A stretch of DNA of 64,000 nucleotides from Limnothrix sp. FACHB-406 (GTDB taxonomy: Bacteria; Cyanobacteriota; Cyanobacteriia; CACIAM-69d), in contig NZ_JACJSP010000012.1 in the NCBI RefSeq assembly GCF_014698235.1, positions 1 to 64,000 on the forward strand. The letters run 5' to 3'. How positions within the stretch are numbered: position 1 is the first letter of the stretch; each line of letters begins with the position of its first letter. The notes beneath the pieces were generated by a model. That model made no database searches and was not told the DNA's origin. It saw only the letters and a program-made list of their open reading frames with translations. Below are positions 1 through 64,000 of this stretch, one piece after another. Both the position numbers and the translations under genes were made by a program.

Positions 1-696
1 TTGACACTTGCCTATGGCGAGTATTACCTGATCACCTCAACAGAAGTGCAACCCATTCAGTCCGAAAACCAAGGGCGGGTGGTTGCCTTAGATCCCGGTG
101 TCCGCACATTCATGACCTTCTTTGCTGAGTCATCCTATGGATGGATTGGCAATGACTCGAACTTGCTGATTCAAAAGCTGTGCTTCAAGCTGGATCGCCT
201 GATTTCCAAAATCACCAAGGCTAAGTCAGCCCAGAAGCGCCGCTTCAAGAAAGCCGCCGATCGCCTACGTTCTAAGGTGCAACACCTGGTGAAAGAACTT
301 CACCACAAAACCGCACGGTTTCTGACTGAAAACTTTGATGTGATCTTACTGCCCAGTTTTGAATCATCTCAAATGGTGAGCAAATCACGTCGAAAGATTA
401 AGTCGAAAACCGTGCGGCAGATGTTGACCCTATCGCATTACCAGTTCAAGAAACATCTGGAATGGAAAGCTTGGGAGTTGGGCAAGATTGCCTTGACCGA
501 CATCAACGAAGCCTACACGTCCAAAACCGTTTCATGGACAGGTGAAATCGTCAAGATTGGCGGCTCTCGGATCATCAAGTCGAAAGTTGATGGGCGGTCA
601 ATGAATCGGGATCTCAATGGTGCTCGTGGGATTTTCCTGCGGGCATTGGTTGATACGCCTTGGTTGAGAGACCATCTCAACTTATGCATTTGTTAG
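1..696 (+). CDS. tnpB: TnpB-family RNA-guided nuclease / IS200-IS605 accessory protein, 5'-truncated by window edge
   Basis: TnpB proteins are transposon-encoded RNA-guided nucleases with a split RuvC site. All three RuvC motifs can be seen: the Asp of VALDPGVRTF (about residue 31), the Glu of LLPSFESSQ (about 120) and the Asp of NRDLNGARG near the end. The frame is open to base 1, so the true start probably lies outside the window. The stretch between SKTVSW and NRDLNGARG, which usually carries a CxxC...CxxC zinc ribbon, has no cysteine here, as in some divergent cyanobacterial relatives. No TnpA is visible. The guide RNA of such elements normally overlaps the 3' end of tnpB, but I cannot delimit it. 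Confidence 0.85.
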   Translation: MTLAYGEYYLITSTEVQPIQSENQGRVVALDPGVRTFMTFFAESSYGWIGNDSNLLIQKLCFKLDRLISKITKAKSAQKRRFKKAADRLRSKVQHLVKELHHKTARFLTENFDVILLPSFESSQMVSKSRRKIKSKTVRQMLTLSHYQFKKHLEWKAWELGKIALTDINEAYTSKTVSWTGEIVKIGGSRIIKSKVDGRSMNRDLNGARGIFLRALVDTPWLRDHLNLCIC

Positions 697-733
697 CATC
701 CGTTAGCAAAAAAGTATCGGTCGCAATTCACAG

Positions 734-754
734 TTTTTAGTTTTTAGTTTTTAG
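734..754. repeat. three tandem copies of the heptamer TTTTTAG
   Basis: TTTTTAG is repeated at 734-740, 741-747 and 748-754, between the tnpB stop and the gcvH ribosome-binding site. It is a short heptamer tandem repeat of the kind common in cyanobacterial intergenic DNA. Confidence 0.8.
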
Positions 755-783
755 TTCCAACAATCCCAAGGAATGGCAAAGCA

Positions 784-1176
784 ATGGCTAACCACTTTCC
801 CCATGATTTGAGATATAGCGACTCCCATGAGTATGTCCGGGTTGAAGGCGACGAGGCCACGATGGGGATCACGGATTTTGCAGCCGACCAACTGGGCGAT
901 GTGGTGTTTGTGGAACTGCCATCCGTAGGACAAAGGGTTGAGGCCGGTGACTCGGTGGGGTCGATCGAGTCCGTGAAGGCCGTCAGCGAGCTATATGCCA
1001 TGGTGTCCGGGGAAGTGGTGGCAACCAATAACGAGATGGATAGTTCTCCAGAGTTGGTGAATGAGGATCCCTATGGGGATGGATGGCTGGTGAAAATTCG
1101 GATGAGCAATCCGCAGGAACTGGATCGAGCAATGACGGCGGATACCTACTCCAGATTGGTATCTGGGCAAGAGTAG
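784..1176 (+). CDS. gcvH: glycine cleavage system H protein
   Basis: The H protein carries the lipoyl arm that shuttles the aminomethyl group between the P, T and L proteins of the glycine cleavage complex, important in photorespiration. At 130 residues it has the normal length. The lipoylation site is Lys65 in the ESVKAVSE motif. The N-terminal HEYVR and the GITDFAADQLGD segment are typical. AAGGA at 768-772 precedes the ATG. It stands alone here: gcvP and gcvT are not in the window. It converges on the flavoprotein gene, with only 19 bases between the stops. Confidence 0.96.
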   Translation: MANHFPHDLRYSDSHEYVRVEGDEATMGITDFAADQLGDVVFVELPSVGQRVEAGDSVGSIESVKAVSELYAMVSGEVVATNNEMDSSPELVNEDPYGDGWLVKIRMSNPQELDRAMTADTYSRLVSGQE

Positions 1177-1195
1177 GGGCCGTTACGAGGACTCG

Positions 1196-2494
1196 TTACT
1201 GGCGGGAGCGAGCGGCGATCAGGGCCTGTTGAGCGGTGCGCCGCAGCAGGTCGATCGCCGGGGACTCGGTGGCGGGCAGGTGGGCCAGATCGGCAATGGT
1301 TCCCGATCGGGCAATCAGGGCGGCGACGGTGCTGATCGCTTCGATCGCCCCCGCCGCGAGTAACAGCGCCCCTTGCAATTGGCCCTGGCGATCGTGCTGG
1401 ATTTGGCAACGACCGGCCGCTAGGGCCAAGGCCGCGCTGCGCAGTTCTGGCCCTTCGCCACCGCCCACCACCGCCAAGGGCAGCGGCCCCCGCACGGCCC
1501 AAGGCTGCTGTTCATAGCGGATGCAATGGGGGCGTTGGATTGGGGTTTGCAGGCTGTTACGGATGATCAATTGGGCTTCGGTGGCGGCGATCGCCCCAAT
1601 CGGGTGGCCTCCCAGCAGGGCCCCGCAGCCATATAGTTCTGGCGCGAGGGGCAATTGCAACCGGTCATTGGCGGGCCAATCGCCAATCCCGATCGCCCGG
1701 GAACAAAGCCGCTCAAACCCCTTGGGCAAGAGAGCTTGATAGTTACCGTCCGTGAGCAAGCAATCCACTTCCCGGGCCCGATCGCCAACTTGAATCCAGG
1801 TTTGTCCCTCCAACACTTTGCACTGTTGGGGGGCAGCCCGCAAAATCACCTCGATCGCCTGGGCTTCCAGTTCCGCTTGCAACCATTCGGCCGCGGCCAC
1901 CGGTAACCCTCCCAAGACCCGATCGCCCGCCGCCGCCAAGGTCACTTGGGCCCCCAATCCCCGGAGTACCTGGGCCAGTTCGATCGCCATGGGACTGTCG
2001 GCGGTGACCAACCAGCGCTCGCCGGGCCGCACCCCCCGATGGGCCAATTGGGCGATCGTGTCCGGAGTGTAGGCCGTCACGGGGGCCTGCTCTGTCCACA
2101 GGGGCACGGTCGATCGGCCCGGCAACGCCAACAGACAACGCCGCCCCGCCAACAGGCGATCGCCCAATTGCACCCGCCACTGGTTCCGGTGTCGCATCAG
2201 TAACCCATCGCCCACCAGGCAGTCCACCCCACCCGCCGCCAAGGCAGCCCGTTGATCGCCCCAGAGGCGATCGTGCCATTGGGCCTGGCGTTGCAGCGAT
2301 CGCCAATCAATCGTCCCGGCCGCCAGGGCCGCCCCTTGACTCACCAGCAACTCAGCCCAAGGGCGCGTTTCCGGTTCCAACGGCTCAATCAGCGCCACCC
2401 GCAACCCCGATCGGGTCGCCTGTTGGGCCGCCAGCCGTCCGGCCGCGGTTCCGCCCAAAATGATCCAATCGTGTTGTTCGTAGCAGGCTGCCAT
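1196..2494 (-). CDS. degenerate pyridine-nucleotide disulfide oxidoreductase-like flavoprotein lacking the redox disulfide
   Basis: The 432-residue protein has the layout of class I flavoprotein disulfide reductases (mercuric reductase/lipoamide dehydrogenase type): an N-terminal FAD loop GGTAAG (residues 14-19), a second Rossmann region near 160-195, and a C-terminal dimerisation-like part with an HLPATES segment recalling the family HPTxSE motif. The redox-active CxxxxC that normally follows the FAD loop is absent, and the glycines of the second nucleotide loop are lost (ADSPMAIE). Disulfide reductase activity is therefore unlikely. FAD binding may persist. Its true substrate is unknown. 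Confidence 0.7.
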   Translation of the reverse strand: MAACYEQHDWIILGGTAAGRLAAQQATRSGLRVALIEPLEPETRPWAELLVSQGAALAAGTIDWRSLQRQAQWHDRLWGDQRAALAAGGVDCLVGDGLLMRHRNQWRVQLGDRLLAGRRCLLALPGRSTVPLWTEQAPVTAYTPDTIAQLAHRGVRPGERWLVTADSPMAIELAQVLRGLGAQVTLAAAGDRVLGGLPVAAAEWLQAELEAQAIEVILRAAPQQCKVLEGQTWIQVGDRAREVDCLLTDGNYQALLPKGFERLCSRAIGIGDWPANDRLQLPLAPELYGCGALLGGHPIGAIAATEAQLIIRNSLQTPIQRPHCIRYEQQPWAVRGPLPLAVVGGGEGPELRSAALALAAGRCQIQHDRQGQLQGALLLAAGAIEAISTVAALIARSGTIADLAHLPATESPAIDLLRRTAQQALIAARSRQ

Positions 2495-2837
2495 AGGGGG
2501 TTAAGGAACGACTGTGCCAAGGACGTGGGCCGATGATGATGTCAAGGATGCAAAAGGATGCGATCGCCCAGGATGATGCATTCAAAACTTGTTTGAGCTT
2601 TTGTCTGGGCTTTTATTTGGGCTTTTGTCTGGGCTTTTATTTGGGCTACTGACTACGCTACCAATTGAGCGACTGACTAAGCTACCGATGATTTGCTCAG
2701 GGATTCGCCAACAATGGGATGCGCATCATAGGCTATATGAGAACACATCCTTAGCCTTTTTTTGGCGGCTCCCGACTGTCTAATTTTCCCATCTATCTAT
2801 TTCCATTCAATCTCAGCAAAGACTTTGGAGAGGTTTC
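2495..2837. other. intergenic region with tandem repeat and likely promoter of the downstream gene
   Basis: This 343-base stretch separates two divergent genes. It contains the 24-base tandem duplication at 2597-2644, followed by further GCTAC/GACTGACTA-type short repeats to about 2690. I see no convincing coding frame: the repetitive Leu-Gly-rich frame through it is just a reading of the repeat. No clear promoter boxes were recognised. Confidence 0.5.
2597..2644. repeat. perfect 24-base tandem duplication
   Basis: The 24-mer beginning GCTTTTGTCTGGGC occurs at 2597-2620 and again at 2621-2644 with no mismatch. Each unit is itself built of two half-units, GCTTTTGTCTGG and GCTTTTATTTGG. Confidence 0.9.
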
Positions 2838-3500
2838 ATGCCCTGGAAATCTGCCCCCTACGAATCAGTTCGGAAAGCCATGAATCCCGGCGATATTGTT
2901 GCGTTTTCGAGCAATGTGGGATTTTCATCGCTGATTAAGATGGCCACGCGATCGAACATCACCCACATTGGCATTGTTTTTCAAACCAAACTCTTTATCT
3001 ATGGAGAGGCCCAAGAGGGATTCTTTAATCAGGTGATGGAGTCCACCGTGGCCAGCGGGACGAGGGCCGGGGTAATTGCCAATCGGTTGAGCGATCGGGT
3101 GAAGTTTTATCCAGGAGATATGTGGTGGTTGCCCCTCAGACAGGACGTGCGCGATCGCATGGATTTGCGAGCTTTTTATAATTTTCTGCTCCATCATGAG
3201 CACCGTTCCTATGACATTGCCCAGGCAATTCGCTCCGCCTTTGATTTGCCCAGCAATTTACCGATTCCTGGGAAATTAACCCGTAATGCGGAAGATTTTT
3301 CACGGTTCTTCTGTTCAGAATTGGCGGCGGCGGCCCTGGAAGCCAGCGGGGCGATCGGGTCGATTAATGCTTCGGAAGTGACCCCGATCGACCTTTGTAT
3401 GTTCTCAATCTACGAAGATGATTATTATCAGTTGAAGGGGCAAAAGAAACTGATCAGTGGCTATAACACCCTGAATCCTAATGGTTGGGGACAGGAGTAA
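2838..3500 (+). CDS. permuted papain-like cysteine peptidase/amidase (YiiX/YebB-like fold)
   Basis: In circularly permuted NlpC/P60-type proteins the catalytic His precedes the Cys. This 220-residue protein shows that order: His43 in THIGIVF, an acidic residue (Glu68) in VMEST, and Cys159 in FFCSEL, with GDIVAFSS near the N-terminus typical of the family. It has no signal peptide and no membrane span, so it is probably cytosolic. Relatives are lipid- or peptide-bond hydrolases. The substrate here is unknown. The ATG at 2838 is preceded by GGAGAGG. No obvious operon partner. Confidence 0.72.
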   Translation: MPWKSAPYESVRKAMNPGDIVAFSSNVGFSSLIKMATRSNITHIGIVFQTKLFIYGEAQEGFFNQVMESTVASGTRAGVIANRLSDRVKFYPGDMWWLPLRQDVRDRMDLRAFYNFLLHHEHRSYDIAQAIRSAFDLPSNLPIPGKLTRNAEDFSRFFCSELAAAALEASGAIGSINASEVTPIDLCMFSIYEDDYYQLKGQKKLISGYNTLNPNGWGQE

Positions 3501-3589
3501 GGTAATTTACGCTCGTAATTTACTCGTGTCTCCCTGTTCGACTGGCTGCACCTGAGTTGGCGCGAGCGTATTACTCGATCGCGCAATAC

Positions 3590-4033
3590 TTAGGCAGCCG
3601 AATCGCTGCTTGATCGCCCGTTGAACAGTTCCAACACCTCGCGGCAGTAATGCTTAATTCGATCGGCCGGTTCGGCGCGGGGTTGGCTGTCGCCCTCAAA
3701 CTGCCAGGCCTCGATCGTGGAGAAGCGCCACTGTTGCCCCCGATGGTCGTAGCCCGCCACCTCCACACCGATCGCCCGTTGGGTGTCTTCCACCGGATCC
3801 GCAAAAAAGCGCACTTGCACCAGCAAACTGCGGCAGGCACAGGCGCGGCTGTAGCCCGGGAAGTGAAACCCAATGTCGATCGAGTCTGGATCAACGGTGG
3901 CGCGGGTTTCTGCATCATTGAGCCAAGGTTTCAGATCCACGCGCACATCGGGAAAAGCGATGCGAAACAAATTCACCGCAGCCGCGATTTGGCTGGCTAG
4001 GGCGATCGAGTGGGCACGTTCGGCGGCGTTCAC
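3590..4033 (-). CDS. conserved hypothetical protein
   Basis: A 147-residue, soluble-looking protein with no membrane segment and a CACRS segment in its middle. I do not recognise a family. It reads as a compact alpha/beta protein starting with an amphipathic helix (AERAHSIALASQIAAAVNLF). The GTG start is supported by a strong GGAGG upstream on the minus strand. The gene diverges from the SUI1-like gene at 4191. Coding use is typical of the surrounding genes, which supports it being real. Confidence 0.65.
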   Translation of the reverse strand: MNAAERAHSIALASQIAAAVNLFRIAFPDVRVDLKPWLNDAETRATVDPDSIDIGFHFPGYSRACACRSLLVQVRFFADPVEDTQRAIGVEVAGYDHRGQQWRFSTIEAWQFEGDSQPRAEPADRIKHYCREVLELFNGRSSSDSAA

Positions 4034-4190
4034 GCAACTCCTCCGGGCGAAACGGGCGATCGGCCTGCGGGCCAGGGCCGGCGGCGGGGCAATGGCGCTA
4101 AACCCCGACTCAGGGCCATGAAACCCGCATGGATTAACGTCGTTTCATCATAATGTACGAATCCCAACTGCAAAGGAATGGTTGCTACCA

Positions 4191-4550
4191 ATGCCGAGTC
4201 CTCGCCGTGCTGCTGACGATCGCCCCGATCGCCGTGTGGTCTATTCGGAATTTGGCGATGCGGTTAATCCAGACGCGATCGCTCGGGCGGTTCCTGACCT
4301 GCCGCCCAATCAACAAAACCTGAAAGTGCAACTGTCCCGCAAAGGCCGCGGCGGCAAAACCGTCACGGTCATCAGTGGTTTTCAGCACAAGCCCGAGACG
4401 CTACAAGCCCTGCTGAAAACCCTGAAAAACCGCTGTGGAACCGGCGGCACAGTCAAGGACAACAATTTGGAAATTCAAGGAGATTATGCCGATCGGCTGG
4501 TGGCGTTGCTGGTGGAACAGGGCTATAAAGCCAAGCGCAGTGGTGGATAA
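4191..4550 (+). CDS. eIF1/SUI1-family translation factor (YciH-like)
   Basis: A SUI1-fold protein of 119 residues from the ATG at 4191, which follows an AAAGGA at 4172-4177. The C-terminal half carries the SUI1 signature: KVQLSRKGRGGKTVTVI, a KTLKNRCGTGGTVKD loop and a terminal EIQGDYADRL. Bacterial members resemble eukaryotic eIF1, and the E. coli homologue YciH affects initiation fidelity on the 30S subunit. An upstream in-frame TTG at 4182 would add three residues but has poorer spacing. It is followed directly by a 14-base tandem array. Confidence 0.88.
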   Translation: MPSPRRAADDRPDRRVVYSEFGDAVNPDAIARAVPDLPPNQQNLKVQLSRKGRGGKTVTVISGFQHKPETLQALLKTLKNRCGTGGTVKDNNLEIQGDYADRLVALLVEQGYKAKRSGG

Positions 4551-4692
4551 ATTGGCTTGAATTGATTGCTTGAATCAATCGGCTTGAATCAATCAACTTG
4601 GATTAATCAACTTGGATTAATTGACCGGAGTAAATCAATCGGCTTGAATTAATCGGCCTGAATTAATTGGCTTGAATTAATCGGCTTGAATC
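4551..4692. repeat. degenerate 14-base tandem array, about ten units
   Basis: Starting immediately after the stop codon, units of the form ATCGGCTTGAATTA (variants ATTGGCTTGAATTA, ATCAACTTGGATTA, ATCGGCCTGAATTA) follow one another to about 4692, with one slightly longer unit near 4634-4651. The array is AT-rich compared with its surroundings. It lies between the SUI1-like gene and the HAD phosphatase gene. Confidence 0.85.
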
Positions 4693-4725
4693 ATACGCCC
4701 TTTCCCTTCGCCCCTCGCCCTTGCC

Positions 4726-5442
4726 ATGTTGTCCGCTGATTCGTTGCCCAATTCCTTCGGCTTGCTATTCGATTTGGATGGCACTTTAACTGAAACCAAT
4801 CCCTTGCATTACCGAGCTTGGGAACTGGTTTTGGCGGAAGTGGGCTATGACCTCACGCCCACGATTTATGAACAGGTCATCAGTGGCCGAACCAATGCCC
4901 AAATTGTGGTGGATTTGTTGCCCAGCTATTCCGTGGCGGAGGGAGCAGCCCTGAGCGATCGCAAGGAAGCGCTGTTTCGGCAGTTGGCCCCCGACTTGGA
5001 ACCGGTGCTGGGGTTGCCTTTGCTGCTGAAAGCCCTGGAGCCTTGCCATCTGCCGATGGCGGTGGTGACCAATGCGCCCAAGGACAATGCGATCCACATG
5101 CTGACAGCCTTGGGGCTGCGGGAACGGTTCGCAACGGTGGTGCTGGCGGAGGAAGCGCCCCCCGGCAAACCGGATCCCGCACCCTACCGGTTGGGGTTGG
5201 AACGGTTGAACCTGGCTGCCAGTGGGGCGATCGCCTTTGAGGATTCACCCCCCGGAGTGCGATCGGCGGTGGCGGCGGGGATTTTCACCGTGGGTCTGAG
5301 CACCACCCACGCGCCCGAGGAACTGACCCAAGCCGGGGCCTCGTTGGTGATTGAAAACTTTACCGATCGACGGCTTTGGCAACTGTTGCGATCGCGCTTG
5401 GGAGATGAGGCGATCCCGCTTTCGGCTGCATCCACCGTTTAA
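4726..5442 (+). CDS. HAD-superfamily phosphatase / phosphoglucomutase-like hydrolase
   Basis: A 238-residue haloacid dehalogenase protein of the beta-phosphoglucomutase/phosphatase subgroup. Motif I is FDLDGT with nucleophile Asp16 and acid/base Asp18. Motif II is VVTNAP (about 113-118), motif III is GKPDP (Lys148), and motif IV is FEDSPPG (Glu172, Asp173). A helical cap lies between residues 20 and 90. It is soluble, with an undetermined phosphomonoester or sugar phosphate substrate. Only 37 bases separate it from the HD-NDT fusion gene, so the two are probably cotranscribed, suggesting a shared nucleotide- or sugar-phosphate role. Confidence 0.88.
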   Translation: MLSADSLPNSFGLLFDLDGTLTETNPLHYRAWELVLAEVGYDLTPTIYEQVISGRTNAQIVVDLLPSYSVAEGAALSDRKEALFRQLAPDLEPVLGLPLLLKALEPCHLPMAVVTNAPKDNAIHMLTALGLRERFATVVLAEEAPPGKPDPAPYRLGLERLNLAASGAIAFEDSPPGVRSAVAAGIFTVGLSTTHAPEELTQAGASLVIENFTDRRLWQLLRSRLGDEAIPLSAASTV

Positions 5443-5479
5443 CCCCAATCTCCCTTACCGTTGCGCAACCCTCAGCCCT

Positions 5480-6532
5480 ATGGATCCTCAGCCGATCACT
5501 GAATTGGGAAGCCATCGCCCGATCGATTTCCCCAACGGTTTGCCCCAACTGGATTTGTTAGCGCGGGCCTTGGCCTTTGCGGCCACAAAGCATCGACACC
5601 AACGGCGCAAGGATCGAGCGCGATCGCCCTATATCAATCACCCGATCGCCCTGCTGCGGGTGCTGGTGCATGAGGCCCAAATTACGGATCCTCAAGTGTT
5701 GGCGGCGGCCCTGCTCCACGACACGATCGAGGACACAGACACCACCGCTGCCGAATTGGTCACCCACTTTGGCCCCGAAATTGCCGCCCTGGTGCAAGAG
5801 GTGACGGACGATAAGCGATTGCCCAAGGCCGAGCGCAAGCAGTTGCAAATTGACCATGCGCCCACCTTGAGCGATCGAGCCAAGTTGGTGAAATTGGCGG
5901 ACAAAATTTGCAATTTGCGAGATGTGGATCAGTCGCCCCCGGAGCGCTGGTCGATCGCCCGTCGCCAGGCCTATTTCGACTGGGCTGAACAGGTGGTGAC
6001 TGCCTTGGGGCCAATGCCGCCGGCCCTGATGGAACCGTTTCGCGCCATTTTGCAAACCGGCCGCGCCCATTTGGCCGCCCCAGCGGCCGATCGCCCCTTG
6101 CGGCTTTATTGGGCTGGGCCGCTGTTTTCCTTGGGAGAACGTTGGCTGAATCAAACCTTGGCCGAGGAACTGCAAACCTTGGGCTATCCAGTCTTTTTGC
6201 CCCAGGCGGCATGTGCGGGCCTCAGTGATCCGCAGGCGATTTTTGAACGCTGTCGATCGGGGCTGGATCAGGCAAACGCCGTGATTGCCGTGTTGGATGG
6301 GGCCGATGCGGACTCGGGAACCTGTTGGGAATGTGGCTATGCGTTTGCGCGTCAGTTACCGATCGTGGCGCTGCGCACGGATTTTCGCGGTTCTGGTGAT
6401 GCGGGCGGCTTCAACGCCATGCTGCTGGGAACGGCCCGATCAGTCATTGCGCTCACGGATCCGGCCGCCGACTTGCCCACGGTGCGATCGCGCTTGGTGG
6501 CGGCGGTTGAAGCCTTAGTGCCGCTGAATTAA
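5480..6532 (+). CDS. fusion of MESH1/SpoT-like HD phosphohydrolase with nucleoside 2-deoxyribosyltransferase-like domain
   Basis: Residues about 25-190 form a small RelA/SpoT-hydrolase-type HD domain: H38, HD at 80-81, ED at 84-85 in LLHDTIEDTDTT, and D141 in LADKICNLRD, as in MESH1, which hydrolyses ppGpp and NADPH phosphate groups. Residues about 207-350 match the nucleoside 2-deoxyribosyltransferase family: LYWAGPLFS, then DADSGTCWECGYA with the putative catalytic Glu284. The domains are joined by a short linker (about 190-206). The frame is open upstream to 5351, but the ATG at 5480 is the natural start because it avoids overlapping the HAD gene. It likely forms an operon with that gene. 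The joint substrate is not known. Confidence 0.82.
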   Translation: MDPQPITELGSHRPIDFPNGLPQLDLLARALAFAATKHRHQRRKDRARSPYINHPIALLRVLVHEAQITDPQVLAAALLHDTIEDTDTTAAELVTHFGPEIAALVQEVTDDKRLPKAERKQLQIDHAPTLSDRAKLVKLADKICNLRDVDQSPPERWSIARRQAYFDWAEQVVTALGPMPPALMEPFRAILQTGRAHLAAPAADRPLRLYWAGPLFSLGERWLNQTLAEELQTLGYPVFLPQAACAGLSDPQAIFERCRSGLDQANAVIAVLDGADADSGTCWECGYAFARQLPIVALRTDFRGSGDAGGFNAMLLGTARSVIALTDPAADLPTVRSRLVAAVEALVPLN

Positions 6533-6540
6533 GGGTTGAT

Positions 6541-6936
6541 TTAACTGATCTGATCGATCAAGGCCGTGACGCGATCGCGAATTTCGTCGCGCACCCGCCG
6601 AAACACCTCGATCGGCTGGCCATCGGGATCGTCCAGTTGCCAATCCTCAAACCGTTCCCGCAGCACCCAGGCTTCCGGCAAATTCACCCCGCAGCCACAG
6701 AGGGAAATCACGCCGTCGAAGTCTTCGGGGGCAAATTCGGCCAGGGCGTTGGAGGTTTGGTCGCTGATCTCAATTCCCGCTTCCGCCATCACCGCGATCG
6801 CCGTGGGATGCACCCGGCTGGCTTCCAGACCGGAACTCACCACCCGAATTGTGCCCGCTCCCAGGGTTTTCGCCCAGCCTTCCGCCATCTGCGATCGGCA
6901 AGAATTGCGCCGACAAACAAACATCACCGATTTCAT
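6541..6936 (-). CDS. arsC: arsenate reductase of the low-molecular-weight phosphatase family
   Basis: Reduces arsenate to arsenite for export by the adjacent ACR3 pump. The P-loop has Cys8, Cys13 and Arg14 (VCRRNSCRS). The second cysteine cluster is LCGCGVNLPE near residue 80, and the phosphatase-type Asp lies in WQLDDPDG. At 131 residues the length matches cyanobacterial ArsC of this fold, which combine an LMW-PTPase scaffold with glutathione/glutaredoxin or thioredoxin reduction. A strong AGGAGG stands before the ATG. It is the last gene of the arsR-ACR3-arsC cluster and converges with the HD-NDT gene. Confidence 0.9.
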   Translation of the reverse strand: MKSVMFVCRRNSCRSQMAEGWAKTLGAGTIRVVSSGLEASRVHPTAIAVMAEAGIEISDQTSNALAEFAPEDFDGVISLCGCGVNLPEAWVLRERFEDWQLDDPDGQPIEVFRRVRDEIRDRVTALIDQIS

Positions 6937-7000
6937 AAAGTCCTCCTGTAGGGGCGCAACGCTTGCACCCTTGGCTTGCGCCCTTGGCCTGGGCAGAAAT

Positions 7001-8140
7001 CTAAAATCCGACGCAACGCGGATCGAGCAACGTGGCCTTTTCGGGCGATCGGGGGAACCAGTGGGCCGTGCGCCGACAGCATTCCACCAGCAACAACATC
7101 ACCGGCACTTCGATCAACACGCCCACCACCGTCGCCAGGGCCGCCCCCGAGTTCAAACCAAACAACATCACCGCCGTGGCGATCGCCACTTCAAAATGAT
7201 TGCTCGCACCGATTAAAGCCGCCGGGGCCGCATCTTCATAGACTAATTTCAGGGGTTTCGCTAAGGCATAGGTAATCCCAAAAATCGTCAGCGTTTGAAT
7301 CAGTAACGGCACGGCAATTAGGAAAATATGCAGCGGATTATTCACGATTAGCTCTCCCTTAAAGGCAAAGAGCAAAATCAGGGTTAATAACAATGCTGAA
7401 GTGGCGATCGGGCTGAGGTAGTGCAAAAATTTTTGCTCAAACCAATCAGCTCCCTTGTATTTAAAAATCCAGTGGCGTGTGTAGATTCCCGCTGCCAAGG
7501 GTAAGCCCACATAGATCAACACGGACAGGGCGATCGTGGCCCAAGGAACCGCCAAATCATTGGCCGCCAACAGCCACCGTCCCAAAGGCGCATAGAGCAG
7601 CAGCATGGTCAGCGAATTCACCGCCACCATCACCAAGGTGTGGCCCTGATTGCCATAGCAGAGATAGCCCCACATCAACACCATGGCCGTGCAGGGCGCA
7701 ATACCTAACAAAATTGCCCCGGCAATGTAGGAATCTGCTAGGGCGATGGATGTGCCACGCAATAGCTCGGAACCTTGGATCAGTGGGCGGAACCAATGGC
7801 CTAAAAATAGTTGAGCAATCGCGATCATCGTGAAGGGCTTAATCCCCCAATTCACCACCAGGGTCAGCAACACCGGCTTGGGCGATCGCATGGCCCGTTT
7901 AGCCTGGGTGAAATCGATTTTCACCATGATCGGATACATCATGAAAAACAGGCAGACCGCGATCGGGATTGACACCTGATGCACCGTCCAGGCATCCAGG
8001 GCGATCGCCACATCGGGAAACAACCGCCCCAACAGAATGCCGACCCCGATGCAGACCAGCACCCAAACGGTCAGATAGCGTTCAAAAAAACTGAGTTGGC
8101 CGCCCACATTCGGGGCCTTGGCACTGGGATTGATGGTCAT
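7001..8140 (-). CDS. acr3: ACR3-family arsenite efflux permease
   Basis: Inner-membrane arsenite antiporter with about ten transmembrane helices in 379 residues. Typical ACR3 signatures are [13 protein letters not shown], the conserved Cys in [12 protein letters not shown], and [13 protein letters not shown]. The open frame extends to 8209, but the ATG at 8140 is preceded by GAGGTG and begins the normal N-terminus. It lies between arsR (upstream) and arsC (64 bases downstream). A pair of identical 16-mers at 8205-8239 in its leader is a likely ArsR operator. Confidence 0.93.
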
Positions 8141-8204
8141 AACACCTCGCGATCGGGCAATGCGCACCGATTTCCCCCGATCGCCTCCATTGTGCCAGGA
8201 ATAG

Positions 8205-8239
8205 TTCAAAAAAAATTGATGAATTCAAAAAAAATTGAT
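8205..8239. promoter_or_regulatory. candidate ArsR operator: two direct 16-base repeats in the ACR3 leader
   Basis: The 16-mer TTCAAAAAAAATTGAT occurs identically at 8205-8220 and 8224-8239, and the second copy runs on into TTGAAAA. As recalled, cyanobacterial ArsR recognises an imperfect ATCAA...TTGAT inverted repeat. TTGAT half-sites are present here, and on the opposite strand they read ATCAA. The position, 65-100 bases before the ACR3 start and downstream of arsR, fits metalloid-controlled expression of the pump and reductase. Function is inferred. Confidence 0.55.
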
Positions 8240-8270
8240 TTGAAAATCTCCAGCTACCCAACCGAAGGGG

Positions 8271-8290
8271 CAAGGGGTTTAAACCCCTTG
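8271..8290. repeat. 20-base perfect palindrome, copy 1 of a dispersed family
   Basis: CAAGGGGTTTAAACCCCTTG is perfectly self-complementary and is followed by TCTGTGGG. The same element, inverted and with a T-A/C-G change at the centre, occurs at 47212-47231. Here it sits 37 bases after the arsR stop and could act as its terminator, although no U-tract follows. Confidence 0.85.
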
Positions 8291-8327
8291 TCTGTGGGCA
8301 CGGCCGGTCTGTGGGCGCGGCGAATCG

Positions 8328-8663
8328 CTAGGAACAGCAGGCGCGATCGCCCCCGGTAACCCAGCCCGCCAAACTCGCCAAATATTGCTCTAAACGCTCA
8401 AATCCCATCGAATTCAGCCGGTAATAGTTCCAGCGGCCGTCTTGGCGCACTTCAATCAAGCCTGCTTCCCGGAGCACCTTCAGGTGAAACGACAGCTTTG
8501 ATTGACTAACCCCCAGCAGCTCGCAGAGGTCGCACACGCACAACTCACCCTGACGCAAATGTTCGATCGCCCCCAACCGAATCGGATCGCCCAGGGCATG
8601 GAACCCCGCCAGCAGGGTTGCTCGCTCCACCGTTTCCGCCCGTTCGATCGATTTCAGTGCCAT
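8328..8663 (-). CDS. arsR: ArsR/SmtB-family arsenite-responsive repressor
   Basis: A winged-helix repressor of 111 residues. The metalloid-binding region ELCVCDLCELL contains three cysteines next to the recognition helix (VSQSKLSFHLKVLREAGL), like classic ArsR (ELCVCDL). A further CC pair lies at the extreme C-terminus (DRACCS). The wing is VRQDGRWNYYRLN. The start at 8663 (MALKSIERAE) is chosen because the longer frame would add 75 unrelated residues that run into the Uma2 gene. It probably controls the ACR3 and arsC genes immediately downstream. Confidence 0.92.
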   Translation of the reverse strand: MALKSIERAETVERATLLAGFHALGDPIRLGAIEHLRQGELCVCDLCELLGVSQSKLSFHLKVLREAGLIEVRQDGRWNYYRLNSMGFERLEQYLASLAGWVTGGDRACCS

Positions 8664-8719
8664 TTTGAGGTTCCTTGGCCGCGCTCTTGCCCAGCCTAAC
8701 GCCCCTTGGCCCAGGTTGC

Positions 8720-9307
8720 TCAAGAGTCCGAGGCGATCGGCAGCAAGTCCGCCAGGGGCCAAACGCAATCGGGAAAGGCGATCGGGGCGATCACTTGGGT
8801 GCGATCGAGCTGCATAACCAACCCATAGCCCGCCGAATTGGGATTGCGAAACACCCAGAGCCGATCGCCCGGCAAATCTAGCACCCAATAATCCGCCAAA
8901 CCCGCTTGGGCATAGGCGCGGGCCTTGGTTTGGGTGTCGTAGGCGAGGGTGCTGTCCGCCACCTCAATCAGCCAATGAATTTCCGCTGGGGTTGGGTGAT
9001 GGTCGGCATAGTCGAGGGGATGGGGCCGGACGATCGCCAGGTCGGGTTCGGGTTGGGATTGGTCATTCAGGGCGATCGGGTCTTGCAGCCGAATCAGCAC
9101 CGTTTCGCCCAATCGCCGACCCAGCAGCCGCGCCAAACGACTCACAGCAGCGGCATGGCGGGTTCCCTTAGCAGCCATTTGAATCAGTTGACCATTCAGC
9201 AATTCAATATGTTCTTCGGGGCCAAAACAACCCTGATCAATCAGGCATTGATAGTCACGAACTTGCAGCGGTCGCAGGGTCAAGGGTTCAGCAAGGATCG
9301 GCGGCAT
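8720..9307 (-). CDS. Uma2-family PD-(D/E)XK endonuclease-fold protein
   Basis: A 195-residue Uma2 (DUF820) protein, a restriction-endonuclease-fold family greatly expanded in cyanobacteria and of largely unknown role. Diagnostic elements are HIELLNGQLIQM near residue 35, the catalytic-type PEPDLAIV (Asp) and HWLIEVADSTLAYD (Glu), then KARAYAQAGLADYWVLD with the active-site Lys. All three core residues appear present. It stands directly upstream of arsR on the same strand, but that position is probably incidental. Confidence 0.9.
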   Translation of the reverse strand: MPPILAEPLTLRPLQVRDYQCLIDQGCFGPEEHIELLNGQLIQMAAKGTRHAAAVSRLARLLGRRLGETVLIRLQDPIALNDQSQPEPDLAIVRPHPLDYADHHPTPAEIHWLIEVADSTLAYDTQTKARAYAQAGLADYWVLDLPGDRLWVFRNPNSAGYGLVMQLDRTQVIAPIAFPDCVWPLADLLPIASDS

Positions 9308-9436
9308 AGGACAGGGCTATCGATCGGCTCGATCGGATTGTAGCCAAGGCTTAGGGGCGATCGGGGACGATCAGTTCTGATCTCCGCGCCTCATCATGGC
9401 CCGAATGCCCAACAGTGCTCAGGTCATACTCCAAAT

Positions 9437-9473
9437 TTTATTTCGTGCTTAAATAGTTAGTACACGAAATAAA
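9437..9473. promoter_or_regulatory. MarR operator candidate with 11-base inverted repeats
   Basis: TTTATTTCGTG (9437-9447) and CACGAAATAAA (9463-9473) form a perfect 11-base inverted repeat with a 15-base spacer, just 20 bases before the marR-type gene. The 12-mer ACACGAAATAAA is repeated at 10172-10183, upstream of the efflux genes, so the same regulator may control both promoters. Confidence 0.7.
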
Positions 9474-9492
9474 TCACGCTTGCAGTTTTCCC

Positions 9493-9969
9493 ATGAACGC
9501 CACCGCTCGATCGCCCCGTTCCGCTGCGCCTTGGCAGGAAATTTTGGCCCCCCATGGCTTGGGCTATCGGATTCGGCTGCTGTCGCAACTGATGGGACGG
9601 CGGTTTCAGGAGCTACTGGAGCCGCACGGTCTCACGCCGTTTCACTGGGTCGTGCTCTGTTGCCTGTGGGAACAGGACGGGCTAGCCACCTGCGCGATCG
9701 GCGATCGGCTGCGGCAGGTGGGCGGCACAATGACCGGCGCACTCGATCGCATGGAGGAGCGCGGCCTGATTCGCCGGGAGCGCGACTGCCACGATCGGCG
9801 CGTGTGGCGGATTTGGCTGACGGATTTGGGCTGGCAACTGTGGGAAATTTTGCCGCCGATCGCCATGCAGTTGCGCGAGGAAACCCTCCAGGGATTTTCA
9901 GATCAGGATCGTCAACTCATGTCCCGTTTGGTCGATCAGGCGATCGCCAATTTGATTCCACCCCCCTAA
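9493..9969 (+). CDS. MarR-family transcriptional regulator
   Basis: A 158-residue winged-helix regulator. The first helices (LGYRIRLLSQLMGRRFQELL) build the dimer interface, the core HTH is CAIGDRLRQVGGTMTGALDRMEERGL, and the wing is RRERDCHDRRVWRIWLTDLG, matching the MarR DxR wing signature. It precedes an EmrA/EmrB drug efflux pair, the classic MarR/EmrR arrangement in which ligand binding relieves repression of the pump. The inverted repeat at 9437-9473 and the half-copy at 10164-10183 are its probable targets. The ligand is unknown. Confidence 0.92.
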   Translation: MNATARSPRSAAPWQEILAPHGLGYRIRLLSQLMGRRFQELLEPHGLTPFHWVVLCCLWEQDGLATCAIGDRLRQVGGTMTGALDRMEERGLIRRERDCHDRRVWRIWLTDLGWQLWEILPPIAMQLREETLQGFSDQDRQLMSRLVDQAIANLIPPP

Positions 9970-9993
9970 AGCCCTGGGTCAGAGAGTTAGTAG

Positions 9994-10010
9994 GGTGGGC
10001 CATGCCCACC
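9994..10010. repeat. GGTGGGC-CAT-GCCCACC palindromic element
   Basis: A 7-base perfect stem with a CAT loop lies inside GTAGGGTGGGCCATGCCCACC. From memory this resembles a short repeat found in many copies in cyanobacterial genomes. A second related unit is at 10093-10110. It follows the marR-type stop codon and may end its transcript, although there is no U-tract. Confidence 0.7.
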
Positions 10011-10092
10011 ACCCCCTAACCAAGACAGCATCGATCCTCCAAGCCATGATTACCCTCGCGCAAGCGGCGATCGGATGCGTTGATCGAGGTTA

Positions 10093-10110
10093 TAGGTGGG
10101 CAATGCCCTA
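10093..10110. repeat. second palindromic element of the same type
   Basis: TAGGTGGGCAATGCCCTA at 10093-10110 is an imperfect palindrome related to the element at 9994-10010. Both lie in the 294-base region between the regulator and the efflux genes. Confidence 0.65.
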
Positions 10111-10163
10111 CAAGTTACAAGCTCACTCACCACCACCCTCAAACCAGCCTTCAAGCGCCCCAA

Positions 10164-10183
10164 TAGTACGCACACGAAATAAA
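10164..10183. promoter_or_regulatory. second MarR-site-like sequence before the efflux genes
   Basis: TAGTACGCACACGAAATAAA shares the 12-mer ACACGAAATAAA, preceded by TAGT, with the right half of the marR upstream site (9454-9473). It lies 80 bases before the EmrA-type start and is followed by AATACC, consistent with overlap with a promoter. Confidence 0.6.
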
Positions 10184-10263
10184 AATACCCGTAATAGTTG
10201 GTCATCTCGCCCTTGAGCATTGGCCCCCGTTACGCCCAAACCCTTAGTCAGAGGTCAGGACTC

Positions 10264-11649
10264 GTGAAACCCCAGTTGATCAGCAAAGTCGATCGCAACG
10301 GCACCAAGCCGCCCGCAACGGCCACCGTGCTGGCCCCAGATCCAGAACCGATCGCCCCACCCGAGAGCACTGAGCCGATCGAGCCAGCAAGCGCCGCCCC
10401 CCCGATCGCGCCGCCCACCGCCGCCAAGCGCCGCCCGTACAAACTGGCGATCGCCTTGGTGCTGGTGGCCGCTGGGGCGATCGCCGGGGGCCGCTGGGCT
10501 TGGCAGTTTTGGCAATACGCCTCCACCCACGAGGAAACGGACAACGCCCAGGTGGCGGGTCATCTTTATCAAGTGGCCAGCCGCGTGCCGGGCACAGTCA
10601 CGGCCGTGGCGATCGAGGAAAACCAGCATGTGACGGCGGGGTCAGTGTTGGTGCGCCTCGATCCAACGGACTACCAAGTGAAAGTGCAGCAATCCCAGGC
10701 GGCCTTGGTGGCGGCGCAACAGGATGCCCGGGCGGCCCAATCCTCGATCGCCCTGGCCGGAGCCAACACCGCCGCCCAACTGACCACGGCCAGCGGTGAT
10801 CTAAACGATGCCACCGCTGCGATCGCCAATGCTGAAGCGGCCTTGAACGAAGCCACCGCAGGCGTACCCGTGGCGCGGGCGAATTTGGCCCAAGCTCAGG
10901 CGGCCTTGACCAAAGCCAAGGCGGACTACGATCGCTACAATGCGCTCTACCAAGACGGGGCGATCGCTGCCCAGCAACGGGATGCCGCCAAGGCCGCCTA
11001 CGATGTGGCCCTGGCCCAAACCGCCGCCGCCCGCCAACAGGTGCAACAGGCGATCGCCCGAGTGGCCCAGGCCCGCCAAGGGGTCGATCGGGCCAAGGCC
11101 ACCCGCCAATCGCGCCAGGGCGATCTGCAACAGGCCCGCGCCACCGGCAACCAAACCCAGGTCAACCGCGATCGCTACGCCGCCGCCACGGCCCAAATTG
11201 CCCGCCAGGCCGCCGACCTACGGGCCGCCCAGTTGCAGTTGTCCTACACCACGATCGCCGCTCCCGTCAGCGGCCGGATTGGCCGCAAATCCGTGGAAGT
11301 GGGCGCACAGGTGCAGGCGGGTCAACCGCTGATGGCGATCGTCGGCGATCAGCTTTGGATCGAAGCCAACTTTAAGGAAACCCAAGTACAGCGGATGCAC
11401 CCCGGCGAAGCGGTCGAGATTCGGCTCGATGCCTTTCCCGATCGCCCGTTCCGCGGCCATGTGGAAAGCTTGGCCCCCGCCTCCGGCGCGCAATTTGCCC
11501 TGCTGCCCCCGGACAATGCCACGGGCAACTTCACCAAAGTGGTGCAGCGGATTCCCGTGCGGATTGCGATCGACCCCGACAGTTTGCGCGGCTACGAAGC
11601 CCAAGTCACGCCGGGGATGTCCGCCAATGTCAGCGTGGCGGTGCGCTAG
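10264..11649 (+). CDS. emrA: EmrA/HlyD-family membrane fusion protein
   Basis: Periplasmic adaptor for an MFS efflux pump. A proline-rich cytoplasmic N-terminus (to about residue 60) is followed by one membrane helix (YKLAIALVLVAAGAIAGG), then HEETDNAQVAGHLYQVASRVPGTV, the start of the EmrA-type lipoyl-like domain. Next come a long alanine/glutamine-rich coiled-coil hairpin (about 140-320) and the second lipoyl half and beta barrel (IAAPVSGRIGRKSVEVG). The GTG at 10264 is preferred over a TTG at 10198 because AGAGGTCAGGA precedes it. The gene lies 12 bases before the transporter gene. Its expression is probably MarR-controlled. Confidence 0.9.
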   Translation: MKPQLISKVDRNGTKPPATATVLAPDPEPIAPPESTEPIEPASAAPPIAPPTAAKRRPYKLAIALVLVAAGAIAGGRWAWQFWQYASTHEETDNAQVAGHLYQVASRVPGTVTAVAIEENQHVTAGSVLVRLDPTDYQVKVQQSQAALVAAQQDARAAQSSIALAGANTAAQLTTASGDLNDATAAIANAEAALNEATAGVPVARANLAQAQAALTKAKADYDRYNALYQDGAIAAQQRDAAKAAYDVALAQTAAARQQVQQAIARVAQARQGVDRAKATRQSRQGDLQQARATGNQTQVNRDRYAAATAQIARQAADLRAAQLQLSYTTIAAPVSGRIGRKSVEVGAQVQAGQPLMAIVGDQLWIEANFKETQVQRMHPGEAVEIRLDAFPDRPFRGHVESLAPASGAQFALLPPDNATGNFTKVVQRIPVRIAIDPDSLRGYEAQVTPGMSANVSVAVR

Positions 11650-11661
11650 GAGCCAGGCCCC

Positions 11662-13248
11662 ATGAGCGCTACATCTAATCCCACGATCGCCCCGACCTAT
11701 CCCACCGGCTGGCTGAAGTGGGCGATCGCCGCCACCGCTTCCCTGGGCGCAATCCTGGAAGTGATCGACACCAGCATTGTCAACGTCGCCCTCACGGATA
11801 TCCAATCCAGCGTCGGAGCCACCCTCAGCGAAATCGGCTGGGTCGTCACGGGCTACGCGATCGCCAACGTGATCGTGATTCCCCTAACGGCTTGGCTGGG
11901 CGAAACCTTTGGCCAAAAGCGCTATTTTGTCCTTTCCTTGGCCGGCTTCACGATCGCCTCCATCCTCTGTGGCCTGGCCGGTAGTTTGCCCGAGCTGGTG
12001 GCCGCCCGCATCTTGCAAGGGTTGCTGGGCGGCGGCTTGCTGGCCAAGGCCCAATCGATTTTGTTTCAGAGCTTTCCGCCCGCCGAGCAGGGGTTGGCCC
12101 AAGCGGTTTTCGGAGTCGGCGTGATTACGGGCCCAGCGATCGGGCCGACCCTCGGCGGCTACCTGACCGATAACCTCGGGTGGCGCTGGATCTTTTTCAT
12201 CAATATTCCCTTCGGCATCGCGGCGGTGGCGATGGCCCTGCTGTTTTTGCCCGCCGATCGCCCGCGCGATCGCTCCGGCCCAAGGCGATCGGTTGATTGG
12301 TGGGGCATTGGCCTGCTGACGATCGCCGTCGGCAGCCTGCAAACCTTCCTAGAAGAGGGCGAGCAGGACAACTGGTTTGAGTCCCCGACGATCGTGGCCC
12401 TAGCGATCGCCGCGATCGTGGGGTTGGGGCTGTTTATTTGGCGGGAGCTGACCGTGCGCCACCCGGCCGTGGATTTGCGCGTGTTGCGCCATCGATCGCT
12501 CGCGGCGGGCAGCATCTATTCCGCCGTGGTGGGCATGGGTCTCTATGGAACCTTGTTCGCCGTGCCGATTTTTGCCCAGAGCGTGTTGCACTACACCGCC
12601 CAGCAAACGGGCCTGTTGCTGCTGCCGGGGGCGCTGGCCTCCGCCGCCACGATGCTCATGCTGGGAAAAGTGAGCAGCTTGATCGATCCCCGCTGGGCGA
12701 TCGCGGCGGGCAGCGTCATGACCAGCCTCGTGATGTTTTCCCTGGCGACCCTCAACCCCGACTCCAGCAGCGATTCACTCTTTTATCCGCTAATTTTTCG
12801 GGGCGTGGGCACGGTGATGATGTTTTTGCCCCTCAGCTTGGCGACTCTCGGCTCGTTGCCCCCGGCTGATATTCCCGCCGGGTCGGGGTTTTATAACCTG
12901 ACGCGGCAACTGGGTGGCAGCATTGGCATCGCGATTTTGACGACGCTGCTCGATCGCCGCAATGCCTTTCACCGCAGCGTGTTGAGCGAGCACCTGAGTG
13001 TTTATAGCCCCGAAACCCAAGCACGACTCGATGCCCTGACCAGCGCGTTTCAGAGTCGTGGCGTTGATCCGACGACGGCTCACCAACAGGCGATCGCCTC
13101 GCTGGATGGTCTCTTGAGTTTGCAATCGTCGATTCTGTCGTTTAGCGATACGTTTTGGGTGGTGGGGATGGCGTTTTTGGCTTCGTTGCCGCTGTTGTTG
13201 TTGCTGGGCAAGGGTCGCAAGGGCCAAGCACCGAGCGGAGGGCACTAG
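11662..13248 (+). CDS. emrB: DHA2-family (EmrB-type) MFS drug efflux transporter
   Basis: A 528-residue, fourteen-helix major facilitator of the drug:H+ antiporter-2 family. Motifs present are LEVIDTSIVNVAL (motif D1), GWVVTGYAIANVIVIPL, LGETFGQKRYFV (motif A), ARILQGLLGGGLL, and GPAIGPTLGGYLTDNLGWRWIFFINIPFG (motif C). It pairs with the membrane fusion protein to extrude toxic compounds across the envelope. AGGAG at 11648-11652 lies 9 bases before the ATG. It is the last gene of the MarR-controlled group, 48 bases before the ATPase gene. Confidence 0.93.
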   Translation: MSATSNPTIAPTYPTGWLKWAIAATASLGAILEVIDTSIVNVALTDIQSSVGATLSEIGWVVTGYAIANVIVIPLTAWLGETFGQKRYFVLSLAGFTIASILCGLAGSLPELVAARILQGLLGGGLLAKAQSILFQSFPPAEQGLAQAVFGVGVITGPAIGPTLGGYLTDNLGWRWIFFINIPFGIAAVAMALLFLPADRPRDRSGPRRSVDWWGIGLLTIAVGSLQTFLEEGEQDNWFESPTIVALAIAAIVGLGLFIWRELTVRHPAVDLRVLRHRSLAAGSIYSAVVGMGLYGTLFAVPIFAQSVLHYTAQQTGLLLLPGALASAATMLMLGKVSSLIDPRWAIAAGSVMTSLVMFSLATLNPDSSSDSLFYPLIFRGVGTVMMFLPLSLATLGSLPPADIPAGSGFYNLTRQLGGSIGIAILTTLLDRRNAFHRSVLSEHLSVYSPETQARLDALTSAFQSRGVDPTTAHQQAIASLDGLLSLQSSILSFSDTFWVVGMAFLASLPLLLLLGKGRKGQAPSGGH

Positions 13249-13257
13249 GGGCGATCG

Positions 13258-13280
13258 GCTTGGCTACAATCAAACCAAGC
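13258..13280. promoter_or_regulatory. candidate -10 box inside an inverted repeat before the ATPase-TPR pair
   Basis: GCTTGG (13258-13263) and CCAAGC (13275-13280) flank TACAAT (13265-13270), which would serve as a -10 box 27 bases before the ATPase start. The arrangement would suit a repressor site. No good -35 box is visible, so this is tentative. Confidence 0.35.
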
Positions 13281-13296
13281 AATTCCCGGTCAGACC

Positions 13297-14679
13297 ATGC
13301 CGCTTGATCCTGATACCACTGAAGCGTTCATCGATGCCCTCTATGTGGCGTTCGATCCCTTGAAGCCGCTGCCGCCGAGCGATCCGCGCTATGTCAACTG
13401 TGATGAGGTGCGCGGTGGGTCTGATGTGCTGAAATTGGCCAAGCCGATCAAGCGGTTGTCATCGGAGCGGGTGACTTGTCAGCTCTATACGGGGCATCGG
13501 GGGGCAGGGAAATCCACCGAGCTATTGCGCCTCGAAGAAGACCTGAAAAAAAAGGGCTTTACGGTTGTCTATTTGACCGCAGATCAAGATGATATTGATC
13601 CCCAGGATGCGGAATACATTGATATTTTGCTGGCTTGTACGCGCCGTTTAATTGAAGCATTTCGCGATTCTGACAAGGCAAAACCTGTATTGGATTGGTT
13701 GCGTGAGCGCTGGGAAGATCTTAAGGACTTAGCTCAGACTCCAATCAGTTTTGAAGGCTTGTCTATTGAGCAGCAGTTCAGTGCCTTCAGCAAGCTGACA
13801 GCTAACCTCAAGGCCGAGCCATCGTTGCGATTCAAAATTCGCAATCGAATTAATCCCCACTCAGTGACGCTCGTTGAAGCACTGAACAAATATATTGAGC
13901 GCATCCAAGAAGCCTTAGCCGGTGGCGATCGCCGGTTGGTGTTGATTGTGGATAACTTGGATCGAATTGTGCCCAAGATTCAAGAAGATGGGCGATCGAA
14001 CCATGAAGATATCTTTATTGATCGGGGCGAGCAACTAACCAAGCTGGCTTGTCATACGGTCTACACGGTTCCGATTTCGCTAGTTTGTTCACAACACTGT
14101 AATCGGCTGGACGATATTTATCAAACCTGTGAAATATTGCCGATGATTGCAGCCAAAAACCAGGAAGGTGATTGGGATGAACCTGGCTTGAAAACGTTGG
14201 CAACAGTCATCCAAAAACGGGTTGCTGTAACGGCGGACGAAGTTGCTCAAGAATTGGGAAAAACGTTGCCACCACTCAGCTTGGAAGGGGATATTTTTGA
14301 CCGTAAGGAAACCTTGGTGCAACTGTGTTATTACAGCGGTGGTCATACCAGAACCTTAATGCGGTTGATGCAACGATCGCTTGATGAGGTTGATCGCTTG
14401 CCGCTGAGTCCCAAGGCGGTGCAAGTAGCGATGACGGCGGAGCGCGAAACCCTGCGCCGAACGGTGAATGCGGATCAGTGGGCGATTTTGGCGGAGGTTG
14501 ACCGTACCAAGAATATTGAAAACAATCCGACCTACCGTACGTTGGTGTTTTCTCGGTGCATTTTGGAGTTTCGGGATGAGCGGGGGCAAGCTTGGTATGA
14601 CGTGCATCCGCTGATCCGCGGTTTGGCAGAATTTAAGCAAGCTACTGAGCAAGCTAAAGAATCCGCTGAGGTGGCGTAA
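13297..14679 (+). CDS. AAA/STAND-like P-loop ATPase, first gene of a two-gene module
   Basis: A 460-residue ATPase. Walker A is GHRGAGKST (about residues 69-77) and Walker B is VLIVDNLDRI (about 209-218). It has an N-terminal DPLKPLPPSDPRYVNCDEVRG segment and helical and winged regions towards the C-terminus (DVHPLIRGLAEF). No transmembrane segment or enzymatic effector domain is seen. This protein type recurs in cyanobacteria as 'ATP-binding protein' of unknown role. Its TAA stop overlaps the ATG of the next gene (base 14679), so translation is coupled. By sight, the interior (13550-14350) is more AT-rich and poorer in HIP1 octamers than flanking genes, suggesting transfer. Confidence 0.8.
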   Translation: MPLDPDTTEAFIDALYVAFDPLKPLPPSDPRYVNCDEVRGGSDVLKLAKPIKRLSSERVTCQLYTGHRGAGKSTELLRLEEDLKKKGFTVVYLTADQDDIDPQDAEYIDILLACTRRLIEAFRDSDKAKPVLDWLRERWEDLKDLAQTPISFEGLSIEQQFSAFSKLTANLKAEPSLRFKIRNRINPHSVTLVEALNKYIERIQEALAGGDRRLVLIVDNLDRIVPKIQEDGRSNHEDIFIDRGEQLTKLACHTVYTVPISLVCSQHCNRLDDIYQTCEILPMIAAKNQEGDWDEPGLKTLATVIQKRVAVTADEVAQELGKTLPPLSLEGDIFDRKETLVQLCYYSGGHTRTLMRLMQRSLDEVDRLPLSPKAVQVAMTAERETLRRTVNADQWAILAEVDRTKNIENNPTYRTLVFSRCILEFRDERGQAWYDVHPLIRGLAEFKQATEQAKESAEVA

Positions 14680-16838
14680 TGGGTGTGCGTCGGTGGCTCA
14701 AGGATCGAATACGGCGAGGATGGCGACGATTATTTGCGTCGTCTCCGGCTGTGGTGGCTCCGATAGCTACAGCGCCACCGCCTGAAGTAGCGCCCACCAG
14801 CGAGGAATCACCCTCAGCTCCAGAAACTGATTGGGATTTGAGCGTTCCTATCGATCCGGGGCAACAGTTTCAGGCTTTGATGCGCGGGTTGCGGCGACGA
14901 AAAGGCTTTGGGCTATTTTTTGTGCGCTGTGCTGGGGTTGTGGCTGATGAGCTACATGGCCAGATTCAGGGATCGCTGCCTGATAAGCAAATTGGTTTGT
15001 TGGAACTGGCAGGCGAGGAGCCTGACCTGTTGGCGCGGGTGTTGACCATCTCCAATTTGTCGGAGTTGGATGTGGTTGTGGTGCGAGGGATTGAAAAATC
15101 TTTGAGTGGTCATCTCAAACCGGGCTATGGCGGCGAGGGAGCTTACTACAGTTTAGAAACCGTGCCCCCTATTTTGGGTTCGCTGAACTTGCAGCGGGAG
15201 CGGTTTCGGGAGCGTCTGTCCTGTGCTTTGGTGTTTGCGGTTGAGCCTTGGGCGTTGAAGTTTTTTATTCGCCGAGCTGCTGATTTCTTTGACTGGCACT
15301 CGGGGGTTTATGAGCTGACTGATGATCAACAAACACTCGATACCAGAGCGCAGCAACTTTCCATTGAAGGAGACTACAACAAGTTTTTGAGTTGGTCGCC
15401 TGAGCAGCAGATCGAATATATGACTCAACTGGAAAACTTGCTAGAAGAACCTAGTTTGGCTCAGTCGCGCCGTATTAATTTGCTCTTTAAGCTAGGCAAT
15501 TTGTCCTTGGCAGCCAATTATCTTGATATTGCGGTTGGAGCCTATGACCAGGCAGTGGAAATTGAACCGAATTTCTATGAAGCTTGGAATAATCGGGGGA
15601 TTGCGCTCCTGAAGCTTGAACGCTATGAAGCGGCGATCGGTAGCTACAATCGGGCGGTCAAAATCAAACCCGACTACCACGATGCTTGGAATAACCGTGG
15701 CAATGCCTTAGGCCGGCTCGAACGCTATGAAGAGGCGATATCGAGCTATCAAGAAGCACTAACAATCAAGCCTGATTTTTATGAGGCTTGGAATAATATG
15801 GGTTGGGCGCTGGGCAACCTGGGGCGATATGACGCGGCGGTTGCTAGTTATGATCGAGCGCTGGCGATCAAACCTGACTATCAAGAAGCTCAAAATAGTC
15901 GTCGCTGGGCGCTGGGAAATTTGGGCAGGCTTGATGCAACTTCTGGTAGCTATGAATCGGCGCTGCCATTTGCCCCCAACTCATCCCAATCCAATCAACC
16001 CACTGAAACGAAGAAAGCTTTACCACCTGGTAACCTAAGCCGACCCATCAGCAACCTTGGGCAACAAACTCCAACACTCGACCCCTACGATCAGGCGATT
16101 TCCCTTGGTCTTGATGATCACGAGCTTTGGTTTAAGCGAGGCGTTGTGCTGTTTAATCGCGGGTGGTATGGAGAGGTGCTTGCTAGTTTTGATAAAGCCC
16201 TACAATTCAAACCTGATAAACACGAAGCTTGGTACAACCGAGGCGTTGTGCTGTTTAATCTCGGGCGGCATGAAGAGGCACTCGCCAGTTTTGACAAAGC
16301 CCTACAATTCAAACCTGATAAACACGAAGCTTGGTATAACCGAGGCACTACACTGGGAAGACTCAAGCGGTATGAAGAGGCGATCTCCAGCTTTGACAAA
16401 GCCCTCCAATTCAAACCTGACAAACACGAAGCTTGGTACAACCGAGGCAATGCGCTGAAGGATCTCGGGCAGTACGAAGAGGCGATCTCCAGTTTTGACA
16501 AAGCTCTCCAATTCAAACCCGACCAACACGAAGCCTGGTACAACCGAGGCAATGTGCTGAAGGATCTCGGGCGGCATGAAGAGGCGATCCCCAGTTTTGA
16601 CAAAGCTCTCCAATTCAAACCTGGTTTGCATGAAGCCTGGCACAATCGAGGTACTTCGCTGTTCAATCTTGGGCAATATGAAGAGGCGCTGGCCAGTTTT
16701 GACAAAGCCCTCCAATTCAAACCTGACAAACACAAAGCCTGGTATGCCCGAGGCCTTGTACTGCAGAGTCTCCAGCGGTATGAAGAGGCGATCGATAGCT
16801 ACGGCCAAGCTCTCGAATTCATCGTGCCCACGCTCTGA
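14679..16838 (+). CDS. TPR protein with N-terminal inactive P-loop-like domain, partner of the ATPase
   Basis: A 719-residue protein. Residues 1-55 are a basic then Pro/Ala-rich leader. Residues about 65-225 resemble an NTPase fold without Walker A: a core strand FGLFFVRC, a Walker-B-like DVVVVRGIE, then LNLQRERFRERL and AVEPWALKFFIRRAADFFDWHSGVYEL. About five TPRs follow (residues 280-415), then a Ser/Pro/Gln-rich linker, then seven nearly identical 34-residue TPRs built on AWYNRG and FDKALQFKPD (about 470-710). The 102-base DNA repeats imply recent expansion. The stop lies inside a palindromic repeat, so the C-terminus may be shortened. Overlap with the ATPase gene argues for a joint complex. 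Confidence 0.8.
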   Translation: MGVRRWLKDRIRRGWRRLFASSPAVVAPIATAPPPEVAPTSEESPSAPETDWDLSVPIDPGQQFQALMRGLRRRKGFGLFFVRCAGVVADELHGQIQGSLPDKQIGLLELAGEEPDLLARVLTISNLSELDVVVVRGIEKSLSGHLKPGYGGEGAYYSLETVPPILGSLNLQRERFRERLSCALVFAVEPWALKFFIRRAADFFDWHSGVYELTDDQQTLDTRAQQLSIEGDYNKFLSWSPEQQIEYMTQLENLLEEPSLAQSRRINLLFKLGNLSLAANYLDIAVGAYDQAVEIEPNFYEAWNNRGIALLKLERYEAAIGSYNRAVKIKPDYHDAWNNRGNALGRLERYEEAISSYQEALTIKPDFYEAWNNMGWALGNLGRYDAAVASYDRALAIKPDYQEAQNSRRWALGNLGRLDATSGSYESALPFAPNSSQSNQPTETKKALPPGNLSRPISNLGQQTPTLDPYDQAISLGLDDHELWFKRGVVLFNRGWYGEVLASFDKALQFKPDKHEAWYNRGVVLFNLGRHEEALASFDKALQFKPDKHEAWYNRGTTLGRLKRYEEAISSFDKALQFKPDKHEAWYNRGNALKDLGQYEEAISSFDKALQFKPDQHEAWYNRGNVLKDLGRHEEAIPSFDKALQFKPGLHEAWHNRGTSLFNLGQYEEALASFDKALQFKPDKHKAWYARGLVLQSLQRYEEAIDSYGQALEFIVPTL

Positions 16839-16897
16839 GTGGGCACGCCCTCCCCGACGCTCTGCGTCGAAACACCCCCAACTGGACGCAGAGCGTC
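16824..16897. repeat. palindromic repeat cluster overlapping the TPR gene stop
   Basis: GTGCCCAC (16824-16831) pairs with GTGGGCAC (16839-16846) around the stop codon. GACGCTCTGCGTC (16856-16868) is itself hairpin-forming and is the reverse complement of GACGCAGAGCGTC (16885-16897). CCCACGCAGAGC at 16910-16921 continues the theme. These match, from memory, a GACGCAGAGCGTC-type extragenic palindrome found in many bacterial phyla. Confidence 0.8.
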
Positions 16898-17188
16898 AAC
16901 CCGCCATTCCCACGCAGAGCAATGCCAACCGTTTTGCAAGTCGGCCCCTACAGCTTCATTTTCTTCAGTAGTAGTAGTTGCGGTGCAGGGGAGAACGCTC
17001 GGAAGGCAATACCAATCGCCATTCATCTCCCATGCACCGCCACCCGTAACGCATGGAACGACGATCGGTTGGGTGGCGATCAATCCACGGTGCATGGGAG
17101 AACAAATCAACCGTTTCGTAACAATTGCAAATTGCTCCCATGCACCCTACCCGATCATCATTCATCAGTTGGGAGCGATCGCGGCTCG
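16839..17188. other. 350-base gene-free region made of palindromic elements
   Basis: No convincing coding frame is seen. The left part holds the GACGCAGAGCGTC-type palindromes (to 16921). The right part holds two successive hairpin units whose arms are GGTGCA[T/G]GGGAG and CTCCCATGCACC (16982-17146). The region separates the TPR gene from the convergent Uma2 gene. Confidence 0.7.
16982..17146. repeat. two tandem stem-loop units with GGTGCATGGGAG / CTCCCATGCACC arms
   Basis: Unit 1 has arms at 16982-16993 (one mismatch) and 17027-17038. Unit 2 has arms at 17089-17100 and 17135-17146 (12-base perfect). The units are offset by 107-108 bases, and the bases after each left arm also match (GAAC). 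The arrangement suggests a duplicated mobile palindrome or a structured RNA. Confidence 0.75.
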
Positions 17189-17755
17189 TCAAAAATCCCA
17201 CGGTTCAAATAGCTCCGCCACCGGAAACGCAAACCCGCTCACCACATCCTCCCCCTCCAACAAATCGCCAACCCGCAACAGGCGATCGGGTTCCGGGCCG
17301 TGATAGACCAAAATGCAGCGCTCATTTGGGTCAATCTTCCACAGCAAGCGCGTCCCGTGGGCAAAATATTCCACGATTTTTTGGTGCATTTCGTCCACCG
17401 TGTTGCCCGGTGACAGAATCTCCACCACCAAATCCGGCGCACCCTCAAAATAGCCTCGGGGCGGGCGGCTGAGACCCTGCAACCGAGATCGATCGATAAA
17501 GGCAATATCGGGTGATCGTCGGTTGCCATTGCCCAAGGTAAACGCCGTGCTCGAATCACAAACCGCTCCCAAACGGCGCGATCGCACCCAATTCATCAGC
17601 GCCGCCACCAAAACGCAGGCCAAATAGCCATGCTCCATCCCCGCATGGCCCATATCCACGACCTGACCGTTCACCAACTCGTAGCGATGCCCCTCCCTGG
17701 GTAAGGTCATCCAATCCTGATCCGTCCAGGTTTGAGGGCTTGTGGCAATGGTCAT
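17189..17755 (-). CDS. Uma2-family PD-(D/E)XK endonuclease-fold protein
   Basis: A 188-residue Uma2 protein. Visible motifs are HRYELVNGQVVDM (residues about 23-35), RSPDIAFIDRSRL with the metal-binding Asp, DLVVEILSPGNTVDEMHQKI with Glu and Lys of the active site, and LLWKIDPNERCILVYH. The nuclease core is apparently intact. It starts 51 bases after the end of another Uma2 gene on the same strand, so the two may be cotranscribed. It converges with the ATPase-TPR module across a palindrome-rich region. Confidence 0.9.
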   Translation of the reverse strand: MTIATSPQTWTDQDWMTLPREGHRYELVNGQVVDMGHAGMEHGYLACVLVAALMNWVRSRRLGAVCDSSTAFTLGNGNRRSPDIAFIDRSRLQGLSRPPRGYFEGAPDLVVEILSPGNTVDEMHQKIVEYFAHGTRLLWKIDPNERCILVYHGPEPDRLLRVGDLLEGEDVVSGFAFPVAELFEPWDF

Positions 17756-17806
17756 TCCCGTTGCGCTCCTGCCGATCGCGATCGCCTGTTGCTATTGTGC
17801 CGTGGT

Positions 17807-18550
17807 CTACCCGATCGCCTCGGGATCAATACCCAACTCCCGCAGCCGGGCCGCCAGGCGATCGGCTCGATCGCGCTCCTGTTCAGCCCGTTCCCGTTCT
17901 TGCTCGGCGCGTTGATGCTCTTCCTCAGCCCGATCGCGCTCTTGCTTGGTGCGCTGGATTTCTTCCGCCAGGGTCGAAAAGGGCTGACCGTCCGGCCGAA
18001 ACAGGGTGAGGCTGTCTTCGCCCATTTGGAACCGAATGCCGAGCCGGGGACTCACCCAATCGTCCGGGCGATCGTCCCGGAGCTGCAAATCGCCCCGTTC
18101 CGATCGCACCAAAATGCTCAAATCATGGCGATCGGGATCGTAGATGTAATATTCCTCAACGCCGTAGGTGTCATAAAAAGCCCGCTTTTTCAGCACTTCC
18201 CCAAAGCGATTTCCCGGCGACAAAATCTCAAATACCACTTGGGGCGCGATGTTGTTTTCACACCACTGCTTGTAGGAACCCCGATCGCCCTTGGGAACCC
18301 CAAACGCCACCATCACATCGGGCGCTTGGCGGGTTTTGTTGTCCCCTTCCACCGGATACCAGAGCAGATCGCCCGCCACAAAAACTTGCGGATCGTTGGT
18401 AAAGATGGCGGCAAGGTTCATGTAGATCTTTTGGATCCAATGAAACTGTTTCGTGTTGTCCGCGATCGGCTGGCCGTCGCTGTCGGGATAGTCGATCGGT
18501 GGGGGCTGAATCCCTGGCGTGATCGTCGTGGTGGTGGGTTGGGCAATCAT
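17807..18550 (-). CDS. Uma2-family nuclease-fold protein with C-terminal charged coiled coil
   Basis: A 247-residue Uma2 member. The core runs to about residue 185: VAGDLLWYPVEGDNKTRQAPDVMVAFG (Asp), VVFEILSPGNRFGEVLKKRAFYDTYGVEEYYIYDPD (Glu and Lys). The tail from about 188 is a coiled coil of repeated AEQERERAEQERDRA heptad-like units, a common add-on in cyanobacterial Uma2 proteins that may mediate assembly. It is followed by the second Uma2 gene on the same strand. Confidence 0.9.
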   Translation of the reverse strand: MIAQPTTTTITPGIQPPPIDYPDSDGQPIADNTKQFHWIQKIYMNLAAIFTNDPQVFVAGDLLWYPVEGDNKTRQAPDVMVAFGVPKGDRGSYKQWCENNIAPQVVFEILSPGNRFGEVLKKRAFYDTYGVEEYYIYDPDRHDLSILVRSERGDLQLRDDRPDDWVSPRLGIRFQMGEDSLTLFRPDGQPFSTLAEEIQRTKQERDRAEEEHQRAEQERERAEQERDRADRLAARLRELGIDPEAIG

Positions 18551-19040
18551 CGGTTAGTCCTCACGATCGCGGTTGGTCTCATTATGCCAACGGAGCCTGA
18601 TGCCAACGGAGCCTGATGCCAACGGAGCCTGCGATCGCCCGGTGGGGGTTTGTGGGGCCTAGGAAACCTGGATTCGGGGGAATTTTGATACGATCGCAGC
18701 AGCTTTGTTGCTGGCTCAAGGCTCAAGATACTTTTGGCTCAAAACCCTGAGCGGAAGGTTGCTTGATGCCACAGTGCGGCCTCAGGGAGCTAAACCGTTG
18801 GTGCATCTTTAATCGGCGTATTGTCACGCAGTCTGTCTTTTGGGGGGGCGATCGCCGCTGTGGCGGTCGGTTGTCATCATTTACCGAATTTTGACCACGA
18901 AATACCGGGATTTTGGGGGCAATTTCCCTTGAATCTCTGGTTTGAGGCGGATTTGGTCTGTGCGGAGTTGTAGCCCCTACCTAGTAACTGATGGTTACGA
19001 CAGGCTGCATCGTTTTCGGCCGCATGGCGCTGCGATTATT
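18551..19040. other. intergenic region upstream of the adenylate cyclase
   Basis: The stretch begins with three copies of a 16-mer at 18585-18632. The rest shows only HIP1-type octamers and no recognisable RNA gene or promoter. In-frame alternative starts for the cyclase (TTG 18942, GTG 18960) reach into it. Confidence 0.5.
18585..18632. repeat. 16-base tandem repeat, three copies
   Basis: TGCCAACGGAGCCTGA at 18585-18600 is repeated at 18601-18616 and, with the last base changed, at 18617-18632. It lies just upstream of the coiled-coil Uma2 gene start on the minus strand. Confidence 0.88.
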
Positions 19041-20393
19041 GTGAATGCTCCAACGACAAGCTCGGCTGTGGTTGCCTCTGGTAGCCCAATTCTGATTGGC
19101 ATTGCCGATCGGGAGTTGGCGCAGGCCTTGGCCCAGGTGGTGGCGGAGTTAGGGTGCGAAGCCCATTGCCCCGCGAGTTTGGATGAGTTGATGGCGGCGG
19201 CCGCTCGGCTCCAGCCGCTTTTGGTGTTGGTGGGGTCTTGGCCGGAGCTGGCGGCCTTGGAACTGTGCCATCAGTTGCGATCGGCGGCCCCTCACCAAAA
19301 CACCCCAATCGTACTGGTAGGGGCGGCGGGGCAAATCGATCGGAGCGCGTTGTTTGCGGCGGGGGCGGCGGACTATTTGCTGTTGCCCCTGGAACCGGCG
19401 GAGGCTTTGGCGCGCATTCGGTTGCATTTGGATCGCAGTCGGCTCGATCGACTCCATGAGCGGGCCCGCAATCTGACGCTGTTTCGGGGGCCGGCCCTGT
19501 TGGCAGCCAGTTTGCAAAAGCGTTTGCGACGACAGGCAGAATTATTACAAGAGCAGCTCTTTTTGCTCGATCGGGAAGTGCGGGAGCGGCGGCAAATGGA
19601 ATCGGCCCTGCGCGATGAGCAAAGCCGCACGCAAAAGTTGCTGTTGAATGTGTTGCCCCAAGCCATTGTCGATCGGCTGGCAAGGGAGGATGGGTTGGCG
19701 ATGGAAAACGAAATCCTCGCCGATCGGTTTGAGGAAGCCACAATTTTATTTGCCGATATTGTGGACTTCACGCCCCTTTCGGTGCAGTTGCCGCCCTTGG
19801 AGTTGGTGCAATTATTAAATCGAATTTTTTCGGCGTTCGATCGATTAGCCGAAGAATTTGGCCTCGAAAAAATTAAGACGATCGGTGATGCCTACATGGT
19901 GGCCGGCGGAATTCCTGTGCCGCGCCCTGACCATGCCCTCACGGTGATGGAAATGGCGATCGCCATGCGCCGAGAAATTAATCAACTGCGGCGAGAAACC
20001 GGGCTGCCCTTGGCCTTGCGAATTGGCATCAACACGGGGGCCGTGGTGGCCGGCGTAATTGGCATCAAAAAATTTAGCTATGACCTTTGGGGCGACACGG
20101 TCAATGTGGCCAGTCGAATGGAGTCCCAGGGGATTCCCGGCAAAATTCAGGTGACCGAGGCAACCTATGCCTACCTGAAGGATCATTACGAGTTTGAGCG
20201 TTGGTCTAATTTGCCGGTGAAGGGGCGCGGTCGCATGACGGCCTATCTCTATGTGCGGCGGCGATCGAGTTCTTGGCCCAATCCGGAAGCCAACTCGGCC
20301 TCGGAAGAAACACCGGCCCCTGTGCCCCATGGCACTGACTCGGGGCCGTCGGAGTTGCGATCGCGCGAGCCAACCCCTGAAATTGCTCTTTGA
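19041..20393 (+). CDS. class III adenylate cyclase with N-terminal receiver-like domain
   Basis: Residues about 15-130 look like a response-regulator receiver, but the usual phosphoacceptor Asp is replaced (LLVLVGSW), so it is probably a pseudo-receiver. A coiled coil (about 150-215) leads to the class III catalytic domain: metal Asp in FADIVDFTPLS, the second metal Asp in KTIGDAYMVAGG, and DLWGDTVNVASRMES. The Lys of KTIGDAYM and the Asp of YDLWGD are the adenine-specifying pair, favouring cAMP over cGMP. The GTG at 19041 is my choice because upstream codons are unlike the family, but TTG 18942 is also open. The disordered C-terminal 40 residues carry no domain. Confidence 0.85.
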   Translation: MNAPTTSSAVVASGSPILIGIADRELAQALAQVVAELGCEAHCPASLDELMAAAARLQPLLVLVGSWPELAALELCHQLRSAAPHQNTPIVLVGAAGQIDRSALFAAGAADYLLLPLEPAEALARIRLHLDRSRLDRLHERARNLTLFRGPALLAASLQKRLRRQAELLQEQLFLLDREVRERRQMESALRDEQSRTQKLLLNVLPQAIVDRLAREDGLAMENEILADRFEEATILFADIVDFTPLSVQLPPLELVQLLNRIFSAFDRLAEEFGLEKIKTIGDAYMVAGGIPVPRPDHALTVMEMAIAMRREINQLRRETGLPLALRIGINTGAVVAGVIGIKKFSYDLWGDTVNVASRMESQGIPGKIQVTEATYAYLKDHYEFERWSNLPVKGRGRMTAYLYVRRRSSSWPNPEANSASEETPAPVPHGTDSGPSELRSREPTPEIAL

Positions 20394-20528
20394 TGGGGGT
20401 TGCGATCGTGGTGATGATCGCGATCGTTCATGATCGTGATTGTGACTGTGATTGACTGGTTGAGGATCTGGGGATCTTGGGCCAAGCCATTATCCTGGGA
20501 ATAGCTGAAGCAAGACCGGGGAACAGGC

Positions 20529-22823
20529 ATGGTTTCGGAAGCGGCAAGGAAAGCTTGGTGGCAACGGCTGCAAACTTGGCAAAATCAACCCCGGCCGCAA
20601 CCGGAAGAATCGATCGCCCTGCGAATCTTGGTGCAAATTTTGGTGGCGATCGGGATTTTGGCCACCGATGTGGCCGCTGGAACCCAAACCAGTTGGTGGG
20701 CCATTCCCCTCAGCTTTGGCGGGGCCTACTGGAGTTGGCGGCAACGGCGGCGGCGCAACCTGGGGGCGCAACTGGCGATCGCGGCGGGAATGCTGGTGGC
20801 CTTGGCCGTTTTCTTTCGATCGCTCCTGGGCAATTTGGGAGATACGCGCCTGGTTTTGGCGGAGTTGCTGATCCATTTGCAGGTGCTCCATTGCTTCGAC
20901 TTGCCCCGGCGCAAGGACTTGGGCTACTCGATGCTGATCGGGCTGATTCTGATGGGGGTGGCCGGAACCCTCAGCCAAACCATGTTGTTTGCGCCCGTGT
21001 TGGTGGCCTTTGTGGGGGTGGCGCTGCCAATGTTGGTGTTGGACTATCGATCGCGCCTGGGATTGGAACCGGGCGATCGGGATTGGCGCACCCTCACGGG
21101 GCTAATTCGGCCGGGTCAGATGGCGCGGTTGTTTGGGGTGGTGGCGGTTTTGGGGCTGGTGGTCTTTGCCCTGCTGCCGCGTTTTCCGGGCTACCAACTG
21201 CGCCAGTTCCCGGTGACGGCTCCGCCCAATTTGATGGATCAGGTGTTTGATAACCGGGATCAGTCTGCGTCGATTCGCAATCCGGGTTATGGGCAAGATG
21301 GCCAAGCCCTCGGGGGAACCAGCGGCGCAGGCCGCGGCCAAACGGACAACACGTTCTATTACGGCTTTAGCAGCACGATCGACCAAACTCTTCAGGGGCA
21401 ACTGGTTCCCACCTTGGTGATGCGGGTGCGATCGCAGTCACCGGGCTTTTGGCGAGTGTTGGGGTTCGATCGCTACACCGGTCGCGGGTGGGAAATTTCC
21501 CGCAATGACGACACCCAAAGCCTGGTGCGGCCCGATTGGTCCTATCGCTTTGTGATTCCGCCGGAGCCAACCCGCGCCCAAATTGAAGAGGTGGTGCAAA
21601 GCTACACGGTGCTTTCGGCCTTGCCCAACCTGATTCCCACCCTGGCCCAACCCACGGAGCTGTTTTTCCCAACCCGAGGAATTGCGATCGACAAGGAAGG
21701 CAGTATTCGATCGCCCCGCATTTTGGATGAGGGGTTAACCTACTCGGTCATCTCCCAAGTGGCCTACCGCGATCGCACCCGACTGCGCCAGGCCCGCCGT
21801 ACCTATCCCCCCTTCATTCGCAACTATTACCTCGATGTGCCCGCGGCCCTGCGGCCCAAGTTGCAAAAACGGGCCCAAGAGTTACTCGCGAAGGCTCCCA
21901 ATGCCCGCAATGATGCGTATGAGCAGGCGCTGTTCTTAGCCCAAGCCCTGAAGCAAACCTACACCGTACAACCGGACTTGCCGCCACCGGCTGCGGGTGA
22001 AGATTTGGTCGATCGCTTTTTGTTTCAGTATCAAGGGGGCTATCCCGATCATTTCCCCACCACTCTCACCCTCATGTTGCGGAGTTTGGGGATTCCGGCA
22101 CGGGTGGCGGCCGGGTTTGCGCCGGGTCGGTTCAATCCTTTCACCGGCCTATACGAGGTGTACAACACCGATGCCCATTTGATCACAGAGGTTTATTTTC
22201 CCGGGTATGGCTGGTATAGCTTTGACCCGATTCCTGGCCATCCCTTGATTCCACCCTCGATCGAGAAAAATGAAACCTTCAGCACCCTAGAAAAACTCTG
22301 GGCTTGGGTGGCTGGTTGGTTGCCCACGCCCCTGCGCAATTGGCTGGATGGGGTGATTTCAGGGGTGCTGGGGGGACTGCTGGCGCTGGTGGGTCGGTTG
22401 CTGGGTTTGTTAACGGGGGGCTGGACGGGTATTTTGGCGGCGATCGCCCTGGCTTTGGTGGTGGGTGGGGCCCTGTGGTTGGGTTGGTTGGGCTGGCACG
22501 CTTGGCAACGGCGGCGGCGCTTGGCTCGGTTAGCCCCGATCGCTGCGTTATATCAGGAGGTGCGCGATTGGTTAGCAGAAGACTGTCCCGCCTATCCTTG
22601 GCAAACACCATTGGAATATGTGGCCGCCTATGAACAGTGGCTCGCCCAGCAGGGGGGCGGCCCCGGCGCGGGCGATCGCTTGGCGCTGTTGGCGGCGGTG
22701 GCCGGGGCCTACAGTGATTGGCGCTATGGCGATCGCCCGGCGGATGTGGCGGCTTTGCGGGAACAGTGGCAACGGGTGCGACGGCGCGATCGGCCCCGGC
22801 TGTTGGGAGCGGCGGCTCGCTAG
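20529..22823 (+). CDS. TgpA-type transglutaminase-fold membrane protein lacking the catalytic cysteine
   Basis: A 764-residue protein of the DUF3488-transglutaminase-DUF4129 architecture. Six or so membrane helices fill residues about 35-230, followed by an extracytoplasmic region, the transglutaminase core (about 470-570), another hydrophobic helix near 620-655 and a C-terminal cytosolic DUF4129-like tail. In the core motif GGYPDHFPTTL the usual Cys is Pro506, whereas the His (His550 in NTDAHLITEV) and Asp (Asp566 in SFDPIPG) are kept. Similar Cys-less versions seem usual in cyanobacteria. Proposed role: structural or peptide-binding envelope protein. ATG at 20529. Confidence 0.85.
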   Translation: MVSEAARKAWWQRLQTWQNQPRPQPEESIALRILVQILVAIGILATDVAAGTQTSWWAIPLSFGGAYWSWRQRRRRNLGAQLAIAAGMLVALAVFFRSLLGNLGDTRLVLAELLIHLQVLHCFDLPRRKDLGYSMLIGLILMGVAGTLSQTMLFAPVLVAFVGVALPMLVLDYRSRLGLEPGDRDWRTLTGLIRPGQMARLFGVVAVLGLVVFALLPRFPGYQLRQFPVTAPPNLMDQVFDNRDQSASIRNPGYGQDGQALGGTSGAGRGQTDNTFYYGFSSTIDQTLQGQLVPTLVMRVRSQSPGFWRVLGFDRYTGRGWEISRNDDTQSLVRPDWSYRFVIPPEPTRAQIEEVVQSYTVLSALPNLIPTLAQPTELFFPTRGIAIDKEGSIRSPRILDEGLTYSVISQVAYRDRTRLRQARRTYPPFIRNYYLDVPAALRPKLQKRAQELLAKAPNARNDAYEQALFLAQALKQTYTVQPDLPPPAAGEDLVDRFLFQYQGGYPDHFPTTLTLMLRSLGIPARVAAGFAPGRFNPFTGLYEVYNTDAHLITEVYFPGYGWYSFDPIPGHPLIPPSIEKNETFSTLEKLWAWVAGWLPTPLRNWLDGVISGVLGGLLALVGRLLGLLTGGWTGILAAIALALVVGGALWLGWLGWHAWQRRRRLARLAPIAALYQEVRDWLAEDCPAYPWQTPLEYVAAYEQWLAQQGGGPGAGDRLALLAAVAGAYSDWRYGDRPADVAALREQWQRVRRRDRPRLLGAAAR

Positions 22824-22996
22824 GGGGCGGGCGATCGGGCCCTGGCCTTTGGTGTTCAACGGTGGGGGACTGGTTTGGCGCTAAACTTTTAAGACGCAAT
22901 TCCCGTTCCCAGGATTCAGGACTCCAATCCGCACCGAGGATCTTCGAGGTTGGGAATCGGTAAAGGCTCCGTTGGCCGTTGTTTGCCCAATTGCCC

Positions 22997-23758
22997 ATGA
23001 CCCTCAAAGCAATTCTGCTGGACTTTAACGGCACAATCATTAATGACGAACCGCTGCACGGGCAACTTCTGCAAGAGATGTTGCTGAGTGAGAATTTGCG
23101 GCCGGATCCGGAGGAATTCCGCGAGGTCTGTTTGGGCCGGAGCGATCGGGCCTGTTTGCGGGATCTGCTGGCTCGGCGGGGGCGCATGGTGGATGATGAC
23201 ACGCTCGATCGGTTGGTGGCCCGCAAGTCGCAACTGTATCTCGATCGTCTGGCCCACTTGCCCCAACTGCCGATCTATCCGGGCGTGGTGGACTTTTGCA
23301 GTCGGGTGCGCACCTTGGGGTTGCCCATGGGAATTGTGACCGGGGCCCTGGCTGCGGAGGTGGAGACGGTTTTGAGTCGGGCGGGACTGCGATCGTTCTT
23401 TAGCGTGCTGATTACGGGTGATATGGGCCTAGAGAGCAAGCCCGCTCCCGATGGTTATTTGCAAGCGGTGGCCCAGTTGCGATCGCAGCTCGATCGGCTG
23501 GATTTACAACCCCAAAATTGCTTGGCGATCGAAGACACCTACCCTGGCATTGCGGCGGCCAAGGCTGCGGGAATGCAGGTGGTGGGCGTGGCCACCAGCC
23601 ACCCATTCCAAATGGTGCACCGCCGGGCCGATTGGGTGGTGGACTTTTTAAATACCTTGGATCTCGATCGGGTGCAGCGGCTTTTTGCCGGTCGGGAACG
23701 GCCCGAACCGCCGATTGGTGCTACCATGTCCGATACGCCAATTGCCTCGGGGAATTAG
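22997..23758 (+). CDS. HAD-superfamily hydrolase, 3' end overlapping tRNA-Ala
   Basis: A 253-residue phosphatase-like HAD protein. Motif I is LLDFNGTIIND (note Asn replacing the Leu/Met between Asp and Gly), motif II is IVTGAL, the motif III Lys is in LESKPAPDGY, and motif IV is AIEDTYPGI. A helical cap lies between residues 20 and 90. The ATG at 22997 is preferred to a TTG at 22979 because MTLKAILLDF is the normal start. Its TAG stop is inside the tRNA-Ala gene: the last ten bases (23749-23758) are shared, so the C-terminal residues are dictated by the tRNA acceptor stem. Confidence 0.88.
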   Translation: MTLKAILLDFNGTIINDEPLHGQLLQEMLLSENLRPDPEEFREVCLGRSDRACLRDLLARRGRMVDDDTLDRLVARKSQLYLDRLAHLPQLPIYPGVVDFCSRVRTLGLPMGIVTGALAAEVETVLSRAGLRSFFSVLITGDMGLESKPAPDGYLQAVAQLRSQLDRLDLQPQNCLAIEDTYPGIAAAKAAGMQVVGVATSHPFQMVHRRADWVVDFLNTLDLDRVQRLFAGRERPEPPIGATMSDTPIASGN

Positions 23759-23821
23759 CTCAGTTGGTAGAGCGCTGCGATCGCACCGCAGAGGCCAGCG
23801 GTTCGAGTCCGCTATTCTCCA
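23749..23821 (+). tRNA. tRNA-Ala (anticodon CGC)
   Basis: A complete 73-base cloverleaf: acceptor GGGGAAT/ATTCTCC with discriminator A, D arm GCTC...GAGC, anticodon stem CTGCG/CGCAG enclosing the loop ATCGCAC (anticodon CGC, decoding GCG), and T arm AGCGG-TTCGAGT-CCGCT. No CCA is encoded. It overlaps the end of the upstream HAD gene by ten bases. Confidence 0.95.
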
Positions 23822-23851
23822 TTTCAACCAGTTCCCATTTCAACCAGTTCC

Positions 23852-25195
23852 TTAAACTTGGGGCGCGTTGGCCAACACAGCCGTCAGTTTGGCTGCGGCT
23901 TCGAGGCTGTCGGCCAGGGAAATCGGCAAGCTTTCAATTAACTCGCGCGTTTCATCACTGGGTTCCCCCAACACCCGCAGCACGATCGCGGGGCCGCGTC
24001 CCTGATTCAGGGCCAAATTATTAGCCCAATTATTCACAGCCAAGTCCCCTTCACTGCGGGTGGTGGAGAGGGGTTGCGGTAATTCTTCCATCGGTTGGGT
24101 TTCCTGTCGCCACCAACCATGGCGCTTGGCATATTGGTGAATCACTGCCACCACGCCATCCAGGGTGATGGCACTGCCCAACAAATCCAGCAGCACCACC
24201 CGCACTGGATGTGGATGGCTGAGACTGGCTAAGGCCTGTTCGAGCCGCCCTTCTAGGATTTCGGGGCGACCACCGCCCACGGTCCAGCCCACATTGATGA
24301 ACCCGGCCACGTTGCCCCCAAAGCGGCAAACCAAATCCAAGGCCGCTAAGGTCAGCCCCATGCCATTGCAGACAATCCCGATCGGGGTGCTGGCGTTCTT
24401 TTTGCTGCGATCGCCATTGGTGGAATTGCTGCTCTGACCGTTCACGGCCCCCTGAGCACCGTGGGCCGCATTGGCCACCGAAGCGGGCGCGGTTCCGCCC
24501 TCAATCCAAACGGGCTTGAGGCTGGGCGGCATCACTACGCCGTTGAGCAAGCATTTCAACTCCGTGTGGCGATCGATCGCACTGTCGTTCACGGTGACTT
24601 TGCCGTCCAGGGCCATCAGTTCCCCGGCGCGATCGACCCCTAGGGGATTGATCTCCACCAAATCCAAATCATTTTGGACAAACAGAGCATACATCCGCTC
24701 CACAATCTCGCTGACGGAAGGCACTAGCTCGCCCCGTAGCCCCATCTTCAGCACCAAACGGCGGGCATAGAAGGGCGAAAATTCCCCATCCACCAACACC
24801 TGATGCACCGTACCGGCGGACAGCTTGCCATCCATCCCCCCTTGGGTGGATCCCAGCAGCACCGGCCGCCGGGCGTTGTCATCCAGCGCCACCGCCAGAT
24901 AAAACTCCTGCTCCACGTTGTATTTGGCCTCCGCCAACAGCAACGCAGGACATTCCCCCCCGATCGGCAAGCTGAAAATGGCTTGGGCGGCGGCCACCGC
25001 GTCGATCGTGTTGCTGGCGAACCGGATCCCACCAGCACGCCCCCGTCCCCCGGCCCGCACTTGGGATTTCAGGGCGATCGGGTAGGGAATCTTCAATTCC
25101 CGCAACTCCTGCAAGCTGGCGATCGGTTGGGAAGGCAGCACCGGAATGCCCATGGCGGCAAACAAGGCTTTTGCCTGATACTCCAGCAAGTCCAT
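23852..25195 (-). CDS. sucC: succinyl-CoA synthetase (ADP-forming) beta subunit
   Basis: The ATP-grasp subunit of succinate-CoA ligase. The N-terminus (LEYQAKALFAAMGIPV, ALKSQVRAGGRGRAGGI) matches the family ATP-grasp domain to about residue 230, with EINPLGV as a metal/nucleotide motif. The C-terminal CoA-ligase-like domain begins GIVCNGMGLTLAALD and holds NVGWTVGGG. At 447 residues it is longer than usual because of an inserted low-complexity segment (Ala/Asn/Ser-rich, about 245-268). sucD is not adjacent. The gene converges with tRNA-Ala. ATG at 25195. Confidence 0.9.
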   Translation of the reverse strand: MDLLEYQAKALFAAMGIPVLPSQPIASLQELRELKIPYPIALKSQVRAGGRGRAGGIRFASNTIDAVAAAQAIFSLPIGGECPALLLAEAKYNVEQEFYLAVALDDNARRPVLLGSTQGGMDGKLSAGTVHQVLVDGEFSPFYARRLVLKMGLRGELVPSVSEIVERMYALFVQNDLDLVEINPLGVDRAGELMALDGKVTVNDSAIDRHTELKCLLNGVVMPPSLKPVWIEGGTAPASVANAAHGAQGAVNGQSSNSTNGDRSKKNASTPIGIVCNGMGLTLAALDLVCRFGGNVAGFINVGWTVGGGRPEILEGRLEQALASLSHPHPVRVVLLDLLGSAITLDGVVAVIHQYAKRHGWWRQETQPMEELPQPLSTTRSEGDLAVNNWANNLALNQGRGPAIVLRVLGEPSDETRELIESLPISLADSLEAAAKLTAVLANAPQV

Positions 25196-25395
25196 CGTTA
25201 ACCTAGCTAAACGCTGTGGGGAGGGGATGGCCAGCCTTGTGGGATGGCTTTGGCATTATACGATCACGCCGAAAACGGCGCTGTGTCGCCCAATGCCACG
25301 CAAGGCACAAAAGCAACCTATTGGATACCGGGCCGAATCCGGGTCTCAGTCGTTGCCCAAGACCAACTGGGCCCCAAGGGCGCGAGCGGCAACCC

Positions 25396-26142
25396 TCACT
25401 CAACCCAAAGATCGCCTTCCAGCTCTGGATCGGAGGTGGGCTGAGCATCGCGGGCCGATCGCCCCGGGCCCGGATGAGGTGTTTCGCGGGTCAAGTCCGT
25501 GGTGGGAGCGGGGGTGTGGTCAACCTGGGGATCGAATCGAGCGGGGGGTTCCGCCTGGGTTGGACAAACCACATAGGGCAAGGTTGCGCCCTTCAAGCCC
25601 CGTTGCAACCGTTCGGGCGATCGCTCCGACAGCAAAAACAGCGGATAGATTCGATCGGCCCGATCGCCCACCACATGGCGGTAAGCCAGGGGCATCACCC
25701 ATTCATAGTCGCGATCGAGCAGCAATTGCGTCTGTCGCCAGCGACTCATCAGCCCATAAAAATCCTCATTGGGCCGATGCACAAACACAAACACCGCCAC
25801 GCCCGTGGTCACCTGCCATTCGGGATCGCACATCAGGAGGGCAATCTCGCAGGGTAACCGCACCGCCTGCCGCCCCGGCTTGTTGGTCGATCGCTCGGAC
25901 TCGATCGAATGGCGACGGCGCGATCGGCTCACATCGGCCACCTCGGCCAGTTGGGTCATTTCCAGCACATCGGGATCGATCCGCGCCAACGGCAACGTAA
26001 TCACCACGGTGCTGTCCAGGGGCCGCCGCATACTGGGCAACAGTTCCAAGTAGGGCCGATATTCCCGCAGCAGCTCGATCGCTGCCTGCCGCCCACTATA
26101 AGTCGCCAGAATTTCCTCATAATCCGCAGACTTGATGGACAT
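25396..26142 (-). CDS. conserved hypothetical protein
   Basis: A 248-residue soluble protein with no recognised domain. The ordered part (to about residue 195) alternates short hydrophobic strands (STVVITLPLARI, VAVFVFVHRP) with charged helices. The last 50 residues are Pro/Thr-rich and look disordered. An RSRRRHSIESERS segment is basic. It lies upstream of sucC on the same strand (200 bases away) and downstream of the pil genes. I cannot assign a function. Confidence 0.65.
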   Translation of the reverse strand: MSIKSADYEEILATYSGRQAAIELLREYRPYLELLPSMRRPLDSTVVITLPLARIDPDVLEMTQLAEVADVSRSRRRHSIESERSTNKPGRQAVRLPCEIALLMCDPEWQVTTGVAVFVFVHRPNEDFYGLMSRWRQTQLLLDRDYEWVMPLAYRHVVGDRADRIYPLFLLSERSPERLQRGLKGATLPYVVCPTQAEPPARFDPQVDHTPAPTTDLTRETPHPGPGRSARDAQPTSDPELEGDLWVE

Positions 26143-26180
26143 AGGCTGCCTCGCTGATGCTACTGCTCACTCGATCGCTG

Positions 26181-26283
26181 GAAAAGTTTGCCTGAGAAAA
26201 ATTCGCCCGCGAAAAATTCGCCTGAAAAAAGTTTGCCTGAGAAAAGCTGACCTGAGAAGAATTCGCCCGCGAAAAATTCACCT
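26181..26283. repeat. 15-base tandem array, seven units
   Basis: Units such as GAGAAAAATTCGCCC, GCGAAAAATTCGCCT and GAAAAAAGTTTGCCT follow one another without gaps from 26181 to 26283 (the first unit is two bases short). One minus-strand frame stays open through the whole array, reading a five-residue repeat of Gly-x-[Phe/Leu]-Phe-[Ala/Ser]. I could not connect it to a start codon. Confidence 0.85.
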
Positions 26284-26369
26284 GAAGTTTTGATGATCGA
26301 TCGCTTTGCCTTGGAGTTTTGGTGGTTGATATTTGGAGTTTTGATGGTTAATAGCGTTGCCTTGCAGCA

Positions 26370-27629
26370 CTACTTAATCGCATCCATCACCGCAAAGATG
26401 GGCAAATACATCGCCAACAAAATCGAACCAACCATCCCCCCAATCACCACAATCATCAACGGCTCCAACATACTGGTTAGACCCTTGATTGCTTGCTCCA
26501 CTTCATCTTCATAGAAGTCCGCCACCTTCATTAGCATTTTGTCGAGTTCCCCGGTTTCCTCACCAATCATCATCATCTGAATGGCCATGGCCGGGAAGAC
26601 CTTATATCGCTCGATCGCCGCACTGATCGTTCCCCCACCTTGAATTTCGGTAATGGAGGAAGCCACCGCATCCGAAACCACCTGGTTGTCGGCGGTATCT
26701 TTACAAATTTCGAGGGCTTGAATAATCGGCACACCCGATCGCGTCAACGTCCCAAAGGTGCGGCAAAAACTAGCCACCGAGCTTTTCTGAATGATGTCTC
26801 CAAAAATCGGCAACTTCAGAAATACGGCATCCATTTGGCGCTTGCCAGCCGGTGTTTTGTACCACAGGTCATAGACAACCTTGCCGATGACCAAGGCAAT
26901 TACCAAAAACACCACATAGAAATTCCTACGCCCCTTGGGATCATCTTCATCGAAAAATGGGCCACGCAAAAACTCACTGATATTAATCATGATTTGCGTG
27001 AACGCCGGCAGTTCAGCCCCTAACTTATCGAAAATTCCCGTAAAGGTTGGCAGCAGAAAAATGGTCATTCCCAAAAAGATAAGGACCGCCAAGGATCCCA
27101 CTGTGGAGGGATAGGACATGGCGGACTTAATTTGGTTTTGTAGCCGGGCGGCATTTTCCAGCAGGGTTGCCAGTCGGGTGAGTACTTCATCGAGCACCCC
27201 CCCAATTTCACCCGCTTCCACCATGGCGCAATAGAGCTTACTGAAGATGTCGCCGTGTCGTTTCAGCGAAGAAGATAGGGTTTCCCCTTCTTGCACATCA
27301 GCATTGATTTTAAATAGGGCTTTTTTCAGTTTGGGATTTTCACATTGATTGCTCAAAATATCCAAACATTTCACCATGGCAATGCCCGCATTGAACATGG
27401 CGGAAAATTGCCGAGAAAACACGGCCAAATCTTTTACGGTTACGCTGGCTGTGAGGCTGGCGAGGTCAATGTCTAGGCCGCTTTTCTGTTCCTTGAGATC
27501 GCGAATTTGGGCTTGGCTAAACCCAGCGGCAATCAGTTTATTACGCGCCCCGTTGATGCTTTCTGCTTCAACAACTTCGCGCTTGCCTTTGCCGTCGGGG
27601 CCAGCGATGGTGGCGATGAATTTAGCCAT
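26370..27629 (-). CDS. pilC: type IV pilus inner-membrane platform protein PilC
   Basis: The polytopic core of the pilus motor complex, on which PilB and PilT act. At 419 residues it has the two repeated T2SSF domains (about residues 70-195 and 275-400), seen as LAVFSRQFSAMFNAGI...GGVLDEVLTRLA and ASFCRTFGTLTRSGV...TGELDKMLMKVADFYEDEV, and three membrane spans near 170-190, 220-250 and 385-415. It is the last gene of pilB-pilT-pilC, on the minus strand, 248 bases after pilT. Confidence 0.95.
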   Translation of the reverse strand: MAKFIATIAGPDGKGKREVVEAESINGARNKLIAAGFSQAQIRDLKEQKSGLDIDLASLTASVTVKDLAVFSRQFSAMFNAGIAMVKCLDILSNQCENPKLKKALFKINADVQEGETLSSSLKRHGDIFSKLYCAMVEAGEIGGVLDEVLTRLATLLENAARLQNQIKSAMSYPSTVGSLAVLIFLGMTIFLLPTFTGIFDKLGAELPAFTQIMINISEFLRGPFFDEDDPKGRRNFYVVFLVIALVIGKVVYDLWYKTPAGKRQMDAVFLKLPIFGDIIQKSSVASFCRTFGTLTRSGVPIIQALEICKDTADNQVVSDAVASSITEIQGGGTISAAIERYKVFPAMAIQMMMIGEETGELDKMLMKVADFYEDEVEQAIKGLTSMLEPLMIVVIGGMVGSILLAMYLPIFAVMDAIK

Positions 27630-27877
27630 AGGGCGCTGCTCAAACTACGTGAGTCCTCAGAATTCTGTCGAGAGTCCGTTGCCAGAGGTGGCGGCGGCAC
27701 GGGGGAAAAGGGGCTGTGGGGGTTGGGCTGGGGTCGATCGCCCGAGGGTTTGCCGAGCGATCGGCCCCGTCGTTACCTTCTGTCGATCGATTATGCGCCC
27801 GATATGCGCTCGATCGGTGATGCCAATTTAGGTACGCCTCATTGGATCCGCCTGATTAGGGCAGGAATGCCGCGTCC

Positions 27878-28966
27878 CTAGCGACCAGCACCCACCTTGC
27901 CACCCAACAACCGCTGTAGCTCGTCGGGTTTGGAGCTTTTGCCCAGGGCATCTTCGTAGGTGATCTTGTTTTCTTGGTACAGCTTCGCCAGGCAAGATTC
28001 CATGGTTTGCATCCCCTGCTTACCACCCATTTGAATCGTGGAATAGATTTGCGAGGTTTTGCCTTCCCGAATCAGGTTCGCCACAGCGGGGGTATTCAGC
28101 ATAATTTCGTGTGCTGCACAGCGACCGCCCCCAACTTTCTTGACCAAGTTTTGTGAGCAAACCCCCACGAGGGAGTTGGCCATCTGGGCCCGGACTTGGG
28201 GCTGTTGGATGGGGGGAAACACGTCCAAAATCCGGTCGATCGTCCCGGCGGCGGAGTTGGTGTGCAGGGTTCCGAAAACCAAGTGACCGGTTTCAGCGGC
28301 GGAGATAGCCAAGGAAATGGTTTCCAAGTCCCGCATTTCCCCCACCAGAATGATATCCGGGTCTTCCCGCAGCGCTGCCTTCAGGGCGTTGGCAAAACTC
28401 TTGGTGTCTTCGCCCTTTTGCCGCTGGTGGAACAGGCTTTTCATGTTCGGAAACACATACTCGATCGGGTCTTCCACGGTCAGGACATGCTCCGCGCGGG
28501 TGCGGTTGATGTAGTCCAAGCAGGCCGCCAGGGTGGTGGTTTTGCCGGATCCCGTTTGCCCCGTGATCAGCACCATGCCCCGGGGCCGCTCCGCCATCTC
28601 CAGCAACACTTGGGGCAAACCGAGTTTTTCAAAGTTGGGAATTTGGGAAGCCAGGGCCCGCAAACAGGCGGCCCAGCAGCCCCGCTCGCGATAGACATTC
28701 ACCCGAAACCGCGACAGACCCTTGACCCCATAGGCGCAGTCCAATTCCCAGTTCTGCTCCAGGTCTTTCCGCTGGTTGTTGTTGAGCATACTGAAAATCA
28801 GCTTTTGGCAGTCCTGGGAGTCGAGAACTTCGCCAAATTGCGGTTGGGGGGTCAGTTTGCCGCTAATCCGAAAATAGATGGGCGCACCGGCTTGGATATG
28901 CATGTCGGAGCCGCCTTGTTCGATCAGCGATTCCATCACGTCTTCGATCATGTAATCCAGTGGCAT
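27878..28966 (-). CDS. pilT: type IV pilus retraction ATPase PilT
   Basis: A hexameric secretion ATPase that disassembles pilin, driving twitching motility and DNA uptake. The 362-residue length is right. Walker A is GQTGSGKTTT, the Asp box is ILVGEMRD, the Walker B region includes ALREDPD, the His box is GTLHTNSA, and the retraction motif AxGxxx-type C-terminal segment follows (VAN LIREGKTSQI). It sits between pilB and pilC on the minus strand, the usual order in cyanobacteria. Confidence 0.95.
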   Translation of the reverse strand: MPLDYMIEDVMESLIEQGGSDMHIQAGAPIYFRISGKLTPQPQFGEVLDSQDCQKLIFSMLNNNQRKDLEQNWELDCAYGVKGLSRFRVNVYRERGCWAACLRALASQIPNFEKLGLPQVLLEMAERPRGMVLITGQTGSGKTTTLAACLDYINRTRAEHVLTVEDPIEYVFPNMKSLFHQRQKGEDTKSFANALKAALREDPDIILVGEMRDLETISLAISAAETGHLVFGTLHTNSAAGTIDRILDVFPPIQQPQVRAQMANSLVGVCSQNLVKKVGGGRCAAHEIMLNTPAVANLIREGKTSQIYSTIQMGGKQGMQTMESCLAKLYQENKITYEDALGKSSKPDELQRLLGGKVGAGR

Positions 28967-29004
28967 GGTCGCTACTCCTGTCGAGTGAGGTTAGGTCGAA
29001 TGGG

Positions 29005-29036
29005 GATCGAATGAGGGGTCGATCGAATGAGGGGTC
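29005..29036. repeat. 16-base tandem duplication in the pilT leader
   Basis: GATCGAATGAGGGGTC occurs at 29005-29020 and 29021-29036 in the gap between pilB and pilT. GATCGGG follows directly. Confidence 0.85.
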
Positions 29037-29236
29037 GATCGGGATCAAGACGCTGGCACGGCCCGCAAAGTTGGCAGGGTTTGAACAACTCGGGCGGGGC
29101 CAACCATGGGGAAGCGTCGAAATCGGGGATGAGGTCAGCCGTGAATTTGGCCTGAGGATGCCCAATTGGGCGGGCGATCGTATCAAGATCGCATTCCCTG
29201 CCAACCGGCAAGCCATTCACGAGCGATCGCCAAAAG

Positions 29237-31267
29237 CTAGCGACCGGTCACCAACGGCTCTTCAAACCGAGGCGTGAGGCAATAGGGACAGTCCATCCAG
29301 TCTGGCTGGAGTTCTGCCGCGCAGGTGCGACAGGTGAGGGCGCTCTTGCGCTTGGCCTTCAGTTCCGCTTCTAGGCCGGTGTCGGTGAAGGTGACCCGCT
29401 CCACTTCCTCGAAGGTGGTCAGCCCTTCCCGCACCAGATCCAGGCTGTAGGCCAACAGGGTAACCATCCCTTCTTCAACGGCGGCCTCCTTGATGCGATC
29501 GGTTGGGGCCCCTTGGGTAATCAGGTTTTGCAAGGTTTCCGTCACTTGCAAAACCTCATAAACCCCGCAACGGCCCTTGTAGCCCACACCGCCACACTTG
29601 GGACAAAGTTTGCCCATCTCGCCCAGGCTCTTGCGCTCATCAGGCGACACCACATTGGCCTTGTAGAAGGTCAGGTGGGATTCTTGGTTGGCGCTCATGC
29701 CGTAGCGGGCCAACTCTTCGGGGGTGGGAGTGTAGGGCACGCGGCATTCGCTGCAAACGCGCCGCATTAGCCGCTGGGCCACCACGCCCAACAGGGCCCC
29801 CGCCACCATGAAAGGTTCCACGCCCATTTCATCCAAGCGGGCGATCGCCCCGGATGCGTCGTTGGTGTGCAGGGTGGTTAACACCAAGTGGCCTGTGAGG
29901 GCCGCCTCGATCGCCGTTTTGGCCGTTTCCTTGTCCCGCGTCTCACCCACCAGAATCACATCCGGGTCTTGGCGCAGGAATGCCCGCAGGATCCGCGAAA
30001 AGTCCAGCCCCTTTTCCCGAATCACCTGCACCTGGGTAATCCCGGGCAAGGCGTATTCGATCGGGTCTTCAGCGGTACTGATGTTGATGCCTGGGTCGTT
30101 CCGTTCCGCCAAGATTGAATAGAGCGTGGTGGACTTCCCGGAACCCGTCGGCCCCGTCACCAAAATCAAGCCAAAGGGGCGGCTGGCCATCTCCCGCACC
30201 AACTGCAACGATTCCGGCCGGCCAATCAGCTTATCCAAACCCAGTTGTGTTGAGGAGTTATCCAAAATCCGCAACACAATCTTCTCGCCGTAGCGACTGG
30301 GTAGCACATTGACCCGAAAGTCCACTTTCCGCCCTTCAAAGACCCGGCGAATCCGCCCATCCTGGGTGTCCCGTCGTTCGGCAATGTCCAGGTTGGAAAT
30401 GATTTTGAACCGGGAGGTCACGGCCGGAACCACCTTTTTCGGGAGCCGAAACACCTCTTGCAGCACCCCATCTTTGCGGAACCGAATCCGCATTTCTTCC
30501 TCTTGGGGTTCCACGTGAATATCCGAAACGCCGTCTTGCAGGGCCTTAATCAAAACCTTGTTCACTAGGTTGACGATCGGCCCCGACTCCGCGTCGTTCA
30601 TGGAGCTGGCCAGGTCGTCCGTCTCCAATTCGTCGGAAGCCTCTTCCATTTGCATGGCTTCGAGGTTCTGCAAATCCGACTCATCGAAACTGACGGCGGC
30701 GGAAGTTTGGCGAGAAGCCTGTTGGGACTTGCGGGCCGCTTCGTCTAGGTATTGGCTAATGATGGCCTGGTAATCTTCGGGGGCAATCACCCGCCGAATC
30801 AGGGCCAGGTTTTGGGGCCGCAGGATGCGATTCAAATCGTCCAGTGCATCCAGGTTGTCCGGGTCGGCCATGGCCACCATCATGGCCGGTGCGTCGCCCC
30901 GTTGGGCCCGCCCCAGGGGCAGCAACCGATAGCGACGGCAAACATCCACCGGAATCAGGGTTTCAATGCATTGCTCCACCTGGGCCGCGGACACTTCTTC
31001 AATTTCCGGGTCGATCGCCTCAACCCCGTGGAGAATTTTGAGTTCAAACAGCAGTTGCTTTTTGTACTGGCGTACCAATTCCGGTGGCACTTCTTTGCCG
31101 GCGATCGCTGCCAGCACTTCCATCAGCGGCCGGCCCGACTGGCGGTGTTCAGCCAAAGCGCGGCTCATTTGGTCGGGATCCACATAGCCCGACTGCACAA
31201 GTTTGTTACCGAAGGGCGAAAAATTGCTTTGGACAACCAGGGCGCGCCGGTTTATGGAGTTTGTCAT
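29237..31267 (-). CDS. pilB: type IV pilus extension ATPase PilB
   Basis: A secretion ATPase powering pilus assembly, 676 residues. The N-terminal MshEN/GspE-N-like domain (to about 200) is followed by the ATPase core with Walker A GPTGSGKST, Asp box VGETRDKETA, and TLHTNDASGAI. A tetracysteine zinc finger CSEC...CPKC lies in the C-terminal third, and a second CxxC...CxxC ribbon (CRTC, CPYC) ends the protein, a less usual extension. The ATG at 31267 is chosen; an upstream in-frame GTG at 31279 has no ribosome-binding site. It is the first gene of the pil cluster, divergent from grpE. Confidence 0.94.
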   Translation of the reverse strand: MTNSINRRALVVQSNFSPFGNKLVQSGYVDPDQMSRALAEHRQSGRPLMEVLAAIAGKEVPPELVRQYKKQLLFELKILHGVEAIDPEIEEVSAAQVEQCIETLIPVDVCRRYRLLPLGRAQRGDAPAMMVAMADPDNLDALDDLNRILRPQNLALIRRVIAPEDYQAIISQYLDEAARKSQQASRQTSAAVSFDESDLQNLEAMQMEEASDELETDDLASSMNDAESGPIVNLVNKVLIKALQDGVSDIHVEPQEEEMRIRFRKDGVLQEVFRLPKKVVPAVTSRFKIISNLDIAERRDTQDGRIRRVFEGRKVDFRVNVLPSRYGEKIVLRILDNSSTQLGLDKLIGRPESLQLVREMASRPFGLILVTGPTGSGKSTTLYSILAERNDPGINISTAEDPIEYALPGITQVQVIREKGLDFSRILRAFLRQDPDVILVGETRDKETAKTAIEAALTGHLVLTTLHTNDASGAIARLDEMGVEPFMVAGALLGVVAQRLMRRVCSECRVPYTPTPEELARYGMSANQESHLTFYKANVVSPDERKSLGEMGKLCPKCGGVGYKGRCGVYEVLQVTETLQNLITQGAPTDRIKEAAVEEGMVTLLAYSLDLVREGLTTFEEVERVTFTDTGLEAELKAKRKSALTCRTCAAELQPDWMDCPYCLTPRFEEPLVTGR

Positions 31268-31950
31268 AGCAGGTGACACCTAGCGGGATCGAAGGCGCAT
31301 CGATCGGGCGATCGGGCGCGAGGAGCGAAACGGACGGGCAATCAATTCAGCTACAGGGCCCAACTCAGCTACAGCATGACCCAGGTATACCCCGGTCTAC
31401 CCCCCGAAAACAACAGCCCGCAGCCACGCAGCCCCAAGGATCGAAGCTGGATCCTGAAGCTGGATGCCTAGGAATGGCAGGCATTGACACTGATTGGTTT
31501 TTGGGCCATGGTTTTGAGTTTTGGGCCATGGGTTCGAGCCTGTTCTCGGATCGGTTTCAGGGTGGGCTGGCGGGTCATGCAAAGCCAATGGATCAAAACC
31601 AAATCAATCCTAAGCTAAAGGTCTCGGGAAAGCTCGCATCTAGAGCTGGCATCTAGAGCTGGCATCTGAGGCAGGGGCCAGGGCGGGAAATGTTCGATTC
31701 GGCCGGGTGGCGTTCTAACATAGGTTGAGCCTGTGCGGGTCACTGTCCGGGCAGCCCTGCGGGACAGGTGGGTGATGGGCAATCTGCACTTCAGCGAGCA
31801 CTGAAGTGGTGAGGGCCACCCACGGGCGATCGCCCCAATTTGGCCAATTTGCACGGGTCAGGAAATTTGACCGTTGTTGGACTGTTGATGGTCAAAGCTC
31901 AACAGGAACTCAACAAAAACTCCATTGTGATCACTGCTAGCGAGGAACCA
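31268..31950. other. 683-base divergent region between pilB and grpE
   Basis: Contains TCTAGAGCTGGCA-type short repeats at about 31637-31668 and two strong stem-loops at 31743-31767 and 31787-31808. No CIRCE heat-shock element (TTAGCACTC...GAGTGCTAA) was found. An open frame from 31840 joins the grpE frame, but grpE most likely begins at 31951. Confidence 0.55.
31743..31808. promoter_or_regulatory. tandem stem-loops upstream of grpE
   Basis: CTGTCC (31743-31748) pairs with GGACAG (31762-31767), with an inner GGGC/GCCC. CACTTCAG (31787-31794) pairs perfectly with CTGAAGTG (31801-31808) around a six-base loop. They lie 140-210 bases before the grpE start and could form a leader structure. No regulatory role is proven. 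Confidence 0.4.
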
Positions 31951-32685
31951 ATGACCTACAGCCCTGAAGAAAACCTGACGGAAGACAATACCTCGGTGAA
32001 TGACCCGGCCCCCGAAGCGGCAGTAGAACCCCCAACTGCTGAAGCGCCGACCCCCGAAGCCGCCACCCCCGAAACCAGCGCAACCGAGGAAGCACCGGCC
32101 ACCCTGGATGATCTGGACTTGTCTGAGTTGGAAGAACCGGCAGCCGAAGGAACCTATGGGCCAAAGGTGGCGGACTTGCTGCGGGAAATTGAGGGCTTGA
32201 AGGGGCAACTGGACGATCGCACCGGCCAGCACATGCGCTTAACGGCTGACTTTGAGAATTTCCGCCGCCGCACCGCCAAAGAGCGCGAAGAGTTGGAGTT
32301 GCGGATTCGCTGCGACACGATCCGCGAGCTGTTGTCGGTTATTGATAACTTTGAGCGGGCCCGATCGTTCATCAAGCCCCAAACCGATGGCGAATTAAAT
32401 CTGCACAAGAGCTATCAGGGCATTTATCGCCAGTTGGTGGACAGCCTGAAGCGGTTAGGGGTGGTGAAAATGCGCCCCGAGGGCCAGGAATTTGACCCGA
32501 ATTTGCATGAGGCGGTGATGCGGGAGCCGTCCAATGAGCACCCGGAAGGCACAGTGCTGGAGCAGTTGCAGGATGGTTATTTGTTGGGCGATCGGGTGTT
32601 GCGCCATGCCATGGTGAAAGTTGCCGCTCCCGGTGAGCCTGTGGTAGCGTCTGAGGACAACGACCAGGCCGCCTCTGAGTCCTAA
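31951..32685 (+). CDS. grpE: nucleotide exchange factor GrpE
   Basis: The exchange factor of the DnaK chaperone. An acidic, Pro/Ala/Thr-rich leader (residues 1-60) is followed by the long dimerising coiled coil (about 65-140, RLTADFENFRRRTAKEREEL) and a C-terminal beta domain (EFDPNLHEAVMREPS...LEQLQDGYLLGDRVLRHAMVKVA). The ATG at 31951 is preceded by GCGAGGAACCA. Upstream in-frame ATGs at 31840 and 31888 would only lengthen the disordered tail. First gene of grpE-dnaK-dnaJ. A 473-base gap before dnaK suggests a separate promoter for it. Confidence 0.93.
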   Translation: MTYSPEENLTEDNTSVNDPAPEAAVEPPTAEAPTPEAATPETSATEEAPATLDDLDLSELEEPAAEGTYGPKVADLLREIEGLKGQLDDRTGQHMRLTADFENFRRRTAKEREELELRIRCDTIRELLSVIDNFERARSFIKPQTDGELNLHKSYQGIYRQLVDSLKRLGVVKMRPEGQEFDPNLHEAVMREPSNEHPEGTVLEQLQDGYLLGDRVLRHAMVKVAAPGEPVVASEDNDQAASES

Positions 32686-33158
32686 GGGCCGCCGGATGAG
32701 CAATGGCGCACCCGTTGGGATCAGGGTCAATGATGATTCAGCGATGGCCCTGGGGCGATCGCCTCGGTTATCGGTTAGTGATCGGTTAATCGATCGTCCC
32801 AGGCTCTGGCCCAACGGCTCCGGGTTATGGTTCCGGGTTCAGTGCTGATGTGGTGGCCTCCTCTTCAGCCCAGTTTCGTCATTGGCTCTACCGGGCAATT
32901 CGTTCTAGCGGCTTGTTCTAGAAGTTTGGGTTCTGACCGTTGGGGTTCCAAAAAAATTCGAGTGCCGGAACTCTCAGCTCTCGATCTTAAAGTTTTAGAA
33001 ATTGAGCTTGAAACCATTCATCGCCGGGTTGCGGTGTGTTTGTTCCGAAAACCGGTCAATATGAAGGCCAATGGAAACTGCCTGGGTATTGATGAGGTAT
33101 CGATCAATCTTGCCGTGATGGGGATGATTGAACCGCTGCTGCCATTGAGTTGAAAACT
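32686..33158. other. 473-base gap between grpE and dnaK
   Basis: No convincing gene. A plus-strand frame at 32827-33153 (108 codons) lacks family resemblance and a ribosome-binding site. The region probably holds the dnaK promoter. No CIRCE element was seen. Confidence 0.5.
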
Positions 33159-35360
33159 ATGGGAAAAGTTATCGGGATCGATCTTGGCACGACCAATAGC
33201 TGCGTCGCCGTTCTGGAAGGCGGCCAAGCGATCGTCATTCCCAACTCGGAGGGGGCCCGCACCACTCCCAGCATTGTCGGGTTTGGCAAAGGGGGCGAAC
33301 GGCTGGTGGGGGAGCTGGCCAAACGGCAGGCGGTCACCAACGCCGAAAACACGGTCTTCAGCATCAAGCGCTTTATCGGTCGCCGTTGGAATGAAACGGA
33401 GTCCGAGCGGCGTGTCATGCCCTACACCTGCGTGGCCGGGCGCGATGAGACCGTGGATGTGAAAATTCGCGACCAGTCCTACACGCCCCAGCAGATTTCT
33501 GCCATGGTGCTGAACAAGCTGAAGCAGGACGCGGAGGCCTACCTGGGGGAGGCGGTCACCCAAGCGGTGATCACGGTTCCTGCCTACTTCACCGATGCCC
33601 AACGCCAGGCCACGAAAGACGCGGGCCAGATTGCGGGTCTGGAAGTGCTGCGGATCGTGAATGAACCGACGGCGGCGGCTTTGGCCTACGGTGTTGACAA
33701 GCAGGATGTCGATCGGGCGGTGCTGGTGTTTGACCTGGGCGGCGGCACGTTTGATGTGTCGGTGCTGCAACTGGGGGATGGGGTTTTTGAAGTGAAGGCC
33801 ACGGCCGGGAATAACCACCTGGGGGGCGATGACTTTGATAACTGCATCATTAGCTGGGCGATCGAAGAGTTCAAGGCGATCGAGGGCATTGACCTGCTCG
33901 AAGACAAGATGGCCCTCCAGCGCCTGCGGGAAGCGGCAGAGCGGGCCAAAATTGAACTGTCCGGTTCCCCCACCACCTCCCTGAACCTGCCGTTCATCAC
34001 CGCCGACGAAACGGGGCCCAAGAATTTGGAAATGGAGCTGACCCGCACCAAGTTTGAAGAACTGGTGGCACACTTGGTGCAGGCCACGCTCGACCCGGTG
34101 GATCAAGCCATTCGGGATTCGGGCCTTGCGCCCGATCAGATCGATCGAATCATTTTGGTGGGGGGTTCCACTCGCATTCCCGCCGTCCAACAGGCCGTCA
34201 GCGCCAGGTTTGCGGGTCGTCAGCCCGATCGCTCCGTGAATCCCGATGAGGCCGTGGCCCTGGGGGCTGCCATCCAAGCGGGAGTCTTGGGCGGCGAAGT
34301 GCAAAACCTGCTGTTGCTGGACGTGACTCCCCTATCCTTGGGGTTGGAAACCCTGGGGGGCATGTTTACGCGGATTGTCGATCGCAACACCCCGATTCCC
34401 ACCTGCCGATCGCAAGTCTTCTCCACCGCGATCGATGGTCAAACCTCCGTGGAAATCCATGTGGCCCAAGGGGAGCGGGCCATGGTTGCCGACAACAAGA
34501 GCCTTGGCCGGTTCCTGCTGACCGGCATTCCCCCCGCTCCCCGCGGCCTGCCGCAAATCGAAGTCTCCTTTGAAATTGACGCTGACGGGATCCTCAAGGT
34601 CTCGGCCGTGGACAAAGGCACGGGTCAAAAGCAAAGTATCCGGATCACCAATACCGGTGGCCTGTCCACGGAAGAAGTGGAGCGGATGCGGCAGGATGCG
34701 GAAAGATTTGCCGATCTTGATCGCAACCGACGGCAGCGCGTGGATCTGAAAAATCAGATTGATAGCCTGATGTATAGCTATGAATCGGCACTCCAAAGCA
34801 ATGCCGATCTGATCGATGATTCGTTGCACCAAGTGCTGAAAACCCAGGCCGACACCCTTGGGCGACTGGATAGCGATCCGGAAGCACGCTTTGAGGATTT
34901 GCAATCGGCATTCAATGCGCTTCAGGAATCCCTACTGTCGGTGGGTAAACGGGCTTATCAGAATTCGGAAGCTGCCAACAAGCCCTCATCTTCCCCGCAA
35001 TTCCCATCCCCCGCTCCCGCTCCTTCCGTGACGGGGCCAACCAGTTCAGCATTCAGCTCCCCCCCGATCGCCTCCACCCCGGTCACGCCGCCGCCCGTGA
35101 CTCCCGTGGCCACCAGTCCCGCGCCCGTCAGCGTTCCCAGCCCCAGCCCGGTTCCGGCGGTCACCCCTGCCGTGCCTGCGGTGAACCTGTTGGCCAACGG
35201 GGATGGGAATAGCTTTTCGATGCCGGAGTTGAGTGTGGATCCGCCATCCCCGATCGCCTCGATCGCCCTCACGGATTTGGGCATTGAGTTACCGGAGGAT
35301 GACGATTCGGAATACGATGACTCCACGATCGCGGCCGACTACGAGGCGATCGAGGACTAA
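33159..35360 (+). CDS. dnaK: Hsp70 chaperone DnaK with long low-complexity tail
   Basis: An ATP-dependent chaperone. The nucleotide-binding domain opens with [17 protein letters not shown] and contains [16 protein letters not shown] and [12 protein letters not shown]. The linker-substrate-binding part contains [17 protein letters not shown], and the lid helices end near residue 605. At 733 residues it is about 100 longer than standard: a Pro/Ser/Thr/Val-rich segment (about 610-685) leads to an acidic tail ([11 protein letters not shown]). The usual EEVD-like end is not present. Such extended paralogues (DnaK1 type) are often next to grpE in cyanobacteria. ATG at 33159. Confidence 0.95.
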
Positions 35361-35580
35361 ACGCCCGATCGCTCCAATCTTGATCGATTCCCAAGCCAAT
35401 TTCGACCCATTCCAACAGTCGCCAGCCCAGGCCAACTCTCCCAAGATTGGCCTGGGTAACCCCCCTCATCCATAGACGGCAATTACGCCCCCTCGCCAGT
35501 TGCAGCGTCACACCCCCTTTTGTTAAGTTTCGTCTGTTGGAGTTGCCCCTAACCACCCACACACCGATTGAAATCGCGCT

Positions 35581-36720
35581 ATGGCTGATTACTACGAGAC
35601 TCTCGGCGTATCTCGCGACGCAGATAAGGACGAAATTAAGCGAGCCTACCGTCGGTTAGCTCGGAAGTATCACCCCGACGTGAACAAAGAGGCGGGGGCA
35701 GAAGAGCGGTTTAAGGAAATTAACCGAGCCTACGAAGTGCTCTCGGAGCCAGAAATGCGGGCCCGGTACGATCGCTTTGGCGAAGCCGGTGTGTCGGGAG
35801 CCGCCGGGGGGCCAGGCTTCAGCGACTTTGGTGTGGGCGATATGGGGGGCTTCGCCGACATTTTTGAAACCTTCTTTGGTGGGTTTGCCGGAGCTGGCGG
35901 GGTTGGGGGGCCCGGTGGTGGCCGACGACGCAGCGGGCCGGTGCGGGGGGATGACCTCCGCCTCGATTTGCGCCTTGACTTCAAGGAGGCCATCTTCGGT
36001 GGCGAAAAGGAAATCCGGATTAGCCATCTGGAAACCTGCAACACCTGCAACGGTTCCGGAGCCAAGCCGGGAACCAGCCCCAAAACCTGCGGCACCTGTG
36101 GCGGCTCAGGCCAAGTGCGCCGAGCCACCCGCACGCCCTTCGGCAGTTTTGCGCAAGTGTCCGTTTGCCCCACCTGTAACGGTACGGGTCAAGTGATTGA
36201 GGACAAATGCACCGACTGCGGCGGCCGCGGCACCAAACAGGTCACCAAAAAGCTCAAAATCTCCATCCCGGCTGGGGTAGACAACGGCACGCGACTGCGG
36301 GTTTCCAACGAAGGCGACGCGGGCAAGGCCGGCGGCCCGCCTGGGGATCTTTACGTTTACCTTTTTGTGAATGAGGAGGAACAGTTCCAACGGGATGGCA
36401 TCAATATTCTGTCGGAACTGTCCGTGAGCTATTTGCAGGCAATTTTGGGGGCCACGATCGAGGTGGAAACGATCGATGGCACGGAGGCGCTGGAAATTCC
36501 GGCCGGAACCCAACCCAGCACGGTGTTAACCCTGGAGGGCAAGGGCGTGCCTCGCTTGGGGAACCCCAGCCAGCGCGGCGATCACCTGATTACGGTGCAG
36601 ATTGAGATTCCCACGCGGATCAGCAATGAGGAGCGGGAAATTCTCGAGAAATTGGCGGCCCTGCGTGGCGACTCGACCCATAAGGGGGGCCGCGGTTTTT
36701 TAGGTAATTTGTTTCATTAG
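35581..36720 (+). CDS. dnaJ: type I Hsp40 co-chaperone DnaJ
   Basis: Stimulates DnaK ATPase and delivers substrates. A J domain (residues 1-70) holds the HPD motif in [10 protein letters not shown] Gly/Phe-rich region (about 75-125) follows. The zinc-binding region has four CxxCxGxG-type repeats: [32 protein letters not shown]. The C-terminal beta domains include [22 protein letters not shown]. 379 residues, a full-length type I protein. It begins 220 bases after dnaK. It is followed at 23 bases by the TusA-like gene. Confidence 0.96.
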
Positions 36721-36743
36721 GGGACTGGAAAGGAGTTGACAGG

Positions 36744-37019
36744 ATGGCGGCGATCGCCCTGGAACCGGATGAACAGCTTGATCTGCGGGGAACGCCCTGC
36801 CCCATCAACTTTGTGCGCACCAAGTTGAAACTGCAACAGATGGCCGCCGGGGCGCTGCTGGAAGTGTGGCTGGATGCGGGGGAGCCGATCGAGCAAGTGC
36901 CCGATAGTTTAACCATGGCGGGCTATGCGATCGAGTTTTTGGGCCCTCACCCCGAGGCGGCAGATGGTCACTTTGTGCTGCAAGTGCGCAAGCCGGCCGC
37001 TGCTGCTGCGGAGTCATGA
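36744..37019 (+). CDS. TusA/SirA-family sulfurtransferase-like protein
   Basis: A 91-residue protein of the TusA fold. The signature LDLRGTPCPINFVRTKL contains the conserved catalytic-type Cys19. The second half (LEVWLDAGEPIEQVPDSLTMAGYAI) is the usual beta-alpha-beta. Family members shuttle persulfide sulfur for tRNA thiolation or other trafficking. Which one applies here is not known. It is in an operon with dnaJ (23 bases before) and rsgA: its TGA stop overlaps the rsgA ATG by the ATGA arrangement. Confidence 0.9.
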   Translation: MAAIALEPDEQLDLRGTPCPINFVRTKLKLQQMAAGALLEVWLDAGEPIEQVPDSLTMAGYAIEFLGPHPEAADGHFVLQVRKPAAAAAES

Positions 37020-38101
37020 CCGGGCAGGCAACGACTCTCCCCGCTGAGCCGATCGCGATCGAACGGTTAATGGGCACGGTTTTGGCCGTGCAAGCCAACT
37101 ATTACTGGGTGCAGCTTGACCCTGGTGCTCCCATTCCCGCCACCTGCACCACTCAACGGTTGCTGTGTTTGCGGCGGGCCCGCCTGAAAAAGGTGGGTCA
37201 ACAAGTGGCCGTGGGCGATCGGGTAGTGGTGGTGGAACCGGACTGGCAAGGTCAACGGGGGGCGATCGAAGAAGTCTTGCCCCGCCGCAGTTGGCTCGAT
37301 CGGCCGCCCGTGGCCAATGTGGATCGGGTGTTGTTGGTTTTTGCCCTAGCGGAACCCGCCTTGGATCCCCATCAACTGAGTCGATTCTTGGTGAAAGCGG
37401 AGTCTACGGGGCTGGCGGTCACCCTTTGCCTGAACAAACGGGATTTGCTGTCGGCGGCGGACTGCCAGCAATGGCGCGATCGGCTGCGAAATTGGGGCTA
37501 TGACCCATTACTGATTAGTGTTTATCAACAACAGGGACTCCAAACCCTACATGAGGCCCTTGCGGGGCAAACAACCGTTGTGGCGGGCCCGTCCGGCGTT
37601 GGCAAGTCCAGCACGATCGGGGCCTTAATTGGCACGGATCTACGAACGGCCGCCGTTTCCGGCAAATTGGCCCGCGGTCGCCACACCACCCGCCACGTGG
37701 AGCTATTTGAGCTGCCGGGTGGTGGTCTGCTGGCGGATACGCCGGGATTCAATCAGCCTCAACTGACCTGTGGCCCCGCTGCCATTCCGGCCCTGTTTCC
37801 CGAAATTCAGCAACGGCTAGCGATCGCCCCCTGTCGCTATGGGGATTGTCGCCACCGCAATGAGCCAGACTGCGCCGTTCGCGGCGACTGGGAACGATAT
37901 CCTTTCTATCTGGAGTTGCTTGAGGAGGCGATCGACTACGAAGCCGCCCAAGAGCGCCAACGCCAAACCGAAAGCTCCTTCAAGCGCAAAATCCAGCGAG
38001 ACGGGCGCGAAGTCCTGGAACCCCGGTTGAATAGCAAACGATTTCGCCGCACTTCCCGCCGATTGCAGCACCAGGCGATCGAGGAAACGGATGATCTTTA
38101 A
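37016..38101 (+). CDS. rsgA: ribosome small-subunit GTPase RsgA (YjeQ)
   Basis: A late 30S biogenesis GTPase. An OB-fold N-domain (about 20-85) is followed by a circularly permuted GTPase domain with motif order G4 (LNKRD), then G1 (GPSGVGKSS), then G3 (DTPGF). A zinc knuckle CRYGDCRHRNEPDC lies near residues 280-293. At 361 residues the length is normal. The start overlaps the TusA-like stop (ATGA), implying coupling. The C-terminal 40 residues are basic. Confidence 0.95.
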   Translation: MTGQATTLPAEPIAIERLMGTVLAVQANYYWVQLDPGAPIPATCTTQRLLCLRRARLKKVGQQVAVGDRVVVVEPDWQGQRGAIEEVLPRRSWLDRPPVANVDRVLLVFALAEPALDPHQLSRFLVKAESTGLAVTLCLNKRDLLSAADCQQWRDRLRNWGYDPLLISVYQQQGLQTLHEALAGQTTVVAGPSGVGKSSTIGALIGTDLRTAAVSGKLARGRHTTRHVELFELPGGGLLADTPGFNQPQLTCGPAAIPALFPEIQQRLAIAPCRYGDCRHRNEPDCAVRGDWERYPFYLELLEEAIDYEAAQERQRQTESSFKRKIQRDGREVLEPRLNSKRFRRTSRRLQHQAIEETDDL

Positions 38102-38263
38102 TATTCCAAACCTGTCCCGAACCTGTCCCGGAGCAATGGCCGGAAGATAGCCGAAGGATGAGCGCTGGCAGCGGGTGGCAATCTTGAGCCGCTTCAACAG
38201 CCAGAATGATCGCCTGAACGATATGGAGCCGATCGAGCCATCGACCCGATCGGGCAATCACCC

Positions 38264-38983
38264 CTAGGATACTTGCAACGCAAAGCCATCCGGCAGGGCG
38301 GCCCCCTGCAAATCCGCTTGCCCCAACAGCGTTCCGGTCAAATCCGCCCCGCGCAAATCCGCATCCCGCAAAATCGCCCCCGTCAGATCCGCATAGCTGA
38401 GGTCAGCACGCTTCAGATTGGCTCCCGTCAGATCCGTAATCAGAGGCGTTGCGCCGGAAATGCGGCGTAAATTGGCGCGGCAGAGCTTGGCTCCCTCCAA
38501 TGATGCATGGCGCAAAATTGCCCCATTCAGTTGGCCATAGCTCAAATCTGCCTCCGCAAAGTGGGCGTGCTGCAAATTCGTGTGGTGATTAGGGGTCGAT
38601 CGAAAATCCACCTCATATAAAACGGCCCCTTGCAAATCTGCCCGCGCCAAATCCGCACCGCTCAAAATTGCCTTGCAAAAGTTGGCGAACTTCAAGCAAG
38701 TTTGCGTCAAAATTGCCCCCGTTAAATCTGCCTCTCGCAGCGTTGCCTCGCTCAAATCTGCTCCATGCAAATTCGTTCCCCAAAGCAGCGATTCACTCAG
38801 ATCCGCCTGTTGCAGATTGCAATGGCTGAGGTTGCTTTTACCTAATCTTGCTTGCCGAAAATCCGCTTGCTTAAAGTCAAATCCCTGGAAATTCATGGCG
38901 GTTAATTCCACATCCCGCATTTGGATGAGATGGAATTTTTGTTCACCCGCTGCACCGCGCTGAATCAGTTCTTGCACGTCCAT
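38264..38983 (-). CDS. pentapeptide-repeat protein
   Basis: A 239-residue protein made almost wholly of A(D/N)LxG-type five-residue repeats from about residue 25 to 235, for example QADFRQARLGKSNL and DLTGANLKRADLS. It is expected to form a right-handed quadrilateral beta-helix. A short non-repeat N-terminus (MDVQELIQRGAAGEQKFHLI) suggests a cytosolic protein without signal peptide. Such proteins are abundant in cyanobacteria and their individual functions are mostly unknown. Some mimic DNA. Confidence 0.92.
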   Translation of the reverse strand: MDVQELIQRGAAGEQKFHLIQMRDVELTAMNFQGFDFKQADFRQARLGKSNLSHCNLQQADLSESLLWGTNLHGADLSEATLREADLTGAILTQTCLKFANFCKAILSGADLARADLQGAVLYEVDFRSTPNHHTNLQHAHFAEADLSYGQLNGAILRHASLEGAKLCRANLRRISGATPLITDLTGANLKRADLSYADLTGAILRDADLRGADLTGTLLGQADLQGAALPDGFALQVS

Positions 38984-39078
38984 AAAGTCCGTGATTTCCT
39001 ATCGATGAATTCGGTTAACAGCCTGTTTAATCGCTAATCATGGCCGCTTGAATGGTTGCTGCTGCACGATTGCCGCGA

Positions 39079-39474
39079 TCATCCGGGGTGGCTTTGGGCG
39101 GCCGATCGCCCTGCTCGATCGCCCATTCCCGTCGGGCCCAATTGGAACTGTTGAGCCTGTTGCCGCAGTCGATCGCCAATGCCATCGCAAACACTCTGAC
39201 AAAGCACAAATACCTTGGGATCCGCCACTTCGTAATAGGCGCTAACGCCCTTGGGCTGCCGGGACAAGATGCCCGCCTGGGTCATAATCTTCAGGTGTTT
39301 GGACAAGTTGGCTTGACTAAAACCCGTCGCTTCCGTCAGTTCCATCACGTTCATGGGCCCCGATCGCAAACAACACAAAATTTGCAAGCGGCTCACTTCC
39401 GAAAGCACCTTGAAATAGTCAGCGATCGAGGTCAAAACTTCAGGGGTCAGCGGGTTGCAATCTTGATCAGTCAT
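39079..39474 (-). CDS. ArsR-family winged-helix regulator
   Basis: A 131-residue ArsR/SmtB member. The winged helix is VMELTEATGFSQANLSKHLKIMTQAGIL, and the wing is RQPKGVSAYYEVADP. Cysteines are few: ILCCLRSG before the HTH, and LCQSVCDG in the C-terminal helix, so sensing might involve metals, redox or something else. The start ATG at 39474 (MTDQDCNPL) excludes 33 unrelated residues of the longer frame. It diverges from pyrH, with a 292-base shared upstream region. Targets unknown. Confidence 0.85.
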   Translation of the reverse strand: MTDQDCNPLTPEVLTSIADYFKVLSEVSRLQILCCLRSGPMNVMELTEATGFSQANLSKHLKIMTQAGILSRQPKGVSAYYEVADPKVFVLCQSVCDGIGDRLRQQAQQFQLGPTGMGDRAGRSAAQSHPG

Positions 39475-39697
39475 GCCAGAAGGGGGCCAAGCAATGGCGT
39501 TGGAGAATATGCAAGCGTTTGGGAGCAAACAGGCTGCTGGTGAGGGCAATTCAGCATGGGAGCACAGGAGCAAGATGGCCCAATGTGCGATGACCCAATG
39601 AGATGACCCAATAAGTATAACTGGATAGCCATAAAGAGTTTAATAGAGATTGCCCGATCGCCCAAGGGACATCCCACAACCCTTTCAGCCAAGCTGA

Positions 39698-41033
<1,336 letters not shown>

Positions 41034-41141
41034 CAGGTTTGGTGAACGAATTGGCAACCCGATCTCGTTCAGGTGCTGCCCTGCTGTGGGATTGGCCTGA
41101 CTCGATCGGGTTTTGCTGTTTTGCGATGGAGTTGGCTATTT

Positions 41142-41185
41142 GAATTTCGGTTGAATCTCGGTTGAATTCAGCCTGAATTTCGGTT
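41142..41185. repeat. 11-base tandem array, four units
   Basis: GAATTTCGGTT (41142-41152), GAATCTCGGTT (41153-41163), GAATTCAGCCT (41164-41174) and GAATTTCGGTT (41175-41185), followed by a partial GGTTTCAG, in the frr-prxQ gap. Confidence 0.85.
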
Positions 41186-41235
41186 GGTTTCAGCTCCGTT
41201 GCTTCCAGATCCCTCTTGCAGTGAATTTTTGACCT

Positions 41236-41715
41236 ATGACCCTTTCAGTTGGCGATCTCGCCCCCGATTTCACCCTGCCCGATGGCGAAGGCAACTTGGT
41301 GCAACTGTCGGCGCTGCGGGGCCAGCGGGTGGTGCTCTATTTCTATCCTCGGGACAACACGCCCGGTTGCACCAAAGAGGCCTGCGGTTTCCGCGACCAC
41401 CACGCTGAATTCCAAGCAGCAAACACCGTGATCTTGGGTGTCAGTGCAGACGACGCAAAAGCTCACCAGAAATTCACCCAGAAGTTTTCACTTCCTTTCC
41501 CGTTACTCTGTGATCTCGACGGTTCCGTCGCTACCGCCTATGAGAGCTATGGCCCTAAAAAATTCATGGGCAAAGAATATATCGGAGTTTTCCGACAGAC
41601 TTTCGTTATTGGGGTAGATGGTAGGATTGAGCAAATCTATCGGAAAGTGAAGCCTGAAATTCATCCAACTCAGGTTCTTGCTGACCTTTCAACCCCGTTG
41701 GCATCCCCTGAATGA
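41236..41715 (+). CDS. peroxiredoxin of the PrxQ/BCP type
   Basis: A thiol peroxidase that reduces peroxides using thioredoxin. 159 residues. The active site PRDNTPGCTKEACGFRD holds the peroxidatic Cys and, five residues on, the resolving Cys (the CTxEAC pattern of PrxQ). VLGVSADDAKAHQKFTQKFSLPFPLLCD and the tail FVIGVDGRIEQIYRKVKPEIHP are typical. No signal peptide, so cytosolic. The ATG at 41236 gives the standard N-terminus. It is followed closely by the Nudix gene. Confidence 0.95.
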   Translation: MTLSVGDLAPDFTLPDGEGNLVQLSALRGQRVVLYFYPRDNTPGCTKEACGFRDHHAEFQAANTVILGVSADDAKAHQKFTQKFSLPFPLLCDLDGSVATAYESYGPKKFMGKEYIGVFRQTFVIGVDGRIEQIYRKVKPEIHPTQVLADLSTPLASPE

Positions 41716-41731
41716 ACTGGGAAATTTGGCC

Positions 41732-42205
41732 GTGACCGGTTTTCGTCCTTTGGCCCAAGTTTGGCGCTATGTCAAAACAGTTTTGGGTGTGGTGTTTCGC
41801 CATCCCCTGGTGGGTGTGACGATGATTCCGGTGATGCCGGATGGCCGGTTCGTGCTGGTGAAGCGGCGGGATAACGGCCTGTGGTCGTTACCCGGTGGTT
41901 TGGTGGATTGGGGCGACACGATCGCTTCGACCATTCACCGTGAGCTGGCGGAGGAAACGGGTCTCACCGTTGTGGCGGTGGGGCGGTTAGTGGGGGTTTA
42001 TTCGGCCTTTGACCGCGACCCTCGAATCCATGCCGTGAACATTTCTGTGGAAGTGCAGGTGACTGGAGCGATCGCCCCGGTGGATCAACTGGAAATTGCA
42101 GAAGTGGGCTTGTTTGCGCCAAGTTCGATCGGGGGGATGTTGTTGGCGCATGATCATGCGAGACAAGTCCAGGATTATTTCAGAGGCCAAGCCGTTGTGG
42201 ATTAA
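41732..42205 (+). CDS. Nudix hydrolase
   Basis: A 157-residue Nudix protein. The box GGLVDWGDTIASTIHRELAEETGL fits GX5EX7REUXEEXGU except that the first Glu is Asp (conservative). Substrate is a nucleoside diphosphate derivative of unknown identity. An N-terminal region (FKPLAQ-like, then VKTVLGVVFRHPLVGVTMIP) precedes the box. The GTG at 41732 is preferred over a TTG at 41678, because the latter would overlap prxQ by 38 bases. The following alpha/beta-hydrolase-fold gene begins 50 bases before this one ends, in another frame. Confidence 0.85.
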   Translation: MTGFRPLAQVWRYVKTVLGVVFRHPLVGVTMIPVMPDGRFVLVKRRDNGLWSLPGGLVDWGDTIASTIHRELAEETGLTVVAVGRLVGVYSAFDRDPRIHAVNISVEVQVTGAIAPVDQLEIAEVGLFAPSSIGGMLLAHDHARQVQDYFRGQAVVD

Positions 42206-42995
42206 ACCCCAGACAGCGGCCCAACTGGTGCGTAATGCCCGAATGCGGTTGCCGCGAGGGGATTGGTTTTGGCGAGAGGCGGGAAAGCCGAACTCGCTGG
42301 CGGTGGTTTGTTTGCATGGGGCAGCCCATGACGGCGGCCAGTGGCAGGGGCTTTTGGAAGCGTTGGGGCGATCGACCCATTGCCTTGCGCCGGACTTGCC
42401 CGGGGTGGGGGAGTCGGGGCGGCCGCGCTGGGAGTCGTTGCCGGGGTTGCTGGCGGCGATCGATGAGTGGTTGGACGCGCTGCGGGTCGATCGGCTGTGG
42501 CTGCTGGGAGCCGACTTGGGCGCTTGGATCGCCATCAGCTATGCCCTGTATCGTCCCCATCGTGTGCTGGGGGTGTTGCTGGTGGATCCGGAGCAAACCT
42601 TGAAAGGTGCTCAATTACGATTCCGGTGGCCACAGTTGGGTTCTCCCCGTCGCAGGCGGCAAACGGCGACCCCATCCTTGCTGAAGCGGGCGGTTCGATC
42701 GCCTGCATCACCGATCAATTTGGAGTGGGGCACGGTTCGGGCCGAAATTTTGGAAACGAAGAATTGGGATAGTCTGGTTTGTCCAGTTTGGACGCTGCGG
42801 GCTGTGCGCGAAACCGGGCGCGATCGGGGGCGTTCAGCCAAGGGGCCCCATGCGGCTTGGTTAGCCCAGACTCGACAGGCGTTTTTGCCTCTGGAAGGGG
42901 GGCAGCAAATTCAAGAAGCGCCGGAACTGGTGGCGGAGATCATTGCCAGAACCATGGCAAACCCCCGATCGCCCATTTTGCAACTGGATCTCTAG
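42156..42995 (+). CDS. alpha/beta-hydrolase-fold protein with altered catalytic residues
   Basis: A 279-residue alpha/beta hydrolase. The oxyanion HGAAHDGGQW, the LAPDLPGVGESG segment and the nucleophile elbow GADLGAW are present, but the nucleophile is Asp120 (dehalogenase/epoxide-hydrolase type) instead of Ser, and the expected GH...E.P His near the end is Gln (EGGQQIQEAP). Activity as a hydrolase is therefore doubtful. The start at 42156 (MRDKSRIIS) overlaps the Nudix gene by 50 bases; the earlier ATG at 42096 would deepen the overlap. Coding use matches its neighbours, so it is a real gene. Confidence 0.75.
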   Translation: MRDKSRIISEAKPLWIKPQTAAQLVRNARMRLPRGDWFWREAGKPNSLAVVCLHGAAHDGGQWQGLLEALGRSTHCLAPDLPGVGESGRPRWESLPGLLAAIDEWLDALRVDRLWLLGADLGAWIAISYALYRPHRVLGVLLVDPEQTLKGAQLRFRWPQLGSPRRRRQTATPSLLKRAVRSPASPINLEWGTVRAEILETKNWDSLVCPVWTLRAVRETGRDRGRSAKGPHAAWLAQTRQAFLPLEGGQQIQEAPELVAEIIARTMANPRSPILQLDL

Positions 42996-43043
42996 GAGCC
43001 AGGATGGGCGCGGAACCTGGGCAATTTTGGGAAAGTGAAGGCA

Positions 43044-43865
43044 ATGATGGAGCAGGGCGCACCGATGGAGGATCTAAAACGGTTGCTGGAGGCGGTCGCG
43101 GCGGGGCGGGTGGCCCCTGAACAGGCCATGGCCAACCTGCAAGATCAGGGTTTTTTTGCGGTGGAAGGGTTTGCCAAGGTGGATTGGCAACGGGAACGGC
43201 GCACGGGGTTTCCGGAGGCGATTTGGGGCCAAAACAAAACCCCGGAACAGATCGCAGCGATTATGTTGGCGATGCGCGATCGGGGCGCGCCCGTGATTTT
43301 GGCAACGCGGGTCGATCGCGCGGCCTATGACCAAATTGCTGCGATCGTGCCGGATTTGTACTACCACGCCTTGGCGCGGATTTGCGCTTGGCAGTCGCCG
43401 GCCGCCCTGCGTCGCCAGCTTCGGCCCGGCACGATCGCCCTGGTGTCGGCGGGAACGGCTGATTTACCCGTGGCGGAAGAAGCGGCGGTGACCGCTGAGT
43501 TAATGGGATTTCGGGTCGATCGGCTCTGGGATGTGGGAATTGCGGGTATTCATCGGCTGTTTGCCCACCGCGATCGCCTGGCCCAGGCTGACGTGTTGAT
43601 TGTGGTCGCGGGGATGGAAGGGGCCTTGCCCAGCGTGGTGGCGGGGTTGGTGGATGTGCCGGTGGTGGCCGTGCCCACCAGCGTGGGCTATGGGGCCAAC
43701 TTCAACGGATTGGCCCCGCTGCTGACCATGCTCAACTCCTGCGCGGCGGGCGTGGGGGTGGTGAACATTGACAACGGCTTCGGAGCGGCGATCCTGGCGG
43801 GCCAAATCCTGCGCACGGCGGCCCGCATTCCCATTCCCGATCGCGCCTCTGAAGATCAAAAATGA
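43044..43865 (+). CDS. larB: nickel-pincer cofactor biosynthesis protein LarB
   Basis: LarB carboxylates nicotinic acid adenine dinucleotide and hydrolyses it to pyridinium-3,5-biscarboxylate mononucleotide, the first step of the nickel-pincer nucleotide cofactor. 273 residues. The PurE-like C-terminal domain shows LVSAGTADLPVAEEAAVTAELMG, VVAGMEGALPSVVAGLVDVPVVAVPTSVGYGA and NSCAAGVGVVNIDNGFGAA, all characteristic. The ATG pair at 43044/43047 follows GAAGG; GTG 43035 is an alternative. larC and larE are not in the window, so the pathway or its client enzyme must be elsewhere, or the role is different. Confidence 0.92.
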   Translation: MMEQGAPMEDLKRLLEAVAAGRVAPEQAMANLQDQGFFAVEGFAKVDWQRERRTGFPEAIWGQNKTPEQIAAIMLAMRDRGAPVILATRVDRAAYDQIAAIVPDLYYHALARICAWQSPAALRRQLRPGTIALVSAGTADLPVAEEAAVTAELMGFRVDRLWDVGIAGIHRLFAHRDRLAQADVLIVVAGMEGALPSVVAGLVDVPVVAVPTSVGYGANFNGLAPLLTMLNSCAAGVGVVNIDNGFGAAILAGQILRTAARIPIPDRASEDQK

Positions 43866-43950
43866 GCAGCTCAGAATTGAGCGCTAATAAGCGCTGATTT
43901 GGCTCCTTTGTAGTGCTTTTGCAGATTTATCGGGGAATTTACTGGGGAAT

Positions 43951-45222
43951 TTACTGAGAAATCTGCTGACGAAACTGTTCAGCCTTGGCCGCTAAGTCCA
44001 CTTGGGCGATCGCCTCCTGATGCCCAGAAGCCAGCCATTTGAGCTGCACCGTGCCGTTTTCGGCCTCCGCATCACCCAAAATGACGCAAGCGGCAGCTCC
44101 GGCGCGATCAGCCCGTTTGAATTGCTTACCAAAGGCACTGGCGCTCAAGTCCATTTCCACCGCAAAGCCCCCCTGCCGCAGAACTTGGGCCACTTTCAAG
44201 GCCTGTTGTTCGGCCTGTTCGCCCCGGGAAACCACGTAAAAATCCACCCGATCGCCCGTCAAGGGTTGCAATTGTTGCAACAACAAAATCAACCGCTCCA
44301 TCCCGATCGCCCAGCCCACGGCCGGCGTTTCCGGGCCGCCCAGCTCGCTCACCAAGCCATCGTAGCGACCACCACCGCAAACGGTGGCCTGTGCGCCCAA
44401 GTCATCGGACTGGATTTCAAAGGCCGTGTGGCTGTAGTAGTCCAACCCTCGCACCAGTCGTGAATCCACTTGGTAAGCAATGCCCAAATCCGTCAGGGCC
44501 TGTTGCACCTTGGCAAACCGCGCGGCCGACTCGGGCGAGAGGGCATCTAAAATGCTGGGGGCTTCCTGGCAAATTTCCTGGGTTTTGGCCACTTTGCTAT
44601 CCAAAATCCGCAGGGGATTGCGGCTGAGGCGATCTTGGGAATCCGGATCCAAGTCCGCGAAGTATGGCGTGAGGTAGTCCACCAGTTGGGCCCGATAGGT
44701 GGCGCGATCGACCCGATCGCCCACGGAATTCAGCAACATCCGCAACGATTTCAACCCCAAGTGATTCAGCAGCTCCACGGCCACCGCGATCGCTTCCACA
44801 TCCGCCCGCGCATCCCCACTACCCAACAGTTCCGCGCCAATTTGGTGAAACTGCCGTTGCCGGCCCGCCTGGGGGCGCTCGTACCGGAACATGGGGCCGC
44901 AATACCACAACCGTTGGGGGCCGCCAGCCGCAAAGAGCTTGTGCTCCACAAAGGCCCGCACTGCGCCCGCCGTGCCTTCCGGCCGCAGGGTCAAGGAGCG
45001 ATCGCCCCGATCGGTGAAGGTATACATTTCCTTACCCACCACATCCGTTGCTTCGCCAATGCCCCGGGCAAACAGCTCCGTTTGCTCAAAGATGGGGGTA
45101 CGAATTTCCCGGAATGCGGCGCGGCCCAGCACTTGGCGGGCGGTGGCTTCCACGTGCTGCCAATAGCCGATTTCGGTCGGCAAAATATCTTTGGTTCCGC
45201 GTAGGGCTTGAATGGCAGTCAT
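43951..45222 (-). CDS. hisS: histidyl-tRNA synthetase
   Basis: A class II aminoacyl-tRNA synthetase charging tRNA-His. 423 residues starting MTAIQALRGTKDILP, the typical N-terminus with motif 1. The His-binding RPEGTAGAVRAF and motif 2 MFRYERPQAGRQRQFHQIGAE are clear. The HisA motif LVRGLDYYSHTAFE and motif 3 VGWAIGMERLILLLQ follow. The anticodon-binding domain occupies the last 90 residues. The start at 45222 is chosen over the longer frame to 45279. Convergent with larB. Confidence 0.96.
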   Translation of the reverse strand: MTAIQALRGTKDILPTEIGYWQHVEATARQVLGRAAFREIRTPIFEQTELFARGIGEATDVVGKEMYTFTDRGDRSLTLRPEGTAGAVRAFVEHKLFAAGGPQRLWYCGPMFRYERPQAGRQRQFHQIGAELLGSGDARADVEAIAVAVELLNHLGLKSLRMLLNSVGDRVDRATYRAQLVDYLTPYFADLDPDSQDRLSRNPLRILDSKVAKTQEICQEAPSILDALSPESAARFAKVQQALTDLGIAYQVDSRLVRGLDYYSHTAFEIQSDDLGAQATVCGGGRYDGLVSELGGPETPAVGWAIGMERLILLLQQLQPLTGDRVDFYVVSRGEQAEQQALKVAQVLRQGGFAVEMDLSASAFGKQFKRADRAGAAACVILGDAEAENGTVQLKWLASGHQEAIAQVDLAAKAEQFRQQISQ

Positions 45223-45341
45223 GGCAGGCGATCGAGTCGAGGTGAAAGAATCGAATTGAAAGGGTGGTGAAGCGTTCAATATCCTAGAGCGGTTGGGGCC
45301 CCGAGATCCTGCAAATTCTGTTGATTAATCCCCGCAACTGC

Positions 45342-45626
45342 TTAGGTCGTGGGGAGCGATCGCCAGGGGCCAAACCGATCGGCATAGTGATCCAAAATCG
45401 CTTCCACCTGTTGCCGGGCCCGATCGCCCAGCACCGGATCCAGTTCGATCGCCACGCCTCCCACCTGACTTTGCAAATAATCAAACTCCTGGGAGGTTTG
45501 GGGCAACAAAATCGCCTGCACCCCAGCGACCAAGTTCAGGTGGGCCGCCAGTTCACGGTAAACCGCCAGAGGCAGGCGATCGCAGGTTAACGCTTGCCGC
45601 ATGGAATCAGAATTTAACAGCGCCAT
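45342..45626 (-). CDS. small conserved cyanobacterial protein
   Basis: A 94-residue soluble protein (starting MALLNSDSMRQALTCDRLPLAVYRELAAHL) with the segment LLPQTSQEFDYLQSQVGG in the middle. I recall similar short proteins in other cyanobacteria but no named family. It has no signal peptide or membrane span. The start is uncertain: no clear ribosome-binding site precedes the ATG at 45626, and a second ATG lies eight codons on. It lies just upstream of hisS on the same strand. Confidence 0.65.
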   Translation of the reverse strand: MALLNSDSMRQALTCDRLPLAVYRELAAHLNLVAGVQAILLPQTSQEFDYLQSQVGGVAIELDPVLGDRARQQVEAILDHYADRFGPWRSLPTT

Positions 45627-45721
45627 AATCGCTACGGTCGGTGATAACGAGGGTCGAAATAATGTCGAAATAAAAAGGGTTGATCGGCTGTGACGAATCG
45701 CCGTGATTTCTTGCGGTCAAT

Positions 45722-45790
45722 ATCGATATGGATCCAATCGGCATCGATATAGATGTGATCAGTATCGATATGGAATGGATCAGGATCGAT
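45722..45790. repeat. 21-base tandem repeat, three full units plus a partial
   Basis: Units start with ATCGATAT at 45722, 45743 and 45764 and a final ATCGAT at 45785. Sequence between the ATCGATAT blocks is only partly conserved (GATCAGT/GATCAGG endings). It lies between the small gene at 45342 and the TolQ/ExbB-like gene at 45864. Confidence 0.8.
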
Positions 45791-45863
45791 CTGTACCAAC
45801 CTGTACTGGTCAATGCAGATCGCTGTAGATCAACACAGAATCAATCGCAATAGATCAAATGTT

Positions 45864-46538
45864 CTAGGCTTCCGGGGTTGGCTCTGTTTCCCCATTGGAC
45901 ACGGGGCGATCGCGCCGCTGGGCCCACAATTGTCGATAGAGCAACTCCAAATCGTTGCCCGCCCGCCGAAACAACTTGGCTTGGGTAAACACTAGCCCCT
46001 GAAAGAGGCGATAAAACGCCAACGACCCGATCGCCACCACCAGCCCCGTCGCCGTGCTGATCAGCGCTTCCCCAATGCCCAGGGTGACCCCCGCCGTGGC
46101 ATCGGTTCCCAACTGCCCAATTCGGATTGATCCCAAGGAGCCAATCAGCCCCAACACCGTGCCCAACAGGCCCAACAGGGGCGAAAGAGCAATCACCGCC
46201 TCTAGCAGTTTGTCGCCCTTGCGCATGGCGCTGAGTTCTTCTTCGGCGGCCGACTCCAGGGCCAGGCGAAAGAGTTCCGGGTCTGGGTCTTCTAGCTTTA
46301 GGGGAGCCGCCAAAAACCGCCCGATCGGTTGGTCGCGGGCCTTGCTGGCGATCGGGCCGGCGCTGCTCCAGTCATTGCGGGCCGACTCCAGGATTCGATC
46401 GGCCACCTCCCGTTCCCGCAGCAAAATGCGCCCCCAAAACCAACAGCGCTCAAAGACCGTCCCCACTGACAGCACCGACAGTGTTAACAACGGCCACATG
46501 GCCGGGCCGCCCTTGGTAAACAGATCACTTACACTCAC
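45864..46538 (-). CDS. MotA/TolQ/ExbB-family proton channel protein
   Basis: A 224-residue inner-membrane protein with three transmembrane helices in the TolQ/ExbB pattern: one near the N-terminus ([24 protein letters not shown]), a long cytoplasmic loop, then [18 protein letters not shown] and [21 protein letters not shown], which carry the conserved channel segments. It would form a proton channel with an ExbD/TolR partner, which is absent here. The GTG at 46538 follows AAGGA. The tail ([18 protein letters not shown]) is disordered. Confidence 0.88.
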
Positions 46539-46861
46539 GGTTTCGTCCTTGCTCGTTGCGCGATCGCTCGTTCCCTGGCCAGAGCGCAGGAGAGCCAAAG
46601 CATCGGTCAGCCCCGCGCCAAGGGCACAACATTGCGCTCGGCTTTACACTTAACTTCGCAAATTTAGCAAATTTAACGGATCCATACCTAACGCCCCAGA
46701 GCGGCCACCCCGCCTTTCGATCGGGATTCAACGCAAAATCACCGGGCAAACTGCAACCAAATTTGCACCATCTCAACAGAGGATTGGGTTAATCTAAAGA
46801 CATGCGACTCTGAGCGATCCCTCAACAGTCGATCGAACCGCCGTCAAGGAGCCTTCGATTA
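46539..46861. other. intergenic region, no gene recognised
   Basis: 323 bases between the divergent proton-channel gene and the small gene at 46862. It contains GCAAATTTAGCAAATTTAACG-type short repeats near 46659-46679, which is AT-rich and may be a promoter. No RNA gene is recognised. Confidence 0.4.
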
Positions 46862-47002
46862 ATGGACTATATCGAACAGGTGATAGAAAAGCTGAAACAG
46901 TGGGCACAGAAGGTGATCGAAGCGCTGCTTGGCCCACAGGCCCAGCCGGAGGCGGAACCGATTCCCGTGCCTGTGGATGATCGCGCCTATCGCCGCCGCT
47001 AA
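46862..47002 (+). CDS. 46-residue conserved-looking small protein
   Basis: A short gene with a strong AAGGAG at 46846-46851, ten bases before the ATG. The product is a hydrophobic/charged amphipathic helix (MDYIEQVIEKLKQWAQKVIE) followed by GPQAQPEAEPIPVPVDD and a basic end (AYRRR). It has no full membrane span. It is not annotated by any standard length cutoff, but the ribosome-binding site, the clean start and the hydrophobic periodicity support it. Similar small proteins, as I remember, occur in other cyanobacteria. The function is unknown. Confidence 0.7.
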   Translation: MDYIEQVIEKLKQWAQKVIEALLGPQAQPEAEPIPVPVDDRAYRRR

Positions 47003-47075
47003 TTGGATATTTGTCCTGGGAAGTTAGCGTCAAGCGTTCGTATCTTTCAACAACCGATTTAAACCGACGATTCGC

Positions 47076-47139
47076 CAAGCAAGGGGACTATCCTCTTGCT
47101 TGTGCTTTGAAGGGGGGTTGGGCACTGTCAGCCAACCCC
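47076..47139 (+). terminator. two successive hairpins after the 46-residue gene
   Basis: CAAGCAAG (47076-47083) pairs perfectly with CTTGCTTG (47095-47102). GGGGTTGG (47114-47121) pairs with CCAACCCC (47132-47139), followed by GTAAAAATGC and a T-run (GATTTTTTG at 47151-47159). The second could act as terminator of the small gene. The tandem arrangement may also belong to a structured RNA. Confidence 0.5.
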
Positions 47140-47211
47140 GTAAAAATGCTGATTTTTTGATCCAAACCATAGTTCCAAACCATAGTCCCACCTACGCCCA
47201 AGCACGACAGA

Positions 47212-47231
47212 CAAGGGGCTTAAGCCCCTTG
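47212..47231. repeat. 20-base perfect palindrome, copy 2 of a dispersed family
   Basis: CAAGGGGCTTAAGCCCCTTG is perfectly self-complementary and preceded by ACAGA and followed by CCCC. The reverse complement of the copy at 8271-8290 has the same flanks (ACAGA before, CCCC after), so the two are one family in opposite orientation. Confidence 0.85.
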
Positions 47232-47396
47232 CCCCCCACGATTTCGCCACGGTGGAGTTAGGGAATTGGGGGAGCGAATTCTGACCTGAAGTTGGCGCGA
47301 CCCTCAGAAAAGCCTCAGAAAAACTGGGGCTGAAATTTTGCGAGAATGGGCCACTCAGTCCATTGAATTAGACCGCGAAAGAGCGCCGAAATCCGC

Positions 47397-47837
47397 GTGA
47401 AAATCTTGATTTTGCATGGCCCCAATCTGAATTTGCTGGGGCAACGGGAACCGGGAGTCTATGGAACCCTGACCCTGGCGGCCATTAACGAACGTTTGGA
47501 ACAGGATGCGGCGGAGCTGCAAGTGGCGATCGATTGTCGCCAGTCCAATCACGAGGGAACGTTAATTGACTGGATCCATGAGGCTCTGGGGCAATTTGAC
47601 GGTTTGGTGATTAATCCCGGTGGCTACACCCACACCAGCGTGGCCATCCGCGACGCGATCGCCGGGGTGGCCATTCCCACCGTGGAAGTACATCTCAGCA
47701 ATATCCACAAACGGGAAAGCTTCCGTCACCATTCCTACATTGCTCCCGTGGCGATCGGGCAAATTTCCGGCTTCGGCCCCGAAAGCTACCGGTTGGGGCT
47801 GCGGGCGTTGGTCACCCAGTTGCAATCAAGCAAGTGA
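47397..47837 (+). CDS. aroQ: type II 3-dehydroquinate dehydratase
   Basis: Catalyses the third step of the shikimate pathway, dehydroquinate to dehydroshikimate. 146 residues, matching the small type II dodecamer family. Motifs: [20 protein letters not shown] with the catalytic Tyr, [34 protein letters not shown] and [19 protein letters not shown] with the catalytic His. The start is GTG at 47397 (MKILIL). The trailing Ser-Ser-Lys is normal. tRNA-Val follows on the other strand. Confidence 0.95.
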
Positions 47838-47897
47838 CCCGACTAATTTCTGCCGAACTCTTTGCTAGGTGTTATGGATAATCTCGCGGAACCTGAA

Positions 47898-47971
47898 TGG
47901 ACGTAACTGGACTCGAACCAGTGACCCCCACGATGTCAACGTGGTGCTCTAACCAACTGAGCTATACGTCC
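47898..47971 (-). tRNA. tRNA-Val (anticodon GAC)
   Basis: Read on the minus strand: acceptor GGACGTA/TACGTCC with discriminator A, D arm AGCTC...GAGC, anticodon stem CCACG/CGTGG around TTGACAT (anticodon GAC), T arm with GGTTCGAGTCC. A complete 74-base cloverleaf. Confidence 0.95.
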
Positions 47972-48199
47972 GTAACGGGTTATCACCATACCATGATCTC
48001 TTGAAAAAACGCAAAGCTTTGACCAAGGTTTTTCAAGGTTTTTTCGCGAGCGGTGCGTTGGGGGGCGATCGAGCGGCCTTCAGCGGCTGTCAGTCGCCCC
48101 CGAGCCTGGTTAGGATAGAGGCGCTTTCCCAACCGTTGCTGCCGGACATTGCATCCCCAGCCTGTCATGGTTGGCAATTTCCCCTGAGGATTCGGATTC

Positions 48200-48808
48200 G
48201 TGGCCAAAATTACCGCTCACCAGTCTTTGCGCAATCTTGATCGACTGGCCCGTTTAGGGGTGATCGGGGGCATGACTTTGGGGGTTGGCCTGGCGATCGG
48301 GTTGCCGTTGGCCCCTGTGGCCCAGGTTTCTGCCGCCCGTCCCAATTTGGATCCGCTGGCGCAACTGCGGGCTTTCAACCATTGCCGAGGCTGCGATTTG
48401 CGCTATCGAGACCTCACCAGTTTGAACCTGCAAGATGCGGATCTGCGATCGGCCAACCTCTACGGAGCCAACCTGCGAAACGTCAATCTCCAGCGGGCAA
48501 ACTTGGCAGAGGCCAACTTAGGCGCAGCCGACTGCACCAGGGCAGATTTTCGAGGAGCCAATTTAGAACGGGCCAATTTACGGGCCACCAATTTCAGTGC
48601 AGCCCAGCTCGATCGAGTGAACTTTGCTCGCTCCAATTTGATGTTCGCGGACTTGCGGGGAGCCAGCTTGGCCAATGCCAACCTCAGGGATGCTCACCTG
48701 GTGAATATTCGGAGCGACGGAGCCGAGTTATGTGGGGCAACCCTGCCCAATGGCACGTTGGTGCGGCAACCCTGCGAAGCCCCCAAGCCCGAACCCAATA
48801 AGTTTTAG
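48200..48808 (+). CDS. exported pentapeptide-repeat protein
   Basis: A 202-residue protein with a probable signal peptide or membrane anchor (GVIGGMTLGVGLAIGLPLAPVAQVSA, about residues 20-45), then a short CRGCD segment and about 23 pentapeptide repeats (DLRSANLYGANLRNVNL, ADFRGANLERANL...) up to residue 180, folding as a quadrilateral beta-helix. The start GTG at 48200 is inferred from the signal sequence. It would act in the periplasm or at the membrane. The function is unknown. Confidence 0.88.
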   Translation: MAKITAHQSLRNLDRLARLGVIGGMTLGVGLAIGLPLAPVAQVSAARPNLDPLAQLRAFNHCRGCDLRYRDLTSLNLQDADLRSANLYGANLRNVNLQRANLAEANLGAADCTRADFRGANLERANLRATNFSAAQLDRVNFARSNLMFADLRGASLANANLRDAHLVNIRSDGAELCGATLPNGTLVRQPCEAPKPEPNKF

Positions 48809-48887
48809 AAGACCATGGGGCGATCGGTTGGTTCGCGCTGATTCGCAAGTCCCACGCAAAGCTCACGCAAAATCCACAAAACAGCCC

Positions 48888-49832
48888 TCAAAGCCGTTTA
48901 TCAATCATGTCTGCCAGCAAGGCCAAAATGGCCGTTTGGGTGGCAGCCAACAGTAAAATTAGGGTGGCTTCCGTCAAGTCATTGCGCACAAAAATATCTT
49001 GCGCCAACGAAACGCAAAACCCGATCGCAAAGGCCGCTGAAACGGGCATCAAAATTCGCATCGGCGCAAAATATAGCCCCGTGCGCAGAATAATTTGCAC
49101 AAATCGCAAAGTGTCCCGAATCGGTTTAATTTTGCTGCGGCCTTGGCGCGGGCGATAGTCGATCGGCTCGTAATGCACCGTATAGCCATTGGTGAGCATG
49201 GCCACCGTAATTGTGGTGGTGAAGCTAAAGGTATTGGGCAAAATATTCAAAAACCGATCGGCAATTTCCTTCCGAAAAATCCGCAAGCCACTATTCAAGT
49301 CAGGAATCTTGGTTTTGGTAATCCACTCCGCAAAGCGAACGAGAAACCACTTGGGAATTTTCCGCAAATTGGAATATTGCACATTCTCTCCAGTCCGCGA
49401 CCCCACAACCATGTCCGCTTCCGCCAGTTGAATTAAATTCACCAAGGCCGGAATCCGTTCGTTGGGATAGGTTCCATCCGCATCGGTAATTACAATCAAA
49501 GAATACTTGGCGTGACGAATTCCGGTTTTTAAGGCCGCACCATAACCCCGATTAATGTTGTGATCAATGACCCGAATACCGGGTAGTTGATGCAAAATTT
49601 CACCGGTTCGATCGCTGGAACCATCATTCACAGCAATGATTTCATAGACACCCGGATAAGCACTGAGGGTGGCTTGCAGATGTTCGATGGTGGGAGCAAC
49701 GCCCAATTCTTCATTAAAAATCGGCAACACCAAAGAAAAAGCAGGATAGGCTATTTCCCCAGAGCGATCGCCTGGCTCATTTTGATCCACCAGAGCGGGA
49801 TGGTTAGCGATGCTTGGGGGATTGCTACTCAT
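48888..49832 (-). CDS. family 2 glycosyltransferase with C-terminal membrane helices
   Basis: A dolichyl-phosphate-mannose-synthase-like GT-A enzyme. The catalytic domain contains FSLVLPIFNEELGVAPTIE, VNDGSSDRT and the metal-binding TDADGTYPNERIP (about residues 120-130), then NSGLRIFRKEI. Two membrane helices near the C-terminus (MPVSAAFAIGFCVSLAQDIF, LILLLAATQTAILALLADMI) place it at the membrane, where such enzymes transfer sugars to polyprenyl phosphate. 314 residues from ATG 49832. The acceptor is unknown. Confidence 0.9.
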   Translation of the reverse strand: MSSNPPSIANHPALVDQNEPGDRSGEIAYPAFSLVLPIFNEELGVAPTIEHLQATLSAYPGVYEIIAVNDGSSDRTGEILHQLPGIRVIDHNINRGYGAALKTGIRHAKYSLIVITDADGTYPNERIPALVNLIQLAEADMVVGSRTGENVQYSNLRKIPKWFLVRFAEWITKTKIPDLNSGLRIFRKEIADRFLNILPNTFSFTTTITVAMLTNGYTVHYEPIDYRPRQGRSKIKPIRDTLRFVQIILRTGLYFAPMRILMPVSAAFAIGFCVSLAQDIFVRNDLTEATLILLLAATQTAILALLADMIDKRL

Positions 49833-50136
49833 GCGAAATAATCGCCTCAAAAAACAGGAAAGTGACGGGAAATTAAGGGAGCGGGAATGCAGTTAGCACC
49901 CGCACACCAAACGCCGTCTACTTTACCATTGGCCTGATCTACCCCAGGAAATTCTAAATGGGGTAGTCATTATCGCCGCAGAGGATCGATCGCCTCATGC
50001 CGTTTGGAGCGGTGATGAGGGGGTGATGGGGTGGTGATTCGATCGCGAAACTTCGAGAAAACTCGACCGTCGAGCCTTCGTCAAGCCTTCGTAGAACCTT
50101 GGTTGCAGAAATTCAGAGATTGAGAGGTTGATCAGT
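49833..50136. other. divergent intergenic region, nothing recognised
   Basis: 304 bases between the glycosyltransferase and the metallo-hydrolase genes. Contains short GGTGATG and GAGCCTTCGTCAAGCCTTCG repeats (50019-50033, 50071-50090). No RNA gene, promoter or coding frame is evident. Confidence 0.4.
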
Positions 50137-51036
50137 ATGCGTAATTTGGCGGCGCGATCGCCCCGTTGGCGACCCCACTGGCCCCCCTTGGGCCATCTGA
50201 AATGGGGATTCTTGGCCGCGTTGGTCATTGGCCTGGCCGCGATCGGGGGCATCGTTAGTTGGGGAACCACCCAGCCCAGCCAGGCCGCAACCCCCGGCGG
50301 TACGGAACTGGTTTGGTATGGCCAATCGGCCTTCAAGCTCACCACCCCTTCGGGCAAAGTGCTGTGGCTCGATCCCTGGTTGCAAAATCCGGCCAACCCC
50401 GAGGGAAAAGCCATCCTGAACCAGCTCGATCGGGCTGATTTGGTGCTCGTCACCCACGGCCACAACGATCACGTGGGAGATGCAGTGGCGATCGGCCAAA
50501 AAACCGGGGCCCAATTGGTGGCCACCTTTGACTTGGCCAATGCTCTGGTTTCCGTGTTGGGCTACCCCAAAGAGCAATTGCAATTTCCGGCCCTGGGCAA
50601 CTTCGGCGGTCAAATTTCCTTGCTGGATGGGGAAGTGGAAGTGGCATTCGTGCCAGCGGTTCATAGTTCCACCGTCAGCACAGATGGCAGCCCCCAACCC
50701 TTTTATGCAGGTAACCCGGGCGGCTTTTGGATCAAGGTGAAAAACGGCCCCACCCTCTACCACACGGGCGATACAGACCTGTTTGGCGACATGGCCCTCA
50801 TTCCAAAATTTGGCCCCGTAGATTTGATGTTGACCTGCATTGGTGGCAAATTCACCATGGGCCCCGATCGCGCCGCTGAAGCGGTGGAATTGGTGCGCCC
50901 CAAATTGGTGATACCCATGCATTACGGCTTATTTTCGTTGCCGGGCACACCGGAACAGTTTGCCGCAGCCCTGAAAGCTAGACGCATCACCACGCCCATG
51001 AAGGTGATGAAAATTGGGGTTCCCGAACAAATTTAG
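50137..51036 (+). CDS. UPF0173-type metal-dependent hydrolase with membrane anchor
   Basis: A metallo-beta-lactamase-fold protein of 299 residues. A single N-terminal membrane segment (WGFLAALVIGLAAIGGIVSW, about 24-44) may anchor it or be cleaved. The fold starts at VWYGQSAFKL. Metal ligands are THGHNDH (HxHxDH motif), VPAVHSS, TGDTDLFG and the final MHYG. UPF0173 relatives are poorly characterised hydrolases. The ATG at 50137 is three codons after the first in the frame. A bidirectional terminator follows. Confidence 0.88.
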   Translation: MRNLAARSPRWRPHWPPLGHLKWGFLAALVIGLAAIGGIVSWGTTQPSQAATPGGTELVWYGQSAFKLTTPSGKVLWLDPWLQNPANPEGKAILNQLDRADLVLVTHGHNDHVGDAVAIGQKTGAQLVATFDLANALVSVLGYPKEQLQFPALGNFGGQISLLDGEVEVAFVPAVHSSTVSTDGSPQPFYAGNPGGFWIKVKNGPTLYHTGDTDLFGDMALIPKFGPVDLMLTCIGGKFTMGPDRAAEAVELVRPKLVIPMHYGLFSLPGTPEQFAAALKARRITTPMKVMKIGVPEQI

Positions 51037-51123
51037 GAACCGCATTTTTGCAGCCCAACAATCAACAACCCAACAATCAACGTTGATGGGCTTTTTGGGC
51101 AATTCATCAACAACCAGTCCACC

Positions 51124-51175
51124 AAAAACACTGGCAAGCTGATCAAAAATGATCGATCGCCCTGCCAGTGTTTTT
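51124..51175. terminator. bidirectional Rho-independent terminator
   Basis: AAAAACACTGGCA (51124-51136) and TGCCAGTGTTTTT (51163-51175) form a 13-base perfect inverted repeat with A and T runs on the outer sides, between two convergent genes (hydrolase, plus; GFA protein, minus). The strongest terminator in the window. Confidence 0.88.
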
Positions 51176-51262
51176 CATGATTCATCGTCAACATTGCAAT
51201 GCCCCGATCGAGTTGAAAACTCAAAATCATGGGACATTTCAACTCAGCAAATTAATTCGGAA

Positions 51263-51694
51263 CTATGCGGGTTCCCCTTCGGAAGAGTCAGGGGCGATCG
51301 CGGCAAACTTGGCAAACACTTCCGCCTCCGTCAGGTTCACCGTTTGGTTCGCAAAGTCATAGTAATGGGGCTTGCGATCGACAAAAATTTGCTCCGTGAA
51401 TTCAAAAGGCTGGTCATCGGCAAATAATCCTGCTGGCACAAAATAGTCCTGAGTCGGAACCAGCCGATAAAACAAATGCGTGCCACATTCACCGCAAAAT
51501 GCTCGCTCAGCCCAGTCGGACGATCGGTAAACCTTCAGTTTCTCGCTTCCTTCGATTTGCACATTGGAACCGCAAGCAATTCCCAACGCTGGGCCACCAC
51601 TCCATCGACGACACATCCCACAATGACAAGCATCCACGGTGGTTTTGTCGGGAACTTCAATGGCGATCGCCCCACACAGACAGTGACCTTTCAT
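51263..51694 (-). CDS. GFA-family (Mss4-like) zinc protein
   Basis: A 143-residue beta-fold protein of the glutathione-dependent formaldehyde-activating enzyme/centromere-V family. Zinc ligands: CLCGAI at the N-terminus, CHCGMCRRWSGGP, and CGECGTHLFYRL. The catalytic identity of most members is unproven; many may scavenge reactive aldehydes or be stress-related. The start at 51694 is chosen because GGAGG lies eight bases upstream; the longer frame would add six residues. Convergent with the hydrolase gene across the terminator. Confidence 0.9.
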   Translation of the reverse strand: MKGHCLCGAIAIEVPDKTTVDACHCGMCRRWSGGPALGIACGSNVQIEGSEKLKVYRSSDWAERAFCGECGTHLFYRLVPTQDYFVPAGLFADDQPFEFTEQIFVDRKPHYYDFANQTVNLTEAEVFAKFAAIAPDSSEGEPA

Positions 51695-52001
51695 CGATCG
51701 CGCCTCCTCCATCAGAGACTATTTGAACGGCCGCAACAATGGTTACAACAAGGACTGCAACAACAGCGGTTACGGCAACCATTATTTGATTTTAGTACAA
51801 TAACCCTCAGGGGTCACTGCCAAAATGTCGCAACGGCGATCAATCGGGCGATCGCTTGCCTCGTCCCCTAGCACCAGTCTTGCAATAATCTAGGCTGAAG
51901 GTGCTGCCCGATCGCGCCCAAGAACTCTATTGATCGTTCGATGCCCCACTCCAGATTGAGCGCACCAATAAAGCCTTCTATCAAACTTAGCGAGCCAACA
52001 A
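51695..52001. other. intergenic region, nothing recognised
   Basis: 307 bases with CAACAA/GGTTAC short repeats around 51735-51782. No RNA gene or coding frame is recognised. Probably the promoter for the following small genes. Confidence 0.4.
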
Positions 52002-52289
52002 ATGATGACTGCCAAAGAACGACTCCTCCTAGCGATCGACCAAGCACCCAAAACCGTCATAGAGATTGTTTTGACGCTTCTGATGTTTGTTCAGCAACAA
52101 CTTCAGTCATCGCTACAACCCCAAGCAGAGACACCGGAATCTGCTACGGATGAAGCCGCACCATTACCCAGCTTTTTTGCGACTGCCCAGCGCCTAAGCG
52201 CAGAACTCCCCGAGGAAGCCTGGAAAGATTGGCCGGCTGATTTTTCAATCAACCTTGACCACTACCTCTACAGCACTCCCTCAAGTTAA
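52002..52289 (+). CDS. small hypothetical protein, antitoxin-like
   Basis: A 95-residue protein. The N-terminus (TAKERLLLAIDQAPKTVIEIVLTLLMFVQQQLQ) is an amphipathic helix, and the C-terminus (ELPEEAWKDWPADFSINLDHYLY) resembles short cyanobacterial DUF2281-like antitoxin candidates. It lies 37 bases before the PIN antitoxin gene, but its relation to that pair is a guess. The start may be 52002 or the next ATG at 52005. Confidence 0.6.
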   Translation: MMTAKERLLLAIDQAPKTVIEIVLTLLMFVQQQLQSSLQPQAETPESATDEAAPLPSFFATAQRLSAELPEEAWKDWPADFSINLDHYLYSTPSS

Positions 52290-52326
52290 AGTGTAATTCT
52301 GCCCTGAATAAAGAGGATTAGGGAAG

Positions 52327-52587
52327 ATGACCAGCGCAGCTTTAGAAAACCTAGCCAGACAAATTCTGAATTTATCATGGGGTGATCGAATCCGCCTTCT
52401 TTGGCAAATTCTGCAACAGCTTTGGCAAAAATCAACAGTTCTTGAGTCTCATAGGTTGAGTACTGCGGAACCTAGTCCTTTTGAGCAGCAATTCGGAACA
52501 TTAACACTCGATGAGCCTTGTGATTTCGACAATGAAAGTATCGATGCTGACTTGGCACGTGCTTACGCTAGTGACCTGGAATCTTGA
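52327..52587 (+). CDS. putative antitoxin of PIN toxin pair
   Basis: An 86-residue protein with a helical N-terminus (LENLARQILNLSWGDRIRLLWQILQQLW) and a charged acidic C-terminus (DFDNESIDADLARAYASDLES) likely to wrap the toxin. It ends in TGA overlapping the ATG of the PIN gene (ATGA, 52584-52587), a hallmark of toxin-antitoxin operons. No DNA-binding fold is obvious. Confidence 0.78.
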   Translation: MTSAALENLARQILNLSWGDRIRLLWQILQQLWQKSTVLESHRLSTAEPSPFEQQFGTLTLDEPCDFDNESIDADLARAYASDLES

Positions 52588-52991
52588 TGATACTTCTCGA
52601 TACCTCCGGGCTACTTTGCCTGCAATACGAGCAAGAGTCGCGCCATCAGCAGGCCGTCACTGCCTATCGAATGGCAACAGCTTGGATTACTCACAGCTTC
52701 ATTATTGATGAATATATGTCGCTAGCAACGGCACGGCGCTATTCGCGAACCAAGGCTATCAACTTTATCAACTCATTGTTGAATACACCAAAGATTGAAA
52801 TAGTTTGGGTTGATGAATTTCTGGTTAGAGCTGCCGTCACACTCTTGCAGAATCGCCCTGATAAGACTTACTCTCTCTGCGATACTGTCAGCTTTGTTTT
52901 GATGCAGCAGCGGGGTATTCGTGAAGCATTGACGACTGATAAACACTTCACCCAAGAAGGATTTACAGCAATTTTGCGGCAAACAAATTGA
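52584..52991 (+). CDS. VapC-like PIN-domain ribonuclease toxin
   Basis: A 135-residue PIN protein. Acidic active-site residues are Asp6 (MILLDTSGL), Glu43 (IIDEYMSL), Asp100 (YSLCDTVSFVLM) and Asp119 (LTTDKHF), the canonical order. It likely cleaves RNA (initiator tRNA or rRNA in studied relatives), kept inactive by the antitoxin whose gene overlaps its start. It is complete, ending at 52991. Confidence 0.9.
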   Translation: MMILLDTSGLLCLQYEQESRHQQAVTAYRMATAWITHSFIIDEYMSLATARRYSRTKAINFINSLLNTPKIEIVWVDEFLVRAAVTLLQNRPDKTYSLCDTVSFVLMQQRGIREALTTDKHFTQEGFTAILRQTN

Positions 52992-53029
52992 GGGCGCAGG
53001 GTTGCTAGTCCCCACGCCCCCGATCGAAC

Positions 53030-53185
53030 TTACTTCTTGTCACGCGAACGCTTCAAGCCAGGAAACACCAACCAGGCGATCGCCACCGAACCAGCAAACA
53101 TTGCTGCCACCGGAAAGGTCTGCGACAAAGCCGCCAACGCCGCCGTTACTTCCAACAACAACTTGATGTCTTCGAGGGTTTCCAT
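53030..53185 (-). CDS. 51-residue single-span membrane protein
   Basis: A small gene with a strong GGAGGA upstream of the ATG at 53185 (eight bases away). The product METLEDIKLLLEVTAALAAL... has one hydrophobic helix (TFPVAAMFAGSVAIAWLVF) and a basic cytoplasmic end (PGLKRSRDKK). I do not match it to a known photosystem or NDH-1 subunit. It lies 161 bases from hemL on the same strand. Confidence 0.78.
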   Translation of the reverse strand: METLEDIKLLLEVTAALAALSQTFPVAAMFAGSVAIAWLVFPGLKRSRDKK

Positions 53186-53346
53186 CGGCTGTCCTCCGAA
53201 CTCGATATCTCTATCAAACTCGGCGCTTGTCGGAGTTACAGCCGTTGCCCTGTCGGACTTGGGTTGCTCTTTGATGAAACTCAGCGCGGGAACAGATCCA
53301 AAACCTGTCCCCGCTCATGAACTGAGTCATTCAGCGCAGTTTGCGA

Positions 53347-54645
53347 TTACAGGCTCGACAGCACTTCGCGAGCGGCGGCCAAGGTGGCTTCGATGTCCTC
53401 GTCTGTGTGGGCCAACGACGTGAAGCCCGCCTCAAACTGCGAGGGAGCCAGGTACACGCCCCGCTCCAACATGCCCCGGTGGAAGCGGCTGAACTTGGTC
53501 AGGTCAGCGGCCTTCGCTTCTTCGTAGTTGCGCACGGGGCCTGCCGTGAAGAACATGCCGAACATGCCGCTGATGTGGCCGCCGCAGACTTCGTGACCTG
53601 CTTCCCGGGCGATCGCCAACAGGCCGGTGATCAGCTTGCCGGTGATTTGGTCGAGATATTCGTAGCTGCCGGGACGACGCAGCAGCTCCAGAGTCTTGAT
53701 GCCAGCGGTCATGGCCAAGGGGTTGCCCGACAGGGTTCCCGCTTGGTACATGGGGCCAGCGGGAGCGACCATTTGCATGATTTCGCGGCGGCCGCCGTAA
53801 GCGCCCACGGGCAGCCCACCGCCGATCACCTTACCGAGGGTGGTCAGGTCGGGGGTAATGCCGAATTTTTCTTGTACGCCACCGTAGGCGATCCGGAAGC
53901 CGGTCATCACTTCGTCGAACACCAGCAGCGCGCCGTTTTCCTTGGTGATTTCGCGCAGACCTGCCAGGAAGCCGGGTTCGGGGACGATGAAGCCCGCGTT
54001 ACCCACGATCGGCTCCAGGATTACGCCCGCGATTTCGCCGGGATATTCCGCGAACAGGGCCTTGACGGCTTCCAGGTCGTTGTAGGGGGCGGTCAGGGTG
54101 TCGGCGGTGACGTTTTTCGGCACGCCGGGGGAGTCGGGCAAACCGAGAGTAGCCACGCCGGAGCCGGCCTTGACCAAGAACATGTCGCCGTGGCCGTGGT
54201 AGCAGCCTTCAAACTTCAGCAGTTTGGTGCGGCCGGTGTAGGCACGCATCAGGCGCTGGACGGCGATACAGGCTTCGGTGCCGGAGTTGACGAAGCGCAC
54301 CATTTCAATGCTGGGGACGGCATCGATCACCATCTGGGCCAGTACGTTTTCTAGGTAGCAGGGCGCACCGAAGCTGGTTCCTTTGTCGATCGCGGCTTTC
54401 AGGGCTTCCAACACTTCGGGATGGGCATGGCCGCAGATGGCGGGGCCCCAAGTGCCCACGTAGTCGATGTAGCGGTTGTTGTCCACATCCCAGGCATAGG
54501 CTCCCTGGACGCGATCGAACACGATCGGCTGACCACCCACGGACTTAAACGCGCGCACGGGCGAGTTCACGCCGCCGGGCATCAGCGTTTGGGCAGCGGC
54601 AAAAATTTCTTCTGAACGGGTGGTGTTAAGGGCAGTGGCAACCAC
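53347..54645 (-). CDS. hemL: glutamate-1-semialdehyde 2,1-aminomutase
   Basis: Makes 5-aminolevulinate from glutamate-1-semialdehyde, the last step of the C5 pathway to haem and chlorophyll. 432 residues, fold type I PLP enzyme. Motifs: [59 protein letters not shown] and the PLP Lys in [17 protein letters not shown]. The start is GTG at 54645, with AAGGAGA before it. tRNA-Arg lies upstream on the other strand. Confidence 0.96.
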
Positions 54646-54818
54646 AGCGAGCTTCTCCTTAGTTGGGTGTAATGGTTGGTTGTGATGGGGTTGGCGAATA
54701 TCAAACCATTTTTACAACCCTAAAATTTTAAAATGAGAGGGGCGATCGCTGTCAGAAGTGGTAATATAGCCAAGCGATGTTGAGTGGCGCTTGTGCGGCC
54801 GCTTGCATAGCCGACCCT

Positions 54819-54892
54819 GGATGCGTAGCTCAGTTGGATAGAGCATCAGATTCCGGTTCTGAGGGTCGGGGGTTCGAGTCCCTCCGCATCCG
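54819..54892 (+). tRNA. tRNA-Arg (anticodon CCG)
   Basis: Acceptor GGATGCG/CGCATCC with discriminator G, D arm GCTC...GAGC, anticodon stem TCAGA/TCTGA around the loop TTCCGGT (anticodon CCG), and T arm GGGGG-TTCGAGT-CCCTC. 74 bases, no encoded CCA. Confidence 0.95.
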
Positions 54893-54970
54893 TTCCCATC
54901 AAATGGCGATCGCATAAAATGGCGATCGCGGGCTGGTTTTGGTGTTGTTCAACCAGCCCTAAGGTTTATT

Positions 54971-55639
54971 GTGACCACTGACGCATCGCCTTCTCATTCG
55001 CCTCATCTACCTTCCCAGTCGTCCGAATCGCGGGCTGGGGCTAATGTTGGTCTCGGGTCTGAGTCTTCACCCCCTGCGGAGTCTGCGGCCGCCAAGCCGG
55101 CCCCGGCCAATGCGGTGGTTACTCGCGACATGACGATCGATGACCTCGCTCCGGTCTTTCACCTGGGCGAGCAGCTTTTTCAAAATGAGTTGTATCCCAC
55201 GCTTTACCGCACTTGGGATGAGTGGGAGGTCACGGGCCTCTACAACACGGATCCGGAATATTGCCTGATTGCGGAAGTGGAAGGCGAGTTTGCGGGATTT
55301 GTGCTGGGTACAGTGATTGAAAAACAGGTGACCTACGGCTACATCAATTGGCTCGGGGTTGATCACCGATTCCAGCGCCGGGGCGTGGCCGACTCCTTGG
55401 TCGATCGATTCGTGGAGCGCACGATCCACCAAGGGGCCCGCAGCCTATTTATTGATACGGATCCCGCCAATGAACCGGCAGTGAAGTTCTTTACCCGCAA
55501 GGGCTTTGACAATGTGCGCCGCCACGTTTACATGTCGCTCGATTTGGGACAACATCCCTACTTTGGCCGATTGATTGACTACGAGCAAGATCAGGTGGAA
55601 CGGGCTGCTCGCAAGCACCGTCGCCGGGCCAAGGGATAA
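54971..55639 (+). CDS. GNAT-family N-acetyltransferase
   Basis: A 222-residue protein. The first 48 residues are a Ser/Pro/Ala-rich disordered leader. The GNAT fold starts at VVTRDMTIDDLAPVFHLGEQLF, and the acetyl-CoA loop is LGVDHRFQRRGVADSL (Q/RxxGxG/A pattern). The end has ARSLFIDTDPANEPAVKFFTRKGFDNVRRHVYMSL. A basic tail (ARKHRRRAKG) follows. Relatives acetylate ribosomal proteins, polyamines or small molecules. The substrate is unknown. The start is GTG at 54971. Confidence 0.9.
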   Translation: MTTDASPSHSPHLPSQSSESRAGANVGLGSESSPPAESAAAKPAPANAVVTRDMTIDDLAPVFHLGEQLFQNELYPTLYRTWDEWEVTGLYNTDPEYCLIAEVEGEFAGFVLGTVIEKQVTYGYINWLGVDHRFQRRGVADSLVDRFVERTIHQGARSLFIDTDPANEPAVKFFTRKGFDNVRRHVYMSLDLGQHPYFGRLIDYEQDQVERAARKHRRRAKG

Positions 55640-55682
55640 GCTGTGCAGTTGATCCCCTGATCCCCAAGCCTGCCCTCTGGCG

Positions 55683-55744
55683 ATCGTGGGGTGCGATCGT
55701 GGACTCCAATCGTGGGGTGCGATCGTGGACTTTGATCGTGGACT
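55683..55744. repeat. 26-base period tandem repeat, 2.4 copies
   Basis: ATCGTGGGGTGCGATCGTGG followed by ACT occurs at 55683-55705 and 55709-55731 (period 26), then a half copy GATCGTGGACT at 55734-55744. It lies between the GNAT and histidine kinase genes. Confidence 0.85.
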
Positions 55745-55785
55745 GAACTGGTGAGAAGCAAGGGCCGTCAGCCCCTAATTTGCCC

Positions 55786-58248
55786 ATGAAATTTTTGCCC
55801 CTGCGCACCAAAATCGTCCTTGCTGTGGTGGCTAGTGGCTGGCTGGGGGCGGCGGTGGTCGGTCACTTGACCCTGGAGATGATGCGGGCTTCTTTTTCGC
55901 CGGCCACCGTGCAGGGCCACCAAGAAAAGTATCGATCGCACGTATTGGCCTATTACCAATCGGCTGGATCTTGGGACGCAGCCAAACAGCGGGAAGACCT
56001 AGGCCACTTCATCCAGCGCCGTCGAGCAGCACTGGCCCACAATCGCGCTGCTGACCTGCCTAAGGATCCCCGCCCGATCGATTGTCCTGTGGAAAGCTGG
56101 CTTCAGCGGCTCAAGGCTTGGCTAGGCCCTTTGGTGATGTTTGGGCGACCCTCTCCGCCTCCCGTGACCCATGGGGGATTCGGGGCATCATCGTGCAATT
56201 CGGAAGCCGCTTTGCCACCGGATTTCCCGGAGTTGCCAGAAGATCCAGCAACGATTCCTGGCCGGTTCCCACCTCCCAAGCCAGGACAAACCAGAACCGA
56301 CCAGCGAGCCTGGCCCCCCAGCCGCCCGCTGTTTTCCGTGGTGGACTCAGCAGGCAACTATATCCTGCCGCCTGAGCGGGCCGCGCGGGGCGATCGCGTC
56401 CCATTTTTCGACTTGCAACGTTGGTGGTCTCAAGTATGGTCACAGCGCATTTCTGAGCTGCAATTAGATGAGCAAATTATTGGTTTCATTGTATTTGAAA
56501 ATGATTCGGAAGTAGATGACAGCTTCCTAGCCTATGAACAAAGTGTGCGAGTTAGTTTTTTGTTGGCTTTTTTGGTCACAGCGCTTCCCATTGGGATGAT
56601 GGGTTATTTTTGGGGAAATACGATCGCGCAGCCTTTGGAGCAATTAACAGAAGCCATTCGTTTGATGAAGCAAGGTAATTTAGACCGCGCGATCGAGGTT
56701 AAGGCGAATGGTGAAATTGGCCAACTGGCGACTGAGTTTGTGGCCATGCGACACCAACGCCAACTGGCAGAACAAAAATTAGCCCGCCAAAAGCAACAGG
56801 CCGAAGCAGCCAAGCACCAAGCGGAACTAGCTAATCAGGCTAAGAGTGAATTCTTGTCGAATATGAGCCATGAGTTGCGAACGCCGCTGAATGCTGTCAT
56901 TGGATTTTCGCAACTGATGAAGCGCGATATTGGCTTAACTGAGGAGCAAAAAACTAACCTGGCCGTGATTCAGATGAGCGGCGAGCATTTATTGAGACTC
57001 ATTGATAACTTCCTATCAATGGCCAAGATTGAAGCGGGCAAGGCGGAACTCGTTACACAGTCGATCGAGGTGCGATCGCTCTTTAAAGAAGTCATGGCCA
57101 TGTTCGAGTTGGCTACCCATCAAAAGGGATTACGCCTCGATTTTGAACTGGATTCCACCTTGCCTGCCTATGTGGTGATGGATGATGGAAAATTGCGCCA
57201 AGTGTTGGTCAATCTCTTAGGCAATGCTATTAAGTTTACGCCGGAAGGGGGCATTTCTGTGCAAGTGCAATATGCACCGCCCGATCGCCTGATGGTGGAG
57301 GTGATTGATTCCGGGGTGGGCATTGAACCGGCTGAGTTACCCAAGTTATTCCAGTCTTTTGAGCAAACCGCATCGGGGCGATCGAGCCGCGCAGGAACCG
57401 GATTGGGATTAGCCCTCAGTCGCTCTTTTATACAACTCATGGGGGGTGAAATTACGGTCAAAAGCCAGCCCAATCAGGGCACTGCTTTTCACTTTTCGAT
57501 CAGTGCACCCATTGGGGAACCGAACAGCGCCAATCCCGATCCCAGACAAATTATTGGGTTAGCGCCCGATTCCCCAATTCCTCGAATTTTGATTGCTGAC
57601 GATCGCCCGGAAAATTGCACCCTTTTGAGTCAATTGCTCAAGCGTGTGGGGTTTGCTGTTCGGGAAGTTCATGACGGCTATCAGGCGATTGAGGAGTGGT
57701 CTAAATGGCAGCCCCACCTAATTTGGATGGATTTACGGATGCCGCAACTTGATGGCATTTCGGCCATGAGACAAATTAAAAAACTAGCCCGCTCAAAACA
57801 GCAGTTTGTGGCTATTCTGGCCCTGACGGCCAGTGCTTTTCAGGAAGATGAAGAAGAGGTTTTAGCAACCGGTTTTGATGGATTTGTGCGCAAACCCTTC
57901 CGAGAGCAAACGATTTTGGATGCGATCGCCCATCATCTCCAGGTTCGCTATCTGTATGCCAACTTATCCACCGGTTTGGAAAGCGAGATTAGCAGCAGCT
58001 TCAGCGGGCGATCGCCCGTGGCCAGCCCTGAACTCACTGATCGCGTGAGTCAAAAACTACGGAATTTGCCAGAACCTTGGCGTAAGCAAATGCTGAAAGC
58101 CGCCCAAGAAGCGGACTTTTTTGAACTGGAATATTTAATTCATAAGTTGCCCCCGGAAGAGGCCTTAGTCATTGCTCAACTGAATCGTATTTTGCATGAT
58201 TATGATTATGATCAATTACAGTCATTGTTAAGTATCAATCTGTCATGA
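55786..58248 (+). CDS. hybrid sensor histidine kinase with receiver domain
   Basis: An 820-residue membrane kinase. TM1 is near residues 10-27. An extracytoplasmic sensor follows (to about 250), including a Pro-rich stretch. TM2 is [24 protein letters not shown] domain and coiled coil lead to the dimerisation domain with His362 ([15 protein letters not shown]). The HATPase domain has [17 protein letters not shown] and GTGLGLALS. The receiver has Asp649 ([12 protein letters not shown]). The last 80 residues are a helical unassigned domain. The ATG at 55786 gives the right N-terminus. The diguanylate cyclase response regulator 240 bases downstream may be its partner. Confidence 0.92.
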
Positions 58249-58393
58249 AACCGTTACAAAATTGCCATGAGACTGTCACGAAATTTGATTGACAGCTAAT
58301 TGATATTTGATTGATATTTTTAATTAGTGCTTAGTGAATTTTTTAAGTATTGTGCTTGTATTTTGCTCCTTCGCTTCATTGGCAATTAGGATA

Positions 58394-58435
58394 AATTCAC
58401 GAATTTCATGATTCGAGTTTCACAATTCGTGAATT
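58394..58435. promoter_or_regulatory. 12-base perfect inverted repeat in the kinase-cyclase gap
   Basis: AATTCACGAATT (58394-58405) pairs with AATTCGTGAATT (58424-58435). It lies 53 bases before the diguanylate cyclase start, in an AT-rich region. There is no U-tract downstream. It could be an operator or a transcript hairpin. A single inverted repeat does not prove either. Confidence 0.5.
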
Positions 58436-58488
58436 AAATTTGCAAATTTTCAGAAACTCGAAACCACAATCTTCAGGATGCAGAGCCG

Positions 58489-59508
58489 ATGAACTATTCA
58501 ATGATCGATCGTGTCCCCCCAGCAGACGGCCAGCACGAAGCCATCCATGAACTGGAGCACCCGCCCTGCACAATCCCGACAGTGCAAGGCAACATCCTGT
58601 TGGTGGATGATAATTTGGTGAACCTGCGAGTCTTGAGCCAGTTGCTGGTGCGGGAGGGTCACAAGGTGCGGCCGGTCAACAGCGGAGAACAGGCGCTGAA
58701 GGCGATCGCGGCCCATCGCCCAGACCTGATCTTGTTAGATATTCGGATGCCAAACCTAGATGGTTATGAAGTTTGTCAACGCTTGAAGGCTGATCGTCGA
58801 TTGCAGTCTATCCCGATCATTTTTATCAGCGCGGCCAACGCTGTTCACGACAAGGTTAAGGGGTTTGAGGTGGGCGGTGTGGACTATATCGCCAAGCCCT
58901 TTCAAGAGTTGGAAGTGTTGGCAAGGGTCAACACCCATTTACAGATTTATCGACTGCAACAGGCCCTAAGTCAAAAAATCTTGGATTTGGAAAAGGCGAA
59001 CGCCAAAATCACAGAGTTGAGCATTCGAGATGAGCTGACGGGACTGTTTAATCGCCGTCACTTTAATGGGCAAATGAGCCAATTATTTGAGCAGGCTCAG
59101 CGCTATCGTTCTCCCTTGAGTGTTGCGATCGGGGATGTGGATTTCTTTAAGCGAATCAACGATCGGTTTTCGCACGCGGTGGGCGATCGGGTCTTGAAAG
59201 GGGTGGCGCAAATTCTGCAAAAAAATCTGCGATCGAGCGATCTTTGTGCTCGCTATGGGGGCGAAGAGTTTGTGATTGCACTGCCGGGCATCGGCTCAGC
59301 AGATGCGGTGGCGGCTTGCAACAAAGTTCGCCAGGCGATCGAACAAGCGCCTTGGCCCAAAATTCACCCAGAACTCAGCGTCACCCTCAGCATTGGTGTT
59401 TCTGACCATTTAGCCCTGGGAGATTATGAGGCGATGATTGCAGAAGCCGATCGCTATCTCTATGCCGCCAAACATGGGGGACGAAACCGGGTTTGTGCCG
59501 CTTCTTAA
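58489..59508 (+). CDS. response-regulator diguanylate cyclase
   Basis: A 339-residue two-domain protein. The receiver (about residues 33-150) has phosphoacceptor Asp84 (LLDIRMPNLDGYE). A short coiled coil joins it to the GGDEF domain (about 180-335), with the active loop RYGGEEF (257-261) and an intact inhibitory RxxD site (RSSD, five residues upstream). It makes c-di-GMP from GTP upon phosphorylation and is feedback-inhibited. It is a likely partner of the hybrid kinase directly upstream. AGGA precedes the ATG. Confidence 0.95.
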   Translation: MNYSMIDRVPPADGQHEAIHELEHPPCTIPTVQGNILLVDDNLVNLRVLSQLLVREGHKVRPVNSGEQALKAIAAHRPDLILLDIRMPNLDGYEVCQRLKADRRLQSIPIIFISAANAVHDKVKGFEVGGVDYIAKPFQELEVLARVNTHLQIYRLQQALSQKILDLEKANAKITELSIRDELTGLFNRRHFNGQMSQLFEQAQRYRSPLSVAIGDVDFFKRINDRFSHAVGDRVLKGVAQILQKNLRSSDLCARYGGEEFVIALPGIGSADAVAACNKVRQAIEQAPWPKIHPELSVTLSIGVSDHLALGDYEAMIAEADRYLYAAKHGGRNRVCAAS

Positions 59509-59710
59509 TGTTTCGTTGAGGCCAAGGCGGTAGGATGATCGTTTTGGATTGCAGCCCCGTTTTTTTGATCGCGCGCGATCGCCCCCTGGGCTGAAGGATG
59601 CTGGGCTTGAATCATCCTCGGTCAACGCTGGGGCAGCGCGATCGACCCTTGAACGCAAATTCCGGGGCTGCTGGTTGTGTCGCACTCTTTTGTTGAAAGG
59701 CAAGTAACCT

Positions 59711-60685
59711 ATGGGCCCCGTCAGTCAGTTCATCAAACACCACTACCGCCACTTCAACGCAGCGGCCTTGGTGGATGCCGCTGAAGCATTTAAGGTGCAT
59801 GTGGAAGCCGGAAATCCGATGTTGCTGGCCATGGCCGGAGCCATGAGCACGGCAGAATTGGGCCTGTCGCTGGCGGAAATGATTCGCCAAGGCAAAATCA
59901 ACGCGATTTCTTGCACGGGGGCCAACCTGGAAGAAGATATCTTTAACCTGGTGGCCCACGATTACTATGTGCGGATTCCGAACTATCGGGACTTGACCCC
60001 AGAAGATGAACAAAAACTGCTGGACAAGCATCTGAACCGGGTCACCGATACCTGCATTCCGGAAGAAGAAGCCATTCGCCGCATGGAAAAAGCCGTGCTG
60101 GATGTGTGGAAGGCGGCCGATGCAACTGGGCAACGGAAGTTCCCCCACGAATTTTTCTATGAAGTGCTGCTGAATGGCTCCTTGAAGGAGTATTACCAAA
60201 TCGATCCCAAAAATTCCTGGATGTTGGCGGCGGCTGAACGGAATTTGCCGATCTTTGTGCCCGGCTGGGAAGATTCGACCCTGGGGAACATTTTTGCGGC
60301 TCGCTGCATTGAGGGCGACATCAAAAATGTCCACACGGTGCGCACGGGCATTGAATACATGATGGCTCTGGCGGACTACTACACGAAGGTTTCGATCGAG
60401 AGCGGCCAGTCGATCGGGTTCTTCCAAATTGCGGGCGGCATTGCGGGCGACTTCCCCATTTGCGTTGTGCCCATGTTGCAGCAAGACCTGCTGCGCGAAA
60501 CGCCGCTGTGGGGCTATTTCTGCCAAATCAGCGATTCCACCACCAGCTATGGTTCCTATTCGGGAGCCGTGCCCAACGAGAAAATCACCTGGGGCAAGCT
60601 GTCGATCGACACGCCCCGGTTTGTGATTGAAAGTGACGCAACGATCGTGGCTCCGTTGGTGTTTGCCTACGTGTTGGGCTGGTAA
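59711..60685 (+). CDS. speY: deoxyhypusine-synthase-like protein (SpeY-type)
   Basis: A 324-residue protein of the deoxyhypusine/homospermidine synthase family. The NAD-binding region has ISCTGANLEEDIFNLVAHDYY, VPGWEDSTLGNIFAA and GGIAGDFPICVVPM. The Lys in TWGKLSIDTPRF corresponds to the catalytic Lys of eukaryotic deoxyhypusine synthase. Bacteria lack eIF5A, so bacterial members are thought to make homospermidine or another polyamine derivative. The precise reaction here is not shown. ATG at 59711 after AAAGG. Confidence 0.88.
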   Translation: MGPVSQFIKHHYRHFNAAALVDAAEAFKVHVEAGNPMLLAMAGAMSTAELGLSLAEMIRQGKINAISCTGANLEEDIFNLVAHDYYVRIPNYRDLTPEDEQKLLDKHLNRVTDTCIPEEEAIRRMEKAVLDVWKAADATGQRKFPHEFFYEVLLNGSLKEYYQIDPKNSWMLAAAERNLPIFVPGWEDSTLGNIFAARCIEGDIKNVHTVRTGIEYMMALADYYTKVSIESGQSIGFFQIAGGIAGDFPICVVPMLQQDLLRETPLWGYFCQISDSTTSYGSYSGAVPNEKITWGKLSIDTPRFVIESDATIVAPLVFAYVLGW

Positions 60686-61050
60686 CGAAGCGGCGATCGG
60701 TTACCCAATCGATCGCTCAGGTCACTTTCAGATCAATCTCCGGCCAATCTCAGATTGCTGATTGCTAAATGTCAATTGCTGATTGACAAGCAATTGGCAA
60801 TCGATGTAGCTCATTCGATGTAGCCCATTGTTGCTAGATCTAGCCCTGCTCTGCTGTCTGGGGATGGCTGCCATTTCCCAAGGACAGCGGGGTGGGCCAA
60901 CCATGCCCAATCGGAGGTATTAAAACTCCAAAATTGCCCACCGCCAATCGATCGGGCGATCGACGGTAGGATGATTGGGATTTAGCGGCAACCTTGGGCC
61001 CCAGCGGCTCTGCATTGCCCTGTACCTGGACTTCACCCCCATCCTTGACC
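60686..61050. other. intergenic region with short duplicated words
   Basis: 365 bases. Contains CGATGTAGCTCATT/CGATGTAGCCCATT in tandem (60802-60829) and CAATTGCTGATTGACAAGCAATTG (60773-60796), an imperfect palindrome. No coding frame or RNA gene is recognised. Confidence 0.45.
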
Positions 61051-61452
61051 ATGCCCGACATTGTTGACATTGCCATTAATGCCGGTTCCTTTGAAACCCT
61101 CGTAACCGCCGTCAAGGTGGCTGGATTGGTCGAAGCCCTGAAAAGTCCAGGCCCCTTCACCGTATTTGCGCCCAACGACCAGGCCTTTGCTCAGCTCCCA
61201 CCCGGCACGGTGCAAACCCTGGTGCAAAACCCCCCACAACTGGCTCGCATCCTGAAATATCACGTGGTGGCTGGTAAATACACCCAAGCAGATTTGGCCC
61301 AGATGACCCAACTGGAATCGCTCGAAGGTGCTCCGATTCCGGTGCGGGTTGGCAAAAACTTCGAGGTGAAAAATGCCACGGTGGTGGCGGCCGACATCGA
61401 AGCGGCCAATGGCGTGATCCATGTGCTCGATCGGGTAATTCTGATGGGTTAA
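61051..61452 (+). CDS. fasciclin-domain protein
   Basis: A 133-residue single FAS1 domain: [28 protein letters not shown], the H1 motif [31 protein letters not shown], and the H2 motif [24 protein letters not shown]. No signal peptide is visible from the ATG at 61051, so unlike many secreted fasciclins it may be cytosolic. Such proteins mediate adhesion or unknown functions in cyanobacteria. Confidence 0.92.
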
Positions 61453-62202
61453 TGGGTTAGGGAGCCAGTGGGTTAATCAATGGCAAAAACAATGGCAAAA
61501 ACGCGGTTTTCCGATTTCAGAATCGGCCGGAAAGGGACTGCCCCGCTCACCAAAATTCAGTTGAGTCTAAGTTGAGTCTGCCAAGCTGAATCCATCAAGT
61601 TGAGTCAAATTCGATCCAACTTTTCGATCCCGCTTGAGGCAGTCCAACTCAAGCTTGCGATTGTTTGCGACTCTTTACATTTCTTCAAAATTCCCAATAG
61701 GGGACTGCTTTCGCCAAGCTTCCCCCAAGCTCGCTTTGTGAATCGTGCTCCGCAAGGGGCGTTCCGCGCTCAGCGTAGGATTTAGCGCGATCGCTTTGGT
61801 TCCTGTTTCGCGCCCGCCCGCCGGTAAGATCAGTCAGCTCACCGTGAACTGAGTGTTGATCGGTACATAGCTGGTTTGGGGGAATGCCATACACTGAGAG
61901 ACAGTTTGTTAACTGTCTAGACGGACTCGGCTTCCAGGGGCATCTATTGACTGAACGGGAATTCGCTTCCGTCCTCGCCTGGTGTTGAGTTTGCGGTTCG
62001 CAGGGCACAGCTATGGTCATGATCAATCCAGACCATGGCCCAACCGAAGCCGCGATCGGAACATGGTTCACTACTTTTTCCCGAGTATCGTTTTTAATAG
62101 AGTCTCAGGGGTAGGGAACAGCAGCCGCGAGGACAGATAACATCCAGCCCTTGTAGGTCGCTACTGCTTTTGCTTGTATCAGTCTCATAAGGGGTAGTTC
62201 TT
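61453..62202. other. 750-base intergenic region, gene-poor, with hairpins and repeated words
   Basis: The longest gene-free stretch. It contains AAGTTGAGTC-type words near 61559-61607, a perfect hairpin at 61899-61918 and a near-duplicate AGTCTCA...GGGGTAG at 62101-62114 and 62181-62197. A minus-strand frame at 61685-62071 lacks coding character. Possibly a long leader or an unidentified RNA. Confidence 0.45.
61899..61918. promoter_or_regulatory. perfect 8-base stem hairpin in the long intergenic region
   Basis: AGACAGTT (61899-61906), a four-base loop, and AACTGTCT (61911-61918). It lies about 285 bases before the DUF928 gene. Role unknown. Confidence 0.45.
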
Positions 62203-62973
62203 ATGGTGCCCAATCGCATGCTCTCCCGATTCTTTGTTTCCTCGGTTTTGACGGCCGGGGCGATCGCCCTTTCAAGTTTCACCGCTTCGGCAGGAATGCC
62301 TTTGGTTAACGGTCAAGCTGGCTCAGAAGGGCCCGCCGTTAGCTTTAATTCGCTCCCGAGCCAAGAAGCTGGGTTCGCTCCCCGGGGTAACCGCACCCTT
62401 CGCCACACGGTCAGTGGAGGCCGGCGCGGTGCTTGTGGTTCCTCGGCCTTGGCCCTCATGCCCTTAGTTCCAGGCCAACAGGGTGCGCTGACGGCCAGTG
62501 CTCATCCTTCGCTGTGGGTCTATGTGCCCGCTGGGATGGGCAGCACGGCTCGTTTCCGGTTGACGGACGCAACGGAAGCCGACTTGGACGAGCAAACCAT
62601 CGCTCTTCCCCAGGAAGGCGGCTTGGTGCAGGTGAAGCTGCGGGATAAGGGCCAAGGCCTGACCGCTGGCAAGGCCTATCAATGGTACGTTTCGGTCACT
62701 TGCGAAACGGCCAACGGCGAAGAACCGCGCAACACCTTCGCTAGCGGCTGGATTCAACGGGTGGAAGCCAGCTCTGCGGTGGCGGAAGCAACGGCAGCTC
62801 CCGATCGGCTGACGGCGGCGGCGGCCTATGCTCGTGCGGGCATTTGGTACGACGCGGTGAGCAGCGTGATTGAAGCCGATCGCTCGGGCGATCGAGCAGC
62901 CGCTTGGCAAGCGCTGGCCACTTCGGCGGGTTTGGATCGATCGCTGATGGCCATTAACCTGCCCAGCAACTAG
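62203..62973 (+). CDS. exported DUF928 protein
   Basis: A 256-residue protein with a signal peptide (FFVSSVLTAGAIALSSFTASA, cleaved near residue 30). The DUF928 body has RTLRHTVSGGRRGACGSS, SAHPSLWVYVPAG, GKAYQWYVSVTC and a final DLAxxG/AYARAGIWYDAVSSVIE-type segment, the pattern of this cyanobacterial family of unknown function. ATG at 62203 with AAGGGG eight bases upstream. Expected in the periplasm. Confidence 0.9.
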   Translation: MVPNRMLSRFFVSSVLTAGAIALSSFTASAGMPLVNGQAGSEGPAVSFNSLPSQEAGFAPRGNRTLRHTVSGGRRGACGSSALALMPLVPGQQGALTASAHPSLWVYVPAGMGSTARFRLTDATEADLDEQTIALPQEGGLVQVKLRDKGQGLTAGKAYQWYVSVTCETANGEEPRNTFASGWIQRVEASSAVAEATAAPDRLTAAAAYARAGIWYDAVSSVIEADRSGDRAAAWQALATSAGLDRSLMAINLPSN

Positions 62974-63057
62974 ACCAGCAACCGGCCCCGTAACTCGTCA
63001 GATTGCCGGGTGGCAATCCTCAAGACAGTGCGTAGGCTATGATGCCTGTCGAGTCAG

Positions 63058-63089
63058 AATCAGGATGGAGTGTAAGCTCAATCCTGATT
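63058..63089 (+). terminator. hairpin before the glycine-rich membrane protein gene
   Basis: AATCAGGAT (63058-63066) pairs perfectly with ATCCTGATT (63081-63089), followed by TTGGTTTTTAG. It could terminate the DUF928 transcript. A second hairpin, GATTGCC (63001-63007) with GGCAATC (63012-63018), precedes it. Confidence 0.6.
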
Positions 63090-63123
63090 TTGGTTTTTAG
63101 GGCTTGTTTCTTGGAGTTGGTTG

Positions 63124-63645
63124 ATGAACTACCTAATTGCTGTCTTTGCCGATCGCATGGGCGTGGAAGCGGCTTACACGGCCCTGGAAGCGGCAGGCTT
63201 TGACCTCAAGCAAATGGCCATTTTGGGCAAGGGCTACAAAACCGCCGATGAATTTGGCTTCATTGACCCCAGCCAGCAGGCTCGTCGCCAAATTAAGATG
63301 ATGGCTTTTTGGACGATTCCCTTTGGCTTTTTGGCCGGCGTGGGATTCAGCTTGGCGACGGGGTTGCAAACCTTCACGGAATGGGCTGGCCCGGTGGGCA
63401 ACCATTTGGTAGGTGGTCTGTTGGGGGCGATCGGGGGAGCCATGGGCAGCGTGACCGTTGGAGGCGGCCTGGGCCTGACGGGAGGTAACGGCGATGTGCT
63501 GGCCTATCGCAATCGACTTGATCAAGATCAATACCTGTTGGTGATCAAAAATCTTGATCTGATGCAAACCCGCCAAGCAAATGATTTAATTCGGCTGCAA
63601 AACCCGGAAACCGTACAGGGCTATACCGATTCTGGGGCCGTTTAA
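63124..63645 (+). CDS. glycine-rich membrane protein of the general-stress/DUF1269 type
   Basis: A 173-residue protein. N-terminal domain (YLIAVFADRMGVEAAYTALEAAGFDLKQMAILGKG) resembles a stress-protein-like sensor domain. Two hydrophobic Gly-rich stretches (FWTIPFGFLAGVGFSLATGL; HLVGGLLGAIGGAMGSVTVGGGLGL) cross the membrane. The C-terminal segment is YRNRLDQDQYLLVIK. The family is common in cyanobacteria and its role is unclear. The ATG at 63124 follows a TTG at 63121 in frame. Confidence 0.8.
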   Translation: MNYLIAVFADRMGVEAAYTALEAAGFDLKQMAILGKGYKTADEFGFIDPSQQARRQIKMMAFWTIPFGFLAGVGFSLATGLQTFTEWAGPVGNHLVGGLLGAIGGAMGSVTVGGGLGLTGGNGDVLAYRNRLDQDQYLLVIKNLDLMQTRQANDLIRLQNPETVQGYTDSGAV

Positions 63646-63805
63646 ACGCACAATCCATCCGGGATTTCATGCACCATGTTGGCTCCTTGGGGGGAAACTG
63701 CCCACCCCCAGACCCAAACAGGATTCAGGTTTCCCGTCCCTCATCAACAACCCACCCGCTGGCGAGCTGGCGGGATGAGGATGGGTTTCTAAAGCCCCGC
63801 CTTCC

Positions 63806-63811
63806 TATAAT
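63806..63811 (+). promoter_or_regulatory. candidate -10 box before ppc
   Basis: TATAAT at 63806-63811 is a perfect -10 consensus, only nine bases before the ATG at 63821. If used, the mRNA would be nearly leaderless or translation would begin at the second ATG (63854). No clear -35 box is seen. Confidence 0.45.
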
Positions 63812-63820
63812 CTAGGGAGC

Positions 63821-64000
63821 ATGACCAACCTTACCGAGCCAGCCGATCGCTCTATGAGTTCGACCATCCATTCGCTCGATCGAGAAGTTGCCGCAGCCTC
63901 GGCATCAGACTTGTTTTTGCGGCATCGTCTCAAGGTGATGGAAGACCTGTGGCGGCAGGTGTTGCAACAGGAGTGCGGTCAGGAATTGGTATCCCTGCTA
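63821..64000 (+). CDS. ppc: phosphoenolpyruvate carboxylase, 3' end beyond the window
   Basis: The last 60 codons of the window read MTNLTEPADRSMSSTIHS followed by SDLFLRHRLKVMEDLWRQVLQQECGQELVSLL, which matches the N-terminus of cyanobacterial PEP carboxylase, an anaplerotic CO2-fixing enzyme (PEP + HCO3- to oxaloacetate). The frame runs open to base 64000. The start could also be 63854, where MSSTIHSLD begins. Confidence 0.9.
   Translation, partial: MTNLTEPADRSMSSTIHSLDREVAAASASDLFLRHRLKVMEDLWRQVLQQECGQELVSLL

Follow-up and report, generated by a model that had tools for sequence, protein, structure and literature searches.

A single gene of Limnothrix sp. FACHB-406 joins a MESH1-type hydrolase to a domain resembling nucleoside 2-deoxyribosyltransferases (NDTs), and this MESH1-NDT fusion is a real, conserved gene. 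It is found at positions 5480..6532 on the forward strand of the window, i.e., the whole stretch of 64,000 nucleotides analyzed here, and encodes 350 amino acids from an ATG start to a stop codon at 6530-6532. With a probability of about 0.5, the product may be regarded as a lineage-specific, soluble two-activity nucleotide-turnover enzyme, a reading that is favored over a sensor or assembly function of the second half, over direct serial action of the two halves and over a neutral fusion. Both halves come from known families; their union is undescribed as far as searches reach, since a literature search limited to open-licence papers returned no described enzyme with this architecture, in agreement with the original prediction, whose author knew of none.

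The reading frame comprises 350 codons with zero internal stops. In Pfam, HD_4 covers residues 30-161 with 74.2 bits (cut-off 27.2; E 1.3e-20) and Nuc_deoxyrib_tr (PF05014) residues 209-304 with 65.7 bits (cut-off 28.8; E 5.2e-18), and the same two-domain frame is found in three further genomes (G001, G002, and G004). The claim that one chain carries both an HD hydrolase and an NDT-like domain is thus borne out, and the fact that both domains score far above the curated cut-offs speaks in favor of two activities. That two genes were merged through a missed stop codon or an assembly error has a negligible probability: the open frame recurs in four genomes, which excludes an assembly error and disposes of the two-gene, frameshift, or internal-stop reading that had been named as a possible refutation. 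The nearest named copy, from Limnothrix sp. CACIAM 69d (L031), is 96% identical across the whole protein; L031 and the contig with the G001 copy appear to be one and the same.

The MESH1-type HD hydrolase domain spans residues 22-190 (5543..6049; all coordinates within the gene refer to the forward strand). Its best match in the PDB is human MESH1 (3nr1, E 5.4e-55), followed by Drosophila Mesh1, with Rel enzymes far behind, and its predicted model matches human MESH1 structures, including the complexes with NADPH and PAPS, with TM scores of 0.93-0.94 at about 1.1 A. Over 173 aligned columns, about 55% identity is shared with the human (3nr1, 5vxa) and Drosophila (3nqw) proteins, together with the fold and the catalytic residues; however, known MESH1 is a single domain whereas here it is followed by a second domain in the same chain. 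In an alignment of nine rows, all residues for metal binding and catalysis in human MESH1 are retained, and His54 (5639..5641), equivalent to MESH1 His35 and presumably a metal ligand, the stretch from His80-Asp81 (metal) to Glu84-Asp85 (5717..5734; the catalytic ED pair, MESH1 Glu65-Asp66), and Asp141 (5900..5902), equivalent to the metal ligand Asp122, are invariant. The same nine rows are also invariant at Trp157, Arg161, and Tyr165 (5948..5974), the counterparts of MESH1 Trp138, Arg142, and Tyr146 on the C-terminal helix of the substrate pocket, which we take to have a role in NADPH binding. Regarding the distinction between the Mesh1 and Mesh1-L subgroups, these W/R/Y pocket residues are retained and the tree is poorly resolved. 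The residues presumed to form the nicotinamide riboside site of Mesh1 are also kept, unlike in XccSAH of Xanthomonas, which is devoid of this motif (PMC9765508).

The N-terminal half would be a manganese-dependent hydrolase taking the 3'-pyrophosphate off (p)ppGpp and possibly also the 2' or 3' phosphate off NADP(H), CoA, or PAPS, and its complete set of catalytic residues favors the two-activity reading. MESH1-class enzymes act on (p)ppGpp and (p)ppApp (PMC7644958), an activity on CoA has been published, and the E65A variant of MESH1 is inactive (PMC13221220). While activity on NADPH is supported in one study (PMC9765508), it is disputed in another (PMC7644958), and this dispute weighs against the two-activity reading. 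More generally, ppGpp, NADPH, CoA, and PAPS are all candidates for the substrate on which enzymes of the MESH1 type act in nature, and a MESH1 standing alone also occurs in bacteria equipped with a complete Rel enzyme.

No RelA_SpoT synthetase domain is matched in the fused protein by Pfam, and its identity as a long RSH (Rel/SpoT) was rejected, as its match to spoT_relA is confined to the hydrolase part and scores 78.7 bits, against a cut-off of 499. The only alarmone synthetase domain of the genome sits on contig C1. Each genome has one RelA_SpoT match, within a long Rel, and no small synthetase; the MESH1 half is thus an orphan rather than the partner of a toxin, and this count is also consistent with an enzyme having two activities. 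That it is a small alarmone hydrolase (SAH) serving as antitoxin to a toxic synthetase was likewise discarded, the genome being without the partner small alarmone synthetase. In this respect the fusion resembles the Mesh1-L SAHs, such as XccSAH, which are also bacterial orphan MESH1-like hydrolases in a genome without a toxic synthetase (PMC9765508). Mesh1-L has been listed for cyanobacteria by Atkinson et al. (PMC3153485). A role in anti-phage defence was rejected, since neither the fusion nor the HAD protein encoded upstream matched any PADLOC model.

The two halves are connected by a linker (residues 191-205, 6050..6094) whose length and sequence vary between species in the alignment and where model confidence is low at residues 201-204. 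In the predicted full-length model it is uncertain how the halves are oriented toward each other (pTM 0.57), which is a point against the two-activity reading. The NDT-like domain follows at residues 206-345 (6095..6514). When the PDB was searched with a profile built from 14 cyanobacterial relatives, 7m5h and 7o62 came out on top (both E 2e-20), followed by CtNDT and others, with DNPH1/Rcl at E 0.05 or worse. A fold search with the model of this domain alone also placed 7o62 (E 9e-8, Foldseek probability 1.00) and 7m5h first, then DNPH1 and other NDTs with similar scores; the pairwise match to CtNDT is weak (E 0.02). The entry 7o62 is the NDT of Desulfotalea psychrophila (PMC9570332). With this enzyme (DpNDT), the E. 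faecalis enzyme (7m5h), and CtNDT from Chroococcidiopsis (8pqp and others), the NDT-like half shares the fold, the nucleophilic Glu, the Tyr, and the equivalents of Asp82 and Asn118, but unlike these NDTs it has a Cys at the position of Asp62 and a MESH1 partner.

On alignment and profile mapping, Tyr210 (6107..6109) corresponds to CtNDT Tyr7, the invariant Asp278 (6311..6313) to Asp82, Glu284 (6329..6331) to the nucleophile Glu88, and the stretch from Asp307 to Asn312 (6398..6415) to Asp111, which contacts the base, and Asn118, which contacts the 5'-OH (PMC10913048). The exception is Cys258 (6251..6253), at the position of CtNDT Asp62: a Cys is found there in all 20 distinct cyanobacterial sequences compared, the four fusions counted in, and outside the cyanobacteria there is an Asp in the Chloroflexota relatives read and an Asn in one acidobacterial relative. 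Both catalytic sets had been described as intact, which is accurate for the MESH1 set, fully kept, but not for the NDT set, where the second active-site Asp (which we take to be Asp72 in the Lactobacillus enzyme) has given way to Cys258; for this reason the domain is named NDT-like and not NDT.

The consequences of this replacement can be approached through CtNDT, whose Asp62 clashes with the 2'-OH of ribonucleosides and whose D62N variant retains about 50% of the efficiency with more futile hydrolysis (PMC10913048). Because of this clash, of the behavior of D62N, and of the Cys at that position, we infer by analogy that the cyanobacterial branch would be more ribose-tolerant and more hydrolytic. 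The C-terminal half is predicted to cleave the bond between base and sugar, or to exchange the base, in nucleosides whose 5'-OH is free, the sugar being held covalently on Glu284, and with Cys258 in place of the ribose-clashing Asp it may accept ribonucleosides and lean to hydrolysis. The Asp-to-Cys swap thereby offers a simple testable prediction, namely the preference for ribose or deoxyribose in the cyanobacterial NDT branch.

Cys258 could also weaken NDT catalysis, a reservation that applies to the two-activity reading. Taken further, the same swap across the whole cyanobacterial branch could mean that the NDT-like half is a sensor or oligomerization module, which would regulate MESH1 upon binding of a nucleoside or nucleotide and have hardly any catalytic activity or none. 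The catalytic Glu is moreover read as Val in the relative from G005, and we take PF05014 to belong to the DrHyd superfamily. Inactive versions of the TIR-DrHyd-SLOG class serve as sensors (PMC9503650). However, the fusions retain the nucleophilic Glu, the Tyr, the Asp, and the Asn, and CtNDT D62N is still about half as efficient, so that such a role appears unlikely, and the retained residues argue for two activities. The G005 relative itself is a stand-alone NDT (L115, 8589-9029, reverse strand), the sister genome G003 retains the Glu, and the Val may denote either an inactive copy or a sequence error. NDT domains usually form oligomers sharing active sites, and the fusion would therefore probably also cluster several MESH1 domains.

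With regard to the substrate, the DNPH1/Rcl and MilB nucleotide N-glycosidases have their fold and family in common with the NDT-like half, although the sequence match to them is clearly weaker. The 5' contact of the DNPH1 type is presumably a phosphate-binding residue; the NDT-like half has instead Asn312, as CtNDT has Asn118, which suggests recognition of a free 5'-OH rather than a phosphate pocket. Phage-borne NDT-dUTPase fusions (DmtZ-DutZ) likewise join an NDT-family domain to another nucleotide enzyme, but differ in the partner, in being carried by phages and in their DNPH1-like specificity (PMC12884076).

These features bear on the proposal that three activities act in series on one nucleotide, as put forward in the original prediction: MESH1 would strip the 2' or 3' phosphate, the NDT-like half would cut the glycosidic bond of the same molecule, and the neighboring HAD protein would perhaps remove another phosphate. 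The fusion itself and the conserved HAD adjacency are in line with such a sequence of reactions, Cys258 possibly admits ribonucleotides, and the DrHyd superfamily includes NAD-consuming members (PMC9503650). On the other hand, the 5' phosphates or adducts stay on the known products of MESH1, and since Asn312 suggests a CtNDT-like pocket for a free 5'-OH, these products would be poor candidates for a direct hand-over. Outside the fusion the two domains are found together no more often than by chance, the class of the HAD protein, which falls below the specific models, gives no pointer to a 5'-nucleotidase, and the NDT set is altered at Cys258. The serial scheme is not supported by these observations and appears distinctly unlikely, although the chemical argument, the main one against it, is drawn from homology to CtNDT and might not hold for an altered pocket. 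Quite improbable is the more specific idea that the fusion dismantles a phosphorylated ribonucleotide cofactor or alarmone in two steps within one protein, e.g., the MESH1 half converting NADP(H) to NAD(H), which would next lose its base at a ribose-tolerant Cys258 NDT half; if true, cyanobacteria would have a cofactor drain linked to light or stress. Under the preferred two-activity reading, the halves most likely have a single purpose in common, the turnover of nucleotides alongside the only Rel enzyme, with no intermediate handed over.

Three other species have the fusion, with identities of 96, 70, and 56%, and together with this one they represent two genera of one family. Compared with G001, the MESH1 half has a dN/dS of 0.08 and the NDT half one of 0.11; against G002 and G004, where synonymous sites are near saturation, the values are 0.14-0.37. 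Where dN/dS is measurable, both halves are under strong purifying selection to about an equal degree; this similarity and the persistence of the fusion over 56-96% identity fit a protein with two working activities. Within the class, represented by 340 genomes, the fusion is confined to G000, G001, and G002 (one genus) and G004 (a second genus of the same family), with a stand-alone MESH1 of this type in 45 and a stand-alone NDT in 22. Two members of the same family, G003 and G005, have a separate NDT and no fusion, which counts against the two-activity reading, as does the association of the unfused domains, which is not above chance: they occur together only in G011 and G014, on different contigs (2 seen against 2.9 expected; Fisher p 0.75 in a test ignoring relatedness).

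That two unrelated housekeeping enzymes were joined by chance and kept since both work could be hypothesized from this lack of co-occurrence, from the restriction to one family, and from the variable linker. Retention across two genera down to 56% identity, with an upstream HAD gene conserved in both, renders such a neutral fusion rather improbable. In the domain trees the position of the G004 copy is unresolved in each, and a constraint that groups the four fused rows is not rejected (AU p 0.33 for NDT; 0.75 for MESH1, where the constrained tree is the better one). One fusion event fits the trees: a stand-alone-type MESH1 gene acquired a C-terminal NDT-family domain and, as far as the trees tell, did so once, at the root of the Limnothrix-type clade; that a single origin is not rejected is also in keeping with a two-activity enzyme.

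Beyond the class, an NDT relative is found in 8 of 301 genomes from the phylum of the Chloroflexi relative, and none of the NDT frames read there carries a MESH1 half, L138 and L140-L142 being excluded from this count; their open frames of only 163-267 codons leave little room for one. In the phylum of the gammaproteobacterial MESH1 genome (L033), no NDT of this type was detected among 398 genomes, a weak negative as the search had no positive control. Profile hints of long HD or NDT proteins in phages were not substantiated, since tblastn gave no phage or plasmid record matching both halves. The 391-codon NDT frame of L136 (Chloroflexota) proved on reading to be a GC-rich upstream extension and not a fusion, and the MESH1 matches of L050, L053, and L072 that extend toward a second domain run past a stop and are no fusions either.

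Directly upstream of the fusion lies a gene for a HAD-superfamily phosphatase of the beta-phosphoglucomutase-like subgroup (4726..5442, forward strand; HAD_2 3.8e-27), which, as noted earlier, ends 37 bases ahead of it, at 5442 against 5480. The protein is under the cut-off of every specific named phosphatase model and passes the general HAD-IA model only. A HAD gene also adjoins the fusion in G001 and G004, the G004 relative (about 54%) ending two bases ahead of it; in G002 a cobalamin-biosynthesis gene is found upstream instead, and no HAD relative past 1e-30 was detected in that genome. A divergent HAD relative is found beside a stand-alone MESH1 in G015, from another family, and no HAD neighbor was found at the other MESH1 loci fetched with their flanks, about 75 from other phyla. 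The HAD neighbor of the fusion is non-random. An uncharacterized gene of 146 amino acids (3590..4033, reverse strand) belongs to a protein family without a Pfam match that is widespread in cyanobacteria, and its relatives lie directly upstream of a stand-alone MESH1, on the same strand, in four other cyanobacteria (G286, G120, G036, and G127; four genera of one family). It is likely part of an older MESH1 neighborhood, and its product is a candidate functional partner of MESH1. Because relatives of both the HAD and the 146-amino-acid genes adjoin stand-alone MESH1, the fused gene seems to lie within this older neighborhood, the NDT domain having been added later. Conservation of both a fusion partner and a HAD neighbor offers rare pointers to the pathway.

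A few observations concern the surroundings of these genes. A glmS-type gene is found upstream of the stand-alone NDT in G003 (L114, 3403-5361) and in G005 (L115, 9069-11027), at a distance of 40 bases in the latter, and in G022 a MESH1 domain is fused to a double SIS domain resembling the C-terminal part of GlmS (L128, 218-1939, reverse strand); this GlmS-type link, beside NDT in two genomes and fused to MESH1 in a third, is considered a coincidence for now. At the edge of the window (1-696, forward strand), an open frame resembles, by eye only, a transposon-associated protein of the OrfB/TnpB type. In the interval from the SUI1 gene to the HAD gene, positions 4550-4690 of the window contain a series of near-repeats, each about 16 bases long (AATCGGCTTGAATTAATC...).
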